Of a stretch of 64,000 nt of DNA, positions 1 through 64,000 are shown piece by piece; position 1 is the first letter of the stretch, and the number at the start of each line of letters is the position of its first letter. The notes below the pieces were generated by a model that worked only from the letters and a program-made list of their open reading frames with translations, was not told the DNA's origin and did no database searches. This DNA comes from Bacillota bacterium. GTDB lineage: Bacteria; Bacillota; TC1. A program made the position numbers and the translations under genes. Location: positions 1-64,000 of the forward strand of contig JAQUGR010000001.1 in NCBI GenBank assembly GCA_028683955.1, read 5' to 3'.

Positions 1-2
1 AA

Positions 3-326
3 AGAGGCCAAGTATTAGCTAAGCCAGGATCAATTAAACCACACACAAAGTTTGAAGGAGAAGTATACATCTTGTCTAAAGAAGAGGGTGGAAGACATAC
101 ACCATTTTTCAATGGATACAGACCACAGTTTTACTTCAGAACAACAGACGTAACAGGAATGGCCAACTTAGAAGACGGAGTGGAAATGGTAATGCCAGGA
201 GACAATGTTAAATTGTCAGTAGAGCTTATCACCCCAATCGCAATTGAAGAAGGCCTCCGATTTGCTATTAGAGAAGGCGGAAGAACAGTAGGAGCTGGAG
301 TTGTTAGTAAAGTTATTCTTGACTAA
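3..326 (+). CDS. tuf: Elongation factor Tu, C-terminal part (partial)
   Basis: The window opens inside a gene whose reading frame encodes about 107 residues of the EF-Tu C-terminal beta-barrel domains. Recognisable EF-Tu segments are [36 protein letters not shown] and the end [15 protein letters not shown]. The GTPase domain lies upstream of the window. EF-Tu delivers aminoacyl-tRNA to the ribosome. The gene ends at a TAA and is followed within 20 bases by an intrinsic terminator, so it is the last gene of its transcription unit (typically the str operon). An ATG at 72 is internal and not a start. Confidence 0.98.
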
Positions 327-344
327 CATTTAAATAAATTTTAC

Positions 345-372
345 AAAAAGCTGGTGAAAACCAGCTTTTTTT
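345..372 (+). terminator. Intrinsic terminator after tuf
   Basis: A 9-10 bp stem (AAAAAGCTGG / CCAGCTTTTT, loop TGAAAA) runs into a T tract 19 bases after the tuf stop codon. It separates tuf from the branched-chain amino acid operon. Confidence 0.9.
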
Positions 373-373
373 G

Positions 374-402
374 TTGACTTTAATAAAAATTAATCGTATC
401 AT
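374..402 (+). promoter_or_regulatory. Sigma-A-type promoter of the ilv operon
   Basis: TTGACT (374-379) and TATCAT (397-402) are separated by 17 bases. Transcription would start near 409, just ahead of the T-box leader. Confidence 0.65.
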
Positions 403-408
403 TATAAG

Positions 409-664
409 TAAGATTAAATGCAATAATGAAGACAAGATTTATTAGCCGGTATGTTAAGCGAGTGGGAAAATGGTGTGAGTTCCATACAAGAAGGTTTCTA
501 GGTTATCACTTCTAGCAGTTTGGCTGAAAACAATAGTAAGCTAAAACGTTCGTGCACGTTACAGCACTAGACATTGATAGATGTCGATAAGATATAAAAC
601 AGGGTGGTACCGCGAATATCTCGCCCCTGGCTTAAGAAGCTAGGTGTGAGGTTTATTTTTTTTT
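409..664 (+). promoter_or_regulatory. T-box leader (tRNA-sensing riboswitch), probably isoleucine-specific
   Basis: The conserved T-box AGGGTGGTACCGCG is at 601-614, followed by a terminator hairpin (about 620-652: CCTGGCTT / AAGCTAGG region) and a T8-9 tract up to 664. Uncharged tRNA pairing at the T-box would favour the antiterminator and allow read-through into ilvE. Stem I occupies about 440-530, with AGCC (near 443) able to pair with GGCT (522-525). The best specifier candidate I see on the 3' side is ATC (505-507) followed by a purine, which would sense tRNA-Ile; the codon assignment is tentative. The product set downstream (isoleucine, valine, leucine) agrees. Confidence 0.93.
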
Positions 665-678
665 AGGAGGAAAATATT

Positions 679-1560
679 ATGAGTCTAACAATTTATTTAA
701 ACGGAGAGTATGTTAAAGAAGAGGATGCCAAAGTATCAGTATTTGATCATGGATTACTGTATGGAGACGGTATCTTTGAAGGTATTAGGGCTTATCATAA
801 CCGAGTCTTCAAGTTAGACCAGCATATTGATAGATTATATGAAAATGCTCATTCAATCATGTTAGACCTTTGGTTAACAAAGGCTGAGATGAAAGAAGTA
901 GTTTTAGAAACTTTAAGAAGAAATGATTTGAGAGATGCCTATATTAGATTAGTTGTAACTAGAGGTTATGGTGATTTAGGATTAGATCCAGCTAAATGTC
1001 CAAAAGCAACAATATTTTGTATAGCTGCTAAAATTCAACTATATCCACAAGAGCTATATGATAATGGGTTAGTAGTTAACACAGTTGCTACTAGAAGAAA
1101 TGCTAATGAAGCAACAAACCCAAGGTTCAAGTCTCTTAATTATTTAAATAATATTATGGCTAAAATGGAATCTAAACTTACTGGTACTATTGAAGCTATT
1201 ATGTTAAACAATGAGGGTTATGTTGCTGAAGCAACTGGTGATAATATTTTTATAATAAAAAAAGGAGTATTAATTACTCCTCCAACATATGCCGGTGTAC
1301 TTGAAGGGGTAACTCGAAATGCTGTTATGGATATTGCTAGAGCTAGGGGTATAGAAGTAGTTGAAACGCTCTTTAGCAGACATGATGTCTATGGTGCGGA
1401 AGAATGTTTCCTGACAGGTACTGCAGCTGAGGTAATCTCAGTAATACAAGTAGATGGAAGAGTTATTGGTACTGGAAAACCTGGCGAAACAACTAAAGAT
1501 TTGAACGCTGAGTTTAGAGAATTAACAAAACATGATGGACCGTTAATTTTTAAAGATTAG
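679..1560 (+). CDS. ilvE: Branched-chain amino acid aminotransferase
   Basis: A 293-residue class IV PLP aminotransferase, which transfers the amino group of glutamate to the 2-keto acids of valine, leucine and isoleucine in the cytoplasm. Family signatures are [17 protein letters not shown] (about 21-37), the Schiff-base lysine K151 in [10 protein letters not shown], and the PLP-phosphate region EATGDNIF (184-191) followed by GVTR. Length is normal for the short bacterial form. The ATG has an AGGAGG at 665-670. It is the first gene after the T-box terminator and begins a seven-gene operon. A D-amino acid aminotransferase of the same fold is possible in principle, but the operon context strongly favours ilvE. 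Confidence 0.95.
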
Positions 1561-1574
1561 AAAGTGGTGAAATA

Positions 1575-3239
1575 ATGAATAGTGATAAAATGAAGTCTGG
1601 AGTGACTAAAGCTCCACATAGATCCTTGTTTAAAGCATCAGGTTTAACAAATGAAGAGTTAAAAAGGCCTATTATTGGTGTTATAAATTCTCAAAATGAT
1701 ATTGTCCCAGGACATGTTAATCTTGATTTGATTGCAGAAGCAGTTAAAAAAGGTGTTTTGATGGCAGGGGGAGTTCCTTTAGAATTTCCAACTATTGCAG
1801 TTTGTGATGGTATTGCTATGAATCATACTGGTATGAAATATTCCTTAATTAGTAGAGAATTAATTGGTGATACTATTGAGGTTATGGCCAATGCACATCC
1901 TTTTGATGGTTTGGTTTTTATACCTAATTGTGACAAGGTAGTACCTGGTATGTTGATGGCTGCTGCTAAGCTTAATATTCCTTCAATTTTTATAAGTGGG
2001 GGAGCAATGTTATCTGGTAAGTATAAAGGCAAAAGGCTTAGTTTGACTGATATGTTTGAAGCAGTTGGAGCTGTTGAAGCTGGAACTATGACTGAAAAAG
2101 AACTAACTTGTATGGAAGATAAAGCATGTCCTACATGTGGTTCATGTTCAGGAATGTTTACAGCAAACTCTATGAATATTCTAACAGAAGTTATTGGGAT
2201 GGGACTTCCAGGTAATGGTACAATCCCAGCAGTTTATTCTGAAAGAATTAGACTTGCTAAAACAGCTGGTATGAAAATAATGGAACTTATAGAAAAAGAT
2301 ATTAAGCCAAAAGATATAATGACTGTAGATTCAATTTATAACTGTATGGTTGCAGATATGGCTTTGGGCTGTTCTACTAATACTGCCCTACACTTACCTG
2401 CGATTGCTCATGCAGCAGGCCATGACATAGGTTTTGATGAGCTTAATGAGGTTTCTAAGATAACTCCTCAAATTTGCAAACTAGCTCCAGCTAGTCGTGT
2501 CTTCATTGAAGATCTATATGAAGCTGGTGGTATTAGTGCAGTGATGAAGTCTCTTGATAAAATGGGTCTAGTTAGACGCGATTGTCTTAATGTTTCTGGA
2601 CTAACAATGGGACAGATTTGTGATGCTGCAGTTATTGAAGATGAAGAAATTATTAGAAGTAAGGAAACTGCTTTCAGCAAGGATGGAGGACTTTCAATAC
2701 TTTGGGGTTCTTTAGCTCCTGATGGATCTGTTGTTAAAAAAGGTGCAGTTGATTCAGCTATGTTGGTACATACTGGACCAGCTAGAGTTTTCGAATCTGA
2801 AGAAGAAGCTATAAAAGTTATATATAGCAGAGGTATTAAAGCCGGTGATGTTGTGGTTATTAGATATGAAGGACCAAAAGGTGGACCTGGTATGAGAGAA
2901 ATGTTATCACCTACTTCAGCTATTATGGGTATGGGACTTGGAGATAAGGTTGCTTTAATAACTGATGGAAGATTTTCTGGTGCTACTCGTGGAGCTGCTG
3001 TTGGGCATGTTTCTCCTGAAGCGGCTGAAGGTGGACCAATATCCTTGGTTAAAGAAGGGGATTTGATTGAAATTAATATTCCTGAACATAAATTAAATCT
3101 ATTAGTAGATGAAGCTATTTTAGAAGAAAGAAAAAAAGATGTTGTTATTCCTGACAGGAATTTAAAACCAGGCTATCTAAAAAGATATGCTTCTTTGGTA
3201 ACTTCAGCAAATACGGGGGCGGTGTTTAAAGGTGAATAA
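1575..3239 (+). CDS. ilvD: Dihydroxy-acid dehydratase
   Basis: A 554-residue IlvD/Edd family enzyme that dehydrates 2,3-dihydroxy-isovalerate and 2,3-dihydroxy-3-methylvalerate to the keto acids. Iron-sulfur ligand candidates are C119 (PNCDK) and the [10 protein letters not shown] motif (C185, C188, C191). The position that is Cys in [2Fe-2S] enzymes (near residue 40) is [13 protein letters not shown] here, without Cys, as in the oxygen-labile [4Fe-4S] E. coli type. It starts 15 bases after ilvE, and its last codons overlap the GTG start of ilvB by 8 bases, suggesting translational coupling. Confidence 0.97.
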
Positions 3240-4920
3240 AGATAATAATATTAAAATAAATGGTGCGGAAATTATTTTAAAGTGTTTGGAAGAAGAAAAT
3301 GTAGATACAATTTTCGGATATCCAGGAGGAGCAGTATTGCCACTTTATGATGCTTTATATAAAAATAAGAATATTAGACATATTTTAACAAGACATGAAC
3401 AAGGTGCAGGTCATGCAGCTGATGGTTACGCTAGAGTAACTGGAAGAACTGGAGTTGCCTTCGCAACTAGTGGACCTGGTGCGACTAACTTAGTAACTGC
3501 AATTGCTACAGCACAAATGGATTCTATTCCATTAGTATGTATAACAGGACAGGTTGCTAGACATTATTTGGGCAAACAGTCATTCCAGGAATCAAATATT
3601 GTTGATATTGTTAAACCTATTACTAAGTATTCATATCAAATTAAAAATGTTGAGGAACTGGCTACAGAAATAAAGAAGGCTTTTAGAATTGCTGGAACTG
3701 GAAGAAAAGGTCCGGTGTTAATAGATGTGCCTAAAGATATTACTGTTGATAAAGCTATTTTCGAATATCCTGTAGAAGTAAACTACAAAGTTGAAAAATG
3801 GGGCGAAAGTGAACATACTTATCAACTAGTTGCTAAGGAATTAATGGATTGTAAGAAACCGTTGATTTTTATTGGTGGTGGAGCTCAAGATGCTAGTGAT
3901 GAAGTTAAAGAACTTGCTGAGAGATTGAAATCTCCTGTTACGTATAGTTTAATGGGAAAAGGTGTTTTATCTGATAAACATCCTCTAAATATTGGCATGA
4001 TTGGAATGCATGGAACTGGTGCTGCCAACTATGCTGTTAGTGAATGTGATTTGATGTTTGCAATTGGTGTTAGATTTGATGATAGACAAACTGGGGATGA
4101 AATTAATTTTGCTAAAAATGCTAAAATAATTCATTTAGATATTGATAAAAAAGAATTTAATAAAAATATAAGAGGACATATTCATCTTCATGATGATAGT
4201 GCAATAGGTTTATTTAAATTGCTAAAAGTTATGAAGGAAGAGAACTATAATCATCAAAAAGCTTGGTTGGATCAAATTGAAACTTGGAAGGTAAATCATC
4301 CTTTGGTTTATTTAAAAAGTGGGATGATAAAACCTCAGGAAGCAATTGAGGCAATTAATGTTGCTAGTGAAGGTAAGGCTTATGTGACTACAGAAGTGGG
4401 CCAACATCAAATGTGGTCTGCTCAATATTATGAAGCTGCTTCAGCAAGACATTTTATTACCTCTGGTGGACTTGGTACAATGGGCTTTGGCCTACCTGCA
4501 GCCATGGGTGTTCAACTAGGTAAAGAAGGTGAGTTAGTTGTGGCTATTGCTGGTGATGGAAGTATACAGATGAATATTCAAGAATTGATGACTATTAGTG
4601 CAAATAATATGCCAATAAAAATTGTTCTATTAAACAATAAGAGTTTAGGAATGGTTAGACAGTGGCAAAAGATGTTCTTTGAAGAAAGATATTCTTGTAC
4701 TTTATTTAAAGATTTAGACCAGCCTGATTTTGTAATGTTAGCTAATGCTTATGGTATAAAAGCGAGACGCATTAGTGAAAGAGCTGATTTAATTGCTGAG
4801 ATGACAGCTGCATTTAAAGAGGATGGCCCTCAGTTTATAGAAGTTGTAGTGGATAGTGAAGAAAATGTTTTCCCAATGGTTCCTGCTGGAGCCGCTAATG
4901 ACAGAATGATTTTTGAATAG
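3232..4920 (+). CDS. ilvB: Acetohydroxyacid (acetolactate) synthase large subunit
   Basis: A 562-residue thiamine-diphosphate enzyme that condenses pyruvate with pyruvate or 2-ketobutyrate. Catalytic Glu is E56 ([16 protein letters not shown]); the ThDP motif begins [12 protein letters not shown] and ends LLNN. The loop is canonical, SLGMVRQWQ, and W478 corresponds to the Trp that confers 2-ketobutyrate preference in E. coli AHAS II. The start is GTG at 3232, with GGGGG 12 bases upstream, overlapping ilvD by 8 bases. The regulatory subunit ilvN follows directly. Confidence 0.97.
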
Positions 4921-4931
4921 GAGGTAATATC

Positions 4932-5420
4932 ATGAAATATACATTATCTGTTTTGGTAGAAAACAGACCTGGTGTTTTAACTAGAATAGCTGGACTTTTT
5001 GCAAGACGTGGCTATAATATTGACAGTCTTACAGTTGGTAGGACTGAAGATGAGCGTTATTCAAGGATGACTATTGTTGTTGATGGAGGTCAGGATATAG
5101 TTGAACAAGTGGCTAAACAACTTCATAAATTAATAGATGTTATTAAGGTTAATGATATTACTGAAGTACCACATGTTGAAAGAGAATTGGTATTTATTCA
5201 AGTTAAAAGTGATAGTAATAACCGTGGAGAAATAATGGATTTACTTAAGATTTTTAGAGGAAGGGTAGTAGATTTAAGTAAGAATAGTATGATAGTTGAA
5301 ACTACAGGAGATTGTGGGAAGATTGATGCAATTATAAATGCACTATCTCCTTATGGAATAAAAGAAGTTGTAAGAACTGGTAAAATAGGCCTGATTAGAG
5401 GAGATGGGAGGAAGAACTAG
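4932..5420 (+). CDS. ilvN: Acetolactate synthase small (regulatory) subunit
   Basis: A 162-residue protein with an N-terminal ACT domain (1-75, beginning MKYTLSVLVENRPGVLTRIAGLF and containing GYNIDSLTVG) and a C-terminal ALS small-subunit domain (about 85-160). It binds the large subunit and usually confers valine feedback inhibition. An AGGAGG lies 5-10 bases before the ATG. Its stop codon (5418-5420) touches the ATG of the second large-subunit gene, so it may serve both catalytic subunits. Confidence 0.96.
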   Translation: MKYTLSVLVENRPGVLTRIAGLFARRGYNIDSLTVGRTEDERYSRMTIVVDGGQDIVEQVAKQLHKLIDVIKVNDITEVPHVERELVFIQVKSDSNNRGEIMDLLKIFRGRVVDLSKNSMIVETTGDCGKIDAIINALSPYGIKEVVRTGKIGLIRGDGRKN

Positions 5421-7103
5421 ATGAAAATGACCGGTGCGGAAGCATTATTAAAAATTTTGGAAGGATATGGTGTTAAACACATATTCGGATATCCTGGTGG
5501 AGCTGTTCTTCCACTTTATGATGCAATTTTAAACAATCCAAATATAGAACATATTTTGGTAAGAAGTGAACAGGCTGGAGCTCATGCTGCTGCGGCTTAT
5601 GGTAAATATATAGGTCAATCTGGAGTGTGTATTGGAACTAGTGGACCAGGTGCTACAAATTTGGTTACTGGTATTGCTAATGCTTACATGGATTCGATAC
5701 CTCTACTGGCTATTACAGGTCAAGTAGATTCAAGTTTTATTGGTAGAGATGCTTTCCAGGAGGCTGATATAACTGGGATTACAATGCCGATTGTTAAACA
5801 TAACTATTTGGTTAAAGATCCTAAAAAATTAGTGGATATTATTTATGATGCATGGCATATTGCTAATACTGGTAGAAAAGGTCCAGTGTTAATTGATATT
5901 CCTAGAAATGTTTTTGAAGCTACTGTTGATTTTGAACCTAGAACAGATTTGGTAAAAATCAAAGGTTATAAGCCTACTTATGAAGGGCATCAGTCTCAAA
6001 TAAAAAAGGCAGTTAAAATGATAAATAGTAGTTTTAAACCACTTTTGTTAGTTGGTGGTGGTGTTAATTTTTCTAAAGCAGAAAAGGAAGTAGTAGAGTT
6101 TGTAGAAAAGTATAATATTCCTATGGCTACTACTTTAATGGGCATAGGTACTTATGATGAGACTAAAGATCTTGCATTAGGTATGATAGGTATGCATGGT
6201 ATGCCTTATGCAAATTATGCTGTTCATCATTGTGATTTGTTAATTGCTGTTGGTACTAGATTTGGTGATAGGGCAACTGGTTCTTTAAGCAAATTTGCCA
6301 AGGATGCAAAGATAATTCATATTGATATTGATCCAGCAGAAATTGGTAAGAATGTTTTAATTGATTTACCTATAGTTGGTGATGCTAAAAGTGTTCTGTC
6401 TGAAATTTTATTGGGTATTGAAATTGTTGAAAGAAATGAATGGTTAGAAAAAATTATTGAATTAAAATCTAGAAATAGGATGTTATTACATAAGACTGCC
6501 TTGAATCCTCAGTTGATTATTCAAAAATTAGGGGATATGGCAAGGGATGATATTCTTATAGCTACTGATGTTGGTCAACATCAGATGTTTGCAGCTCAGT
6601 ACTTTAAGTTTAGTCAGGAAAATTCCTTGTATACTTCTGGTGGTCTAGGAACAATGGGATTTGGACTTCCAGCTGCTGAGGGTGTTGCTTTAGCTGCAGG
6701 TGGTAAAAAGCAGGTTTTCTGTATAACTGGTGATGGTAGTTTTCAAATGAATATGGCTGAAATGGCTACTATCGTAGAGCATAATTTGCCAGTAAAGATT
6801 TTATTATTGAATAATTCTAGCTTGTGTCTAGTTAAACAGTTACAGCATTTTCAATGTGATAAACGTTTTAGTGAGGTAAGTTTTACTGGTAATCCAGATT
6901 TTAGTGCAATGGCTAGAAGTTATCCTAACATGACAGCTTATAGAATTGAAAATGAAGATGAAATAGAAAGTGTCTTGAAAGAAGCTATGAGTCATAATGG
7001 TCCTAGTTTGATAGAGTGTATAATAAGTGATGAAAATCTAGTATATCCGATTGTTCCTGCTAAAAAAGGTTTGGCAGAAATGATTGGTGTAGAAAAATGG
7101 TAG
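5421..7103 (+). CDS. Second acetolactate synthase large-subunit paralogue
   Basis: A 560-residue IlvB-family ThDP enzyme. It keeps catalytic E50 (RSEQAGAHAAAAYG), GRDAFQEAD, and the ThDP motif GDGSFQMNMAEM ending LLNN, so it should be active. The substrate loop reads SSLCLVKQLQHFQ where the first copy has SLGMVRQWQ: Gly, Met and Trp are replaced by Cys, Leu and Leu (L474 at the Trp position). In E. coli AHAS II the Trp-to-Leu change is known to abolish the preference for 2-ketobutyrate, so I infer this copy makes mainly acetolactate for valine and leucine. The ATG abuts the ilvN stop codon; translation is probably coupled. Confidence 0.9.
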   Translation: MKMTGAEALLKILEGYGVKHIFGYPGGAVLPLYDAILNNPNIEHILVRSEQAGAHAAAAYGKYIGQSGVCIGTSGPGATNLVTGIANAYMDSIPLLAITGQVDSSFIGRDAFQEADITGITMPIVKHNYLVKDPKKLVDIIYDAWHIANTGRKGPVLIDIPRNVFEATVDFEPRTDLVKIKGYKPTYEGHQSQIKKAVKMINSSFKPLLLVGGGVNFSKAEKEVVEFVEKYNIPMATTLMGIGTYDETKDLALGMIGMHGMPYANYAVHHCDLLIAVGTRFGDRATGSLSKFAKDAKIIHIDIDPAEIGKNVLIDLPIVGDAKSVLSEILLGIEIVERNEWLEKIIELKSRNRMLLHKTALNPQLIIQKLGDMARDDILIATDVGQHQMFAAQYFKFSQENSLYTSGGLGTMGFGLPAAEGVALAAGGKKQVFCITGDGSFQMNMAEMATIVEHNLPVKILLLNNSSLCLVKQLQHFQCDKRFSEVSFTGNPDFSAMARSYPNMTAYRIENEDEIESVLKEAMSHNGPSLIECIISDENLVYPIVPAKKGLAEMIGVEKW

Positions 7104-7115
7104 GAGGATTAATTA

Positions 7116-8189
7116 ATGAAAGAATTTAAAATTGCAGTACTTCCTGGTGATGGAATCGGACCAGAAATTGTCCCTGAGGCTATTAAAGTATTAAATAAGG
7201 TTGGTCAAATTTATGGTTTTTCTTTTGATTATGAAGAAGCATTAGTTGGAGGAGCTGCTATTGATGCAGTTGGAGAACCTTTACCTAAGGCGACTTTAGA
7301 TTTATGTAAGAGAAGTGATGCTATATTACTTGGAGCTGTTGGTGGTCCTAAGTGGGATAATTTGCCTGCTGAACAAAGACCAGAGGCTGGTGCCTTATTG
7401 CCTTTAAGAAAAGAGCTTGGTCTATACGCTAATATTAGACCTTCTGTTGTTTATGAAGAGTTAGCTAATGCTTCAACTTTGAAAAAAGCGGTTGTAGCTG
7501 GTACTGATTTGCTTACAATCAGGGAATTAACTGGTGGTATATATTTTGGTGCTAAGTACAGAGGCGAAGATGAAAAAGGTAAGTTTGCTGTTGATGAGAA
7601 TAAATATTATGTTGGTGAAATAGAGAGAATTTGTCGTTTGGCTTTTGAAATAGCTAGGACAAGAAGGAAAAAAGTTACTAGTGTTGATAAGGCTAATGTA
7701 TTAGAGACTTCAAGATTATGGAGAGAAACTGTTATTGCTCTTCATGAAAAAGAGTTTAGTGATGTGAGACTTGATCATTTGTATGTGGATAATGCTGCTA
7801 TGCAGTTGATTTTAAGGCCTACTTCTTTTGATGTTATGGTTACTGAAAATATGTTTGGTGATATTTTAACTGATCAAGCTTCTGTATTGACAGGATCTAT
7901 TGGTATGTTAGGATCTGCTAGTATTGGTGGCAAGGTTGCTCTTTATGAGCCTGCTCATGGATCTGCTCCTGATATTGCTGGTCTTGGTAAGGCTAATCCT
8001 TTGGCTACAATTCTTTCAGGTGCTATGATGTTGAAGTATTCTTTTAAGGAGATTGAGGCTGCTGAGAAGATTGAACATGCGGTTAAGAAAGTTTTAGCTG
8101 CTGGTTATAGGACTCCTGATATTATGGAAAAGGGCAAAATGTTAGTTACTACTAGTCAAATGGGTGATTTAGTATTAGAGGCTCTTTAG
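7116..8189 (+). CDS. leuB: 3-isopropylmalate dehydrogenase
   Basis: A 357-residue NAD-dependent beta-decarboxylating dehydrogenase. Markers are the start [25 protein letters not shown], the substrate arginine region [25 protein letters not shown] and [28 protein letters not shown]. It oxidises 3-isopropylmalate (leucine) and, in organisms with a citramalate pathway, 3-methylmalate (isoleucine). The adjacent cimA makes this double role likely. An AGGAGG precedes the ATG by 8 bases. From this gene onward, third codon positions become visibly richer in T and G than in ilvE to ilvN. Confidence 0.95.
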
Positions 8190-8197
8190 GAGGAATT

Positions 8198-9772
8198 ATG
8201 GAGAAAATTGTTGTTTATGATACTACATTAAGAGATGGTACTCAAGGTGAGGGTATTAGTTTGTCTGTTCAAGATAAAATTAATATTGCTAAAAAGCTTG
8301 ATTCTCTTGGTGTGGATTTTATTGAGGGCGGATGGCCTGGGTCTAATCCTAAGGATATGGATTTTTTTAAAGAGGTTCAGGGTGTTAGCTTTAATCATGC
8401 TAAAATTACTGCTTTTGGTAGTACTAGAAGAGCTGGTATTGAGGCTAAAGATGATGTTAATTTGAATGCTTTTGTGGCTTCTGGTGTTAGTTATGTAACT
8501 ATTTTTGGTAAGTCATGGGATTTTCATGTTAAGTCTGCTTTGAAGGTAAGTCTTGAAGAGAATCTTGATATGATTAAAAGTAGTATTCTTTACTTGAAGT
8601 CTAAGGGGATTAAGGTTTTTTATGATGCGGAGCATTTTTTTGATGGATTGAAGAATAATAGGGATTATGCTTTGTTAACTGTTAAGACAGCTGCTGAAGC
8701 TGGTGCTGAGGCTTTGATTTTATGTGATACTAATGGTGGAACTTTGCCAGATGAAATAAAGGATGGGGTTGTTGCTGTAATAGAGCATACTGGATTAGAT
8801 GTTGGTATTCATGCTCATAATGATAGTGATTTGGCTGTGGCTAATTCTATATTGGCTGTTCAAGCTGGGGCTTGTCATGTGCAGGGAACAATGAATGGTC
8901 TGGGTGAGAGATGTGGTAATGCAAATCTATGTTCAATTATTCCAAATCTTCAGTTGAAGATGGGTTATGATTGTCTTGCTGGTGACGGGTTGAAGCATTT
9001 GACTGAGGCTGCCAGGTTTGTTAGTGAAACTGCTAATCTGGCTCTTGGAAATAATCAGGCTTTTGTTGGTCACAGTGCTTTTGCTCACAAGGCTGGTATT
9101 CATGTAAATGCTGTGTTAAAGGATCCTAGAACTTATGAACATATTGATCCTTCTACTGTTGGTAATGTGCGAAGGGTTTTGGTTTCTGAGCTTAGTGGTG
9201 CTAGTAATTTGCAGTATAAGATTAAGGAGCTTGGTTTAGATTTTCCTGATGATAAAAATGCTCAGCAAGTGTTTATTAAGAAGATTAAGGAATTAGAGTA
9301 TCAGGGTTATCAGTTTGAGGGGGCAGAGGGTTCTTTTGAATTGTTATTGAAGAAAGAATCTGGTGTTTTTGATTCTGGTTTCAGGTTGGAGTCTTTTCAT
9401 GTGAGTGCAAATAAACGTGGTGGACAGCCTGTTGTTTCTGAGGCTTCTATTAAGATTTCTGTTGGTGAGGATAGTTATCATACTGCTGCTGATGGGAATG
9501 GTCCTGTTGATGCTCTTGATAATGCTATCAGGAAGGCTTTGGAGACTTTTTACCCTAAGCTTAAAGAGATGCATTTGGTGGATTATAAGGTTAGGGTTCT
9601 TGATGGTAAGGATGCTACGTCTGCTAAGGTTAGGGTTTTGATTGAGTCTACTGATGGTGATTCTTCTTGGACTACTATTGGGGTGTCTACTGATATTATT
9701 GAGGCTAGTTGGTATGCGTTGACTGATAGTATTAGTTACAAGTTGATGAAGGATGCTGGGACTAAGGTTTAA
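8198..9772 (+). CDS. cimA: (R)-citramalate synthase
   Basis: A 524-residue HMG-CoA-lyase-like (DRE-TIM) enzyme that condenses acetyl-CoA with pyruvate to citramalate, the entry to threonine-independent isoleucine synthesis. The catalytic start is VVYDTTLRDGTQGEGISLS, the metal-binding histidines are in GIHAHNDSDLA, and NGLGERCGNAN follows. A LeuA-type regulatory dimer domain covers about 390-520. Length and the GTQGEGIS variant fit the long bacterial CimA family rather than 2-isopropylmalate synthase (which has GEQ.PG). It is the last gene of the operon, 8 bases after leuB, and is followed by a terminator. No leuA is present in the window. Confidence 0.9.
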   Translation: MEKIVVYDTTLRDGTQGEGISLSVQDKINIAKKLDSLGVDFIEGGWPGSNPKDMDFFKEVQGVSFNHAKITAFGSTRRAGIEAKDDVNLNAFVASGVSYVTIFGKSWDFHVKSALKVSLEENLDMIKSSILYLKSKGIKVFYDAEHFFDGLKNNRDYALLTVKTAAEAGAEALILCDTNGGTLPDEIKDGVVAVIEHTGLDVGIHAHNDSDLAVANSILAVQAGACHVQGTMNGLGERCGNANLCSIIPNLQLKMGYDCLAGDGLKHLTEAARFVSETANLALGNNQAFVGHSAFAHKAGIHVNAVLKDPRTYEHIDPSTVGNVRRVLVSELSGASNLQYKIKELGLDFPDDKNAQQVFIKKIKELEYQGYQFEGAEGSFELLLKKESGVFDSGFRLESFHVSANKRGGQPVVSEASIKISVGEDSYHTAADGNGPVDALDNAIRKALETFYPKLKEMHLVDYKVRVLDGKDATSAKVRVLIESTDGDSSWTTIGVSTDIIEASWYALTDSISYKLMKDAGTKV

Positions 9773-9813
9773 GGAATAAATTTGTAGATATGATTTTAAT
9801 ATATTATAAGGAA

Positions 9814-9846
9814 GAAAACACTTCGGTGTTTTCTTTTTTTTCTTTA
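9814..9846 (+). terminator. Intrinsic terminator of the ilv-leu-cim operon
   Basis: GAAAACAC (9814-9821) and GTGTTTTC (9826-9833) form a perfect stem capped by a TTCG tetraloop, followed by a long T-rich tract. The upstream ATG (9790) of the following reading frame lies before this hairpin, which argues for the later corA start. Confidence 0.93.
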
Positions 9847-9882
9847 TGGTATATTATAATTATAGGTGAAGTGGGGTGTGAT

Positions 9883-10734
9883 ATGTTTAAGTATTCTAAT
9901 GTGGAATTGAAGAATAGTAAAGTTAAGTTGTTGCATTATGTTAGTAATGATAATTTAATGAAGTATTTAATGGATGATAATGAGATTACCTTGTTGGTTA
10001 ATTTGTTTAAGACTGAGATGATTATCTTGTCTATTCCTGTTTTTAAGGATGATCGTTTTCATTTTAGAAGGTTGTTGTTGTTAACTGAGGAGGATTCTGG
10101 TGATTCTTTTTTAATATATAATGAGGATTTGTTGATTTTTGATGTTTTTGCTAAGTTTGTTGCTAGTAAGCATAGGGTCAGGAATGTGAAGGAGAAGGTT
10201 TTCTTTATTGGTGTTAATGCTTATTTGGATTTTGTTAATTTCTTGAAGTTTAGGTTTGAAGAGATCGAAGGTCAGGTTGTTAATGAAAAGTTTGTTGCTA
10301 GTAATATTATTAATTTGATGTTGTATGATACTATTTTGCAGAAGGCTTCTCCTAATTTGGAGGGGATTGGTATGCTGGTGGAGGAGACTAGTAAAAAGCT
10401 TGGGTTAGAAGATGTTGAGTTGGCTAATAGCTTGATTTCTTTGAAGGTTGAGATTGTGCAGATTAGGGGTTTGGTTAGGGGCTTATCTGATTTGAGTGAT
10501 AATATCTCTCATTCTATTGATTCTATTAATAATTATAGGTTGAATATTGTTATGAGGACTCTTACTATTTTGACTGTTTGTTTGGCTATTCCTACTTTGT
10601 TTGCTGGTCTTTATGGGATGAATGTTCCTCTTCCTTATCAGGATTATCCTTTTATTATGTTTGGTATTTTTGCTTTATCTATGGCTATTATCGTTGGTGT
10701 TTTGTATGTCTTTAAGCGTAGAAGGTATTTTTAG
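9883..10734 (+). CDS. corA: CorA-family divalent cation transporter
   Basis: A 283-residue protein if translation starts at the ATG at 9883, chosen because GGGGTG lies just upstream and the longer reading frame runs back through the operon terminator. The C-terminus has two membrane helices with the signature GMN motif between them (LFAGLYGMNVPLP), then a basic end KRRRYF. The N-terminal cytosolic domain is helical and poorly conserved. CorA pentamers carry Mg2+ (also Co2+ and Ni2+) into the cell. It is a single gene with its own likely TATAAT (9855-9860). Codon use is unusually rich in GTT, GAT and TTG, like the end of the preceding operon. Confidence 0.85.
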   Translation: MFKYSNVELKNSKVKLLHYVSNDNLMKYLMDDNEITLLVNLFKTEMIILSIPVFKDDRFHFRRLLLLTEEDSGDSFLIYNEDLLIFDVFAKFVASKHRVRNVKEKVFFIGVNAYLDFVNFLKFRFEEIEGQVVNEKFVASNIINLMLYDTILQKASPNLEGIGMLVEETSKKLGLEDVELANSLISLKVEIVQIRGLVRGLSDLSDNISHSIDSINNYRLNIVMRTLTILTVCLAIPTLFAGLYGMNVPLPYQDYPFIMFGIFALSMAIIVGVLYVFKRRRYF

Positions 10735-10772
10735 GTCATATATTATAATGATTATAAAGTTGCAATTGATAT

Positions 10773-10801
10773 TTGTAAATTTTATGATTTCATGCTATAA
10801 T
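10773..10801 (+). promoter_or_regulatory. Promoter of ssrA
   Basis: An extended -10 (TGCTATAAT, with TATAAT at 10796-10801) lies 17 bases after TTGTAA (10773-10778) and 11 bases before the mature tmRNA 5' end. Confidence 0.6.
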
Positions 10802-10811
10802 ACTTATGTAT

Positions 10812-11158
10812 GGGGATGTAATGGTTTCGACGGGGGATTGGAAGTTGGAGCTGCCAGTCAGGGTGGATTCGCCTGTAAACGGGTCAAAAATTTTTAAACG
10901 CAAACAATAAAAGTTTAGCTTTAGCTGCCTAGTGCAGCCACCGGTGCATTTTATCCTCGCGGGGGTGTGTTTGGTGTTAATTTAGTGAGGGTGCATCTAG
11001 GGTAAGAATCAAACCTTATTTGTTACTATATGAGTTCTCGTTCATCAGTGGCTTGTTCATTGGCTTATTGGTGGATTAAATTTAAGAATGGACTATGCTC
11101 GTAGACGCTCCTTTGGAAAGTTTTTCGGACAGGGGTTCGACTCCCCTCATCTCCACCA
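10812..11158 (+). ncRNA. ssrA: Transfer-messenger RNA (tmRNA)
   Basis: The 5' end GGGGATG (10812-10818) pairs with CATCTCC (11148-11154) to form the acceptor stem, and the RNA ends in ACCA (11155-11158). Other hallmarks are GGTTTCGACGGGG after the 5' end and the T-arm GGTTCGACTCC. The internal frame begins at resume codon GCA (10900) and reads ANNKSLALAA before TAG (10930-10932), giving the tag AANNKSLALAA with the typical LALAA degron. tmRNA rescues stalled ribosomes with SmpB and marks the products for proteolysis. The total length of 347 nt is typical. Confidence 0.97.
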
Positions 11159-11165
11159 TGTTTTT

Positions 11166-11198
11166 AAAACCGTTGTGCTAATAAGCATGACGGTTTTT
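11166..11198 (+). terminator. Intrinsic terminator of ssrA
   Basis: AAAACCGT pairs with ACGGTTTT around a partly paired apical region, followed by T6. It lies 8 bases after the tmRNA 3' end. Confidence 0.85.
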
Positions 11199-11541
11199 TA
11201 GTATATTCATTTTTAATAAACCATATTATAAAGGAAAGAAGAATACTTAGTTTATTATCAGGTTATACTAGATCTCCTTGCTATATCTAGAATGTTGCTA
11301 CATAGGGCTTAATGTGGTATATTAATATATATAAAAAATTCCACCTCATCTCCAACTAACCTTTAATATTCGTTACTTGTGTTGTTTAAGATTGTTAATT
11401 AATTAGAGATTACTTTATTGGAAGTAATGAAAGAAATAAAATCAGTGGAAATGTTGCATATTGAAAAACAAGTTAATTTTGGATGAATAGCTAAGTTTTT
11501 CTGGGATATTATTATTATTAAAGTGTAGAAAAGGAGTAGCT
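11199..11541. other. Intergenic region without a recognised gene
   Basis: This 343-base A/T-rich stretch between the ssrA terminator and the next gene has no open frame of useful length, no clear hairpin-plus-T structure and no tRNA-like segment. It presumably holds the promoter of the acetyltransferase gene, but I could not pick one with confidence. Confidence 0.5.
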
Positions 11542-12096
11542 ATGTATTTAGAAAAAATTAGTTCATTACCTAAAAAATTTATTAAAAAGCTTGAGGATGT
11601 AGATAATCTTAATATTTACCTTGTTCAGGATTATAATTTGAAATTATTAAATAGTCTTGTAGATTTTAGTGTTAATATTTTTGGTGAAGCCAGTCTTGAT
11701 GAGTGGGGAATGGTTCCTCAAATTAGGAGAGGTAATGTATTTGTGTTAAAAGAGGATATTCATAATAAAGTTATGGGAATTGCGATTCTTATGAGGGATT
11801 GGGATGATGCGGATAAAGCTTATTTATTTGATTTTGCGATTTCGGAAGATTATCAAGGGCTAGGGGTTGGTTTCCAATTTTTAAAAGGTATTATTGAAAA
11901 CTTAATTGAACAAAACTTTCTAAGAATTAATTTGACTGTAGATGTTAATAATGAGGGTGCTATTCATTTATACCAAGATAAGCTCGGATTTAAAACTATT
12001 TCTAGAGAAGATAATGAGTTCGGTAAAGATGAACATAGATTTGTTATGGAACTTGATTTTGAAGATTTTAAAGAAAAATTCAATATTAAAAATTAG
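11542..12096 (+). CDS. GNAT-family N-acetyltransferase
   Basis: A 184-residue GNAT protein. The acetyl-CoA pyrophosphate loop is EDYQGLGVGFQFL (about 112-124, a Q/R-x-x-G-x-G/A type), preceded by a beta strand AYLFDFAI and followed by NLTVDVNNEGAIHLYQDKLGFKT, the usual motif B. The ATG has AAGGAG 6-10 bases upstream. The acceptor substrate cannot be told. It stands alone, and a strong bidirectional terminator separates it from the convergent flavin reductase gene. Confidence 0.85.
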   Translation: MYLEKISSLPKKFIKKLEDVDNLNIYLVQDYNLKLLNSLVDFSVNIFGEASLDEWGMVPQIRRGNVFVLKEDIHNKVMGIAILMRDWDDADKAYLFDFAISEDYQGLGVGFQFLKGIIENLIEQNFLRINLTVDVNNEGAIHLYQDKLGFKTISREDNEFGKDEHRFVMELDFEDFKEKFNIKN

Positions 12097-12115
12097 ATTT
12101 ATTGATTATGGATGA

Positions 12116-12150
12116 AAAGGAGCTACTTATTAAAGTAGCTCCTTTGTATT
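12116..12150. terminator. Bidirectional terminator
   Basis: A perfect 12 bp stem (12116-12127 with 12134-12145, loop TATTAA) flanked by A and T runs serves the convergent genes on both sides. Confidence 0.88.
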
Positions 12151-12154
12151 TCTA

Positions 12155-12679
12155 TTATAAAAAATTAATCTTTGAAAAATCAATATTGCCCTTATCATCC
12201 ATGATTTTTGTGTCAGCATGGACATATTCGATTTTACCAATAAACATTTCATGTGAACCAGTGACAATTGAATCCACTATTGTACATTCAATATTTACAG
12301 GACAATCAGTCAGGATGGGTGCATTTACAATTTTACCTTCTTTAAGGTTAACATTCATAACAGATAATTTATCACCATCTCTTTTACTGTGGCTTCCTAG
12401 ATAATCAAAAGTTTCTTTATAACTTTTATCAACTAAGTTGACCACGAAGCATCCAGATTCCTTAATCATTTTGTATGAATATCTAGTTGGAACAATACCG
12501 ACCATAACCATAGGAGGATCGTAGCTACAATTACCACAGTAGGCTACTGCAAGCACGTTGTTTTCTCCATCAATTCCCCTGCAGGATACAAGAATTTTAG
12601 AAGCAGGTTGTAAACAGGATTTCTTTTCTCCTTCTTTCTTTTTCATATCCAAACTAATTTCTACATTTGTTAAACTCAT
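12155..12679 (-). CDS. Flavin reductase-like (flavoredoxin-type) FMN-binding protein
   Basis: A 174-residue protein of the flavin reductase-like domain family. Typical features are the N-terminal PASKILVSCRG, AYCGNCSYDPPMVMVGI (substrate/FMN-phosphate region), SGCFVVNLVD and the C-terminal GSHEMFIGKIEYVHAD. Such proteins bind FMN as dimers and pass electrons in anaerobes; the partner is unknown. The start ATG has AAGGAGG 7 bases upstream. The gene lies 36 bases downstream of the DUF134 gene on the same strand and may be co-transcribed with it. Confidence 0.85.
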   Translation of the reverse strand: MSLTNVEISLDMKKKEGEKKSCLQPASKILVSCRGIDGENNVLAVAYCGNCSYDPPMVMVGIVPTRYSYKMIKESGCFVVNLVDKSYKETFDYLGSHSKRDGDKLSVMNVNLKEGKIVNAPILTDCPVNIECTIVDSIVTGSHEMFIGKIEYVHADTKIMDDKGNIDFSKINFL

Positions 12680-12715
12680 AAAAACCTCCTTATTATTAAA
12701 TAAATATATAATATA

Positions 12716-13192
12716 TTATCTGCTTTTTCTACCATGCTGCCAACAATTACCTCGACCAAATTTTCCACTACAGGCTTGCTCACATGAGATTGTTTTTGAA
12801 CCACAGGAAGGACAGACATAATTTTCTTCATTGAAAGCTTCAAGATTTTCCAAACTTTCCAACCATTCATTACCACAACTTATACATTTAACTGGGCAAA
12901 TATTTCGAGTGAAATTTCCACCATCAATATATATAGTTTTCCCACTTGTTAAACTATCAGCTATTTTTTTTCTTGCTGATAAAAGAATACGTTGAAAAGT
13001 TGGTCGAGAGATATTCATTTTATCGGCACACATACTTTGTTCTAAACATTCTAAATCTTTTAGACGTATGGCTTCTAGTTCTTCAAGCTTTAATGTATTT
13101 TGACCAATACCAGCTATTTCTTTATTTGAGGGAATAAAATAGCGAACAGCAGGAATATTTTCGATTTTTCTCCATTTTGTAGGTCTAGCCAT
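12716..13192 (-). CDS. DUF134 / UPF0251 family protein with HTH and C-terminal Cys cluster
   Basis: A 158-residue protein. The N-terminal part MARPTKWRKIE...VRYFIPS and the helix-turn-helix segment around residues 45-85 (DKMNISRPTFQRILLSARKKIADSL) are characteristic of UPF0251, resembling sigma-factor region 4. The C-terminal third carries CPVKCISCG, CPSCG and GRGNCWQHGRK, probably a metal or Fe-S binding extension. I infer a DNA-binding regulator. The ATG directly abuts the stop codon of the DUF89 gene, so translation is probably coupled. A shared palindromic motif upstream of this operon and of the DUF5320 gene is a candidate binding site. Confidence 0.85.
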   Translation of the reverse strand: MARPTKWRKIENIPAVRYFIPSNKEIAGIGQNTLKLEELEAIRLKDLECLEQSMCADKMNISRPTFQRILLSARKKIADSLTSGKTIYIDGGNFTRNICPVKCISCGNEWLESLENLEAFNEENYVCPSCGSKTISCEQACSGKFGRGNCWQHGRKSR

Positions 13193-14050
13193 TTATTTCA
13201 ACTCCAATCTTTGGTATTTAAAAACATAATCATTTAAAGTTACATTAAGTTTTCTTGCTATCATATTACATTTTGCTTTTAAAAGAAAAAATATAGGCCT
13301 TTGGCAATCTGATAGTCCTTCAAAATTACCCTGTCCTTTACTTATAACAATATCAGCATTGTTAAATATAGAAAGAAACTCCTCATTGCATTGATTTAAA
13401 ACAACTCCAGGTGCTCCACAGCCTGAAGATATGATAGTAGCATATTTATCAAGTCCTGATTCAATAGCATCCTCTAAAGTTGCATCATTTATAATGGGCT
13501 CATTTCTAACAGCGTAGGTGATTTCATAAACAGAAAGATGTTTAATCAATACTCGGTCAAAAACAGTTTCACCTGCATTATCTCCAAGTATTAGTATATT
13601 TTTTGCTGTTTTAAGTTTTTCTTGAAATACATTTATATCACAAATCGAAAAATCTTTACCTACCTCTGTTTCAATATCTTTTTTACTATTTATATTACTA
13701 TAGATTGCTGAATCTATAATATTGCCTGTGGCAGAAATTTTTAGAGCATAGTATAGTTCGTTTTGCTTCAATTCCAAATAATGTTCTAGAAATGGTTCGA
13801 TTTTCTTTGCAAATTTAATATCTCGTTTTTTAATCTTTTTGTATGGGTCAGATAAATCAGTAAGATTCTTAACTACTTGATGCATGTTTTTAACCATCTC
13901 TGGGGAGTTTTTATAATATTTATAATCTCTAAGAATCTCTATTGATTCCTCCATTATTTTTTCTTGTATGTTTTGGCTGTCAGTTGCCATTCTTGATGCT
14001 TCAAGTACTTGTCTTAAAACACATGGTAAGCAGTCAAGGAATATTTCCAT
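13193..14050 (-). CDS. DUF89 / ARMT1-like damage-control phosphatase family protein
   Basis: A 285-residue protein from ATG 14050, chosen because TGGAGGA lies 5-10 bases upstream; a longer TTG start is less likely. It begins MEIFLDCLPCVLRQ with a CxxC, as in the prokaryotic DUF89 subfamily. Metal and active-site motifs visible are LGDNAGE (about 149-155), RNEPIINDAT (182-191), GCGAPG and SKGQGNFE. Members of this family are metal-dependent phosphatases that act on damaged phosphometabolites; the substrate here is unknown. It forms a two-gene unit with the DUF134 protein. Confidence 0.88.
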   Translation of the reverse strand: MEIFLDCLPCVLRQVLEASRMATDSQNIQEKIMEESIEILRDYKYYKNSPEMVKNMHQVVKNLTDLSDPYKKIKKRDIKFAKKIEPFLEHYLELKQNELYYALKISATGNIIDSAIYSNINSKKDIETEVGKDFSICDINVFQEKLKTAKNILILGDNAGETVFDRVLIKHLSVYEITYAVRNEPIINDATLEDAIESGLDKYATIISSGCGAPGVVLNQCNEEFLSIFNNADIVISKGQGNFEGLSDCQRPIFFLLKAKCNMIARKLNVTLNDYVFKYQRLELK

Positions 14051-14117
14051 CTGTTCCTCCAATTATTTTTTTATTTTGTTAATAGGTAAAGTAACATTTT
14101 AATTTAAGTTTATAGTT

Positions 14118-14138
14118 GTTAATAGCATATGTCAACAA
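14118..14138 (-). promoter_or_regulatory. Operator-like palindrome, copy 1 (upstream of DUF89-DUF134)
   Basis: Read on the minus strand this 21-base site begins TTGTTGACATATGC and ends TTAAC. It matches 17 of 21 positions of a site at 14745-14765 upstream of the DUF5320 gene. It lies 68 bases upstream of the DUF89 start, within the probable promoter region. Confidence 0.5.
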
Positions 14139-14183
14139 TTCTTTGCTTCGGTATTCTATGACTAATTATATTGATAGAACAAA

Positions 14184-14230
14184 GTATATTCTGCAAACAG
14201 AGCCTTTTGGGTTCTACTTGCAGAATATAC
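14184..14230. repeat. Inverted repeat with 13 bp perfect arms
   Basis: GTATATTCTGCAA (14184-14196) and its exact reverse complement (14218-14230) flank a 21-base segment that can itself pair as AGAGCC with GGGTTCT. It lies 38 bases after the DUF5320 stop on that gene's strand, so it may act as its terminator, although the following T run is weak. A processing or protein-binding role is also possible. Confidence 0.6.
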
Positions 14231-14267
14231 CATTTTCATAATAGGGTTTAAATTCTTGAATAAAAAT

Positions 14268-14582
14268 TTAAACTTCTTCGTTCATACTTGAAAGTTGATT
14301 CTTTATCTGTTGCAGCTCATTTTCCAAAAGCTTAGACCTATTTGTTAAAATCGTTTTTTTATCTAATGAGTTTGTGTTAGAGGAATAATTAAATCCTAAA
14401 CTATTTGGCATTTCAATTCTACGACACATAATTCTGTTTTTACGACCCAAACCAAGGCCACAACCAAATCCTCTTGCATATTCTTTTGGATAGGTATAAC
14501 CAGCTTCTCTGTTACAATAGCCTGCTCCACGTCCTGTCATAGCCCCCATTTTCATTGGGCCTGTTCCATCTTTTCTTGGCAT
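14268..14582 (-). CDS. DUF5320 family small protein
   Basis: A 104-residue protein from ATG 14582, chosen because AAGGAGA precedes it by 6-9 bases. The N-terminus MPRKDGTGPMKMGAMTGRG followed by AGYC is the hallmark of DUF5320, a family of unknown function found in anaerobes next to NifX/NifB-type (iron-molybdenum cofactor domain) and DUF134 genes. The middle is Gly- and Arg-rich (ARGFGCGLGLGRKNRIMCRR) and the C-terminus is a short coiled coil (KLLENELQQIKNQLSSMNEE). It is monocistronic here, close to the DUF134 operon, with which it shares an operator-like motif. Confidence 0.85.
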   Translation of the reverse strand: MPRKDGTGPMKMGAMTGRGAGYCNREAGYTYPKEYARGFGCGLGLGRKNRIMCRRIEMPNSLGFNYSSNTNSLDKKTILTNRSKLLENELQQIKNQLSSMNEEV

Positions 14583-14744
14583 AATAGTTCTCCTTTCTTT
14601 CATCTTAATGAAATTTTATTTATTGATGATTGGTGGACATTATCTTAATTAGATTTTTAAGCCAACGTAATTTTCTTTGTTTACCTTTGTGATTTTATAT
14701 AAATCAAGCCGCAATTATATAATATTAAATAGCTTAATTGAAAG

Positions 14745-14765
14745 TTGTTGGCATATGCCCATAAC
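14745..14765 (+). promoter_or_regulatory. Operator-like palindrome, copy 2 (upstream of DUF5320)
   Basis: This 21-base site begins TTGTTGGCATATGC and ends ATAAC, with a GGCATATGCC palindromic core. It is 163 bases upstream of the DUF5320 start and about 150 upstream of the divergent gene at 14919. The rest of the 336-base intergenic region (14583-14918) shows no gene. Confidence 0.5.
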
Positions 14766-14918
14766 TATTATATCACTATTTTTAACATAAAAACAATATA
14801 GATAGAATTATTTTTCTAACAGATATTATTCAAATTAACTAATCATTGAAATATTTACTTATGTTTAGTACTATTAAAAGTATCAGATAAATAGGAAAAC
14901 TATTAAGGAGAATTAACA

Positions 14919-16628
14919 ATGAAAATAGATAACATAGTAAATAAGGAAAAACATAGCCTAAAAGGAATTGTAATAGGAGTATTAATAGTTCTTATAATAT
15001 CAGCCATATGGCTTTATGTATTTACACCTGAACTTAATTTCAAAAGTCCATCATCAGTGTTTGTCTTACTATTACTTATAGGTATAGATGTATTTATTAT
15101 AAAATTGTTTAAACACAAAAAAATTGCAATAAAAAAAATAGTAAATCCAATAAGTCAAAGATCAGTTAGAATAGTAGATTTTGGAGCTATTAAACTAGGA
15201 GGTTTTTATACAATACTAGGAGTACTCTTTTTTTTGTATATCCTAATAGGTGGGATTTCAGGAGCTCATATTATTAGAGCAAAAGCCTATGCAAAACAAA
15301 TGCCGATAGAAGTGCTTGAAAATGAAGATTTCGCGGCTCAAGTAACTCCACAGTCTATTGGTAGTTCAACTTTGCCTATCATAGACAAGGACATTGCTTT
15401 AAGAAAAGCAGAAGGTAAACTAAGTACTTATGGTAGTCAGTATTCCATAGGTTCAAGTTTCACTTTGATAAATGTTAAAGAAAATGGAGTGGAACATTTA
15501 GTTAGAGTTGCACCCTTAGAATATAATGGTTTCTTTGTAGCTGCAACTAACTATAATAGTGGCTCAATTGGCTATATCATGGTTGATGTTGTTACAGAAG
15601 AAGCTAAATTGGTAGAAGTTTCAGAAGGTATTAAGTACCTTGAGTCAGGACTTTTAAATCGTAAGCTTTCAAGATATATATGGATGCATTATCCGAGTAG
15701 TTTAATTACCGATTATTCTTTTGAAATTGATGATAATGGAGCGCCTTTTTGGGTAGCTACTGTATATGATAATCAAATTGGTTTGTTCTCAGGACAAAAT
15801 CCTGTTGGTATTGTTTTAGTTAATGCTGTTAATGGTGATATTAAACGCTATGATATTAAAGATGTGCCAGTATGGGTGGATCGTGTAGTTCCAGCTGATC
15901 AGGCCATTACTCAGGCTGATAATGCTTTAACCTATAAGAATGGCTGGTTCAATGCAGCTATTGGAGCAAAGAAAGATGTTTTTCAGTTAACAGAGGAATA
16001 TAACTATCTGACTCTTAATGGCAATACTTATTTGTATTCAGGTATAACTTCTCCTAATAATGCTGATGAGACTTCCGTTGGCTTTATGCTTATCGACCTA
16101 AAGACCAAGGATGCTAAAATGTATAGCATTCAGGGTATAACAGAATATAGAGCTATGGAAATAGCAGTAAGTAGTCAGAGTGTCAAGGCTCAAAATTTGA
16201 CAGCAACTGTACCAATTCTAGTAAATATTGAAGGGCAGCCAACATATTTCTTAACATTAAAGAATAATGTTCAAAGACAATGGTATGTTTTAGTAAGAGT
16301 ATCCGATGGTGCTATTGTATTAAATCAAGATCTCAAAAATTGTAAATCTGAGTATATATCCCTTTTAACTAATCAAGAGGGAAATACTATAACTGATGGC
16401 TTGGAGAGTGTAACTGGTAAAGTATCACGGATTCGCGAATCAGAAGGTGATATTTTAGAATTTGTTTTTGCAAATGATGTAGATAAAATATATATGGTAC
16501 CTATTTCATTAGGTGTTGATACAAGATTTCTGCAAGCTGGTGATATTGTAACAGTAAACTTTTTACCTTCTGATGATGGAACATACCTGGTACGTAAACT
16601 TGTTAATGAAACCTTACGCATGAAGTAG
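14919..16628 (+). CDS. Membrane-anchored protein of unknown function
   Basis: A 569-residue protein that I do not recognise. It has three hydrophobic helices in the first 130 residues (about 17-34, 45-62 and 95-116), then a long hydrophilic part that should lie outside the membrane. That part contains repeated beta-rich units such as GYIMVDVVTEEAKLVEV, GIVLVNAVNGDIKRYDI and GFMLIDLKTKDAKMYSI, reminiscent of PepSY-like repeats. The last 90 residues resemble a small beta barrel (SVTGKVSRIRESEGDILEFVF). The ATG has AAGGAG 6-11 bases upstream. It is a single gene, and a c-di-GMP-controlled gene follows. Confidence 0.8.
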   Translation: MKIDNIVNKEKHSLKGIVIGVLIVLIISAIWLYVFTPELNFKSPSSVFVLLLLIGIDVFIIKLFKHKKIAIKKIVNPISQRSVRIVDFGAIKLGGFYTILGVLFFLYILIGGISGAHIIRAKAYAKQMPIEVLENEDFAAQVTPQSIGSSTLPIIDKDIALRKAEGKLSTYGSQYSIGSSFTLINVKENGVEHLVRVAPLEYNGFFVAATNYNSGSIGYIMVDVVTEEAKLVEVSEGIKYLESGLLNRKLSRYIWMHYPSSLITDYSFEIDDNGAPFWVATVYDNQIGLFSGQNPVGIVLVNAVNGDIKRYDIKDVPVWVDRVVPADQAITQADNALTYKNGWFNAAIGAKKDVFQLTEEYNYLTLNGNTYLYSGITSPNNADETSVGFMLIDLKTKDAKMYSIQGITEYRAMEIAVSSQSVKAQNLTATVPILVNIEGQPTYFLTLKNNVQRQWYVLVRVSDGAIVLNQDLKNCKSEYISLLTNQEGNTITDGLESVTGKVSRIRESEGDILEFVFANDVDKIYMVPISLGVDTRFLQAGDIVTVNFLPSDDGTYLVRKLVNETLRMK

Positions 16629-16692
16629 ATTATTATCATTATCAGATTTGTTGTATTTTAATAAAAAATGTGTCATAATTGAAGAAACTAAG

Positions 16693-16775
16693 AAAAGGGC
16701 AAACTCAACGAAAGTTGAGGACGCAAAACCAAGGGCCTAAGGTCTTAAAGACTATGGTAGCCGAGTTGCCGAAAG
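16693..16775 (+). promoter_or_regulatory. Cyclic di-GMP-I (GEMM) riboswitch, first of a tandem pair
   Basis: The sequence has the GEMM-I hallmarks: the start GGGCAAA, GGACGCAAAACC, GGCCTAAGGTC, ACTATGGTAGCCGAGTTGCCG. P1 pairs about 16698-16704 with 16764-16770. The aptamer is followed 22 bases later by its own terminator (16797-16833). In class I switches with this layout, ligand binding usually alters terminator formation; the direction (on or off) cannot be read from sequence alone. Confidence 0.93.
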
Positions 16776-16796
16776 TTTTATGTAAGTTAAGATTTA

Positions 16797-16833
16797 AAAC
16801 TTCCATTTCGGTAATTCGAATGGAAGTTTTTTT
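16797..16833 (+). terminator. Terminator of the first c-di-GMP riboswitch
   Basis: AAAACTTCCAT pairs with ATGGAAGTTTT around TTTCGGTAATTCGA, followed by T7. It forms the expression platform of the first aptamer. Confidence 0.88.
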
Positions 16834-16845
16834 ATTAAGAATAAA

Positions 16846-16871
16846 AGCTTAAATGAAACTTCATTTAAGCT
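16846..16871. repeat. Extra hairpin between the two riboswitches
   Basis: AGCTTAAATGA (16846-16856) and TCATTTAAGCT (16861-16871) form a perfect 11 bp stem with loop AACT and no T tract. It separates the first terminator from the second aptamer. Confidence 0.6.
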
Positions 16872-16888
16872 GTGTAAAGAAAAAAAGA

Positions 16889-16967
16889 AAAAAGCAAATT
16901 CGACGAAAGTTGGAGACGCAAAGCCACGGACCTAAGGTCGAAAGACTATGGTAGCCGAGTTGCCGAT
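16889..16967 (+). promoter_or_regulatory. Cyclic di-GMP-I (GEMM) riboswitch, second of a tandem pair
   Basis: A second complete aptamer: GGAGACGCAAAGCC, CGGACCTAAGGTC, ACTATGGTAGCCGAGTTGCCG. It is closely similar to the first but has a different P1/P2 sequence, and it is followed by a separate terminator at 16995-17031. The hydrolase gene begins 20 bases after that terminator. Confidence 0.93.
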
Positions 16968-16994
16968 ATATATTTGGAAGAATAGTGTTTTACT

Positions 16995-17031
16995 TACTTC
17001 TATTTCGGTAACCGGAATAGAAGTATTTTTT
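16995..17031 (+). terminator. Terminator of the second c-di-GMP riboswitch
   Basis: TACTTCTATT pairs with AATAGAAGTA around a CGG/CCG apical stem, followed by a T run. Transcripts must pass this and the first terminator to reach the downstream gene. Confidence 0.88.
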
Positions 17032-17052
17032 ATTTAAAAGGAGATGAAATTT

Positions 17053-18120
17053 ATGAGAATCTTAAAAGCTGGATTTATAGTAGTAACTATTAGTTTACTT
17101 CTATTATCTGTAAATAATATTACTGTAAAAGCTGCTGATTTGTATTCTAGTTTTCAAGAACTTTCATCAGCAAAAATTGAAGGAACTGACTATAGAATTA
17201 GTAGTCGTAAAACCTCTTCTTCTTTGGCAATAATTGCCATCCATGGAGGAAGTATAGAACCAGGAACTACCGAACTAGCTGATAATATTGCTGGATCAAG
17301 CTATGCTTATTATTCATTCCAGGGAATTATGAGCAGTAATAATTCATCATTACATATAACTTCAACAAAATTTGATGAACCAATAGCACTTTCCTTGGTT
17401 CAAAGCAAAAGTAGAACTTTATCAATTCACGGATTCTCAAGTTCATCTAAACTAACTTATGTTGGTGGTCTTGATAAAACCATGATTGCTAATATTAAAA
17501 AAAGCTTACAAAATGCAGGTTTTAATGTAGCTACTGCTCCATCAAATTTAGGAGGAATGAGTACGTTAAATATTGCAAACAAAAATACAAGTAAAGCTGG
17601 AGTACAAATTGAGTTATCAACAGCACAAAGAGCAAGTTTTTTTTCTAGTTTAACAACTTCAGGAAGAAAAACTAAAACAGCTGAATTCTATAAATATACA
17701 AAAGCGATAAAAGAGGCTCTTAATCCTACAACAATTGTACAACCAAAACCAGTAGAAAAAACCACTACAACAACTACTACAACTCCAACTGTACAACCAA
17801 AACCAGTAGAAAAAACTACTTCATCTCCAACTGTACAAACAAAAACAGTAGAAAATACAAGTAGTATACCTGCAGAACAAGATACAGAAAATACAGATAA
17901 AGTAGTTGGTAGTGCAGCAATTGTACAGTCCAAAACAATAGAAAATATTAGTAGTGATTTATCTGAAGATACTAGTGTAGCTAATGTAGATACTACAAAC
18001 AGCTCAACTGTGCAAGAATCTGATAATACAATGTTATTGAAATTCGTTAATGCATTTTATATTGGATTTATGATTATTGGTTGGTCTCCATCATTATTGC
18101 AAATGAATAGAGTTGGTTAA
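17053..18120 (+). CDS. Exported poly-gamma-glutamate hydrolase family protein, c-di-GMP-controlled
   Basis: 355 residues from ATG 17053; AAAAGGAG lies 10 bases upstream, too close to the alternative ATG at 17044. It begins with a signal peptide (about 1-27, ending VKA). The catalytic domain (about 28-220) is of the phage-type poly-gamma-glutamate hydrolase family (PF05908), with the zinc motif AIHGGSIEPGT, LSIHGFS and GVQIELS. A Thr/Pro/Val-rich linker follows with near repeats of TVQPKPVEKTT, and then a hydrophobic C-terminal helix (about 328-348) that could anchor it at the surface. It would cleave poly-gamma-glutamate or a similar gamma-linked polymer outside the cell. Expression is gated by two tandem c-di-GMP-I riboswitches. 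Confidence 0.85.
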   Translation: MRILKAGFIVVTISLLLLSVNNITVKAADLYSSFQELSSAKIEGTDYRISSRKTSSSLAIIAIHGGSIEPGTTELADNIAGSSYAYYSFQGIMSSNNSSLHITSTKFDEPIALSLVQSKSRTLSIHGFSSSSKLTYVGGLDKTMIANIKKSLQNAGFNVATAPSNLGGMSTLNIANKNTSKAGVQIELSTAQRASFFSSLTTSGRKTKTAEFYKYTKAIKEALNPTTIVQPKPVEKTTTTTTTTPTVQPKPVEKTTSSPTVQTKTVENTSSIPAEQDTENTDKVVGSAAIVQSKTIENISSDLSEDTSVANVDTTNSSTVQESDNTMLLKFVNAFYIGFMIIGWSPSLLQMNRVG

Positions 18121-18168
18121 GTTATCAATAAAATATATTATATACAACATAAAGATATTTTTATATTT

Positions 18169-18200
18169 ATGAGCTATTTAATTTAAATGGCTCATTTTTA
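18169..18200 (+). terminator. Intrinsic terminator after the hydrolase gene
   Basis: ATGAGCTATTT pairs with AAATGGCTCAT across AATTT, then T5. Confidence 0.8.
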
Positions 18201-18296
18201 TTGGTTTGAAAAACATAAAACAACAATAGAATATATGTGATATAATATAAACAGATTATTTTAAAGTATGAAAATTTTATTAAAGGAGTGTAAAGG

Positions 18297-19031
18297 GTGA
18301 ATAGTACTTTAAACTTTATTAAGGGAAATAGTAAGTTAGCCAAGATATTGATTTATTATTTTGTTATACCGAATCTAATTTTCTTTTGTTCGGATTTCAT
18401 CTATGATGATATAAATAGTTGGTTATATTCTTTATTTCTTATATTATTATTGGCTATCATTATTGTTTTTGCATTGATAGGTATAATAAGAATAAATAAA
18501 TTATATAGTTTTAGGGAAAATGGTTTAGTAAAAAGATACTTTAAAAGCTGGGCCTACACAATTATCTCTATTATTTTATTTACTGCATGGTTTTTTACTT
18601 TGGTAATATTATTAGCTTTTTTAGTGGGAATCTTTACTATGAATTTATACATAGACATTGATACTGTAGCTGATAAATGTATGGATTTATTAATGTACTA
18701 CTATTTGCTATTGTTTATTTTAGGAATACCTTTAATACAAATTATTACTACAAACTACATATATATGAAAGAATCTATAATAGTATCTTTTTTTAGTATA
18801 TTTAAATTAAACGTTGGTAATTATATTAAACTGATTACACTTATGGCTCTTTATTTTTTTGCTATGGTGATTATTTATGAAATATCAACATTGGTAACAA
18901 TTATTACAATACTAGTATCAAGTTTAGTTTATTTTATTTATTTAATTGAACTATCTAAATTTTTCCTGGAACAATGGAATAGTGTTGTTTTAATAAAAGA
19001 AAATAATAAATTAAGTTTTAGTGTAGAATAA
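18297..19031 (+). CDS. Multi-pass membrane protein of unknown function
   Basis: A 244-residue, very hydrophobic protein starting at GTG 18297, with AAAGGAG 8 bases upstream. About six membrane helices are visible (for example 20-37, 42-65, 85-113, 131-152, 175-198 and 200-225), in pairs as in stand-alone permease-like or DUF-type proteins of Firmicutes. I see no catalytic motif. It is followed 32 bases later by the DUF3048 gene and may be co-transcribed with it. Confidence 0.75.
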   Translation: MNSTLNFIKGNSKLAKILIYYFVIPNLIFFCSDFIYDDINSWLYSLFLILLLAIIIVFALIGIIRINKLYSFRENGLVKRYFKSWAYTIISIILFTAWFFTLVILLAFLVGIFTMNLYIDIDTVADKCMDLLMYYYLLLFILGIPLIQIITTNYIYMKESIIVSFFSIFKLNVGNYIKLITLMALYFFAMVIIYEISTLVTIITILVSSLVYFIYLIELSKFFLEQWNSVVLIKENNKLSFSVE

Positions 19032-19063
19032 ATTAAAAATTAGTTGACATGAGGAGAGAAAAA

Positions 19064-20104
19064 ATGAAAAAAAAGATTATTATAATCGGTATTAGCATAA
19101 CAACTGTTGTAATTTTGTTAGGTGTATTAGCTTTTGTATTTATTTTTGGGGGTAAGAAGAATGAACCTGTAAATGATACCTCTAGTTATAAAGAACCTAT
19201 TGGTACAGATTCTGGAGTTAACCTACAAATATCAACCACTACTGGATTACAATTTGAAGATGAATATAAACCAGTAATGTCTGTTATTGAAAATTCACCA
19301 TCTGCTAGACCACAACTTGGACTACAAACAGCTGATGTTGTTTATGAAGTGCCTGTTGAGGGAGCAATAACTCGTTTTGTTTGTGTTTTTTCAGATAATG
19401 TGCCTGATAGTATAATGCCAGTAAGAAGTGGTAGAGCACCATTCCTTTATATTCAAGCAGAATGGGATGCTATATTTATGCATTTTGGTGGCTCTGGATC
19501 AGGTAGTAGTAGTGCTGCAGAATATACATTTTATGGTAATAGTCTTCATGATAAAATAAAAATTGATTTAGAAGGATTAGTAAGTTATCATGATGGTATT
19601 TTTAAGCGGGTTAATACTGCAAAAGCACCTCATAATGTTATGGGTAATCCCTTATTAGCTCAAAAATTATATAATTATACTCCAGCACCATTGGACTGGA
19701 AGTTTAGTTCAACAGTATATTATCCTGGAGATTCTGTTACTAAAATAGATCTTCCTTTAACAACTAGTACTAAAAATTTCGTATCATATGTTTATGATTT
19801 TGACGAAGGGGTATATTTTCGTTCTATGAGTGGTGTTCCATTTATGTCTGCTGAAACTAAAGAACAATTAAAAGTGAAAAATGTGATTGTGCAGTATACA
19901 TCATATACAGTTAAGTCTTCTATATTAAAAGATTGGAAGATGGTTGGTTCTGGTAGTGCTGACTTCTATATTGGAGGAATGTATGTAAAAGGTACTTGGT
20001 CTAAAGCCACACCAACAGCTCAGACCATGTTTCTTGATGCTGAGGGGAATCCAATTGTTCTTAAACCAGGAAATACTTGGATTCATATAAGCTCTGTTAA
20101 ATAG
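19064..20104 (+). CDS. DUF3048 domain protein (YerB-like), membrane-anchored
   Basis: 346 residues from ATG 19064 (AGGAGAG 6-12 bases upstream; an ATG at 19049 precedes the Shine-Dalgarno). An N-terminal membrane helix (about 4-25) is not followed by a lipobox. The extracellular DUF3048 region contains PVMSVIENSPSARPQLGLQTADVVYEVPVEGAITRF and related family motifs, SIMPVRSGRAPFL and the C-terminal beta domain. B. subtilis YerB is a relative. Function is unknown, but the family is linked to the cell envelope. A strong terminator follows. Confidence 0.85.
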   Translation: MKKKIIIIGISITTVVILLGVLAFVFIFGGKKNEPVNDTSSYKEPIGTDSGVNLQISTTTGLQFEDEYKPVMSVIENSPSARPQLGLQTADVVYEVPVEGAITRFVCVFSDNVPDSIMPVRSGRAPFLYIQAEWDAIFMHFGGSGSGSSSAAEYTFYGNSLHDKIKIDLEGLVSYHDGIFKRVNTAKAPHNVMGNPLLAQKLYNYTPAPLDWKFSSTVYYPGDSVTKIDLPLTTSTKNFVSYVYDFDEGVYFRSMSGVPFMSAETKEQLKVKNVIVQYTSYTVKSSILKDWKMVGSGSADFYIGGMYVKGTWSKATPTAQTMFLDAEGNPIVLKPGNTWIHISSVK

Positions 20105-20138
20105 GGAGTTATAGTTTTTATTCATAATATAATTAATT

Positions 20139-20178
20139 AAAAGACCTGCTTCTTATAGTTGATTGCAGGTCTTTTATA
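20139..20178 (+). terminator. Intrinsic terminator
   Basis: AAAAGACCTGC (20139-20149) pairs exactly with GCAGGTCTTTT (20165-20175). Confidence 0.85.
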
Positions 20179-20282
20179 TCATTCTATAGTGTTTTAAGAT
20201 GGTTAAATGCTTGAGAATATAGTATAATTTAAAGGTATTTATTATTTAACAATAAAAATTAATTTTGATAAGAGGTAGATTA

Positions 20283-21803
20283 ATGAAGGGCAAATTAATT
20301 AAAAATATATTTATAGCAATATTTTTATTTATAGGATTGATATTATTTAGATTAGTTGGCTGGTTACATTCTTATTTTGGAGATTTAAGTGTGGAAAAAA
20401 TTATTTTTCATATAAATGTACCATTAGAGGGAACCGACTCCAAGGTGGTTATACTTGGATTAATGTATGTTCTTATACCATCATTTTTAATAGCATTGTT
20501 TGTTTATTCAATATTAGCTTACAATGATAAAGTTGGAAGTATTAAAAAAACTGTTGAAAGTAAAATGAAAACTTCAAAATTTCTACCTATAAAACATATT
20601 AAAAAAATAGTTTTTGTAAGCACTTTAATTATTATGAGTATGGCTATTTCTACTTTCAATCTATATTTTGGAGTAGTTAAATATATTAAAGCACAATCTA
20701 TAAATTCTTCATTCATAAAAGAACATTATGTGGAACCAAATAATGACATTATCAAATTCCCTAAAAAGAAAAGGAATTTGATATACATTTATCTTGAGTC
20801 GATAGAAAGTACTTTTGCTGATGTTTCAGCTGGAGGAGCTTATAAAGACAACTATATTCCAGAGTTAACTGAACTGGCAAAAGAAAATATTAACTTCTCT
20901 AATACAAATAAATTAGGTGGTTATCAAGCTGTTACTGGTACTGGTTGGACTATGGCTGGTATGTTTTCTCAATCTACTGGAGTATCTTTAAAATTGCCGG
21001 TAGAAGGTAATAGCATGTCTGAATATAGTGAATTTTTCCCTGGTGTTATTAGTATAGGTGATGTATTGGCTGAAAATGGATATAAGAATTATTTAATGCT
21101 AGGTTCAGATTCTAAATTTGGTGGGCGCAGGAATTTTTTCCAACAACATGGAGATTATGAAATATTTGATTATTTTACAGCAAAAGATAAAGGTTTGATT
21201 CCAGAAGATTATCATGTTTTTTGGGGCTTTGAAGATGAAAAATTATTTCAATTTGCAAAAGATGAATTGCTTGATATTAGCTCTAAGGAGGAACCGTTTA
21301 ACTTTACAATGTTAACTGTTGATACACATGCTCAAGAGGGTTATCTTTGTGACTTATGTAGAAATGATTATGATAGTCAGTTAGCTAATGTAATTGCCTG
21401 TTCATCTAGGCAGGTAAATGATTTTTTAACATGGATAAAAGAACAAGACTTTTATGAAGATACAACTATTGTTTTAGCTGGTGATCATAGAACTATGAAC
21501 CCAAACTTTGTTAAGGATATAGGTCCTGACTATCAAAGAACTGTATATAATTGTTTTATAAATACAGTAATGGATGTTAATTTAGGAGATTTTAAGATGA
21601 CTAATAGAAAATTTTCATCCTTGGATTTATTTCCTACTACTTTGGCTAGTATAGGAGTGAAAATAAATGGAGATAAATTAGGACTAGGAGTAAATTTATT
21701 CTCTGATAAAAACACTTTATTAGAAGAATACGGAAATAGTTTAATGGATTATTTGGCTATGAGATCTGAGTTTTATAATAAAAATTTTATTTATTCAAAA
21801 TAA
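20283..21803 (+). CDS. LTA synthase-like sulfatase-family phosphoglycerol transferase
   Basis: 506 residues from ATG 20283 (AAGAGGT upstream). Several membrane helices fill the first 140 residues, followed by an extracellular sulfatase-fold domain. Metal and catalytic motifs are IYIYLESIES, TGTGWTMAG (likely nucleophile Thr), DTHAQEG and AGDHRTMNP. Relatives transfer phosphoglycerol from phosphatidylglycerol to lipoteichoic acid (LtaS) or glucans (MdoB). The exact polymer is uncertain. It is transcribed alone from a promoter close to 20225. Confidence 0.82.
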   Translation: MKGKLIKNIFIAIFLFIGLILFRLVGWLHSYFGDLSVEKIIFHINVPLEGTDSKVVILGLMYVLIPSFLIALFVYSILAYNDKVGSIKKTVESKMKTSKFLPIKHIKKIVFVSTLIIMSMAISTFNLYFGVVKYIKAQSINSSFIKEHYVEPNNDIIKFPKKKRNLIYIYLESIESTFADVSAGGAYKDNYIPELTELAKENINFSNTNKLGGYQAVTGTGWTMAGMFSQSTGVSLKLPVEGNSMSEYSEFFPGVISIGDVLAENGYKNYLMLGSDSKFGGRRNFFQQHGDYEIFDYFTAKDKGLIPEDYHVFWGFEDEKLFQFAKDELLDISSKEEPFNFTMLTVDTHAQEGYLCDLCRNDYDSQLANVIACSSRQVNDFLTWIKEQDFYEDTTIVLAGDHRTMNPNFVKDIGPDYQRTVYNCFINTVMDVNLGDFKMTNRKFSSLDLFPTTLASIGVKINGDKLGLGVNLFSDKNTLLEEYGNSLMDYLAMRSEFYNKNFIYSK

Positions 21804-21885
21804 AAGTGTTGAAATTTAAAGAAATATGTTATAATTATATTAGAGTTATCTGAAATTAAATATAAAGTGATATTGAAACAAGAGT

Positions 21886-21914
21886 AATGAGGGCCTTCAA
21901 TCCCTCATTTTTTT
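21886..21914 (+). terminator. Intrinsic terminator in the leader of the first yczE-like gene
   Basis: AATGAGGG (21886-21893) pairs with CCCTCATT (21902-21909), followed by T7. It lies about 45 bases after the likely start of transcription (TATAAT near 21830) and 51 bases before the gene, and it is enclosed by a second helix ACAAGAGT (21878-21885) / ACTCTTGT (21929-21936). The placement suggests attenuation rather than operon end, although it could also end read-through from the upstream gene. Confidence 0.65.
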
Positions 21915-21964
21915 ATGGAAAATTTTAGACTCTTGTATCGCAAATATTTATGAAAGAGGTAATT

Positions 21965-22612
21965 ATGTTTAACAAAAAAAATATTTTACGCTATTTAATA
22001 TTCTTGTTAGGATTGTTTTTCGCAGGATTTGGAATAGCACTTAGTACAAAGATGGGACTTGGAACTACTCCTATATCAGTAATTCCACTAGTTTTATCAA
22101 TAAAACTCCCTATATCATTTGGAATGGTTGCTAATGCTATGGCACTAGCTTTTGTTCTAATAGAGATCTTAGTTCAAAGAAAAGGATTTACCAAAGATTT
22201 GCTAATGCAAATCATCCTAGCTCCATTTTTTGGATTTTTTATAGATTTAGGTTTTTTCTTAGTAAAGAATTTTGGCACTGCAAATTTTATAGGTCAGATT
22301 ACCTTGCTGATTATAGGTTGTATGACCATGGCTTTAGGAGTCTATTTTCAAATAAGAGCTAATGTAATAGTTAACCCTATTGAAGGTCTTGTCTTAGCAA
22401 TTGCTGAAAGAACTAGGAAGAAATTTTCTAATGTTAAGATTGGTGTTGATGTTAGCGTAATGCTAGTTGGTGTTGTATTATCAGTCATTGCCTTTGGTGA
22501 AGTAAGAGGTGTAGGAATTACCACGATAGTTGTTGCACTTGGTACTGGATATTTTATCAAGATATTTAAAAATATTTTCGATAGATTAAGTTTAGTATGG
22601 CTATATGAATAA
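21965..22612 (+). CDS. YczE/YyaS/YitT-family membrane protein (copy 1)
   Basis: 215 residues from ATG 21965 (AAAGAGG upstream; the earlier ATG at 21950 overlaps that site). Five or six membrane helices. Family features are GFGIALSTKMGLGTTPISVIPL near the N-terminus, LAPFFGFFIDLG, IRANVIVNPIEGLV and VGITTIVVALGTGYFI. The family is widespread in Firmicutes and of unknown transport function. A paralogue at 27927 has the same layout and also has a hairpin terminator in its leader. Confidence 0.85.
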   Translation: MFNKKNILRYLIFLLGLFFAGFGIALSTKMGLGTTPISVIPLVLSIKLPISFGMVANAMALAFVLIEILVQRKGFTKDLLMQIILAPFFGFFIDLGFFLVKNFGTANFIGQITLLIIGCMTMALGVYFQIRANVIVNPIEGLVLAIAERTRKKFSNVKIGVDVSVMLVGVVLSVIAFGEVRGVGITTIVVALGTGYFIKIFKNIFDRLSLVWLYE

Positions 22613-22630
22613 TAAAGACTAGTTACATGT

Positions 22631-22657
22631 AAAAATGCCCTTATATGGGCATTTTTT
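22631..22657 (+). terminator. Intrinsic terminator
   Basis: AAAAATGCCC / GGGCATTTTTT with a short TTATAT loop, 19 bases after the stop codon of the YczE-like gene. Confidence 0.9.
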
Positions 22658-22776
22658 GATTAATATGAATGGGCAATAGCAGATAATATTTGCAGAATAT
22701 GTTGATATATGATACCTTTATGTTAACTAGAACATCTATTTTGTTTGGTAAATGAAAAAGAAAAGGAGACATTCAA

Positions 22777-23991
22777 ATGAATAATTTGCAAAATATCTGG
22801 GAACAGATGATTAACTCCATTCCAGCAGTTATTTATGCTGTGCTATTATTATTACTAGCTTTGATTGTTGCTAGTGTAGCCAAGAGTATAGTAGTGAAGA
22901 TTCTTAAAAAAATCAAAGCTGAACGTTTAACTGACAAACTAGGAATAAAGGACGAAACTACAGGAAGCAGCCTGGAATTTATAGGTAAACTTGTATTTAT
23001 CATTATTTTTTTACTCTTCTTACCAGGGGTTCTTGATAATTTAGGTATGCAGAATGTATCACAGCCAATTTCAACATTGGTATCTCAATTTCTAAATTAT
23101 GTACCTAATATTCTAGCTGCAATAATTATACTGGTTGTAGGTGTTTTTGCTGCTAATATAATTAGACAGTTAGTACTTCCTATTCTTCAAAAAGCTAATA
23201 TTGACAAGCTACAGGAGAAGGCTGGTATAACACAAGAACAGGGTGCTACAATTAGTTCTGTACTTTCTTATCTGATTTATGTACTTATTCTAATTCCAGT
23301 TATAATAGCTGCTCTTCAAGTTTTGAATATTACAGCTATATCTGATCCTGCTATTGGAATGTTGAACAGAATTATAATATTCTTACCTAATATTTTTGTA
23401 GCCTTGGCTATTTTAATTCTAGGTGTATTTATTGCTAAGTTAGCTGGCAACTTACTTGTTAGTATTTTATCATCAGTAGGAGCAGACAAAGTAACAGGTA
23501 AATTAATTACAACAGATGCAGAATCTGTAAAAAATTTCAGTCTTTCAAAAGCTATTGGTGGTCTAGTTAAATATATTATTATTCTTCTCTTCTTAGTTGA
23601 AGCAATTAATGTACTAAAATTAGATGTTCTAAGACAAGTAGGAGATGGTATAATATCTTACCTACCATATGCAATTAGTGGAATAATAATCATGGGCGGT
23701 GCGATTTTCTTAGGAAATTGGGCAGAATCTCTAATTATTAAAAAATTCCCTAATGCCAAAGGTTATGCTTTAGGAGCAAAATGGCTGATTGTTGCCTTAG
23801 CTGTATTTATGACACTTAACCAATTGGGAATTGCGACTTCAATTGTTAATGCGGCTTTCATAATAGTTTTAGGAGCATTCGCAGTTGCCTTTGCTGTTGC
23901 TTTTGGTATTGGTGGCAAGAAGTTTGCGGGCAACCTTTTAGCTAAGTTGGAAGAAAGTATGGAGAACAAGGATAAAAAACAAGATAAGTAA
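22777..23991 (+). CDS. Mechanosensitive-channel-type TM-helix repeat protein
   Basis: A 404-residue integral membrane protein built from repeated helix pairs of the conserved TM helix family (PF05552) related to CmpX and MscS. Each repeat has the pattern YVPNILAAIIILVVGVFAANIIRQLVLPIL or FLPNIFVALAILILGVFIAKLAGN, and SYLPYAISGIIIMGGAIFLGNW is a third copy. It lacks a clear MscS beta domain; a role in osmotic or surface sensing is inferred from the family. AAAGGAG lies 7-11 bases upstream of the ATG. The charged C-terminus (MENKDKKQDK) is cytosolic. Confidence 0.83.
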   Translation: MNNLQNIWEQMINSIPAVIYAVLLLLLALIVASVAKSIVVKILKKIKAERLTDKLGIKDETTGSSLEFIGKLVFIIIFLLFLPGVLDNLGMQNVSQPISTLVSQFLNYVPNILAAIIILVVGVFAANIIRQLVLPILQKANIDKLQEKAGITQEQGATISSVLSYLIYVLILIPVIIAALQVLNITAISDPAIGMLNRIIIFLPNIFVALAILILGVFIAKLAGNLLVSILSSVGADKVTGKLITTDAESVKNFSLSKAIGGLVKYIIILLFLVEAINVLKLDVLRQVGDGIISYLPYAISGIIIMGGAIFLGNWAESLIIKKFPNAKGYALGAKWLIVALAVFMTLNQLGIATSIVNAAFIIVLGAFAVAFAVAFGIGGKKFAGNLLAKLEESMENKDKKQDK

Positions 23992-24010
23992 ATAAAATAA
24001 AAATTAAATT

Positions 24011-24049
24011 AACCTCGGTATGCCGTATGGATACCGGGGTTTTCTTTTT
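24011..24049 (+). terminator. Intrinsic terminator
   Basis: AACCTCGGTAT (24011-24021) pairs with ATACCGGGGTT (24031-24041), then T-rich. A near copy of this hairpin (AATCCTCGG / CCGGGGATT) terminates the next gene. Confidence 0.85.
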
Positions 24050-24123
24050 AAAAGAGTTATATGAATTATGATATAATTTAATAGGAATAAATAAGTTTTA
24101 GAATAAAGGTTAGGGATAATAAA

Positions 24124-24774
24124 ATGAAAATAAAAAAACCTGATATATCATTAAATCTTCAATTGATTGATGATTTTACTATTTTTGCTAATAAAAATTT
24201 GCTTGAAGAAAGCTCTATTAGAGAAATTAAAAGTAGAGCTGAATATATAGAAAAAGGTGTATTTAAAAAAATAGAAATAGAAAAAAGTATTTTTGAAAAA
24301 TGTACTTTTTATCTGTGTGATTTTGAATCAGGAACTTTTGTAGATATTGATTTTATTGATTGTGATTTTTCAAATAGCAATTTTTCTAGATCTTATTTTA
24401 AAAGTTGTCGTTTCAGTAACTGTAAGTGTATAGGTACAGATTTAAATGAAACTATAATCAAACAAACTACTTTTGAAGATTCAAATTTTCAATATTCAAA
24501 CTTCAATAACTCTAAAATATCAGATACGCTCTTTTATAATTTGGATTTTACAGAATCATCAATGTCAGAAGTTACTCTAAAAAATTTTATTGTAAAAGAA
24601 TCAAAATTTATTAAGAATAATTTTTATAAAACGAAACTGAATAAAGTTGATTTTAGTAATAGTGAGTTGATAGCGCCTGTAGTATCCATGCCACCATATG
24701 AACTTAAAGGAGCGATATTAAATATCATTCAAGCAGCAAGCTTGGTAAAATTATGGGGGATTATTGTAAAATAG
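24124..24774 (+). CDS. Pentapeptide-repeat protein
   Basis: A 216-residue protein with a run of degenerate A(D/N)LXX-type units from about residue 50 to 185, such as FEKCTF, FESGTF, FSNSNF, FKSCRF, FEDSNF, FNNSKI and FSNSEL. Such repeats form a right-handed quadrilateral beta helix. Relatives include Qnr-type DNA-gyrase protectors, but most members have no known role and nothing here picks one. The upstream Shine-Dalgarno (TTAGGGATAATAAA) is weak. A single gene between two similar terminators. Confidence 0.85.
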   Translation: MKIKKPDISLNLQLIDDFTIFANKNLLEESSIREIKSRAEYIEKGVFKKIEIEKSIFEKCTFYLCDFESGTFVDIDFIDCDFSNSNFSRSYFKSCRFSNCKCIGTDLNETIIKQTTFEDSNFQYSNFNNSKISDTLFYNLDFTESSMSEVTLKNFIVKESKFIKNNFYKTKLNKVDFSNSELIAPVVSMPPYELKGAILNIIQAASLVKLWGIIVK

Positions 24775-24829
24775 TAGATATTATATAGCGTAATATATAA
24801 ACAAGAAAAATATGAACAAAGTTTATTAT

Positions 24830-24869
24830 AATCCTCGGTAATCTTTTTGGTTTCCGGGGATTATTTTTT
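24830..24869 (+). terminator. Intrinsic terminator
   Basis: AATCCTCGG (24830-24838) pairs with CCGGGGATT (24854-24862), followed by ATTTTTTG. Confidence 0.85.
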
Positions 24870-25013
24870 GATTTAAAACTTATTATGTTTAATTAGTATA
24901 GATGATTTTACCCTAATTTGATTTGTATTAATATTGTTATTGTTATAAAATAGTACTTGTTATTTCCTAGAATAATGGTATGATAAAATAAAAGAACCAT
25001 AAAGGAAGTAGAT

Positions 25014-25724
<711 letters not shown>

Positions 25725-25731
25725 GGAGCAA

Positions 25732-26523
25732 ATGATGATAAATAAAAAATTTAAGAGAATAGCTTTCATTTTAGTAGGGTTAACAATATTATTAATAAGT
25801 GGGTTTATTTATATACAACCCATTAGAATGGTAAGTCTTGATGCTGGACCACAAGTGGAATATTGGTCGAATTATTTTGGCATTGTTGTTAAGGTGAAAG
25901 GCATAGGACCTGAAGGAGAAGCTTTAATAAATGATTCAAGTAAACCCAAAATACTCAATCATAATATTGAAGATGCATTAAATGAAACTCTTAATAGTAT
26001 GAGGAAAAGTGCTGTTATAAATTATGAAGAACCAGTAACACTATTGGTTGCTGTAACAGGAGAGAATACTCATGCATCAACCTTGCTGGCTGCTAGCATA
26101 AAGGAAATGCTTGTAGAAAAAGCAAGTAGACTTAACTGGGAAGGCTCAGAAATAAGAGTTTTATCTCTAACAAAAAAACAATGGGATATAGCAAAATTAA
26201 GCGAGTTTTCACCTGGAAGATATTATCTTCTTCATAGTATAGCTGATAATGCTATTCTGGTTGATAAAAGTAAATTTGATTTTAACAAATATGCTCTTTT
26301 AAGTGTTAGAGAATTATTAGATCTTGAAAATAATCTTGTTATACAACAACAAATTAAACCAGTTTTAACACCTGTGGCTAAAACAACTACATCAAAAGCA
26401 TCAGTTGTTTCCAAGACTACTACAAAAGCTACAGTAACGCCTACAAAGACAGTCGTAAAGGCTCCAGTAAGTAGTGCTCCAACAAGTGGAATAGATTCTA
26501 TTACTTCAGCTAGCCCTAAATAA
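25732..26523 (+). CDS. Second stand-alone RsgI-middle-domain membrane protein with Thr/Pro/Lys tail
   Basis: 263 residues from ATG 25732 (AAGGAG at 25723-25728); the longer reading frame from 25636 only reads the GAT repeat as Met. One membrane helix (about 9-27), then a domain starting PIRMVSLDAGPQVEYWSNYFG and ending SEFSPGRYYLLHSIADN, parallel to the preceding protein and to RsgI middle domains. The C-terminal 50 residues are a Thr/Ser/Lys/Val-rich, low-complexity tail typical of wall-spanning linkers. The two genes look like a diverged tandem duplication and are co-transcribed. Confidence 0.7.
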   Translation: MMINKKFKRIAFILVGLTILLISGFIYIQPIRMVSLDAGPQVEYWSNYFGIVVKVKGIGPEGEALINDSSKPKILNHNIEDALNETLNSMRKSAVINYEEPVTLLVAVTGENTHASTLLAASIKEMLVEKASRLNWEGSEIRVLSLTKKQWDIAKLSEFSPGRYYLLHSIADNAILVDKSKFDFNKYALLSVRELLDLENNLVIQQQIKPVLTPVAKTTTSKASVVSKTTTKATVTPTKTVVKAPVSSAPTSGIDSITSASPK

Positions 26524-26561
26524 AATATATTATTTTATATTTATAAATTTGATATAGTTAA

Positions 26562-26600
26562 AAGACCTGAATCGGCATATGCCTTTTCAGGTCTTAAATT
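26562..26600 (+). terminator. Hairpin after the RsgI-like pair
   Basis: AAGACCTGA (26562-26570) pairs with TCAGGTCTT (26587-26595), with an inner GGCATATGCC palindrome. The T run is absent (AAATTATAATTTAA), so termination efficiency is uncertain. Confidence 0.5.
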
Positions 26601-26789
26601 ATAATTTAATTTGCTTTCTGTATGATAGCAATATAAATCGGTAGAAAAGAAAATAAAGAAAAAGTATTTTAAATAATTCATATATAATCTTTGAAAATAT
26701 GGACTTCTTCCAAGTCTATAGAGTATAATTAAGTAATAATGATAAGATTATTAATAAAAAAAGACCGGCTTTGTCGGGGGAGGAAAATT

Positions 26790-27326
26790 ATGGGAAAAGC
26801 AACAATTGATCTTGTGAAAGAACATGAAACAATAATCCATGTCTTGGAGTTATTAAATAAAATTCAAAAAAACGATAAACTAAGCGAGGCGTCACAAATT
26901 AAATTCTATGGTGAACTTGCCTACTTTTTAGAAATTTTTGCTGATAAATGTCACCACGGTAAGGAAGAGGTTAGAATGTATCATATTTTAATACCTCTTT
27001 GTGATGAATTAGAAAAGAATTTGATAGTTGCTTTAATAGAAGAGCATGTAAAAGCTAGAGCTATAGTTCGTGAGATTAAGGCTGCTGTAGAGGCTGGATC
27101 AGTAGAAGAGGCAGCACAGGCAGCGAAAAAATATAGTATTTTACTTCATGATCATATTCGTGAAGAAAATGAAGTGATGTTCCCATCATTGGAGAAAAGA
27201 ATAACTGAAAAACAACAGGAAATTATGTATGAACGCTTCCAACAAGTTGAAGAACAAACATTGGGTGGTGGCGTAAAAGACAAACTTATTATGATGATTG
27301 ATAGTTGGGAAAATGAACTTATTTAA
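26790..27326 (+). CDS. Hemerythrin-domain protein
   Basis: 178 residues from ATG 26790 (GGGGGAGG 6-12 bases upstream; a preceding ATG at 26739 has no ribosome site). A four-helix hemerythrin domain with di-iron ligand pattern: H in KEHETIIH, HHGKEE, EEHVKAR and HDHIREENEVMFP. Such proteins bind oxygen, NO or iron in anaerobes. An A/T-rich promoter region precedes it, and a GACCGGCTTTGTCGGGGG stretch just upstream of the start can form a small hairpin close to the ribosome site. Confidence 0.88.
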   Translation: MGKATIDLVKEHETIIHVLELLNKIQKNDKLSEASQIKFYGELAYFLEIFADKCHHGKEEVRMYHILIPLCDELEKNLIVALIEEHVKARAIVREIKAAVEAGSVEEAAQAAKKYSILLHDHIREENEVMFPSLEKRITEKQQEIMYERFQQVEEQTLGGGVKDKLIMMIDSWENELI

Positions 27327-27366
27327 ATAAAAATAGAATAAAAATAGAAAGTGCTATCTTTTGAAT

Positions 27367-27500
27367 TGACCCCAAAAAAATGGACAAAAATTAATTAAGC
27401 AATCATTGTGGAATGAGTTCTGTAATAAACAGGGCTCATTCCTTTTAATTTCCGCTTTGTTCTGCGGTTATTTTAATAGTAAATATATTCATAAAGCTTA
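27367..27500 (-). mobile_element. IS3-family (IS150-type) insertion sequence remnant
   Basis: The terminal sequence TGACCCCAAAAAAATGGACA (27367-27386) resembles IS150-group ends. The adjacent minus-strand frame (27395-27497) reads LYEYIYY, a stop, then NNRRTKRKLKGMSPVYYRTHS, which is the C-terminal end of IS3-family OrfB transposases. Only about 35 codons of the gene remain, with an in-frame TAA (27473-27475), and no second end is visible, so it is inactive. Confidence 0.75.
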
Positions 27501-27530
27501 GTGGTGAATTATTCCATTACCATTAAGTAA

Positions 27531-27686
27531 AAGCTGATTTCTGTAACTGAAAGGAATTATATAGAATCTGGTTATGATACTATATTTCAACCAATTAGGG
27601 ACATGTCTTTTATTATTGGACTTATTATTATGTATGTGGTAACTTCATTATTGATTAAGAAAAATAAAGAATCATGTAAAAGTTGA
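27531..27686 (+). pseudogene. C-terminal fragment of a membrane protein (permease-like)
   Basis: An open frame without its own start or ribosome site reads YDTIFQPIRDMSFIIGLIIM and continues YVVTSLLIKKNK, then ends at TGA 27684. It looks like the last helix and tail of a permease. It sits beside the IS3 remnant, which probably explains the loss of its 5' part. The parent gene cannot be identified. Confidence 0.4.
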
Positions 27687-27860
27687 GACTTGTCACACAA
27701 AAGAATTCAACGAAGAAGTGATAATCAATTAACTCATTAAGCCAAGGAAATAAATTACACTTTAATAAATCTCGATAAATAACAGTAAAGTATGTCAAGT
27801 AAGAGTAATTTGATAAATAGTTTCTAATATGATAAAATTTGATTAATTGGAGATAATAGA

Positions 27861-27890
27861 AATGAGGGGTCCAACTCCTCATTTTTTATT
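27861..27890 (+). terminator. Intrinsic terminator in the leader of the second yczE-like gene
   Basis: AATGAGG (27861-27867) pairs with CCTCATT (27877-27883), loop GGTCCAACT, followed by T6. A promoter (TTGATA near 27809, TATGATAAAAT near 27830) would start transcription only about 20 bases before the hairpin. Same arrangement as at 21886. Confidence 0.65.
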
Positions 27891-27926
27891 ACGAATTTTT
27901 TAGAATTTATTGAGGATATAATAATA

Positions 27927-28595
27927 ATGGATCAGAAATTTATATTAAGACATTTAACTTTTCTAATAGGACTATTTTTAACTGCTATAGGTATTTCATT
28001 TACTATTAAGATAGGAATTGGGTCAACACCAATGTCGATAGTACCACTATTTTTATCTAATGTATTTCCCTTTACTTTCGGGCAAATGAATTTCATTTGG
28101 AGCTTATCCTTTGTTTTTGGACAGATGTTCCTTCTAGGGAAAGGCTTTAAAAAGGAACAATATTTGCAGTTTTTAATTTGTCCATTATTTGGATTCTTTA
28201 TAGACATAGGTTTATTAATTTTCAAAAACTATAGTAGTAGTTTTTATTTTTTGAATATTCTAGCTATTCTAAGTGCTTGCATTATTATAGCTTTTGGTGT
28301 TAATTTACAAGTAATGGCCAATGTTATAATAAATCCAGGAGAAGGAATAGTTAATGCTATTGCCTATAGGACTAAAATAAAGTTTGGTAACGTTAAAATA
28401 ATGTTTGACACAAGTGTTATGGTTTTAGGTATTATACTTTCAATTATTTTTTTAAACAAAATAATTGGAGTAGGAGTGGGTACCTTGATTATAGCCTTAG
28501 CTACAGGTTCAATTGTTAAATTCTTTAAGTGGGTATTTGAACTATCAGGTATTGAAAAACTATATGAAAGTCAAATATCAGAACAAAGTCTATAA
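27927..28595 (+). CDS. YczE/YyaS/YitT-family membrane protein (copy 2)
   Basis: A 222-residue paralogue of the protein at 21965, with the same motifs: GISFTIKIGIGSTPMSIVPL, CPLFGFFIDIG, MANVIINPGEGIV and VGVGTLIIALATGSIVKF. Five or six membrane helices. Start ATG with GAGGAT upstream. The two copies share order of motifs and leader layout but are clearly diverged, so the duplication is not recent. Confidence 0.85.
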   Translation: MDQKFILRHLTFLIGLFLTAIGISFTIKIGIGSTPMSIVPLFLSNVFPFTFGQMNFIWSLSFVFGQMFLLGKGFKKEQYLQFLICPLFGFFIDIGLLIFKNYSSSFYFLNILAILSACIIIAFGVNLQVMANVIINPGEGIVNAIAYRTKIKFGNVKIMFDTSVMVLGIILSIIFLNKIIGVGVGTLIIALATGSIVKFFKWVFELSGIEKLYESQISEQSL

Positions 28596-28649
28596 GATAA
28601 AGTGATATAATAATTAGTATTATAAAACTTCACTATTAGGCAGGAGTAT

Positions 28650-29078
28650 ATGATGGTTGACCTAAGCAAGGAAAATGTCCAATAAGGAATTTTCCTTTGC
28701 AGCTAGTGCAATAATGGGACTAATAGGTATAAATATAGTCATATTTGGTGCTTCAATACAAATGGCATCAAATTATGAAGCTGGATATTTTCCAAAGTTT
28801 TTGGCTAAAAAGAATAAAAGTATTCCGGTTTATGCTATAGTCTGTATTTCGGTTTTCTTAGGATTGTTAATATTAGTAGGTGGCTTGAAACAAAATTAAA
28901 TAGTATCATAGCTTTACTAACTATTGTACTACTTGGTATGGGTGGAAGTTTGATTTTGTATTATGAGTTTACAAATGCATTAGCTCAGATGCTATTCATT
29001 ATTGGTATCTATGTTTTGCTTATTGCAGTTTCCTTTATATTTGCAAAAAGAAAAGAAAAAACCGGACTTATAGTATAG
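28650..29078 (+). pseudogene. Probable frameshifted small membrane protein gene
   Basis: A good ribosome site (CAGGAG, 28641-28646) leads to ATG 28650, whose frame (MMVDLSKENVQ) stops at 28685. A second frame, 28675-28899, encodes 74 residues with two membrane helices (FAASAIMGLIGINIVIFG and VYAIVCISVFLGLLILVGG). The original frame then reopens to 29078 with two more helices (SIIALLTIVLLGMGGSLIL and MLFIIGIYVLLIAVSFIF). Joined by two frame changes these would make a four-helix protein of about 140 residues. Alternatively the 74-residue frame is a real small gene. Confidence 0.45.
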
Positions 29079-29118
29079 AAGATAAATTAATTAAATAATA
29101 TATTTTAGCTGATTAAAT

Positions 29119-29162
29119 ATCGACTAAATTGGATTAATGTCCATTTTAGCCGATTTTTTTTG
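29119..29162 (+). terminator. Intrinsic terminator
   Basis: CTAAATTGGA pairs with TCCATTTTAG with one mismatch, extended by ATCG/CGAT, followed by T8. Confidence 0.8.
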
Positions 29163-29165
29163 TGA

Positions 29166-31379
<2,214 letters not shown>

Positions 31380-31401
31380 AATAATAGGAGGTAGTTGTAA
31401 T

Positions 31402-32205
31402 ATGAGAGTCTCGAAAATATCAAATGTTTTTAAAGGTAGTTTATTTATATTTTTTCTGATAGCATTGTTATCTTTTAGTAGTTGTAGTGATAAGAAATCT
31501 GCTAGTGTTGATGGTGATAACAACGATAAAGTTACTCAGGGTGAAATCAAGGTCTTATCTGATTATCCGGAGGATTTTATGCCATTATATAAGGTATTAA
31601 GAGTTAATAATTGTACTTATGAGGTGAAGGATGATTTGAATTATGTATTTGGCAAGGATATATATATTGTGGAATTTGAATCTAGTGCTTCTAAGGATGA
31701 GTTAGCAGATTACTATAAAAAAATGCTCGATTCTGTTGATGAAGAAAATAGTTATGACGAATATAACTTTGAGGGTTTAATAGGTGAGCAAAAAGTTGAT
31801 ATTAGTATTTCAGATGAGGGTTTTCTTGATGCTTTAGGTACTAGTGTATATGTTGCCTTTGGTGTTCCAAAATCAGAATATGCAGATGAGAACAAATACT
31901 TTATTGATTATCCAAAGGATTTAATTGAGATGGCATTTGCTAGTAGTAAATCAATTAATGATTATCGTGAAGATTATTATTATCATTTAAAAAGATATAC
32001 TATTTCTTATGTAACAACAGAAACACCTGATAAGGTTATTGCTCATTACCATGATCTTTATAGTAGTAAAGATAATTATAAAGAAGAGAAAGATGAGTAT
32101 GGGACTGACTTTAGTTGGAAAGATGGGGAATATAATTGTTCTGTTAGTTTTAGTGATAGTGTTGGAACAGACATGTTACTTTTAACTGTTGAAAAAGATA
32201 TGTAA
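31402..32205 (+). CDS. Lipoprotein of unknown function
   Basis: 267 residues from ATG 31402 (AGGAGGT 10-15 bases upstream). A signal peptide ends in a lipobox (LLSFSSC, Cys about 28), so the mature protein is membrane-anchored outside. The rest is acidic with two similar halves (DYPEDFMPLYKVL and DYPKDLIEMAFAS, each followed by a VEFESSASKDELADYY- or YVTTETPDKVIAHYH-like segment), suggesting an internal duplication. I do not recognise the family. It starts 22 bases after katG and may be co-transcribed, ending at a strong terminator. Confidence 0.8.
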   Translation: MRVSKISNVFKGSLFIFFLIALLSFSSCSDKKSASVDGDNNDKVTQGEIKVLSDYPEDFMPLYKVLRVNNCTYEVKDDLNYVFGKDIYIVEFESSASKDELADYYKKMLDSVDEENSYDEYNFEGLIGEQKVDISISDEGFLDALGTSVYVAFGVPKSEYADENKYFIDYPKDLIEMAFASSKSINDYREDYYYHLKRYTISYVTTETPDKVIAHYHDLYSSKDNYKEEKDEYGTDFSWKDGEYNCSVSFSDSVGTDMLLLTVEKDM

Positions 32206-32221
32206 TAAATATTTTGTTATT

Positions 32222-32256
32222 AAGGAATTCCTAATAAAATTAGGAATTCCTTTTAT
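32222..32256 (+). terminator. Intrinsic terminator
   Basis: AAGGAATTCCTA (32222-32233) and TAGGAATTCCTT (32241-32252) pair perfectly, followed by TTTTAT. Confidence 0.85.
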
Positions 32257-32369
32257 ATATATTGATAAAAATGACTTTATTAATAAAATATGACAAAACA
32301 AGTTAAAAAAAGAATATAATATAATTAATAGTAATCAAAAAAACTCTAAGAATATAGGAAGTGAACATT

Positions 32370-35300
32370 ATGAAAAATTTCTACAAACAAATTTTAAATA
32401 ATTCACCCTTTGCTTTTTCCTATCAAAAAATAATATATAATGAGTCAGGTAAGGTTATTGATTATACTTTTATAGAAACTAATCCTGCTTTTGATAATAT
32501 GTTTGGTTATAAAAACAATGAAATTATTGGTAAAAAAGCATCTGAGCTAGGTTTGGGAGATGAGTTATACTCAGCTGATTTTCTTGAGAAGATTGGTAAG
32601 GTGGTTAAAGTAGGTGGTAGTTTTCAATTTAAGGTTTCATCCATAATCAAAGGAATAGAGTTAGTTGTAGTAGCTCAGTCATTGGATATAGACTTTTTTA
32701 TAATGACTTTTCAAGATAATCTAGAATTAATTGAAAATAAAACAAATGCATATCAAAATATTGAAGTATATAAGAAAAGTTTTAAAGATTCTCCTATAGG
32801 TCTTGTTAAAACTTCTTTAGATGGGATGCTAATTGATGTTAATGACAGATTTTGTGAGATTCTTGGTTACACTAAAGAAGAACTTGTAAAAATGCATTTT
32901 TTAGATATTACTTATGAAGAAGATAAAAATTTATCCTTTAAAGGTACTGCTGGGATGAAAGATGGAAGTTCTCCAGTATTAAATATAAAAAAAAGATATA
33001 TAAAAAAAAATGGGGAAATAGTTTGGGTAGAACTATTTTCAAGTTTAATTAAAAATTCAAATGGAATACCAATATATTTTGAGACAATCATTATCGATAT
33101 TACAGAACAAGAACAACTTCAAAAACTGCTTATAGAAAGTGAAGAAAGATTTAAAATGCTCTTTGATAAAGCTCCACTTGGTTATCAATCATTGGACATT
33201 AATGGTAGATTTATTGAGGTGAACGAGAAATGGCTGAATATCTTAGGATATAATCGTGAAGAAGTTATAGGTAAATGGTTTGGTGATTTTATGACACCAA
33301 AATATCAAGAGTTAGTTAAAGAGAAATTTCCGATTTTTCTAAAAAATGGTTATGTTAATACTGAATTTGAGATGATACATAAAAATGGAGATATTTTATT
33401 TATAGCTTTCGATGGTAAAATAGCCTATGATAAAAAAGGTCAATTTAAGCAGACTCATTGTATTCTAAAGGATATTACAAATGAGCATAAATTAGAAAAA
33501 GAGCTTGAAGACAATAACCTATTAATTAAATCTATTATTGATAATACAAGCGATTCAATTTATGTGAAAGATACAAAAGGAAGATATTTACTTTTTAATA
33601 AAGCTGCAGAAAGAATTTGCGGAGTATTATATGAGGATATTTTAGGTAAAGATGATACCTCAATTTTCAAGCCTGAGGAAGCTGAAGTTGTTATGTCTGG
33701 TGACCGAAAAGTTATGGCAGAAAAACAAACAATTAACATTAATGAAGTATTAACTTATAAAAGTAATGAAGAACATTATATTTCTAGTATAAAAGGACCT
33801 ATATTTAATAATAATAATGAAATAATAGGGATGTTTGGAATATCAAGAGATATGACTAAAAGTAAAAATTTAGAGGCTAAACTTGAACAATCATTGACTG
33901 AACAAAAATTATTAATAGATAATTTGCAAGCAGGTGTTGTTGTATATGATGGGGATTACTCTATTTTATCTTGTAATAAAGTTGTGGAAGATTTTCTTGG
34001 GTTATCCTTAGAACAAATAAAGAGCAATAAAGCTTCTGATTCTTTATGGAAGTTTTTTAAAGAAGATGGATCTACACTTGGCATTGATTATTATCCAGTA
34101 AGAAGAATTCTAAATAGCAAAAGCTCTTTAGAACCTTATGTATTAGTTGTGGTCTCTAAAGCTAATAATATAAAAAAATCTATTCTTATTAATGGTTATC
34201 CAATTTTAGATAAAAATAATAACATTGAAAAAATTATAATAAGTTTTATTGATATTACAAATGCAAAAAGCACTGAGGCGAAATTAGCAAAACAAAATGT
34301 TTTATTTGGTAAAATGGAGAAGGTTGCAAAAATTGGTGGTTTTGAAATTAATATAAAAAATCAAACTCAGTCATGGACAAATGAAGTTTATCATATTTTA
34401 GAAATTCCGATATATAAGGAAGAATCAATAATATTAGAAGAACTTAATTTTGTCTTGCCTGAATATAAAGAAGAAGCAAGGTATGCTATAGATAATGCTG
34501 TTAATTTAAAAAAACCTTTTAATCATGAGTGGCAAATTATTTCAGCTAGAGGAAATAAAAAATGGGTTCAGGTTATAGGCCATCCAATAATTAAAGATTG
34601 GATTATTACAGATATAGACGGATCTTTTCAAGATATAACAGAAAGGAAGGAAGCGGAAATTAGACTTAAAAAAAGTGAAGAAAGATATCGTCTTATTACT
34701 GAAAATACAGTTGATGTAATAAGTGTTTACAATATAGGTAAAAATAAGTTTGTATATGTAAGTCCATCAATAGAAAAATTACTAGGATTTACTGTAGAAG
34801 AATTCCTGAATAAAAAAAGTAAAGATATTTTAGCTAAGGAATATTATGAAATTATAGATTCAGTGTTACCTAAGCATATAGAAAGATTTCGTGAAAATCC
34901 TAATAGAGAAGATTTTCATAGAATGGAGATTAAAGAAAAATGTAAAAATGGAGATAAAATATGGGTTGAGGTAACTACAAGATATGAATATAACAGTATT
35001 GGGGAAGTTGAAGCTATAAGTAGTACTAGAAATATTGAAGAGCGAAAAAAAGCTGAAGCTGAAATGCAAAGATTAAGCTATCGTGATCAATTAACTGGAT
35101 TATATAATCGTAGATTTTATGAAGAAGAACTACAGAGATTAGATACATACAGAAACCTGCCGATAGCCTTGATAATGGCAGATGTTAATGGATTAAAATT
35201 AACAAATGATGCCTTTGGTCATTTAAAAGGTGATGAGCTCTTAATCAGAATAGCTGGTATATTGAAAAAAGAAACTAGGAATGACGAAATAATTTCTAGA

Positions 35301-36089
35301 ATTGGTGGAGACGAATTTGTTATACTAATGCCAAAAACTGATGAAACGGGAGTTAAAATGCTTATTGAAAGAATAAGTGAAGTTGTAAATAAAGAAAGAG
35401 TTGATGATATTGTTGTTTCTCTATCACTTGGGTATGCTGTAAAAAAATCATCATCAGAAAAGATGGAAAAAGTATTTAGGGATGCAGAAGATGATATGTA
35501 TCGTCATAAACTTACAGAAAGTTCTAGTATGAGAAGTAGAACTATAAGTGTAATCATGAATTCTTTATTTGAAAAAAATATTAGAGAAATGCATCACTCA
35601 AAAAGAGTGGCTGCTATTTGTGAATTTATTGCAACTAAAATGAATTTTAATAAGGATGAAATAAAACAAATTAGAATTGCAGGATTAATGCATGATATTG
35701 GAAAAATTGGAATAAATAATGAAATTTTAGATAAAAAAGGCTCACTTACAGAGTCTGAATGGGATGAAATAAAAAAACATAGTGAGGTAGGTTATAGAAT
35801 ACTCAGTTCAGTAAATGAATTTTCGGAAATTGCTGTTTTTGTTTTAGCTCATCAGGAAAGATGGGATGGGAAAGGTTATCCTCAAGGTTTAAAAGGGGAT
35901 AATATACCTATAGAAGCGAGAATTATTGCAATTGCTGATGCTTTCGATGCAATGATATCTGAAAGAGCATATCGACCAAAGCTGTCTAAAGAAGAAGCAA
36001 TTTTAGAAATAGAAAAACAGGCAGGTAAACAGTTTGATCCTGAGATTGTTGAAATATTTGTAAATAGTATTAAAATTAGTGAATGGTAG
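32370..36089 (+). CDS. Multi-PAS GGDEF / HD-GYP signalling protein
   Basis: 1239 residues from ATG 32370 (AGGAAGTG upstream; GTG 32361 is an alternative). No membrane helix is seen, so it should be cytosolic. Six or seven PAS-like sensor segments fill about 1-895 (repeated cues: GYKNNEIIGKKASELG, GYTKEELVKMHFLDIT, GYNREEVIGKWFGDF, VYVSPSIEKLLGF). A diguanylate cyclase domain follows (about 905-1065) with intact RIGGDEFV but a degenerate I-site (RNDE instead of RxxD). The C-terminal HD-GYP phosphodiesterase (about 1075-1235) has HDIGKIGI and HQERWDGKGYP. It can in principle both make and break c-di-GMP. Confidence 0.93.
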   Translation: MKNFYKQILNNSPFAFSYQKIIYNESGKVIDYTFIETNPAFDNMFGYKNNEIIGKKASELGLGDELYSADFLEKIGKVVKVGGSFQFKVSSIIKGIELVVVAQSLDIDFFIMTFQDNLELIENKTNAYQNIEVYKKSFKDSPIGLVKTSLDGMLIDVNDRFCEILGYTKEELVKMHFLDITYEEDKNLSFKGTAGMKDGSSPVLNIKKRYIKKNGEIVWVELFSSLIKNSNGIPIYFETIIIDITEQEQLQKLLIESEERFKMLFDKAPLGYQSLDINGRFIEVNEKWLNILGYNREEVIGKWFGDFMTPKYQELVKEKFPIFLKNGYVNTEFEMIHKNGDILFIAFDGKIAYDKKGQFKQTHCILKDITNEHKLEKELEDNNLLIKSIIDNTSDSIYVKDTKGRYLLFNKAAERICGVLYEDILGKDDTSIFKPEEAEVVMSGDRKVMAEKQTININEVLTYKSNEEHYISSIKGPIFNNNNEIIGMFGISRDMTKSKNLEAKLEQSLTEQKLLIDNLQAGVVVYDGDYSILSCNKVVEDFLGLSLEQIKSNKASDSLWKFFKEDGSTLGIDYYPVRRILNSKSSLEPYVLVVVSKANNIKKSILINGYPILDKNNNIEKIIISFIDITNAKSTEAKLAKQNVLFGKMEKVAKIGGFEINIKNQTQSWTNEVYHILEIPIYKEESIILEELNFVLPEYKEEARYAIDNAVNLKKPFNHEWQIISARGNKKWVQVIGHPIIKDWIITDIDGSFQDITERKEAEIRLKKSEERYRLITENTVDVISVYNIGKNKFVYVSPSIEKLLGFTVEEFLNKKSKDILAKEYYEIIDSVLPKHIERFRENPNREDFHRMEIKEKCKNGDKIWVEVTTRYEYNSIGEVEAISSTRNIEERKKAEAEMQRLSYRDQLTGLYNRRFYEEELQRLDTYRNLPIALIMADVNGLKLTNDAFGHLKGDELLIRIAGILKKETRNDEIISRIGGDEFVILMPKTDETGVKMLIERISEVVNKERVDDIVVSLSLGYAVKKSSSEKMEKVFRDAEDDMYRHKLTESSSMRSRTISVIMNSLFEKNIREMHHSKRVAAICEFIATKMNFNKDEIKQIRIAGLMHDIGKIGINNEILDKKGSLTESEWDEIKKHSEVGYRILSSVNEFSEIAVFVLAHQERWDGKGYPQGLKGDNIPIEARIIAIADAFDAMISERAYRPKLSKEEAILEIEKQAGKQFDPEIVEIFVNSIKISEW

Positions 36090-36119
36090 GAAAACCTTAA
36101 AAGGAAAGGGTATTTGAAA

Positions 36120-36533
36120 ATGAAGAAAATATTTAAAATTTGTTTATTTATATTTTTTATAACACTTGTAGGTTGTTCAAGTAATGATAAGGAACAAGAC
36201 AATAATAAGGGTGTTGCTAAAGTTATTAAAATATCAACAGAAGAGGCAAATAAGAGATTAGGTAGTGAGAAAGATGTAATTTTGGTTGATGTAAGGACAC
36301 CTGAAGAATATAAGGGGGAGCATATAAAAGATGCTATACTTTTACCTCTTGATACAATTAGTAAAAAGGCTGGAGAGGTAATTCCTGATAAGGAGGCCAT
36401 TTATTTTGTTTATTGTAGAAGTGGTAATAGAAGTGCAACTGCTTCTTCCATATTAGTGGAAATGGGTTATAAGAATATATTTGATTTAGGTGGAATAATA
36501 GATTGGCCCTATGAAACTGCCAGTGGATTATAG
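36120..36533 (+). CDS. Rhodanese-domain lipoprotein
   Basis: 137 residues from ATG 36120 (GGAAAGGG 9 bases upstream; TTG 36114 is too close). The signal peptide ends in a lipobox (LVGC). The single rhodanese domain has VILVDVRTPEEYKGEHI and the active-site loop CRSGNRS with its catalytic Cys. Such exported rhodaneses move sulfane sulfur or bind thiols; the substrate is unknown. It starts 30 bases after the GGDEF/HD-GYP gene and may share its transcript. Confidence 0.9.
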   Translation: MKKIFKICLFIFFITLVGCSSNDKEQDNNKGVAKVIKISTEEANKRLGSEKDVILVDVRTPEEYKGEHIKDAILLPLDTISKKAGEVIPDKEAIYFVYCRSGNRSATASSILVEMGYKNIFDLGGIIDWPYETASGL

Positions 36534-36540
36534 ATAAGGT

Positions 36541-36574
36541 TAAATGACAGTGTTTTTCAACACTGTCATTTATA
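36541..36574 (+). terminator. Intrinsic terminator
   Basis: AAATGACAGTGTT pairs with AACACTGTCATTT across a short TTTC loop; the T run is short. Confidence 0.75.
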
Positions 36575-36666
36575 TACTTACATAATTTACAAATTTAATA
36601 TATATATGATACAATTATTACATGTATATAAGTTATTAAATTTTCTCATATATTAGGAGTTAAGTA

Positions 36667-39060
36667 ATGTTTTGGAAAATCAAAAAAAAAGATAGTCCAA
36701 TAAGAAAAAATTTTATTTATATTCAATTAGTAACAATTTTAACTATAGTTGTTCTCCTTGGAGTTGTTAGCATGGAATTTTCTAAAAGTGTACTTTTAAA
36801 TCAATTAGAAAATGATGCCAAACACTATGGAGGGATGACAGGAAAATATATAGAACAAAATCAAATAACTAACAACATTATAAATAAAAATATGGAAGAT
36901 TTAGCATATAGTTTAAGTGCGGAAATATTAAACTCAAAAAAAGATTTAAGCAATGTTTATTTAAAAGATATTTCTAGAAATTTTGGGGTTGATGCTATTT
37001 ATTATTACTCTCCTACTGGAACAATAATATATTCTTCTGATGGAGAATATATAGGTTGGAAGGCAAAACCCGGTGATCCAATATATTTATTTATGAATAG
37101 TGGTAAAAATATTTTCAACGAAGATATTAGAAAGAGTACAGATTCTGATGAATATTATAAATTTAGTTATTTTAAAGATGATAATGGTAATTTTGTACAA
37201 ATTGGATTTTTGTTGGATAATATTGAAATCCAAACAAAAAAGTATGATTTTCAAACTATAGTAAATGATATTACAACTGATGATAAAATATATTATTCCT
37301 TAATTATTGATAATAACTTAATAGGAATTGCAGATAGTAACTTAGAAAATGTTGGCATGGATTGGAGTAAAGACTCTAATTATCAAAAAGCCTTAAAAGG
37401 CGAAACTGTTGTTGTTAATATTTATGATGAAGATTTGAAAGAAAATGTGCTGAAAATTATTGTTCCAATAGTAAGTGATGGACAAATTAGTGAGTTATTG
37501 GTAATTGGTCATTCTCTTGATTCTTTAAATGATTTAGTAAGTAACTCAAGCATAAGAATTTTAATTACTTTGTTAGTAATTAGTGCAGTTATCTTGTATA
37601 GTCAATGGAAATTTATGATTAATCCAATAAATTTATTAAACAACCAACTCATATACTTTGACTTCATAAAAAAAGGTCATAAACTTAAAATAAAACAAAA
37701 TGATCCATTTAAAGGGGTTTACCTAACAATAAATAATTTACTTGCTAGAGTTGATGAATATATAAACAAGAATATTGAAATGAAAGAATATGTGGAATAT
37801 GAAGCATATCATGATGAACTAACAAATCTTGAAAATCGTAGAGCTTTATATGAAGAATTAGATAGAATATTAAAGGATAATATTAGTGGTTCAGTATGTA
37901 TGATTGATTTAAATAATCTTAAAGAAATTAATGATATATATGGACATATTACAGGAGATGAAATTTTAAAAAATATTGCGCATAGATTCAGAGGACAAAT
38001 TGATGAACAAATAAAATTTTATCGTTTCGGTGGAGATGAATTTATTGCTATAATTCTAGGTGATAAAGATTGCATCAAGAAAAAATATAAGCGTATCTTT
38101 AAAAGTATAAGTAAACCAATAAAAAATGAAATGAAAGAATTCGAAATATCATTTTGCCTGGGTATATCTTCTTTCCCAAAAGATGGAAGATCCAAAAATG
38201 AATTGATAAGTAAAGCAGATATTGCCATGTATTATGTCAAAAAAAATTTAGGATCAGGATTTGCCTATTTTAGACCATTTATGCAAAAAAAATTAAATAG
38301 AAGATCAGAGATAAATAATATATTAAAGGAAGCAATAAAAGGAAAAGGATTTAATTTACTTTATCAACCTATCTATAATACTCATATAAAATGTATAGCC
38401 TATTATGAAGCTTTAATTAGATTGGATGACTATCAAATTTCACCAATTGATTTTATAAAAGTAGCAGAAGACAAGGGTTTGATAATTGAAATTGGAAGGT
38501 TTGTTATTAGGGAAGCTATTAAACAACTTTATAAATGGAAATTAAAAGGTATTGAGCTAAAGACTATAGCAGTAAACTTATCCCCAAATCAAATTAAAGA
38601 TAAAAAACTGGTAAAATACATTCTTGCATTATTGGCTGAATATGATATTGAAGCCAAGTATTTGGAAATTGAGATTACTGAAGACATATTTATTGAGAAT
38701 TCATTGGAAGTTGTGGCTTTTCTTGAAAGCTTGAAAAATATCGGACTTAAAGTAACCTTAGATGATTTTGGATCGGGTTATTCTTCTTTGACTTATTTAA
38801 CTTTTATGCCAATAGATAAAATAAAACTTGATAAAATTCTGATAGATAAATATTTAACCAAAGAAAAATTAAGTATAATAAAAAACATTATAAATATTGC
38901 TCATGACCTTAATCTTTTAGTTGTTGGTGAAGGTATAGAAACAGCAGATCAATATGATATGTTAAAAGAAATGGATTGTGATTTTATACAAGGTTACTAT
39001 TTTAGTAAACCTGTAAACTGTGAAACAATTGAAAAAATGTTATTAAATAAAACTAACTGA
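36667..39060 (+). CDS. Membrane-bound GGDEF-EAL protein
   Basis: A 797-residue protein. Membrane helices at about 17-37 and 295-315 enclose a dCache/Cache-like extracellular sensor. A GGDEF domain (about 375-530) has FGGDEFIAI, and an EAL domain (about 545-790) has YEALIRL, NLSPNQ, EITED, DDFGSGYSSL, KLDK and GEGIET, the expected catalytic set for c-di-GMP hydrolysis. AGGAG lies 9-13 bases before the ATG. Together with the preceding GGDEF/HD-GYP protein it could set the c-di-GMP level read by the riboswitches at 16.7-17 kb. Confidence 0.94.
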   Translation: MFWKIKKKDSPIRKNFIYIQLVTILTIVVLLGVVSMEFSKSVLLNQLENDAKHYGGMTGKYIEQNQITNNIINKNMEDLAYSLSAEILNSKKDLSNVYLKDISRNFGVDAIYYYSPTGTIIYSSDGEYIGWKAKPGDPIYLFMNSGKNIFNEDIRKSTDSDEYYKFSYFKDDNGNFVQIGFLLDNIEIQTKKYDFQTIVNDITTDDKIYYSLIIDNNLIGIADSNLENVGMDWSKDSNYQKALKGETVVVNIYDEDLKENVLKIIVPIVSDGQISELLVIGHSLDSLNDLVSNSSIRILITLLVISAVILYSQWKFMINPINLLNNQLIYFDFIKKGHKLKIKQNDPFKGVYLTINNLLARVDEYINKNIEMKEYVEYEAYHDELTNLENRRALYEELDRILKDNISGSVCMIDLNNLKEINDIYGHITGDEILKNIAHRFRGQIDEQIKFYRFGGDEFIAIILGDKDCIKKKYKRIFKSISKPIKNEMKEFEISFCLGISSFPKDGRSKNELISKADIAMYYVKKNLGSGFAYFRPFMQKKLNRRSEINNILKEAIKGKGFNLLYQPIYNTHIKCIAYYEALIRLDDYQISPIDFIKVAEDKGLIIEIGRFVIREAIKQLYKWKLKGIELKTIAVNLSPNQIKDKKLVKYILALLAEYDIEAKYLEIEITEDIFIENSLEVVAFLESLKNIGLKVTLDDFGSGYSSLTYLTFMPIDKIKLDKILIDKYLTKEKLSIIKNIINIAHDLNLLVVGEGIETADQYDMLKEMDCDFIQGYYFSKPVNCETIEKMLLNKTN

Positions 39061-39094
39061 ATAAATGAATTAAATATAATATTCAATCTGATTT

Positions 39095-39133
39095 AAACCT
39101 GCAATATTTGATCATATTGTAGGTTTTCTTTTA
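39095..39133 (+). terminator. Intrinsic terminator
   Basis: AAACCTGCAATAT (39095-39107) pairs with ATATTGTAGGTTT (39114-39126) with one G-T pair, followed by TCTTTT. It overlaps the promoter region of the next gene (TGCTATAAT at about 39134). Confidence 0.82.
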
Positions 39134-39184
39134 TGCTATAATGAAATTGTATTAATGATTGTGAAGTAAGCTTGAGGTGAAGTA

Positions 39185-41544
39185 ATGTTGGAACTAGACG
39201 AAAAAGAACTTGATAAAATAAATCGTTACTGGAATGCTTGTAATTATCTGGAAGCTGGAATGATATATTTACAAGATAATCCCTTATTAAAAGAACCTTT
39301 AAAAAAAGAACATGTAAAAAGACGTTTATTAGGACACTGGGGCTCAAGTCCTGGTTTATCTTTTATTTATGTTCACTTAAACAGACTAATAAAAAAGTAC
39401 GATTTAAATATGATATATATAGCAGGTCCTGGTCATGGTGCACCTGGTGTTTTAGCACCTGGTTATTTAGAAAGCACCTATACAGAGACTTATCCCAATA
39501 TTACAGAAGATGAAGAGGGACTAAAAAAATTCTTTAAACAATTCTCCTTTCCTGGAGGTATAGGAAGTCATTGCACACCAGAAACACCTGGTTCTATTCA
39601 TGAAGGTGGAGAGCTTGGATATAGTTTATCTCATGCCTATGGAGCAGCCTTTGATAATCCGGATTTAATTGTAGCTACAGTTATAGGAGATGGGGAAGCA
39701 GAAACTGGACCACTTGCAACTTCCTGGCATTCAAATAAGTTTTTAAACCCAAAAAGAGATGGAGCAGTTTTACCTATATTGCATTTAAATGGATATAAGA
39801 TAGCCAACCCGACGATTTTGGCTAGAATAAGCAATCAAGAACTTGTAGACTTATTTAAAGGTTATGGCTATAAGCCATATTTTGTAGAAGGTGATGAGCC
39901 TATTATTATGCATCAACAAATGGCAGAAACTATGGAAAAAGTTATTCTTGAAATAAGAGAAATTCAAAATGAAGCAAGAATTAATAAAGTGAGTATTAGA
40001 CCCAACTGGCCTATGATTGTTTTAAAATCACCAAAAGGTTGGACTGGTCCCAAAATAGTTGATGGTCATAAGGTTGAAGGATCATGGCGTGCTCATCAAA
40101 TACCATTAAATGCAATCCATGAAGACCCAGAGCATTTAAAAATGCTAGAAGAATGGCTGAAATCATATAAGCCAGAAGAACTTTTTGATAATAATGGGAA
40201 ATTAGTAGAGGAATTAAAAGAGATGGCACCTCTTGGTAATCGTAGAATGAGTGCAAATCCAATTACTAATGGAGGTTTATTAAGAATACCACTTAAATTA
40301 CCAGATTTTAGAGATTATGCAGTCAAGATGGAAAAACCTGGAGTTGTAGAACAAGGCAACACTAAACCTTTAGGTAATTTTTTAAGAGATGTATTTAGAG
40401 ATAATCCTGAAAATTTTAGATTATTTGGACCTGATGAAACAGCTTCAAATAAACTGCAAGCTGTGTATGAAGAAAGCAAAAAGGTTTGGTTGGGTGAGTA
40501 TATGTTGAGTGATGCTGATGGGGGAGAACTTTCACCTGTTGGTAAAGTGATGGAAATGCTAAGTGAGCATACTTTGTTAGGTTGGCTTGAGGGTTATCTC
40601 TTAACAGGGCGTCATGGTTTTTTTCATACCTATGAAGCCTTTGCTCATATAATTGATTCTATGTTTAACCAACATGCTAAATGGTTGGAAATAAGCAAGA
40701 GAGAAGCAAGTTGGAGATCTCCAATAGCTTCTGAAAATATACTTTTAAGTTCAACAGTCTGGCGTCAGGATCATAATGGCTTTTCCCATCAAGATCCTGG
40801 TTTTTTGATGTTGTAACTAATAAAAGTCCAGATGTGGTTAGAATATACCTGCCACCTGATGCAAATTGTTTGCTTTCTAATGTTAATCATTGTTTGAAAA
40901 GCACAGGTTATGTTAATGTTATTGTTTCAGATAAACAGGAGCATTTACAGTATCTAAATATTGAAGAAGCTGATTATCATTGTGAAAAAGGACTTGGTAT
41001 TTGGCAATGGGCTAGTTGTGAAGGTGAACCAGATGTAGTGATGGTAGGTTGTGGCGATGTGACTACGAAAGAAGCTTTAGCTGCAACAGCTATACTTAAT
41101 AAAGCATTACCGGATTTGAAGGTTCGTTTTGTAAATGTAGTTGATTTGGCTAAGTTAATAGACCAGTGTGATCATCCTCATGGTTTATCTGATGATGAAT
41201 TTAATAAGATTTTCACTAAAAATAAAGAGGTTATTTTTAATTTCCATGGCTATCCTTGGTTAATTCATAAACTAACCTATAAAAGAAATGAGCCACAAAG
41301 AATTCATGTTTATGGCTATCATGAAAAGGGTAATATATGCACTCCTTTAGAATTGGCAATTATTAATAAGATAGATAGGTTTAATCTAGTAATTGGAGTA
41401 ATAGACAGGATGGAAAATATAGGGCCTAATGGTGCTGAGCTAAAATCAAGAATGCTAAAAGAAATTGATGAAAATATAGATTACGCTCACCAGTATGGTA
41501 TTGATAAAGATGAATATAGTAATTGGACATGGGGTGAAAAATGA
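39185..41544 (+). pseudogene. xfp: Xylulose-5-P/fructose-6-P phosphoketolase, single frameshift
   Basis: Two reading frames together give a complete phosphoketolase of about 786 residues, a ThDP enzyme that cleaves xylulose-5-phosphate to acetyl phosphate and glyceraldehyde-3-phosphate. Frame 1 (39185-40816, 543 residues) has [19 protein letters not shown] and the ThDP motif GDGEAETGP; frame 2 (from about 40807 to 41544) resumes at [24 protein letters not shown]. The break is in the run of six T at 40801-40806: one additional T gives DPGFFDVV, as relatives have. No other defect is visible. It may be an assembly or sequencing error, a fresh mutation, or slippage at the T run. Start ATG 39185 has GAGGTGA upstream. 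Confidence 0.85.
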
Positions 41545-42500
41545 TTAAAAATCAATGGTATTTAGTTCTTGATGCTAAGGAAGTAAAGAAAAATAAATTA
41601 GTTGGTGTAACTAGGTTGTCAGAAAAATTAGTTTTTTGGCGAGATGAAAATAATGAAGTTAATTGTATCTTTGATAAATGTTGTCATAGAGGAGCTTCTT
41701 TAAGTGCTGGTAAGGTTGTTGGAAATCATGTTCAATGTCCTTTCCATGGCTTTTTGTATGATAGTAAGGGTAGGGTTATAAACATACCTGCAAATGGCAA
41801 ACAGACGCTTATACCTGAAAACTTCAAAGTTAATTCATATATAGTAAAGGAAGCTTATGGCTTTATTTGGTTATGGTATAGCGAGGATAAGGACAATATT
41901 CCAGAAATTCCATTTTTTGAGGATTTAAAGAATGGATTTACCTATGGTGGTTTTTCTGAAAGTTGGCCAGTACATTATACGAGAGCTATAGAAAATCAAC
42001 TAGATGTTGTTCATTTACCTTTTGTTCATAAAACTACTATAGGTGCTGACAATAGAACTTTAGTCAATGGGCCTGTTGTTAAATGGAAAGATAATCTCAT
42101 GACATTTTATGTTAATAATGATAGAGATAATGGGGCAATTCCTTTAAAACCTGATGAAATAAAAGATTATGAAAAGTTGTTTAGTTTACAATTTCAAATG
42201 CCCAATATTTGGCAAAATAGAATATCTGACCAGGTAAGGATTTTTGCTGGTTTTGCACCTATAGATGATGGCAATACTCGTATATATTTAAGGTTTTATC
42301 AAAGCTTTATGAAGGTGCCTATCTTAAAGGAATTAATAAATAGTTCTAGTAATATTTTTAATAGGATTATACTTCATCAAGATAGAAAAGTAGTATTAAC
42401 CCAATTGCCGATTAAGAGCGAATTTAAAATAAATGAGAATCTAATACAAGGTGATTTGCCTATTATTGAATTCAGAAAAAAAAGAGACCAGTTAAGATGA
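41541..42500 (+). CDS. Rieske [2Fe-2S] non-heme iron oxygenase, alpha subunit type
   Basis: A 319-residue protein. The N-terminal Rieske domain has CCHRG (C47, H49) and CPFHG (C66, H69) with 16 residues between, the usual C-x-H...C-x2-H ligand set. The catalytic domain keeps N152, D155, H158 and H163 (NQLDVVHLPFVH), the mononuclear iron site. Relatives hydroxylate or demethylate aromatic, tetrapyrrole or sterol-like substrates with O2 and need an electron donor; none is encoded nearby. Its ATG overlaps the TGA of the phosphoketolase gene (ATGA), indicating translational coupling to a sugar-cleaving enzyme. The substrate is unknown. Confidence 0.88.
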   Translation: MIKNQWYLVLDAKEVKKNKLVGVTRLSEKLVFWRDENNEVNCIFDKCCHRGASLSAGKVVGNHVQCPFHGFLYDSKGRVINIPANGKQTLIPENFKVNSYIVKEAYGFIWLWYSEDKDNIPEIPFFEDLKNGFTYGGFSESWPVHYTRAIENQLDVVHLPFVHKTTIGADNRTLVNGPVVKWKDNLMTFYVNNDRDNGAIPLKPDEIKDYEKLFSLQFQMPNIWQNRISDQVRIFAGFAPIDDGNTRIYLRFYQSFMKVPILKELINSSSNIFNRIILHQDRKVVLTQLPIKSEFKINENLIQGDLPIIEFRKKRDQLR

Positions 42501-42525
42501 TTATCCTAAGGATAATCACCCTTTT
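42499..42525 (+). terminator. Weak intrinsic terminator
   Basis: GATTATCC (42499-42506) and GGATAATC (42510-42517) form a tight hairpin overlapping the stop codon of the Rieske gene, followed by ACCCTTTT. Confidence 0.5.
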
Positions 42526-42651
42526 AATATATTGATTAAGTTTTGGTTTAATTCTAATAAGTACGTCTATTAAGGAGATATAGATCAATATAGGAGTTAA
42601 AATAGAATTATATGAAAAAAACTAAAAATAATAAATATAAGAATATAAGAG

Positions 42652-42686
42652 AAAAGGATTATCTCTATTGAGATAATCCTTTTTTC
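42652..42686. terminator. Bidirectional terminator
   Basis: AAAAGGATTATCTC (42652-42665) and GAGATAATCCTTTT (42670-42683) pair perfectly with loop TATT. The minus-strand membrane gene ends in its loop (stop TAG at 42667-42665). Confidence 0.85.
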
Positions 42687-43066
42687 TTGGTTACTATAGT
42701 ATAGATTAGTTGTATAATTAGTCCAGCAATTAGGCCAATTATGATTATGGTTAGATAGGAGATAATTCCTACAAGATCGCTCCAACCTTCTGCTGATTTG
42801 CTTATGGTGATATATAGCATATAGACTATACTGGCTAGATTAAATATTGATGCTGTTATAAAGTGAATCTTAGCTCCTAAAAAGCCTCCTACGGTTATTA
42901 GTATCGAAATTGAGAGAGATAGTATAGCGAAACTAATTATATTAGCAGAACTTATATCTGAACCTAATATTTTACTTGCTGAAAATAGAGATATGAAGTT
43001 TATTATTAATATGGTAGCTAGTATAGGAAACCATTTTTTTGAGTACTTATTTGGTACTTTTTGCAT
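42665..43066 (-). CDS. Small four-helix membrane protein of unknown function
   Basis: A 133-residue protein with four membrane helices (about 12-30, 42-62, 67-86 and 98-124) and a basic C-terminus. No family recognised. GGAGG lies 9-13 bases before the ATG on the minus strand. The following 270 bases (43067-43337), up to the next possible gene, show only A/T-rich sequence in which I find no feature. Confidence 0.7.
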   Translation of the reverse strand: MQKVPNKYSKKWFPILATILIINFISLFSASKILGSDISSANIISFAILSLSISILITVGGFLGAKIHFITASIFNLASIVYMLYITISKSAEGWSDLVGIISYLTIIIIGLIAGLIIQLIYTIVTKKKGLSQ

Positions 43067-43337
43067 GTTTGCTTGCCTCCGTTTTTTATTTGATTATATC
43101 AGGTAATTGATAATAACAACAGATGGGACAATAAATAATTATGTTAATAATAGTGTGCTTTTAGTGCATTTTATCTAGGGGATAAACATTTAAATACTAG
43201 ACTAATGACATTAATATATGCTTAATTAATGTGAAAAAGTAAAATATCTATGTATTTTAGGAAAAGTTATTGTATAATATATAAATGCTCATTTATACTA
43301 AAATTTAATAAATATCATAGATGTTATGAGTATTGTT

Positions 43338-43612
43338 ATGGGATCTAAAAAACGTGGAAATATTCGTTGGTTTATAAACATGTGGATATTTGCTTTTCTA
43401 ATTATTTATTTATTATACTTAGTCTTAATTCGTTTAGTAAACACTTTATGTTTAAAATTAAAATATTAGATAATTTCGGGAAAATTTACGGGAGGTTAGT
43501 ACTAGCGATTATTGCAATTTCTGTGACATATTATATAGGATACCTGATATTATTAGTATTAAGTACAATTTATTTTTTCTATGAATTATTTAAATTTCTA
43601 AATAGAGATTAA
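43338..43612 (+). pseudogene. Possible frameshifted small membrane protein gene
   Basis: ATG 43338 opens a 43-codon frame (GSKKRGNIRWFINMWIFAFL, then a helix) ending at TAG 43467; an overlapping frame continues to 43612 (KIYGRLVLAIIAISVTYYIG and a further helix). One frame change joins them into a three-helix protein of about 85 residues with a basic start. There is no ribosome site before 43338. I am not sure that this is a gene. Confidence 0.3.
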
Positions 43613-43669
43613 AGGTATAATCTAAAATATTTAGTTGATTTTACAAAGGAATATATAACAGTCTTTTCT

Positions 43670-43698
43670 TTGACAAGTAGCCCAAAATCCTATATAAT
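43670..43698 (+). promoter_or_regulatory. Consensus sigma-A promoter of the ablAB operon
   Basis: TTGACA (43670-43675) and TATAAT (43693-43698) with a 17-base spacer are a perfect match. Transcription would begin near 43705, giving a leader of about 285 nt before ablA. Confidence 0.8.
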
Positions 43699-43704
43699 TA
43701 CAAA

Positions 43705-43976
43705 GTATTTAAAATATAAATTAGTATCTTGAAGTAAACAGATTGAGTAAGAGGTTTGCGAGTTACCTTACGTATTTCATGCGATGAAATGTGGATTGTA
43801 ATAAGTCTACCATTAAAATCAGAAATTTCTGTTGAAAAATGAACTATAGAACTGGGGTTTGATTAGGATCGCAAGGTGATAATCTACACTATATTAATTA
43901 TGGTATAAAGTGAACTGTATTAGCAGGCAAGCTTAAACACTCTAACTCTATTTAAGAGTTGGAGTGTTTTTTTTTA
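43705..43976 (+). promoter_or_regulatory. Structured 5' leader with terminator ahead of ablA (riboswitch candidate)
   Basis: The region between a perfect promoter and ablA has no open frame but many potential helices. CTTG/CAAG and ACAG/CTGT (around 43729-43741 and 43917-43931) could form a closing P1 with an internal loop. GTA..AGG/CCT..TAC, ATTTCAT/ATGAAAT (43776-43792), GTGGA/TCTAC and GATTA/TAATC could be internal arms. The leader ends in a strong terminator: AACACTCTAACTCT / AGAGTTGGAGTGTT (about 43936-43965) with T9, 15 bases before the Shine-Dalgarno. This is the layout of a transcription attenuator. I could not match it to the lysine, c-di-AMP, SAM, T-box or cobalamin classes; the conserved boxes I know for those are absent. 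Confidence 0.6.
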
Positions 43977-43990
43977 TAAGGAGGACAAGA

Positions 43991-45307
43991 ATGGAAGAAT
44001 TAATTGCAATAACTAGAGGTAAAATCGAGAAAAGACAGCTATCTCCAGAGCAGGAAGCTAAATGGACTGACTGGAAATGGCAGATTAAAAATACAATAAG
44101 AACAATAGACCAAGTTGAACAAATATTAGGTATAGAGTTTGAAACTAAGGAAAAAGAACAAATCAGCCAAACTATAGAACACTTCCCAATGTCAATTACT
44201 CCCTACTATATTTCATTGGTAAACATAAAAGACTATAAGCATGATCCAGTTTTCAAACAAGCTTTTGCAAGTGTGAGAGAACTTGAAATAGCCGATCATG
44301 ACATGTTAGACCCATTAGGTGAAGAAAAGGATAGTCCTGTAGAGGGAATAACCCATAGATATCCAGATAGAGTACTTTTTCATGTAAGTAATGTTTGTGC
44401 TATGTACTGTCGACATTGTACTAGGAAAAGAAAAGTCGGTGACAGAGATTTTGTTCCTTCAAAAGAACAATTAGAAAAAGGGATTGAATATATTAGAAAT
44501 ACACCAGAAGTCAGAGATGTTTTGCTTTCAGGAGGGGATCCTTTCTTGTTAGGTGATGAGATGATTGACTGGTTACTAGGGGAAATAGAAAAAATAGAAC
44601 ATGTAGAAGTAGTAAGAATTGGAACAAGAACACCTGTTGTACTTCCTTTTAGAATTACAGATAAGTTAGTTGAGGTCTTAAAGAGTCATGGAGTCTTATG
44701 GTTAAATACTCACTTCAATCATCCAAAAGAAATTACTAAAGATTCTAAAGAAGCACTTGAAAAATTAGCCTTTGCAGGTATTCCTCTTGGTAATCAATCA
44801 GTTCTTTTAGCAGGAGTGAATGACTGTCCAATAATAATGAGAAAATTAGTTCATAAACTAACTCAAAATAGAGTAAGACCATACTATCTATACCAATGTG
44901 ATCTATCAGAAGGTCTTGAACATTTTAGAACCTCTGTTGGTAAGGGCATAGAAATAATGGAAAGTCTTAGAGGGCACACTAGTGGATTTGCTGTCCCTAC
45001 CTTTGTGATTGATGCACCAGGAGGAGGAGGTAAGATACCTGTTATGCCAAATTATTTAATCTCATGGTCAGATCATAAAGTTATATTAAGAAATTATGAA
45101 GGGGTTATAACCACCTATCAGGAGCCAGAACACTATACTGGAGGTAATTGTGATTTGCATTGTGACAGATGTGAGCTTCAACATGTTCTTAAAATTAAAG
45201 ATGAAGAAGAAAAAACTACTGGAGTAGCTAAACTGTTAGCTGATTTTGATGATATAATTACATTAACACCAAATGAGGAGGACACGGATGACAATAGACA
45301 AAATTGA
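43991..45307 (+). CDS. ablA: L-lysine 2,3-aminomutase
   Basis: 438 residues from ATG 43991 (AAGGAGGA 5-12 bases upstream; an in-frame ATG at 43964 lies within the terminator). A radical-SAM, PLP-dependent enzyme that converts lysine to beta-lysine. The [4Fe-4S] triad is C136, C140, C143 (CAMYCRHC). The PLP lysine lies in [12 protein letters not shown], and the C-terminal Cys motif CDLHCDRC matches the zinc-binding region of characterised LAM. Paired with ablB, it makes N-epsilon-acetyl-beta-lysine, a compatible solute; lysine fermentation genes are not seen here. Confidence 0.94.
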
Positions 45308-46124
45308 AATGGTAGATAATACTGTTTTCCAACATGGAAAGCATAGTGATAGAATTTATCTGATGTCACTTGATGCAAAAAATACAGGAAGAATTATTAA
45401 TTTAATTGAAAGTCTGGCTGAAACTAATAATTATACAAAAATAATAGTTAAAGTACCAGAACGTAGTAGAACTGATTTTATAGCTAATGACTATATACAA
45501 GAGGCTCTTATTCCAGATATGTATCATGGGATAGAAGATGGATATTTTATGAGTAAATATTTAAATACAACCAGATCTGTTGAAATATATAAGGAAGCGA
45601 TAGATAATATACTTGAAAATGCTTTAAATAATCAAGGGGATTTTGATGAGACTTCAAATGATAAAAGAGAAGTAATTAAAATGACCTTAGGTGATGTGCA
45701 AGAAATGGCAGAATTCTATTATAGTGTATTTGAAAGTTATCCTTTTCCTATATTTGATCCAGAGTATTTAGCTAAGACAATGCATGAGGATGTTGAGTAT
45801 TTTGGAATAAGAGATGAAGGTAAATTAATAGCCTTGGCATCAGCTGAAATAGATATTGAAAATTCCAATGCGGAAGCTACAGACTTTGCAGTCTTAAAAG
45901 AATATAGGAGACAAGGTTTGGCACAACAACTTTTAGTTAAAATAGAAGAAGAGCTAAAAGGTAAAGACATACAAACTTACTATACAATTGCTAGAGCCCT
46001 ATCACCAGGTATGAATAAAGCCTTTGCTAAACTAGGTTATAAGTATGCTGGGACATTAACTAACAATACAGGAATAGCAGGTAGTATAGAGAGTATGAAT
46101 GTTTGGTATAAGACCTTAAATTAG
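45288..46124 (+). CDS. ablB: Beta-lysine N6-acetyltransferase
   Basis: 278 residues from ATG 45288 (GAGGAGGA upstream), overlapping ablA by 20 bases. The C-terminal half is a GNAT domain (about 130-275), with the acetyl-CoA loop [13 protein letters not shown] and a C-terminal [16 protein letters not shown]. Relatives include YodP and the AblB of methanogens, which acetylate beta-lysine to give an osmolyte. The overlap with the aminomutase supports this pathway over a generic GNAT. Confidence 0.9.
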
Positions 46125-46145
46125 AAAGATTAAGGAGGATAAAAG

Positions 46146-46490
46146 ATGGAAAATAAAAATATTAAGGATAGTATAGTATTTAGTGATGAATCTATAACTA
46201 AAAAGATCATATTTGATGAGGAGAAGGTTCTTGTTTTCGTTTTGAATTTTAAAGCGGGTCAAAAGCTTCCTGTACATAAGCATGGATCATCTGCCTTATT
46301 GTATACAGTACTTTCAGGTTCAGGAGAAATGTTAGTGAACGATAAAATAGTAAAATTAGAAGAAGGCTCAATTGGTCTTGTAAATGGGGATGATGATTTT
46401 AGTATTCCTTTTGTTGAAAAGGATATGAGTTTATTTGTAACCTTAAGTCCAAGACCAGAAGATGAAAGATATGCTCAAAAAATTGGTTAA
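46146..46490 (+). CDS. Cupin-domain protein
   Basis: A 114-residue single-cupin protein with the beta-barrel motif 1 GQKLPVHKHGSSALLYTVLSG and motif 2 around EGSIGLVNGDDDFSIPF. The metal site keeps two His (HKH) but motif 2 lacks the usual His. AAGGAGG lies 7-13 bases upstream of the ATG. It starts 21 bases after ablB, so it is in the ablAB operon; a regulatory or ligand-binding role is possible, but I cannot name it. Confidence 0.83.
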   Translation: MENKNIKDSIVFSDESITKKIIFDEEKVLVFVLNFKAGQKLPVHKHGSSALLYTVLSGSGEMLVNDKIVKLEEGSIGLVNGDDDFSIPFVEKDMSLFVTLSPRPEDERYAQKIG

Positions 46491-46538
46491 ATGATATTTT
46501 TATATATTTGTTAGTATAGCTATATAATAAGTATTTAT

Positions 46539-46576
46539 GAAACACTCTAGTGATTATTAGGGTGTTTCTTTTTTTT
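46539..46576 (+). terminator. Intrinsic terminator of the ablAB operon
   Basis: GAAACACTCT (46539-46548) pairs with AGGGTGTTTC (46559-46568), followed by T8. Confidence 0.9.
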
Positions 46577-46586
46577 AAATTTATAA

Positions 46587-46638
46587 TGTTAACCATATCA
46601 TATACTTGGTTGACAAACTATGTGTTATATAGTAATAT
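46587..46638 (+). promoter_or_regulatory. BirA operator overlapping the birA promoter
   Basis: The inverted repeat TGTTAACC (46587-46594) N13 GGTTGACA (46608-46615) matches the BirA box known from Firmicutes. Its right arm contains the -35 TTGACA (46610-46615); a -10 TAATAT is at 46633-46638 (17-base spacer). Biotinyl-AMP-bound BirA would block this promoter. Confidence 0.8.
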
Positions 46639-46681
46639 ATCAAATATATTTATGATAATATTTGTGAATTGGAGTAATTAG

Positions 46682-47659
46682 ATGTCTTTAATTAATAATT
46701 TATTAAGCATATTGGAACAAAATAGAAACACCTATATTTCAGGACAGGAATTAGCTGAAAAACTTGGTGTTTCACGTACGGGAATTTGGAAAGCTATTAA
46801 AAGGCTGGAAGAAGATGGCTATATGATAACTGGTGTTAATAATAAGGGGTATATGCTAAGTGGGCAAAGTGATCTTATTTCTGCTGAGGGTATTTCTATA
46901 TATTTAGATGAGGTTAACAAAAAGTATCCTATAGAGGTTTTTAAAAGTGTGGACTCTACTAATACTATGGCTAAGAAACTTTCCTTGGAGGATAAGAAGT
47001 CTGAGCTTATTATTATTGCAGATGAACAAACTGCAGGTAGGGGAAGAATGGGTAGAAACTTTTTTTCACCTCCTAAGACTGGAATTTATATGAGTCTTGT
47101 TTTACGTCCTAATAGACACATTTCGGAACTGGCTACAATTACTGTAAAAGTATGTGTGGCTATTTGTAGAGTTATTGATAGGTTAACTAATTTAAGGGCT
47201 GAAATAAAATGGGTTAATGATATTTATATTAATGGTAAAAAGGTTGGGGGTATTCTTACTGAGGCGGTTACTGATTTTGAGAGTGGTATGGTGGAATCAG
47301 TGATTATTGGAATTGGTCTTAATATTAAAACTGAAGATGATGATTTTCCAAGTGAGATTAGTTCTGTGGCCGGTTCTATTTTTCCTGGTAATGTTACTAG
47401 GAATGAAATTATTGGGGAAATTATTAATGAGTTTATGCAAATATATCTTGATGTGGATAATGATGATGCTAGTTTAGTGATGGGTGAATATAAGGAAAGA
47501 TGTTTTTTATTAGGTCGAAATATAAATTATTATATAAGTGGTAAGAAATTTGAAGGTGAGGTTGTTGATATTAATGACTTGGGTAATTTAGTGATAGTAA
47601 ATGTAACTGGAGAAAAGGTAATATTAAATTCTGGGGAAGTTACGTTAAGCGGAAATTAA
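46682..47659 (+). CDS. birA: Bifunctional biotin protein ligase / biotin operon repressor
   Basis: A 325-residue class II biotin ligase. The N-terminal winged helix (about 1-60: YISGQELAEKLGVSRTGIWKAIKRLEEDGYMI) binds DNA; the ligase domain has VDSTNTMAKKL, the biotinyl-AMP loop ADEQTAGRGRMGR, and IKWVNDIYINGKKVGGIL; a C-terminal SH3-like domain follows. It attaches biotin to acyl carriers and represses biotin genes. The ribosome site (TTGGAG) is 8-11 bases upstream. The BirA operator at its own promoter indicates autoregulation. Confidence 0.96.
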   Translation: MSLINNLLSILEQNRNTYISGQELAEKLGVSRTGIWKAIKRLEEDGYMITGVNNKGYMLSGQSDLISAEGISIYLDEVNKKYPIEVFKSVDSTNTMAKKLSLEDKKSELIIIADEQTAGRGRMGRNFFSPPKTGIYMSLVLRPNRHISELATITVKVCVAICRVIDRLTNLRAEIKWVNDIYINGKKVGGILTEAVTDFESGMVESVIIGIGLNIKTEDDDFPSEISSVAGSIFPGNVTRNEIIGEIINEFMQIYLDVDNDDASLVMGEYKERCFLLGRNINYYISGKKFEGEVVDINDLGNLVIVNVTGEKVILNSGEVTLSGN

Positions 47660-47791
47660 AATAATTATATGATTTATTAAATAAAGAATAAAAAAAGAAA
47701 GATAAAAGTATCCAATTATAACTTTTTAAATTAAACGTTATTATTATATTTATCTAAAGTTACAGGTTGGATAACTTAAGGAGGAAAATTG

Positions 47792-48355
47792 ATGAATTTA
47801 AAAAACTTAACTAAAACTGCGTTTTTTGTTGTCTTGATGATTATTGGGGCTTTTATTAATGTTAGTTTTGGTTCGCCTGTTCCGTTTACTTTGCAAACTT
47901 TGTTTATGTTAATGGCTGGTATTATTATTGGTTATAAGTATGGGGCTTTGTCTCAGGTTGTTTATGTTTTATTGGGACTTTTTGGCTTGCCTATTTTTAC
48001 TCAGGGTAAGGGTGGTTTGGCTGCATTACTTAGTCCAACTTTTGGATTTTTATTGGGTTTTATACTGGCGGCTTTTGTTACTGGTCTATTATTTAAGAAG
48101 TTAGCTATTAAAAATAGTTATGTTAAGGGTGTTGTTAGTACTCTTATTGGTGCTGTAATTGTCTATCTGCCTGGCATTTTGTATTTTTATGTGGTGCAAA
48201 ATGTGATTGTTGATAAGCCATATAGTCTATTAACTATTGTTGGGTTTATGGTTCCTTTTTTTATTCCTGATGTTTTAAAGGCAATTGCTGCTGGAATACT
48301 TGGGGTATTAATTAGAAATGCGCTGGTAAAAAGACATTTATTAGATGTTGAATAG
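47792..48355 (+). CDS. bioY: Biotin transporter BioY
   Basis: 187 residues from ATG 47792 (AAGGAGG 7-13 bases upstream). The S component of an ECF-type biotin importer, with about six membrane helices and the family motifs FGSPVPFTLQTLFMLMAG, YVLLGLFGLPIFTQGKGG and SPTFGFLLGF. The shared ECF energy module (EcfAAT) is not in this window. It lies 130 bases after birA. A weak BirA-like repeat (ATTATAAC N14 GTTATTAT, 47715-47744) precedes it. Codons are conspicuously T- and G-rich. Confidence 0.95.
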   Translation: MNLKNLTKTAFFVVLMIIGAFINVSFGSPVPFTLQTLFMLMAGIIIGYKYGALSQVVYVLLGLFGLPIFTQGKGGLAALLSPTFGFLLGFILAAFVTGLLFKKLAIKNSYVKGVVSTLIGAVIVYLPGILYFYVVQNVIVDKPYSLLTIVGFMVPFFIPDVLKAIAAGILGVLIRNALVKRHLLDVE

Positions 48356-48573
48356 TAGATCAAATTAAATAAAATTAATAAATTCATATGGATTAAATAA
48401 ATAAAGAAGGACTGAATAAGGTACACATTAGTATTTTACATGGATCTATCTTTTTTTATGCTAGTTAGATTTTTGTTATCACTACATATTTATTTATTAA
48501 AATATGCTATTATGATTGTCTGATATAATGGTGTCAGTTAAATTCGTCTAATTGTTTATTTGGGGGATGAGTA

Positions 48574-49074
48574 ATGATTAAAATAGTTGAATATGAAAAT
48601 AAATATAAAAACCAGGTTATTGAATTAATACTGAATATTCAAAATGATGAGTATGGTATAAATCTTGGTATTGATGAACAGCCGGATTTGTTAAATATAG
48701 AGGAAGAATATATTGCAAAGGGAGGTAATTTCTGGATTGGGATTGATGTTTATGATGAAGTTGAAAAAGTGATTGGGACTATTGCATTACTTAAAAAAGA
48801 AAAGAACGTGGGTATCTTGAAAAAGTTTTTTGTAGATAGTTGCTATAGGGGTAGGGAGTTTGGAGTTGGGTCTAAGTTATTTGATACTTTGTTGACCTTT
48901 AGTAAAATGATTTATATAAAGCACATTGTTCTTGATACTCCAGCTGTAGCTGTAAGATCACATAGTTTTTATAGACGAGTTGGCTTTAGGTTGATTTCTA
49001 GGGTGGAACTGCCTATTGAATATACATTTCCTGATAGGGATTCACTATTGTTTATGCTGGATATTGGCAAATAA
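48574..49074 (+). CDS. GNAT-family N-acetyltransferase
   Basis: A 166-residue GNAT protein. The acetyl-CoA loop is SCYRGREFGVGSKLF (about 87-101) and motif B is HIVLDTPAVAVRSHSFYRRVGFRLIS. GGGGGA lies 9-14 bases before the ATG. Substrate unknown. The region before it (48356-48573) contains nothing I recognise; after it come a CTCCCCAAGTGGGG hairpin and a long palindrome. Confidence 0.85.
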   Translation: MIKIVEYENKYKNQVIELILNIQNDEYGINLGIDEQPDLLNIEEEYIAKGGNFWIGIDVYDEVEKVIGTIALLKKEKNVGILKKFFVDSCYRGREFGVGSKLFDTLLTFSKMIYIKHIVLDTPAVAVRSHSFYRRVGFRLISRVELPIEYTFPDRDSLLFMLDIGK

Positions 49075-49130
49075 TATAATTGATTTGTAACGAAAACAGC
49101 TACTCCCCAAGTGGGGTGTGTAGAAAAATT

Positions 49131-49158
49131 ATTTATATATTCTCATGAATATATAAAT
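49131..49158. repeat. Perfect 12 bp-arm palindrome
   Basis: ATTTATATATTC (49131-49142), loop TCAT, and its reverse complement (49147-49158). It has no T tract. It lies between the acetyltransferase gene and the htpG terminator. Confidence 0.6.
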
Positions 49159-49234
49159 GTTATGAGTTAAAAAGCCTATTATGAAAATAAGAGGATGGAT
49201 TTTAACTAAATGTAACTTCAAGCATACAAAATGA

Positions 49235-49283
49235 AGTACACCACAAATGTTAGACATTATTTAACAATTGTGGTGTACTTTTA
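49235..49283. terminator. Long hairpin terminator between convergent genes
   Basis: AGTACACCACAA (49235-49246) pairs exactly with TTGTGGTGTACT (49268-49279), followed by TTTT. It lies just beyond the htpG stop and probably ends transcription from both sides. Confidence 0.75.
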
Positions 49284-49296
49284 TGTGTATAATATT

Positions 49297-51177
49297 CTAT
49301 TTCATAAGTTTCCAGATATTATCAGCAAATTCTACAGGATCATCAATAGATAAACCCTCAATTAATCTAGCCTGATCATAAAGAACCTTAGTATATAAGG
49401 CAAAATCATCCTCATTATCTTTTAGAGCTGCTTTTAAAGCATCAAAAACCTTGTGCTCGATATTTATCTCTAATACCTTATCGGCCTTCACTTGTTGACC
49501 ATTTGGCATCTGATTTAGAATTTTTTCCATCTCTATAGAAATATCACCATCATTAGCAAAACAAACAGGATGATTCTTCAACCTTTTAGAAGGGCGAACA
49601 TCAAAAACCTTATCATCAAGAATAGTTTTCATCTTAGCAAAAAGATCTTTGTTTTTTTCAATCTCTTCTTCTAATTCTTCCTTATTATCTAAATCCTCAA
49701 TACCTAAATCATTACTAGTAACAGAACGGAACTCTTTTTCCCTATAGTTTGTTAGTACTTTAACAGCAAATTCATCAATATCATCAACCAGATAAAGAAT
49801 TTCATAATTTCTATCCAATAACTGTTCAGTTTGAGGAAGTTTTTCAATTTTTTCTAAAGACTCACCAGTAGCATAATAGATAAAATTTTGATCATCTGGC
49901 ATTCTTTCAATATATTCATCAAGACTTACTAACTTCTTATCCTTTGATGAGTAGAAAAGAAGTAAATCAGATAGAAGATCCTTATTCATACCATAATCAG
50001 CATAAATACCATACTTTAATTGTCTGCCAAAAGATTCATAAAACTTATCATAAGCCTCACGATTATTCTTCAAGAGGCTTAGTAGTTCTTTTTTAATTTG
50101 TTTTTCTATATTTTTAGAAATTAACTTCAATTGACGATCATGTTGTAACATTTCCCTGGAAATATTAAGTGACAAATCTTCAGAATCCACTAATCCCTTT
50201 ACAAAACTAAAATGATCAGGTAGAAGTTCAGGGGCACGATGCATAATTAAAACACCATTAGAATAAAGCTCCAATCCCTTTTCATAGTCTTTAGTATAGT
50301 AGTCATAAGGTGCTTTTTCAGGAATAAAGAGAATCGCATTATATCTAATTGCTCCCTCAACACTAATATGAGCATGTTTGATTGGCTTATCAAAACCATA
50401 ATGTTTCTCTGAATAGAAGTTTTCATAATCTTCATCTTTCAATTCATTTTTATTCTTTCTCCATATAGGAACCATACTATTAACAGTTTGCTCTTCTAGT
50501 GACTCTTCAAATTCATCTTTTGATCCTTCTTTTAAATTGCTTACAGGTATTTCCATAATTATTGGATAACGAATAAAGTCAGAATATTTTTTAACCAAAC
50601 TTTTCAAATGATAAGGGTTAAGATAAGTATCATAATTTTCATCTTCAGTGTTCTCTTTGATTGTCAGAGTTATTTCGGTACCAACATCTTCTTTAGAACA
50701 TATATCGAGAGTGTATCCATCTGCACCTTTTGAAGTCCAACAATATGCTTCTTCACTACCATAAGCTTTAGATTTTACCATAACTTCATCAGCAACCATA
50801 AAGGAAGAATAAAAACCTACCCCGAATTGGCCAATGATGTCATAACCTTCTTGTGCATCATTTTCTTCCTTGAAATTAAGTGATCCACTTTTTGCAATTG
50901 TTCCAAGGTTCTTATCTAATTCTTCCTTGGTCATACCTATGCCTGTATCAATAATTTTAAAGGTACGATCCTCTTTGTTAGTTATAATTTTGATTTTGTA
51001 GTTATCCTTGTTGAAATCAAGTTTATCAGTTGTTAGTGCTTTATAGTACATTTTATCCATTGCATCACTAGCATTGGAAATCAACTCCCTGATAAATATT
51101 TCCTTATGTGTATAGATAGAATGTATCATCAAATCTAATAACCTTTTTGATTCTGATTTGAATTGTTTTTTTGCCAA
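49297..51177 (-). CDS. htpG: Molecular chaperone HtpG (Hsp90)
   Basis: 626 residues from a TTG start at 51177, chosen because AAGGGAGAG sits 8 bases upstream and the protein then begins [19 protein letters not shown], as HtpG relatives do; the ATG at 51195 lies before that ribosome site. The GHKL ATPase domain has [36 protein letters not shown] and NISREMLQ. Bacterial Hsp90 refolds clients together with the DnaK and Clp systems. A perfect CIRCE lies 44 bases upstream and also faces clpB, so both are probably under HrcA. Confidence 0.96.
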
Positions 51178-51209
51178 AATGATCTCTCCCTTCATATATA
51201 TTATATATT

Positions 51210-51247
51210 TTGACTAATTGTTAGCACTCTGGTATAATGAGTGCTAA
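51210..51247 (+). promoter_or_regulatory. CIRCE (HrcA operator) overlapping the clpB promoter
   Basis: A perfect CIRCE, TTAGCACTC (51221-51229) N9 GAGTGCTAA (51239-51247). The nine-base spacer contains TATAAT (51233-51238), the -10 of a plus-strand promoter whose -35 TTGACT is at 51210-51215 with 17 bases between. It is thus placed to repress clpB by steric exclusion and lies just upstream of the divergent htpG promoter (TATAAT-like on the minus strand near 51200). Confidence 0.95.
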
Positions 51248-51355
51248 CAGATACTTTATACCATAAAAACCTACTTCAAGTCAAATGTTTTTGAAAAATT
51301 GTTGTTTAAAAGGAGTATTATTAAAGTATAAAGTAATTTGACAGGAGGGAATAGA

Positions 51356-53971
51356 ATGGATCCAAACAAATTAACACAAAAATCAATGGAAGCCTTACAA
51401 CAAGCGGAAACTAAGGCGCTAAGGTACGGGCAAATAGAAATAGAAATAGAACATCTTTTGATTGCTCTATTAGAGCAAAGTGATGGACTTCTTCCTAGAA
51501 TATTAAAAACAATGGATGTAAACATTGACTCCTTTAGTAAAGCAGTTGAAGATATTCTAGAAAAGAAAACAAGCGTAAGTGGACCAGGGAGAGAACCAGG
51601 GAAAATTTACATAAGTAGAAAAGTAGATACTGTTTTAATGAAAGCAGAAAATGAATCTAAAAATATGAAGGACGAATATATTTCTGTAGAACATATATTC
51701 TTGGGAATTTTAGACGAGATAAAAAACAGTCCCTTGGATAGGACATTTAAGGTTTTTAATATAACTAAGGATGGTTTCTTAAAAGCTCTATCTGGTATAA
51801 GAGGAAATCAAAGAGTAACTAGTAATACTCCTGAATCTACTTATGAGGCTTTAGCCAAGTATGGACAGGAATTAGTACAGTTAGCTAGAAATAATAAACT
51901 TGATCCTGTAATTGGTAGAGATATGGAAATCCGTCATGCTATTAGGATTTTATCAAGAAAAACAAAAAACAATCCAGTTTTAATTGGAGAACCTGGAGTA
52001 GGCAAGACTGCTATAGTAGAGGGCTTAGCTCATCGTATAGTTAGAGGAGATGTTCCAGAGGGACTAAAGGATAAAAAAATATTCTCACTCGATATGGGAG
52101 CCTTAATAGCTGGTGCGAAATATAGAGGTGAGTTTGAAGAGAGATTAAAAGCCGTTCTTCAGGAAATAAAGAAAAGTGAAGGAGAAATCCTTTTATTTAT
52201 TGATGAAATTCATACAATAGTAGGTGCTGGTAAAACAGAAGGTTCCATGGATGCAGGGAATATGCTTAAGCCTATGTTGGCCCGTGGAGAATTACATTGT
52301 ATCGGAGCAACTACTTTAGATGAATATCGAAAATATATTGAAAAAGATTCAGCCCTAGAACGTCGTTTTCAGCCAGTAATGGTTGATGAACCAACAGTAG
52401 AAGATACAATTTCCATACTTAGAGGTTTAAAAGAGCGTTTTGAGGTTTTTCATGGTGTTAGAATTCATGATAATGCTTTAGTTTCAGCTGCGGTATTATC
52501 TCATCGTTATATTAGTGATCGATTCCTTCCTGACAAAGCTATCGACTTAGTTGATGAAGCCTGTGCTTTGATTAGGACTGAAATTGACTCACTACCAGCA
52601 GAACTTGATGAAGTTTCAAGAAGAGTTATGATGCTAGAAATTGAAGAAGCAGCTCTTAAAAAGGAAAAAGACAAAGCTAGTCATACTAGGTTAAGTCATC
52701 TACAAAAAGAACTGGCAGATTTAAAAGAAAAGATGATGACTATGAAATCTCAATGGGATAATGAAAAAAAAGCCATTAACCAAGTTGGAAAATTAAGAGA
52801 AGATATAGAACAACTTCATCAAGAAATTGAAAAAGCTGAAAGAGAATATGACTTAAACAAAGCGGCAGAATTAAAATATGGTAGACTTCCAGAATTAGAG
52901 AAAAAATTAAAAGAGGAAGAGGAAAAGTTTGTAAATGATAGGGGAGCTACTCCTTTAATTAGAGAAGAAGTTGTTGAAGAAGAAATTGCCAAGATTATCT
53001 CCCAATGGACTGGTATTCCTTTAACTAAACTTATCGAGGGTGAAAGGGAGAAACTTCTTCGCTTAAGTGAAATACTCCATGAAAGTGTAGTAGGTCAGGA
53101 TGAAGCAGTACAGAGTGTTACAGATTCTATTATCAGGGCTAGAGCTGGTATCAAGGATCCAAAAAGGCCAATAGGTTCTTTTATATTTCTAGGACCAACT
53201 GGTGTAGGTAAGACTGAACTAGCTAAGACAATTGCTATAAATCTTTTTGATTCAATTGAAAATATTATTCGTATTGATATGAGTGAGTATATGGAAAAAC
53301 ATGCGGTTTCAAGAATGGTTGGAGCTCCTCCAGGATATGTTGGTTATGAAGAAGGTGGACAACTAACCGAGGCTGTTCGTCGTAAACCTTATTCTGTTAT
53401 TCTTTTTGATGAAATTGAAAAGGCCCATCCTGATGTGTTTAATATTTTATTGCAGGTTCTAGATGATGGTCGGATAACAGATGCTCAGGGTAGAATGGTT
53501 GATTTTAAGAATACTATTATTATTATGACTTCTAATATTGGTTCTTCTTATTTACTTGAGGGTATTGATAAGAGTGGTAATATAACTGATGGTGCTAGAA
53601 ATGAAGTTATGGATGAGTTGAAGCGTTTATTTAGACCTGAATTTTTAAATAGGGTGGATGATATTATATTCTTTAAACCTCTTAATAAGGAGGATATTGA
53701 ACATATTATTCATATTTTATTAAAAGAGCTTCAAACTAGACTTGATGATAGAAGATTGAATTTAACTCTTTCTGATAAGGCTATTGAATATATTATTGAA
53801 GGAGGATTTGATTCTGTTTACGGGGCAAGACCATTAAGGCGTTTCTTGCAAAACCAAGTAGAAAATTTGCTGGCAAGGAAGTTAATAAGTGGTGATATTC
53901 TAGATGGAGCATCAATAACAGTAGATTATGTTGGTGGTGAATTAACTATAAATTGGGTAAATCCAAGTTAA
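51356..53971 (+). CDS. clpB: ClpB/ClpC-type AAA+ disaggregase
   Basis: 871 residues from ATG 51356 (AGGAGGG 6-12 bases upstream). Two Clp_N repeats (about 1-145), first AAA+ domain with Walker A GEPGVGKT (about 210) and LFIDEIHT, a long coiled-coil middle domain (about 405-530) of ClpB length, and a second AAA+ domain with GPTGVGKT (about 612), ending in the ClpB small domain. The long middle domain and absent UVR motif favour ClpB over ClpC. It is transcribed divergently from htpG behind a CIRCE. Codon use drifts from A-rich to T/G-rich toward the 3' end. Confidence 0.94.
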
Positions 53972-53998
53972 TTTTTTAATTATTAAAGAGTTATATAG

Positions 53999-54041
53999 AA
54001 GTAAGCATATACTATAAAAGATGGTTGTGCTTACTTTTTTA
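53999..54041 (+). terminator. Intrinsic terminator after clpB
   Basis: AAGTAAGCA (53999-54007) pairs with TGCTTACTT (54028-54036), then a T run. Confidence 0.85.
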
Positions 54042-54087
54042 GTTGTTTTAAATTGTAGTATAATATAGGTAAGAGGAGGTGCTTTGC

Positions 54088-54714
54088 ATGAAACAAGGAG
54101 ATAAAGAAAAGAAAAAAAGGAACATTTGGAAGATTATTGCTTTTATATTCTTGGGTGTTATTTTGTTATTTGTAACTTTGGTAGGCATCTCAATTATTGA
54201 TCATTATAGATTTATTAACGATAATAGGGTAATGGAAATGATAGAAGCTGAGATGAAAGAATTACCTGATAAGGAAGTTATGGATTCAGGCTTGATAAAT
54301 GTGGGTTCATATATAGGTATGTTTCAAGAGAGTGTTGTAGATCAACTTGGAGAGCCGGAAGAAAATGGTAGTTGGAATGGTGCTGATTACTATAGTTATA
54401 GTAAGTCTTTGGATATGCTATTGTATTGGAGTTATGATAGTGAAACAAGAGTTTCTGGGGTTTCATATTTTGGAAATGATAAAATATTAGGGGTATCTTG
54501 TGGGATGACTATAAGCGAGGCAGAGGGGATTCTAGGAAAACCTGTTGATAAGGGTTTGGATGAAGGTTATACACCTCCTGAAGCTTATATATCTTATTTA
54601 ATAAAGGCTGTTAAATTTTCCAATATGGATGAAGTGGTTGATATTAAAATAGTCTATTATGCATCAGGTGAGGATGGACCGATAAGTTATATTGACATTT
54701 TAGCTATTAATTAA
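54088..54714 (+). CDS. Membrane-anchored protein with two SmpA-like repeats
   Basis: 208 residues from ATG 54088 (GGAGGT 8 bases upstream). One N-terminal membrane helix (about 14-37) follows a Lys-rich start. The outside part has two related units, NVGSYIGMFQESVVDQLGEP and SCGMTISEAEGILGKP, of the kind seen in SmpA/OmlA-like or DUF4309-like domains, each followed by beta strands. Function unknown. The next gene starts 13 bases downstream and is probably co-transcribed. Confidence 0.75.
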   Translation: MKQGDKEKKKRNIWKIIAFIFLGVILLFVTLVGISIIDHYRFINDNRVMEMIEAEMKELPDKEVMDSGLINVGSYIGMFQESVVDQLGEPEENGSWNGADYYSYSKSLDMLLYWSYDSETRVSGVSYFGNDKILGVSCGMTISEAEGILGKPVDKGLDEGYTPPEAYISYLIKAVKFSNMDEVVDIKIVYYASGEDGPISYIDILAIN

Positions 54715-54726
54715 GGAGATGTTACT

Positions 54727-56040
54727 ATGAATAGAAAATATGAGATATATGGCATTTTTATAGGATTGCTTTTAGGGTTGTTTAGTTTAGTTAATTTTCC
54801 TGCTAATGTTGTGGCCGAAGATTATTTTTCTAAGGATGAGGTAGTTTGTCAGGAAATTGTTGATTTAGGTTTTACTCCAAGGGTATATATTCAAGGTAAT
54901 ACCGCAAGGATTGAATATAAGTCTAATTATGGTTCGGAAGATTCAACTGGACCGAGGGAATCAGTATTAGGTGGTGGTTCTATAATTACAGGGAAGACTA
55001 TCAGGGTAGACTTGACCTTTATTCCTGAAGGTGCTCAAAGGGAAAGTATAAAGGAGAGTTGGTCTAATCTTAATTTAAGTGAAATGTATAAACAGTATAG
55101 TGACGAAATACTTGAGGGAAATATTTCAAGTGATAGTATTAAGTATATATTTTTGAGTGAAGATAAAGGTAGTTATAGTAAATATCGTTTTCGCAGGGAT
55201 GTTGTAATTGGAGATTTTGAGGGTGTGATAAGTATTTCTTCTGCCTCTCTTGATTCTAGAGTTATTCCAATTAGTGTTAATGAATTATTGAATATTTTGG
55301 AGGATTATGGTTTTTCTTTATTAAATAAGAAAGTTATAAATATTGATAATTCTAATACATCTGATAATATAGCTGAAGCTACTGAAAAATTGGATTTAAT
55401 TGTAGGGTATTTACAATGGAGAATGTCTGAAGGTGATAGTGATGAGGACATTGCTCGTTTGGTAAATAAGATTGTTGCTGAAAGAGTTCAGGCAACAAAT
55501 AATTTACGGAGATCTCCATTAGCTACTATATATAATTTTGTTTTTGGTAGCTATGAAAATAGTTATGGAAAATGGAGAAATACAGCTTGTTTTAATTATG
55601 ATACTAATGCAATATGGACTTGGCATAATCGAGTTGGTCAGTGTGAAGAATTTGCTCAGTTAAGTTATTATTTGTTGAGTAGAGCAGGTATAACTTGTAA
55701 TATGTATGCAACTGATCAGCATGCTTTTGTGATAATAAATGAGGATAGAGCTAAGATAGATGATTCTCGTGATTTTGGTGATAATACTTTTGTAGTAGAT
55801 CCTTGGCAGAACAAGGTGATAAATGGCAAGGATGCTTATAAGAATGGTTATCTATTAGATAATGGAAAATCTCCTTTTATGATTACTACAAATTTGTATC
55901 AACCCCCAAAGGGTTATGAAGATATAACAACAAGAAATATAGTTTGGGATAAGGAAAAGAAAACCTGGGTATCAAAGAAGGGTTATGTTTTTAAATATGA
56001 TATGGCACAGGCTTGGGTTGGTTATGCTATAAAAAAATAA
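54727..56040 (+). CDS. Exported transglutaminase-like protein
   Basis: A 437-residue protein with a signal peptide (about 1-30, ending VVA). The C-terminal half (about 285-385) is a transglutaminase-like fold with a Cys-His-Asp triad visible as VGQCEEFAQLSYYLLS, TDQHAFVII and FVVDPW. Such exported domains are usually peptidases or peptide-crosslinking enzymes of the envelope. The N-terminal 250 residues are beta- and helix-rich without a recognised domain. AAGGAG precedes the ATG by 8 bases. Confidence 0.8.
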   Translation: MNRKYEIYGIFIGLLLGLFSLVNFPANVVAEDYFSKDEVVCQEIVDLGFTPRVYIQGNTARIEYKSNYGSEDSTGPRESVLGGGSIITGKTIRVDLTFIPEGAQRESIKESWSNLNLSEMYKQYSDEILEGNISSDSIKYIFLSEDKGSYSKYRFRRDVVIGDFEGVISISSASLDSRVIPISVNELLNILEDYGFSLLNKKVINIDNSNTSDNIAEATEKLDLIVGYLQWRMSEGDSDEDIARLVNKIVAERVQATNNLRRSPLATIYNFVFGSYENSYGKWRNTACFNYDTNAIWTWHNRVGQCEEFAQLSYYLLSRAGITCNMYATDQHAFVIINEDRAKIDDSRDFGDNTFVVDPWQNKVINGKDAYKNGYLLDNGKSPFMITTNLYQPPKGYEDITTRNIVWDKEKKTWVSKKGYVFKYDMAQAWVGYAIKK

Positions 56041-56069
56041 GGTAATAATTCATGGGTAAAAATACGGGA

Positions 56070-56163
56070 AATTTACCTATAAAGTATTGACATAGGTAAA
56101 TTATAGTCATATAATACCTATAACAAGGAGTTGACGAGTAATGAACATGGAAAAATTACCTAT
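56070..56163 (+). promoter_or_regulatory. fic promoter with repeated TTACCTAT operator half-sites
   Basis: A consensus promoter, TTGACA (56087-56092) 17 bases TATAAT (56110-56115), is overlaid by an inverted repeat AATTTACCTAT (56070-56080) / ATAGGTAAATT (56092-56102). Further half-sites are ATACCTAT (56114-56121) and, inside the gene start, TTACCTAT (56156-56163). Autoregulation by the Fic protein's C-terminal DNA-binding-like region is possible. Confidence 0.7.
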
Positions 56164-57211
56164 GTTACCACCAAAAAAGAATTTGGAAACAATTAAAGTT
56201 TTAAAACAATTATCCAAGGCTAATAAATCTCTTGCTGAGTTAAAGGGGTTTTCAGATACTATTCCTAATAAACATATATTAATAAATGCAGTGATGATAA
56301 ATGAAGCTAAAGATAGTTCTGAAATAGAAAATATAATAACAACCCATGATGACCTTTATAAAGCTTTGAGCAATTCTAGTAGTACAAGTGCTGAAGCAAA
56401 AGAAGTAGTTAACTATAGGTCTGCTTTATGGCGCGGTTTTGAATTATTAAAAAGTAATGAAATGTTAACTACTAATATGATAGTAGAGATACAAAGTATT
56501 GTTGAAAATAATCTTAGTGGTATAAGAAAACTTCCTGGTACTGTTTTAAGAAATGAAAGAACCGGAAAAACTATATATACACCACCAAATGGTGAAAGTG
56601 AAATAAGATCGTTACTTGGTAATCTTGAAAAGTATATGAATGAAGATTCAAATGATATTGATCCCCTAATAAAACTAGCTGTTATACATTATCAATTTGA
56701 AAGTATCCATCCATTTTATGATGGAAACGGTAGAACAGGAAGAATACTAAATATTTTATATTTAGTATTAATGGGATTATTAGATAGTCCAATACTATAC
56801 TTAAGTAAATATATCATAAGAAATAAGTCGGAATATTATAGGCTGTTTCAAGATGTTAGAGTAAATGAAAACTTTGAAGATTGGATTGTCTATATACTTA
56901 AAGGAGTTGAAGAGACGGCTGTTGAAGCATTAGATCTTGTGAAAAGAATAAATAGTGAAATGGGAATAATTACTAAGGAAATTAAAGAAAAACTTCCTAA
57001 GATTTATTCTAAGGAATTAATTGATCTACTTTTTTATGAGTTCTATACAAAGATTACTTATATTGAAAAGGGTTTGTCAATAACAAGAAAAACTGCAAGT
57101 AGTTATCTTTCAATGCTAGAAAAAGAAGGATTCCTGGTTTCAGAGAAATTAGGCAAGGAAAGAATTTATCAAAATAAAAGATTATATGATTTAATTAAAT
57201 ATGATAAATAG
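56141..57211 (+). CDS. Fic-family protein (AMPylase type)
   Basis: A 356-residue Fic protein. The catalytic loop is HPFYDGNGRTGR with H190. The inhibitory-helix motif SSEIEN (S59...E63-N64), of the (S/T)-x3-E-(G/N) kind, is N-terminal, so this is a self-inhibited class II Fic. The C-terminal 90 residues resemble a winged helix (SITRKTASSYLSMLEKEGFLVSEKLGKERIY). It would transfer AMP to a protein Tyr or Thr; the target is unknown. The ATG has AAGGAG at 56125-56130. It is a single gene, not linked to a small antitoxin. Confidence 0.92.
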   Translation: MNMEKLPMLPPKKNLETIKVLKQLSKANKSLAELKGFSDTIPNKHILINAVMINEAKDSSEIENIITTHDDLYKALSNSSSTSAEAKEVVNYRSALWRGFELLKSNEMLTTNMIVEIQSIVENNLSGIRKLPGTVLRNERTGKTIYTPPNGESEIRSLLGNLEKYMNEDSNDIDPLIKLAVIHYQFESIHPFYDGNGRTGRILNILYLVLMGLLDSPILYLSKYIIRNKSEYYRLFQDVRVNENFEDWIVYILKGVEETAVEALDLVKRINSEMGIITKEIKEKLPKIYSKELIDLLFYEFYTKITYIEKGLSITRKTASSYLSMLEKEGFLVSEKLGKERIYQNKRLYDLIKYDK

Positions 57212-57250
57212 AAAAAGCAAAACCCTCTTTTTAGAGGGTTTTGCTTTTTC
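57211..57250. terminator. Bidirectional terminator
   Basis: GAAAAAGCAAAACCCTCT (57211-57228) and its complement (57233-57250) form an 18 bp stem between the convergent fic and DUF2249 genes. Confidence 0.93.
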
Positions 57251-57253
57251 TAT

Positions 57254-57487
57254 TTATTTTTTAGTTACTGAAACTCTCCAGATATCTGGTCCTTCTTCAA
57301 GGTATTCCCATTCGAATTGATCGGGCTTTTCTGCCATGAATTGATAATATAGTGGTTTAGGATCGTGATCATTTATCAATTCCATTTTCTCATCTGATTT
57401 TAAGCTTTCGAAGGCATTAAAGATAGTTGGATGTTTAAGTTTTGGTTCATATTCTCTAGCATCTACACTTGTAGTAAAATTTTCCAT
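57254..57487 (-). CDS. DUF2249 domain protein
   Basis: 77 residues from ATG 57487 (GGAAG 9-13 bases upstream; an earlier ATG at 57529 precedes it). It carries the DUF2249 hallmarks HPTIFNAFESL, ELINDHDPKPLYYQF and FEWEYLEEGPDIWRVSV. The family is often found fused to or next to hemerythrin, metal-sulfur or nitrogen-oxide-related proteins; its role is not established. No such neighbour directly adjoins it here. Confidence 0.88.
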   Translation of the reverse strand: MENFTTSVDAREYEPKLKHPTIFNAFESLKSDEKMELINDHDPKPLYYQFMAEKPDQFEWEYLEEGPDIWRVSVTKK

Positions 57488-57607
57488 TAGTTGTGACTTC
57501 CTTTCTAGTTTTGTTATTATATTTGACATTGTACTATAGTTTGGGCGATTAAGAAGTATCCCTAGCTACGGTTTTTTGAATATAATAAAAAACATTAAAA
57601 TGTCAGA

Positions 57608-57910
57608 CTAATAAAAAGCGATAATAAAATAGACTAATACTACTAAGTTTAATGATGCATAAATAAATAATAAAGTTTTACTAATCTTATTCCATAAATT
57701 CCAGCGCTTTATTGCTAGGTGAATAGCATATGTTGTATGAAAAGCAAATGCAATTTGTGCTGGAATAAATAAGTATTGTAAATGTATAAGGGATGATAAC
57801 TGAGGTATTAGTATCCTTTTTACTGTATCAAGACCTGAAAGCATATAAGTAATGAAGGAAGCTAAAAGTATCCAGGCTGCAATTCGATCAAGTTTAGAGA
57901 TCAGCTTCAT
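57608..57910 (-). CDS. Small three-helix membrane protein, partner of the molybdoprotein
   Basis: 100 residues from ATG 57910 (GAGGAT 7-12 bases upstream), overlapping the end of the molybdopterin-domain gene by 17 bases. Three membrane helices (about 9-28, 38-62 and 68-98). Histidines in SSLIHLQY, AFHTTYAIHL lie near the membrane faces and could bind heme, in the way the MsrQ/YedZ-type partner serves a molybdoprotein. This is inferred from the gene pair; no cytochrome family match can be claimed. Confidence 0.65.
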   Translation of the reverse strand: MKLISKLDRIAAWILLASFITYMLSGLDTVKRILIPQLSSLIHLQYLFIPAQIAFAFHTTYAIHLAIKRWNLWNKISKTLLFIYASLNLVVLVYFIIAFY

Positions 57911-58544
57911 TGCTATATCCTCTACTTTCCCAATATCCTTTATAGTTTTTATCACTTGATAATTCTATTCGATTAATCCATTTAGCCCATTTATAACCTA
58001 ACTTATCTTCTGCAACTAACTGGAATGGATAACCTCTTTCTGGAGGTAATACTAAACCGTTCATTTTATAAGCCAATATTATATTTTTATCAATAATAGT
58101 ATTTAATGGAAGAGAAGTGGTATAACCATCAACTGAATAAAAAATAACAGTATTGGCATTACTTTGTACATTAACTTTATCTAATAAATCCTTAAGCAAA
58201 AAACCTTCCCACAGGATATCTACACTCCAGCCTTCAACGCAATTAAGCCTGACTACTTTTGTGTATTTTGTGTTTGTTAGTATTTCATCATAGGTAAAAT
58301 CTTCTTGTTTATCAACAAGACCATCAATTGTTAGTTTATATTTTGTGATATCAACATTTTGAGGTCCTGATATAGAATTTTCTCTAAAGTCAGTAATAGA
58401 GGATAAATCCTTACCTTGGTAATCTTTTATTTCTGTTTTAGCCAGTTCTTTAAGATTGTCATTTGTTGATACATTGCTACATCCGGCAAAGGTTAACAGA
58501 AAAAATAGACTTAAGGTTATTATAAATATTTCTTTAATTTTCAT
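57894..58544 (-). CDS. Sulfite-oxidase-fold molybdopterin-binding lipoprotein
   Basis: A 216-residue protein with a lipobox (LTFAGC, C22), hence anchored outside the membrane. The molybdopterin-binding oxidoreductase domain has the Cys ligand in RLNCVEGWSVDILWEG (C102) and family segments YTTSLPL, ILAYKMNGLVLPPERGYPFQLV and WINRIEL. Relatives include the SUOX/MsrP family. The acceptor is unknown. GAGGAG precedes the ATG. It overlaps a small membrane partner, and molybdate genes lie 3-6 kb away. Confidence 0.88.
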   Translation of the reverse strand: MKIKEIFIITLSLFFLLTFAGCSNVSTNDNLKELAKTEIKDYQGKDLSSITDFRENSISGPQNVDITKYKLTIDGLVDKQEDFTYDEILTNTKYTKVVRLNCVEGWSVDILWEGFLLKDLLDKVNVQSNANTVIFYSVDGYTTSLPLNTIIDKNIILAYKMNGLVLPPERGYPFQLVAEDKLGYKWAKWINRIELSSDKNYKGYWESRGYSNEADL

Positions 58545-58713
58545 AATTTTAATCTCCTCGCTATAATAAAGTGTTCTTTATTATTACTTCTAATATTAGT
58601 TTACCATGAAATTGGCATTTTGGACTTTATAATCATACTAAAAGATTATATAATTATAAGGTATAAATTAAAAATTGAAAAAGATATAGGAAATAATTTA
58701 AAAGGAGAATAAA

Positions 58714-60000
58714 ATGGGCAAAACATTAGTAGAAAAAATATTTGATGCACACAGAGTAGAGCAACCATATCCTGATACTCATGTATTAAAATTAGACAGA
58801 GTCTTCTGTCATGAAATAACTACACCAATCGCTATTACAGATTTAATGGCTAGAGGTAAAGACAGGGTCTTTGATCCATCTAAGATTAAAGCGGTAATCG
58901 ATCACGTAACTCCAGCCAAAGATTCTAAAACAGCTGAACAAGGGAAAATTTTGCGTGACTGGGCTAGAAGACATGAAATAAAAGATTTTTTTGATATTGG
59001 TAGAAATGGCGTATGTCATGCAATATTCCCTGAGAAAGGTTTTGTGAGACCAGGGTATACCATTATAATGGGTGACTCACATACTTGCACTCATGGGGCA
59101 TTTGGTGCCTTTGCTGCGGGTGTAGGAACAACTGACCTTGAGGTTGGAATATTAAAAGGAGTTTGTGCTTTTAAATCACCTAAAACTATAAAATTCAATT
59201 TAAAAGGCAGCTTACAACCTGGAGTTTATGCTAAAGATTTAATTCTTTTTATAATAAAGGAATTAACAGTTAATGGCGCAACAAATATGGCTATAGAATT
59301 TACTGGACCTGTTGTTGATGAAATGTCTATGGAATCACGTATGACTTTGTGTAACATGGCAATTGAAGCAGGTGGGACTGTTGGTATCTGTTATCCTGAC
59401 ATGACAACTGTAGAGTACTTATGGGAATATATTAAAGATGAATTTGGCTCTAAAGAAGAAGCTTTGAAGAATTATTCTAAATGGGTTTCTGATGCAGATG
59501 CATCTTATGAAAAAATATATGAATATGATATATCTAAATTGGAACCTATGGTTACTTTTGGTTATAAGCCTGATCAAGTAAAATCAGTTAATGAAATGAC
59601 TGGTACTAAAATTGATCAAATATATATCGGCAGTTGTACCAATGGTCGTATTGAAGATTTAAGAATTGCCGCTGGTATTTTAAAAGGGAAGATGATTAGT
59701 GACAATGTAAGAGCTATTGTTAGCCCAGCGACTCCGGCAATTTATACTATGGCTTTAAAAGAAGGGCTGATTGAAATCTTCCAAAGTGCAGGATTTTGTG
59801 TTACAAACCCGACTTGTGGTGCTTGTCTTGGTATGAGTAATGGCGTTCTTGCTAGTGGTGAGGCTTGTGCTTCAACAACTAATCGTAATTTTAATGGTAG
59901 AATGGGTAAAGGTGGTGTAGTTCATCTTATGAGTCCAGCGACTGCTGCGGCTTCTGCAATAACTGGAACTATAGTCAATTCCCAATTGTATAAAGGATAA
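58714..60000 (+). CDS. leuC: 3-isopropylmalate/citramalate dehydratase large subunit
   Basis: A 428-residue aconitase-family protein of the short (LeuC-2/HacA-like) type. Fe-S Cys motifs are IGSCTNGRIEDLR (first Cys) and NPTCGACLG (two Cys). Residues such as GDSHTCTHGAFGAFAAGVGTTD are conserved. With leuD it isomerises 2- to 3-isopropylmalate, and in citramalate-pathway organisms citramalate to methylmalate. The rest of that pathway (leuB, cimA) is 50 kb away. The ATG has AAAGGAG at 58700-58706. leuD follows at once. Confidence 0.95.
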   Translation: MGKTLVEKIFDAHRVEQPYPDTHVLKLDRVFCHEITTPIAITDLMARGKDRVFDPSKIKAVIDHVTPAKDSKTAEQGKILRDWARRHEIKDFFDIGRNGVCHAIFPEKGFVRPGYTIIMGDSHTCTHGAFGAFAAGVGTTDLEVGILKGVCAFKSPKTIKFNLKGSLQPGVYAKDLILFIIKELTVNGATNMAIEFTGPVVDEMSMESRMTLCNMAIEAGGTVGICYPDMTTVEYLWEYIKDEFGSKEEALKNYSKWVSDADASYEKIYEYDISKLEPMVTFGYKPDQVKSVNEMTGTKIDQIYIGSCTNGRIEDLRIAAGILKGKMISDNVRAIVSPATPAIYTMALKEGLIEIFQSAGFCVTNPTCGACLGMSNGVLASGEACASTTNRNFNGRMGKGGVVHLMSPATAAASAITGTIVNSQLYKG

Positions 60001-60012
60001 ATGGTGATAATA

Positions 60013-60537
60013 ATGAAGAATTTTAATGGAAAAGTTTTATTTTTAGATAGAAGTGATATTAACACCGATGAAATAATTCCGGCTAAGTATCTAACTGAAA
60101 TAACTAAGGAAGCCTTAAAACCATATCTTTTAGAGGATTTATCTTTAAAGGGTTTTGATAATAAAGAAGATATTAAGGATAAGGTAGTAGTAGTTACTAG
60201 AGAAAATTTTGGTTGTGGCTCTTCTAGGGAACATGCACCTTGGGCATTGGAAGTTAATGGTATTAATGTAGTTATAGCAGAGAGTTTTGCAAGGATTTTT
60301 AGACAGAATATGTTTAATTGTGGAATGATGGCTATAGAATTGCCGAAGGAAAAGATTGATAATTTGTTTAACAATTATTCTGGATCAATAACTAATATTG
60401 AAGTTGATATTGAAAAGGCTAAGTTGTTTGTAACTTCAAGTGAGCAGTCTGAAGTGATTGACTTTGAACTAGGTGGTTTTGACAAGGTTTTAGTACAAGA
60501 AGGCGGCTGGGTTAATTATGCCGACAATAGATACTAG
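60013..60537 (+). CDS. leuD: 3-isopropylmalate/citramalate dehydratase small subunit
   Basis: 174 residues from ATG 60013 (the leuC stop is at 59998-60000; an in-frame ATG at 60001 is possible). The swivel domain keeps NTDEIIPAKYL and the substrate loop GCGSSREHAPWAL. It pairs with LeuC. The two genes are separated by 12 bases, and the unit ends at a terminator 34 bases downstream. Confidence 0.95.
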   Translation: MKNFNGKVLFLDRSDINTDEIIPAKYLTEITKEALKPYLLEDLSLKGFDNKEDIKDKVVVVTRENFGCGSSREHAPWALEVNGINVVIAESFARIFRQNMFNCGMMAIELPKEKIDNLFNNYSGSITNIEVDIEKAKLFVTSSEQSEVIDFELGGFDKVLVQEGGWVNYADNRY

Positions 60538-60570
60538 CATATCCCAAAAAATAATATTAATATAAATTAG

Positions 60571-60610
60571 AAAAAGACTTATGGATTAAGGTTTCATAGG
60601 TCTTTTTTAT
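60571..60610 (+). terminator. Intrinsic terminator after leuCD
   Basis: AAAAAGACTTATG pairs with CATAGGTCTTTTT with one G-T pair, loop GATTAAGGTTT, then a T run. Confidence 0.85.
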
Positions 60611-60721
60611 TAAGCATATTTGACTATATTAAAATATAATGTTAAATTAACTAAAGAGAACTAAAAAGAACTAAAGCAAATTAAAAAGATGGGAAAATAT
60701 AAAAGATTGGAGAGAATATTA

Positions 60722-61570
60722 ATGTTTGAGCTACTAGATTATGAAATTGATAAGTTAATAGAAGAAGATGTACCCTATTTAGACTTAACATCACATTTAT
60801 TGGATATAAAAGGAGATGTTGGACGAATTAAAATTTTTACAAGAGAAAAAGGTATTGCTTGTGGTACAGAAGAAGTAATTAAAATATTTAAAAAATTTGA
60901 TATTGAAATGGAGTCTTGTATTTATAGTGGTGAACATATGAGCAAGGGGGACAATATAATTATTGGTAAAGGTAAAGTGGATAATTTACATAAAGCATGG
61001 AAAGTGTCACAAAATATTTTAGACCATTGTAGTGGTATTGCTACCAAAACTTATAATATGTTAGAGAAGGCTAGAAGAAACAATTCTGATATGATGATTT
61101 TAACAACAAGAAAATCATTTCCTGGAACTAGAAAATTAGCAACAAAAGCTATCATGGCTGGTGGTGGATTACCACATAGACTAAATATGTCAGAAACTAT
61201 TCTAGTATTTAAAAATCATCTTAATCTGATTGGTGGAATTGATGGTTTAATAAAAAGAATGCCAGCTTTGCGCAGTAAAGCATGTGAAAAAAAAATATTG
61301 GTAGAAACAGCTGACTTAACGGATGCTAAAAGACTGGCTGCAGCTGGAGTTCATGCTATACAATTTGAAAAATTAATCTATGATCATTTAAAAGATCATG
61401 TTGCAGAATTGAAAAAGGAATATCCTGATATTACAATTTTAGTAGCAGGTGGAATTAACGAACAAAATGTTGAAACATATTCTGATAAAAATATAGATGG
61501 TATAATAACCTCTTGTCTATATGAGGCCAAACCATTGGACTGTGGGACTAAAATAGAACTTGTAGAATAA
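60722..61570 (+). CDS. modD: ModD, molybdenum-associated QPRTase-family protein
   Basis: 282 residues from ATG 60722 (GAGAGA upstream; an ATG at 60689 lies earlier). A quinolinate-phosphoribosyltransferase-fold protein with the ModD-type pattern: PYLDLTSHLL, FTREKGIACGTEE, LDHCSGIATKTY, ILTTRKSFPGTRKLATKAI, GGLPHRLNMSETILVF. ModD lies in molybdate-transport loci, but its reaction is not settled. The neighbouring Mo regulator and ModA support the call over NadC. Confidence 0.85.
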   Translation: MFELLDYEIDKLIEEDVPYLDLTSHLLDIKGDVGRIKIFTREKGIACGTEEVIKIFKKFDIEMESCIYSGEHMSKGDNIIIGKGKVDNLHKAWKVSQNILDHCSGIATKTYNMLEKARRNNSDMMILTTRKSFPGTRKLATKAIMAGGGLPHRLNMSETILVFKNHLNLIGGIDGLIKRMPALRSKACEKKILVETADLTDAKRLAAAGVHAIQFEKLIYDHLKDHVAELKKEYPDITILVAGGINEQNVETYSDKNIDGIITSCLYEAKPLDCGTKIELVE

Positions 61571-61571
61571 C

Positions 61572-61602
61572 AAAAAAACCTCTTTAATAGAGGTTTTTTT
61601 TA
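61572..61602. terminator. Intrinsic terminator
   Basis: AAAAAAACCTCT / AGAGGTTTTTTT with loop TTAAT, between the convergent modD and HTH-TOBE genes. Confidence 0.88.
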
Positions 61603-61673
61603 TTGAATATGTTGTATTCTGAATTTTTTTCTTTTATATTGTTATCGCTTATTAGTTTATATCTATTGGTATA

Positions 61674-62195
61674 TTACTTATATACTTTCACTGACATAGT
61701 TTTAAAGATAACGTATAAATTTTTCCCTTTTTCAATATTCATTGAAGTAAATGATTTTTTAGTAATTATTGCTGAAATTGTAATTCCTATATCAAGAGTT
61801 ACCTTTACGCTTGTTCCCTCATCCATAATATTAACAACACTACCTTTATAGTTGTTATTAGCACTAGTATGAATTGGTTCTTTACTTAACAATATATCAT
61901 CTGGATGGACAGATACTTTTACTTTACCCCTAAGTTCAGTATTAACATTTATATTTATGTTATCAACTAAGGCTGTAACAATATCACCATCAGCCTTTAT
62001 TTCAGCTTCATATATATTTGATGAACCTTTAGCTCTTTGGAGATATTGGTTGAATTGATCACCTGATATACGCAATTGCTTGCCTAAGCGGTGTGCATCC
62101 AAATCACCACGTTTAATCATTTCATAAACAGTATATTTAGTAATTTTAAGTTTATTTGCTATTTCTTCAGGAGTGTATAAGTCTTCTATATTCAT
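61674..62195 (-). CDS. HTH-TOBE regulator of molybdate genes
   Basis: A 173-residue protein: an excisionase/MerR-like helix-turn-helix (about 6-53: LYTPEEIANKLKITKYTVYEMIKRG) and a C-terminal TOBE/Mop-type domain (about 90-170: VSVHPDDILLSKEP and YKGSVVNIMDEGTSVKVTLDIG). The latter binds molybdate or tungstate in ModE and Mop proteins. It is divergent from modA, so it most likely controls it. A minus-strand AGAGGTAGA region precedes the ATG. Confidence 0.85.
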   Translation of the reverse strand: MNIEDLYTPEEIANKLKITKYTVYEMIKRGDLDAHRLGKQLRISGDQFNQYLQRAKGSSNIYEAEIKADGDIVTALVDNININVNTELRGKVKVSVHPDDILLSKEPIHTSANNNYKGSVVNIMDEGTSVKVTLDIGITISAIITKKSFTSMNIEKGKNLYVIFKTMSVKVYK

Positions 62196-62288
62196 ATCTT
62201 CTACCTCTTCAATTATATTGCACTTTATTTTTTTATTCTAACATAAGGTTAATAAGATAACAATCTAAGATAAATACAAGAAATGTTA

Positions 62289-62358
62289 TTGACAATCATA
62301 TTGTGTTTTAATATAATGTTTTTAGTTGATAATAGTTTGGTTTAGTTGGTTTTAGTTG
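62289..62358 (+). promoter_or_regulatory. modA promoter with three phased TTTAGTTG repeats
   Basis: A consensus promoter, TTGACA (62289-62294) 17 bases TATAAT (62312-62317), is followed by direct repeats TTTAGTTG at 62321-62328, 62341-62348 and 62351-62358. Their 20- and 10-base steps put them on one face of the helix just after the transcription start, which fits a roadblock operator for the divergent HTH-TOBE protein. Confidence 0.7.
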
Positions 62359-62409
62359 TGTATAGATTAGCTAAATCTTTCAAGATTATAGATAGAAAGA
62401 GGAGAGACT

Positions 62410-63198
62410 ATGAAAAAAAAACTAAGTTTGATTCTATTATTTCTGGCTATGCTTTTTATTTTTGCCGGATGTAACAGTACTGAAAAAACAGATGATAGTA
62501 CTGAACCGGTTACTATTACCATAGCAGTTGCAGCTAGCTTGAAAAATACTATGGATGAGGAAATTATTCCAGCATTCCAAAAACAATATCCTAATATTAG
62601 GGTAGAAGCTACATATGATAGCTCTGGAAAGCTCCAATCACAAATTGAAGCAGGAGCAGTAATAGACGTATTTATGTCAGCGGCAACTAAACAAATGACT
62701 GCACTAAATGATAAAGGTCTATTACTAGAAAATTCAGTTGTAGATTTATTAGAAAATAAGATTGTACTAATAGTACCAACAAATAGTAGTAATGATATAA
62801 ATAGTTTTACTAATATCACAAAAGCTAATAATATTGGACTTGGAGATCCTGCAAGTGTTCCAGCAGGTCAATATGGAAAAGAAGCTTTGGTTAACTTAAA
62901 ATTATGGGATCAAATTTCTGCTAAAATAAGTCTAGGCACAAATGTTACCCAAGTTTTAAATTGGGTAGCTGAAGGCAGTGCTGATGCAGGGGTTGTCTAT
63001 GCAACTGATGCAATTTCTAATAAAAATGTTAAAATAGTAGAAGAAGCCCCTTCTGAGAGTGTTTCTAAAGTAATATATCCACTAGGCATTATCAAAGCAA
63101 CAGAAAATGAAGAATCAGCTAAAAAGTTTGTAGAATTTCTACAAACTAAAGATATGCTAGATATTTTTGTATCTTATGGTTTTACTGCTATAAATTAA
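62410..63198 (+). CDS. modA: Molybdate/tungstate ABC transporter substrate-binding lipoprotein
   Basis: A 262-residue type II binding protein with a lipobox (LFIFAGC, Cys about 21). Family motifs are VAASLKNTMDEEIIPAFQ, YDSSGKLQSQIEAGAV, MSAATKQM, GDPASVPAGQYGKEAL, VTQVLNWVAEGSADAGVVY. It captures the oxyanion outside and hands it to ModBC, not in view. AGAGGAGAG precedes the ATG by 5-12 bases. A second, closely related copy follows in tandem. Confidence 0.94.
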   Translation: MKKKLSLILLFLAMLFIFAGCNSTEKTDDSTEPVTITIAVAASLKNTMDEEIIPAFQKQYPNIRVEATYDSSGKLQSQIEAGAVIDVFMSAATKQMTALNDKGLLLENSVVDLLENKIVLIVPTNSSNDINSFTNITKANNIGLGDPASVPAGQYGKEALVNLKLWDQISAKISLGTNVTQVLNWVAEGSADAGVVYATDAISNKNVKIVEEAPSESVSKVIYPLGIIKATENEESAKKFVEFLQTKDMLDIFVSYGFTAIN

Positions 63199-63242
63199 AA
63201 GGTTGTTATAATTCAAGATAATAGATAAAAAAAGGAGAGACT

Positions 63243-64000
63243 ATGAAAAAAAGACTAAGTTTAATTGTGTTATTAATGGTTATGATTTTTATTTTTGCCG
63301 GATGTAATAAAACTGCAAACGTCGATGAAGACTCAGAGCCTGTCACTATTACACTTGCTGTAGCAGCAGGTTTAAAAAATGTTATGGATAAAGAAATAAT
63401 TCCTGCTTTTCAAAAAGAGTATCCAAATATTAAAACACAGGTTACATATGATAATGCGGGTAATTTACAAAACCAAATCGAATCAGGAGCTGACGTAGAT
63501 GTTTTCATATCAGCGGCCATGAAACAAATGAATGCACTAAATGACAAAGGTCTGCTACTAGAAAATTCTGTGGTAAATTTATTGGAAAATAAGATTGTGT
63601 TAATAGTACCATTAAACAGTAATAAAGGAATAAATAGTTTTACAGATATAATAAAAGCTGATAATATAGGACTAGGAGATCCAGCGAGTGTACCAGTTGG
63701 CCAATATGGAAAAGAAGCGCTAGTCAACTTGAAATTATGGGATCAGATTACTTCTAAAACAAGTATGGGCACGACTGTTACACAAGTGTTAAACTGGGTA
63801 GCAGAAGGTAGTGCAGATGCAGGAATTGTCTATGCAACTGATGCAATTTCTAATAAAAATGTTAAAGTAGTAGAAGAAGCCCCTTCGGAGAGCGTTTCGA
63901 AAGTAATATATCCAGTAGGAATTATTAAAGCAACTACCAATGAAGATTCAGCTAAGAAATTTGTAGAATTTTTGCAAACTAAAAATATGTTAGATATCTT
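63243..64000 (+). CDS. modA: Second ModA paralogue (3' end cut by the window)
   Basis: 252 codons of a ModA protein that runs off the end of the window without a stop. It begins with a lipoprotein signal (IFIFAGC) and continues VAAGLKNVMDKEIIPAFQ and DPASVPVGQYGKEAL. It is very similar to the previous copy both in protein and in DNA, including the AAAGGAGAGACTATG start region, so it is a recent tandem duplication. Ligand residues may have diverged slightly between copies (for example SS versus NN after YD). Confidence 0.93.
   Translation, partial: MKKRLSLIVLLMVMIFIFAGCNKTANVDEDSEPVTITLAVAAGLKNVMDKEIIPAFQKEYPNIKTQVTYDNAGNLQNQIESGADVDVFISAAMKQMNALNDKGLLLENSVVNLLENKIVLIVPLNSNKGINSFTDIIKADNIGLGDPASVPVGQYGKEALVNLKLWDQITSKTSMGTTVTQVLNWVAEGSADAGIVYATDAISNKNVKVVEEAPSESVSKVIYPVGIIKATTNEDSAKKFVEFLQTKNMLDI

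Follow-up and report, generated by a model that had tools for sequence, protein, structure and literature searches.

The locus lies in a stretch of 64,000 nucleotides from a Bacillota bacterium (the window), and it consists of two c-di-GMP-I riboswitch aptamers in tandem, each followed by an intrinsic terminator, and of a gene for a hydrolase of family PF05908 (Table 1). The genome to which the window belongs (G000) has a size of 1.59 Mb and is 98% complete. The stretch downstream of the hydrolase gene (18297-20104) encodes a multi-pass membrane protein without a Pfam match and a DUF3048 protein. A DUF3048-like neighbour was also found beside the tailed hydrolase in the related genome G003 (L063) and was absent at the tandem locus of the sister genome G001. 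The window also contains a tmRNA gene (10812-11158, 156.8 bits).

Table 1. Features of the tandem riboswitch locus and related elements. Positions refer to the window unless another locus is named.
Feature	Position	Strand	Basis or remark
Predicted promoter, TTGTAT-N17-CATAAT	16651..16679	+	sequence; immediately upstream of aptamer 1
c-di-GMP-I aptamer 1	16688..16773	+	RF01051, 86.2 bits, E 1.2e-15 (Rfam cmscan)
Anti-terminator strand 1 (predicted), UUGCCGAAA	16766..16774	+	3' end of aptamer 1; pairs with 16806-16814
Intrinsic terminator 1	16796..16832	+	hairpin and U run, -15.2 kcal/mol, z -5.5
Partner of the aptamer 1 3' end, UUUCGGUAA	16806-16814	+	within terminator 1
Inter-switch hairpin	16846..16871	+	-12.3 kcal/mol, z -7.0
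c-di-GMP-I aptamer 2	16883..16967	+	RF01051, 81.6 bits, E 1.7e-14 (Rfam cmscan)
Anti-terminator strand 2 (predicted), UUGCCGAUA	16960..16968	+	pairs with 17003-17011
Intrinsic terminator 2	16994..17032	+	hairpin and U run, -17.7 kcal/mol, z -6.9
Ribosome-binding site, GGAG	17040..17043	+	sequence; 9 bases before ATG 17053
PF05908 poly-γ-glutamate (γ-PGA) hydrolase with signal peptide, linker and C-terminal hydrophobic helix	17053..18120	+	Pfam, homologues, conserved catalytic residues
GGDEF/HD-GYP protein	32361-36089		
GGDEF-EAL protein	36667-39060		
Fourth c-di-GMP-I element	L067 7564-7639	-	
Fourth c-di-GMP-I element	L066 about 6697-6772	-	
Fourth c-di-GMP-I element	L048 920-995		

An earlier note on this DNA had proposed two complete tandem c-di-GMP-I riboswitches with a separate terminator for each aptamer, and both proposals were borne out. 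In the Rfam search, the two aptamers exceeded the RF01051 gathering cut-off of 35 bits and matched the model over its full length (positions 1-87 of 87), and no shuffled sequence folded as well as either terminator hairpin. A consensus scan revealed no promoter-like sites on the plus strand between the aptamers, so that the leader has the layout of a tandem riboswitch, i.e., an own terminator after each aptamer and no intervening promoter. The proposed boundaries were slightly shifted. Aptamer 1 begins at 16688 and not at 16693, and the start codon of the hydrolase is likely ATG 17053, which was favoured over the in-frame ATG 17044 because the latter overlaps the ribosome-binding site. The predicted promoter in front of aptamer 1 was too weak to be detected in the consensus scan; the remaining leaders identified in the genus have a TTGCAT/TTGCTT-N17-xATAAT-like pair in front of their switch as well. 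The hairpin located between the two switches has a comparable counterpart at the equivalent place in G001 and is possibly a spacer or an insulator.

Alignment of seven switches of the genus showed that G19 and C89 were invariant. These positions, assigned partly after the Vc2 structure, are taken here to be the G (not A) that gives preference for c-di-GMP over c-GAMP and the C with which the ligand pairs. The roles of the selectivity position and of the ligand-pairing C have been described (PMC9262584, PMC9481103). Both aptamers of the window are thus predicted to read c-di-GMP.

Each of the seven switches of the genus showed complementarity between the aptamer 3' end (UUGCCGAAA or a close variant) and a segment in the 5' arm and loop of the following terminator (UUUCGGUAA or a variant). 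Across these switches, 93.7% of the cells of this anti-terminator pairing were paired, versus at most 49% when the partner was slid. The duplex of strand 1 with terminator 1 (-16.6 kcal/mol) was better than that with any of 49 other terminators. In four of the seven switches, the own terminator outperformed every one of the 49 controls taken from the genus; it was outdone by one control for G001_S, by seven for G000_S and by eight for G003_S. In transcripts cut at the terminator loop, the anti-terminator pairing was the minimum-energy fold in each of the seven switches and was favoured over the aptamer plus downstream region by 2.3-9.1 kcal/mol. The terminator stems of the seven switches contained two compensatory pairs with changes on both sides; in the anti-terminator pairing of the same switches, where the pairs hardly vary, no compensatory change was observed. 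Because the anti-terminator strand is itself conserved aptamer sequence, covariation cannot prove this pairing, and the case for the putative anti-terminator is carried by complementarity, not by covariation.

The aptamer strand captured in this pairing includes the ligand-pairing C. A similar capture has been described for the OFF switch Cd1, whose anti-terminator pairs with C87 and G86 so that the binding pocket unfolds; there, the ligand favours the terminator (PMC9262584). Considering this logic and the capture of the ligand-pairing C, the switches are predicted to be OFF switches, by which c-di-GMP would repress both hydrolases of the genome. Folding and pairing agreed with the Cd1 type in 7/7 switches, as judged from folds predicted without ligand. 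The opposite polarity, with c-di-GMP preventing termination and the hydrolase being made at high c-di-GMP to remodel γ-PGA in sessile growth, appears improbable. It would be in line with the pilM-type c-di-GMP-I relatives, which are ON switches (PMC9262584), with the terminator-like stem that overlaps the aptamer of a fourth c-di-GMP-I element in sister genomes, and with persistence of the anti-terminator in the full-length minimum-energy fold of G000_A1. However, the terminator of an ON layout consumes the aptamer, whereas the terminators studied here are free-standing, lie downstream and are compatible with the folded aptamer, the 3' end of which is consumed by the competing fold instead.

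The earlier note expected a steeper or a two-input response from the series layout. Only the first part held, and only to a modest extent: by series arithmetic, the 10-90% response of two ideal equal switches in series covers a 40-fold ligand span where a single switch needs 81-fold. Two inputs are not expected, since both aptamers carry the c-di-GMP-type G and a single input would be read twice. The same arithmetic decreases a leak of 10% to 1%, i.e., repression is squared. The gain from the tandem is therefore a tighter OFF state together with a modestly steeper response, the tight shut-off being the larger gain. The layout alone is ordinary because 347 doublets and 12 triplets of c-di-GMP-I switches have already been published (PMC9481103).

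The product of the tandem-gated gene was assigned to PF05908 with an E value of 4.5e-67 (225.7 bits versus a cut-off of 22), with residues 34-221 covering the whole profile (1-191 of 191). Its solved relatives are PghP and YndL/PghL (E 6e-31 to 2e-41). In PghL, His41, Glu46 and His102 bind zinc, and His77, Thr79, Ser80, Glu165 and Arg171 serve catalysis or substrate binding, Glu165 being the catalytic glutamate and Arg171 the arginine that anchors L-glutamate chains (PMC6506827). By alignment, the zinc ligands correspond to H67, E72 and H129 of the window hydrolase, and the remaining residues correspond to H104, T106, S107, E190 and R196 (numbered from ATG 17044); the catalytic glutamate and the anchoring arginine are thus both present. 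The zinc and key substrate residues were invariant in all five homologues of the genus. The fold assignment rests on homology to the solved PghP and PghL; an AlphaFold2 model built on a five-sequence alignment had a mean pLDDT of 36 and was set aside. The gene is therefore predicted to encode an enzyme that cuts γ-PGA. With both leader segments scoring as c-di-GMP-I and the zinc-ligand arrangement in place, the initial identification of the switches and of their target stood.

PghL cuts only L-glutamate stretches. Conservation of Arg196 predicts the same L-specific cutting by the window hydrolase, and a pure D-polymer would resist it. The capsule of Bacillus anthracis is composed entirely of D-glutamate; if the capsule of the present bacterium were of this kind, the window hydrolase would not cut it.

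A linker of about 100 residues, in which Thr, Pro, Lys and Glu abound, separates the catalytic domain from a C-terminal hydrophobic stretch; a linker, a C-terminal hydrophobic helix and a signal peptide had been described in the earlier note. The tandem-gated copy of G001 has this tail as well, and the single-switch copies lack it. No LPXTG motif was visible, and the hydrolase is probably tethered at the cell surface by its C-terminal helix. Recent arrival of the tandem-gated copy by phage or plasmid was also considered and looks unlikely, since no close relatives turned up among the viral contigs scanned and the best plasmid relatives among the matches listed were 38-51% identical, in the catalytic domain only.

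The genome of the window contains three c-di-GMP-I elements, namely, the two in the window and one at C7:222843-222928, and two PF05908 genes, namely, the window gene and C7:222103-222666, which lies directly behind the third element. Therefore, all c-di-GMP-I switches of this genome serve PF05908, and all of its PF05908 members are switched. A c-di-GMP-II match of 39.4 bits (L110 1501-1582; G000:C12:4396-4477, minus strand) was left uncounted, the curated cut-off being 53.5; the protein encoded by the nearest open reading frame of that locus, on the opposite strand, has AQDYAKEW repeats. There were 16 GGDEF matches in the genome, including the GGDEF/HD-GYP and GGDEF-EAL proteins of the window, which the earlier note had pointed out and which proved to be real.

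The second hydrolase has a single switch and is short, secreted and devoid of the tail. At its locus (L065 8082-9020, minus strand), a diverged catalytic domain stands behind a near-identical leader: from the switch through the ribosome-binding site to the signal peptide region, it shares 93-95% identity with its counterpart at the second switch of the tandem locus, and in the catalytic part identity to the tandem-gated gene falls to 52-83% per 60 bases. The short copy is a mosaic, which suggests copying of the leader between the loci by gene conversion. If recombination shuffles leaders in this way, as the mosaic paralog and the near-identity of the second and the single leader indicate, the tandem could be a duplication remnant in which only one of the two switches still functions. 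This is very unlikely, however, given that the window and the sister species alike retain intact versions of both aptamers, both terminators and both anti-terminator partners, as well as the spacer hairpin.

A γ-PGA operon, pgsB-pgsC-pgsA-capD-like, is arranged tail-to-tail with the second hydrolase gene. Its PgsB (TIGR04012, 494 bits, cut-off 222.7) and PgsC (TIGR04011, 129.9 bits, cut-off 96.5) both exceeded the NCBIfam equivalog cut-offs, and the operon also encodes a PGA_cap protein and a γ-glutamyltranspeptidase (GGT). For this GGT, the two chains of B. anthracis CapD taken together (217.9 and 132.1 bits) scored above the best full-length GGT in the PDB (252.2 bits). CapD joins γ-PGA to the cell wall (PMC4497714). 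The gene set, with its CapD-like GGT, therefore reads as one for synthesis of a wall-anchored γ-PGA capsule, from which we infer the identity of the polymer.

Conservation of the arrangement was studied in related genomes. G001, a MAG labelled 'Fusobacteria bacterium' (WTXA01), has both a tandem switch with a tailed hydrolase and a single switch with a short hydrolase that adjoins pgsB; G003 has a single-switch copy and a tailed copy cut by the contig end. Of six same-family genomes, the same three had PgsB above the cut-off and PF05908, and both were missing from G002 (only 79% complete), G004 and G005. In the phylum, 15 of the 399 genomes sampled contained PF05908, 12 of them outside the genus, and none of 20 PF05908 loci outside the genus had any Rfam element within flanks of about 1.5 kb. 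The hydrolase is indeed an unusual cargo for this riboswitch, as had been supposed, and as far as sampled, its gating by c-di-GMP-I appears to be a lineage-specific invention.

In G001, the gene immediately upstream of the tandem switch encodes a PocR-GGDEF-HD-GYP protein (L060 8158-9765, minus strand), and a c-di-GMP enzyme is therefore a direct neighbour there. The fourth, weaker c-di-GMP-I element (63-64 bits) was detected in G001, G004 and G003 and was not found in the genome of the window. In G001 and G004, it lies upstream of GGDEF and/or HD-GYP genes, and the G001 copy has a terminator-like stem (GCCUUU...AAAGG-U7) whose sequence overlaps that of the aptamer, in the style of an ON switch. 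This element may provide feedback on c-di-GMP metabolism with a polarity opposite to that of the hydrolase switches.

In bacteria other than Bacillales, pghP and pgsB are found together in just 13% of cases; pgsB is missing from most pghP carriers of this group, and the enzymes have been proposed to scavenge foreign polymer (PMC4497714). Accordingly, the hydrolases of the present genus might target the polymer of other organisms, as food or as a habitat barrier to be removed, with c-di-GMP merely tuning foraging. This reading is unlikely, although less so than an ON polarity. The genus itself encodes a full synthesis operon, which converges on one of the hydrolase genes, and both traits co-occur across the genus; moreover, the hydrophobic C-terminus of the tandem-gated enzyme in both species suggests retention on the cell. 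Judging by gene content, the genus is an exception to the non-co-occurrence of pghP and pgsB, one in which the control is visible.

The mechanism proposed is as follows. When c-di-GMP is absent, the aptamer 3' end would pair with the 5' arm and loop of the emerging terminator, which would block the terminator and allow the polymerase to read through. When c-di-GMP is bound, the 3' strand would be kept in the binding pocket, the terminator would fold and transcription would stop. The leader would thus act as two independent transcriptional OFF switches in series. Because a transcript would have to escape both terminators, the hydrolase is expected to be high only at low c-di-GMP and tightly OFF otherwise. 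Its product would be exported, would probably be tethered at the surface and would cut γ-PGA, so that high c-di-GMP would keep the polymer and low c-di-GMP would lead to its trimming or shedding. Considering the cell's own capsule operon and the adjoining second switched hydrolase, the tandem OFF switches and the single-switch paralog most likely form a c-di-GMP-controlled program of capsule trimming or shedding, a reading that we hold with moderate confidence. The control sign, the single-switch paralog, the adjoining γ-PGA operon and the conservation in sister species were absent from the earlier note, and the last three greatly strengthen the connection with a surface polymer.

A simple swim-or-stick interpretation was dropped, since flagellin was not found in the six same-family genomes. 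More tentatively, and with somewhat less than even confidence, the entire c-di-GMP-I regulon may be devoted to capsule removal: a flagellin-less bacterium would keep two phage-type depolymerases, both OFF-switched, and use them to shed its own γ-PGA coat when c-di-GMP drops, one copy being tandem-gated and surface-tethered and the other single-switch and secreted.

The usual targets of c-di-GMP are the polysaccharide matrix, pili and flagella. In the present bacterium, c-di-GMP appears to govern, by RNA alone, whether a polypeptide capsule is taken off. If true, this would explain, in one lineage, why phage-type γ-PGA hydrolases are kept by γ-PGA makers: they would serve regulated coat removal and would be neither phage leftovers nor feeding enzymes. 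In the literature searched, which included few subscription journals, no report tying c-di-GMP or any riboswitch to PF05908 was found. The parts are known and their regulatory combination seems to be new; the sequence features are firm, and polarity and substrate are predictions.

Among known systems, the tandem c-di-GMP-I riboswitches (PMC9481103), such as the triple tandem of Bacillus thuringiensis, share with the present leader the aptamer class, the serial separate platforms and a sharper response to one ligand. The target differs, being a γ-PGA hydrolase here, and every switch of the genome serves PF05908. Cd1 of Clostridioides difficile likewise has a free-standing terminator and, as predicted here, an anti-terminator that captures the 3' strand with the ligand-binding C (PMC9262584). 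In contrast to Cd1, two copies are present in series here, a different gene is controlled and the polarity is predicted. The zinc γ-PGA hydrolases PghP and PghL (YndL), which belong to PF05908 and MEROPS M86, have the full domain and all zinc and key substrate residues in common with the window enzyme. The latter differs in being chromosomal, riboswitch-gated, by its signal peptide exported, and equipped with a linker and a C-terminal helix, and its host genome contains pgsB/capB, pgsC/capC and a capD-like gene as well. Finally, the capsule operon resembles capBCAD of B. anthracis in its gene set, in its B-C-A-D-like order and in its CapD-like GGT; unlike capBCAD, it has no switch of its own and has as its neighbour a hydrolase gene gated by c-di-GMP.
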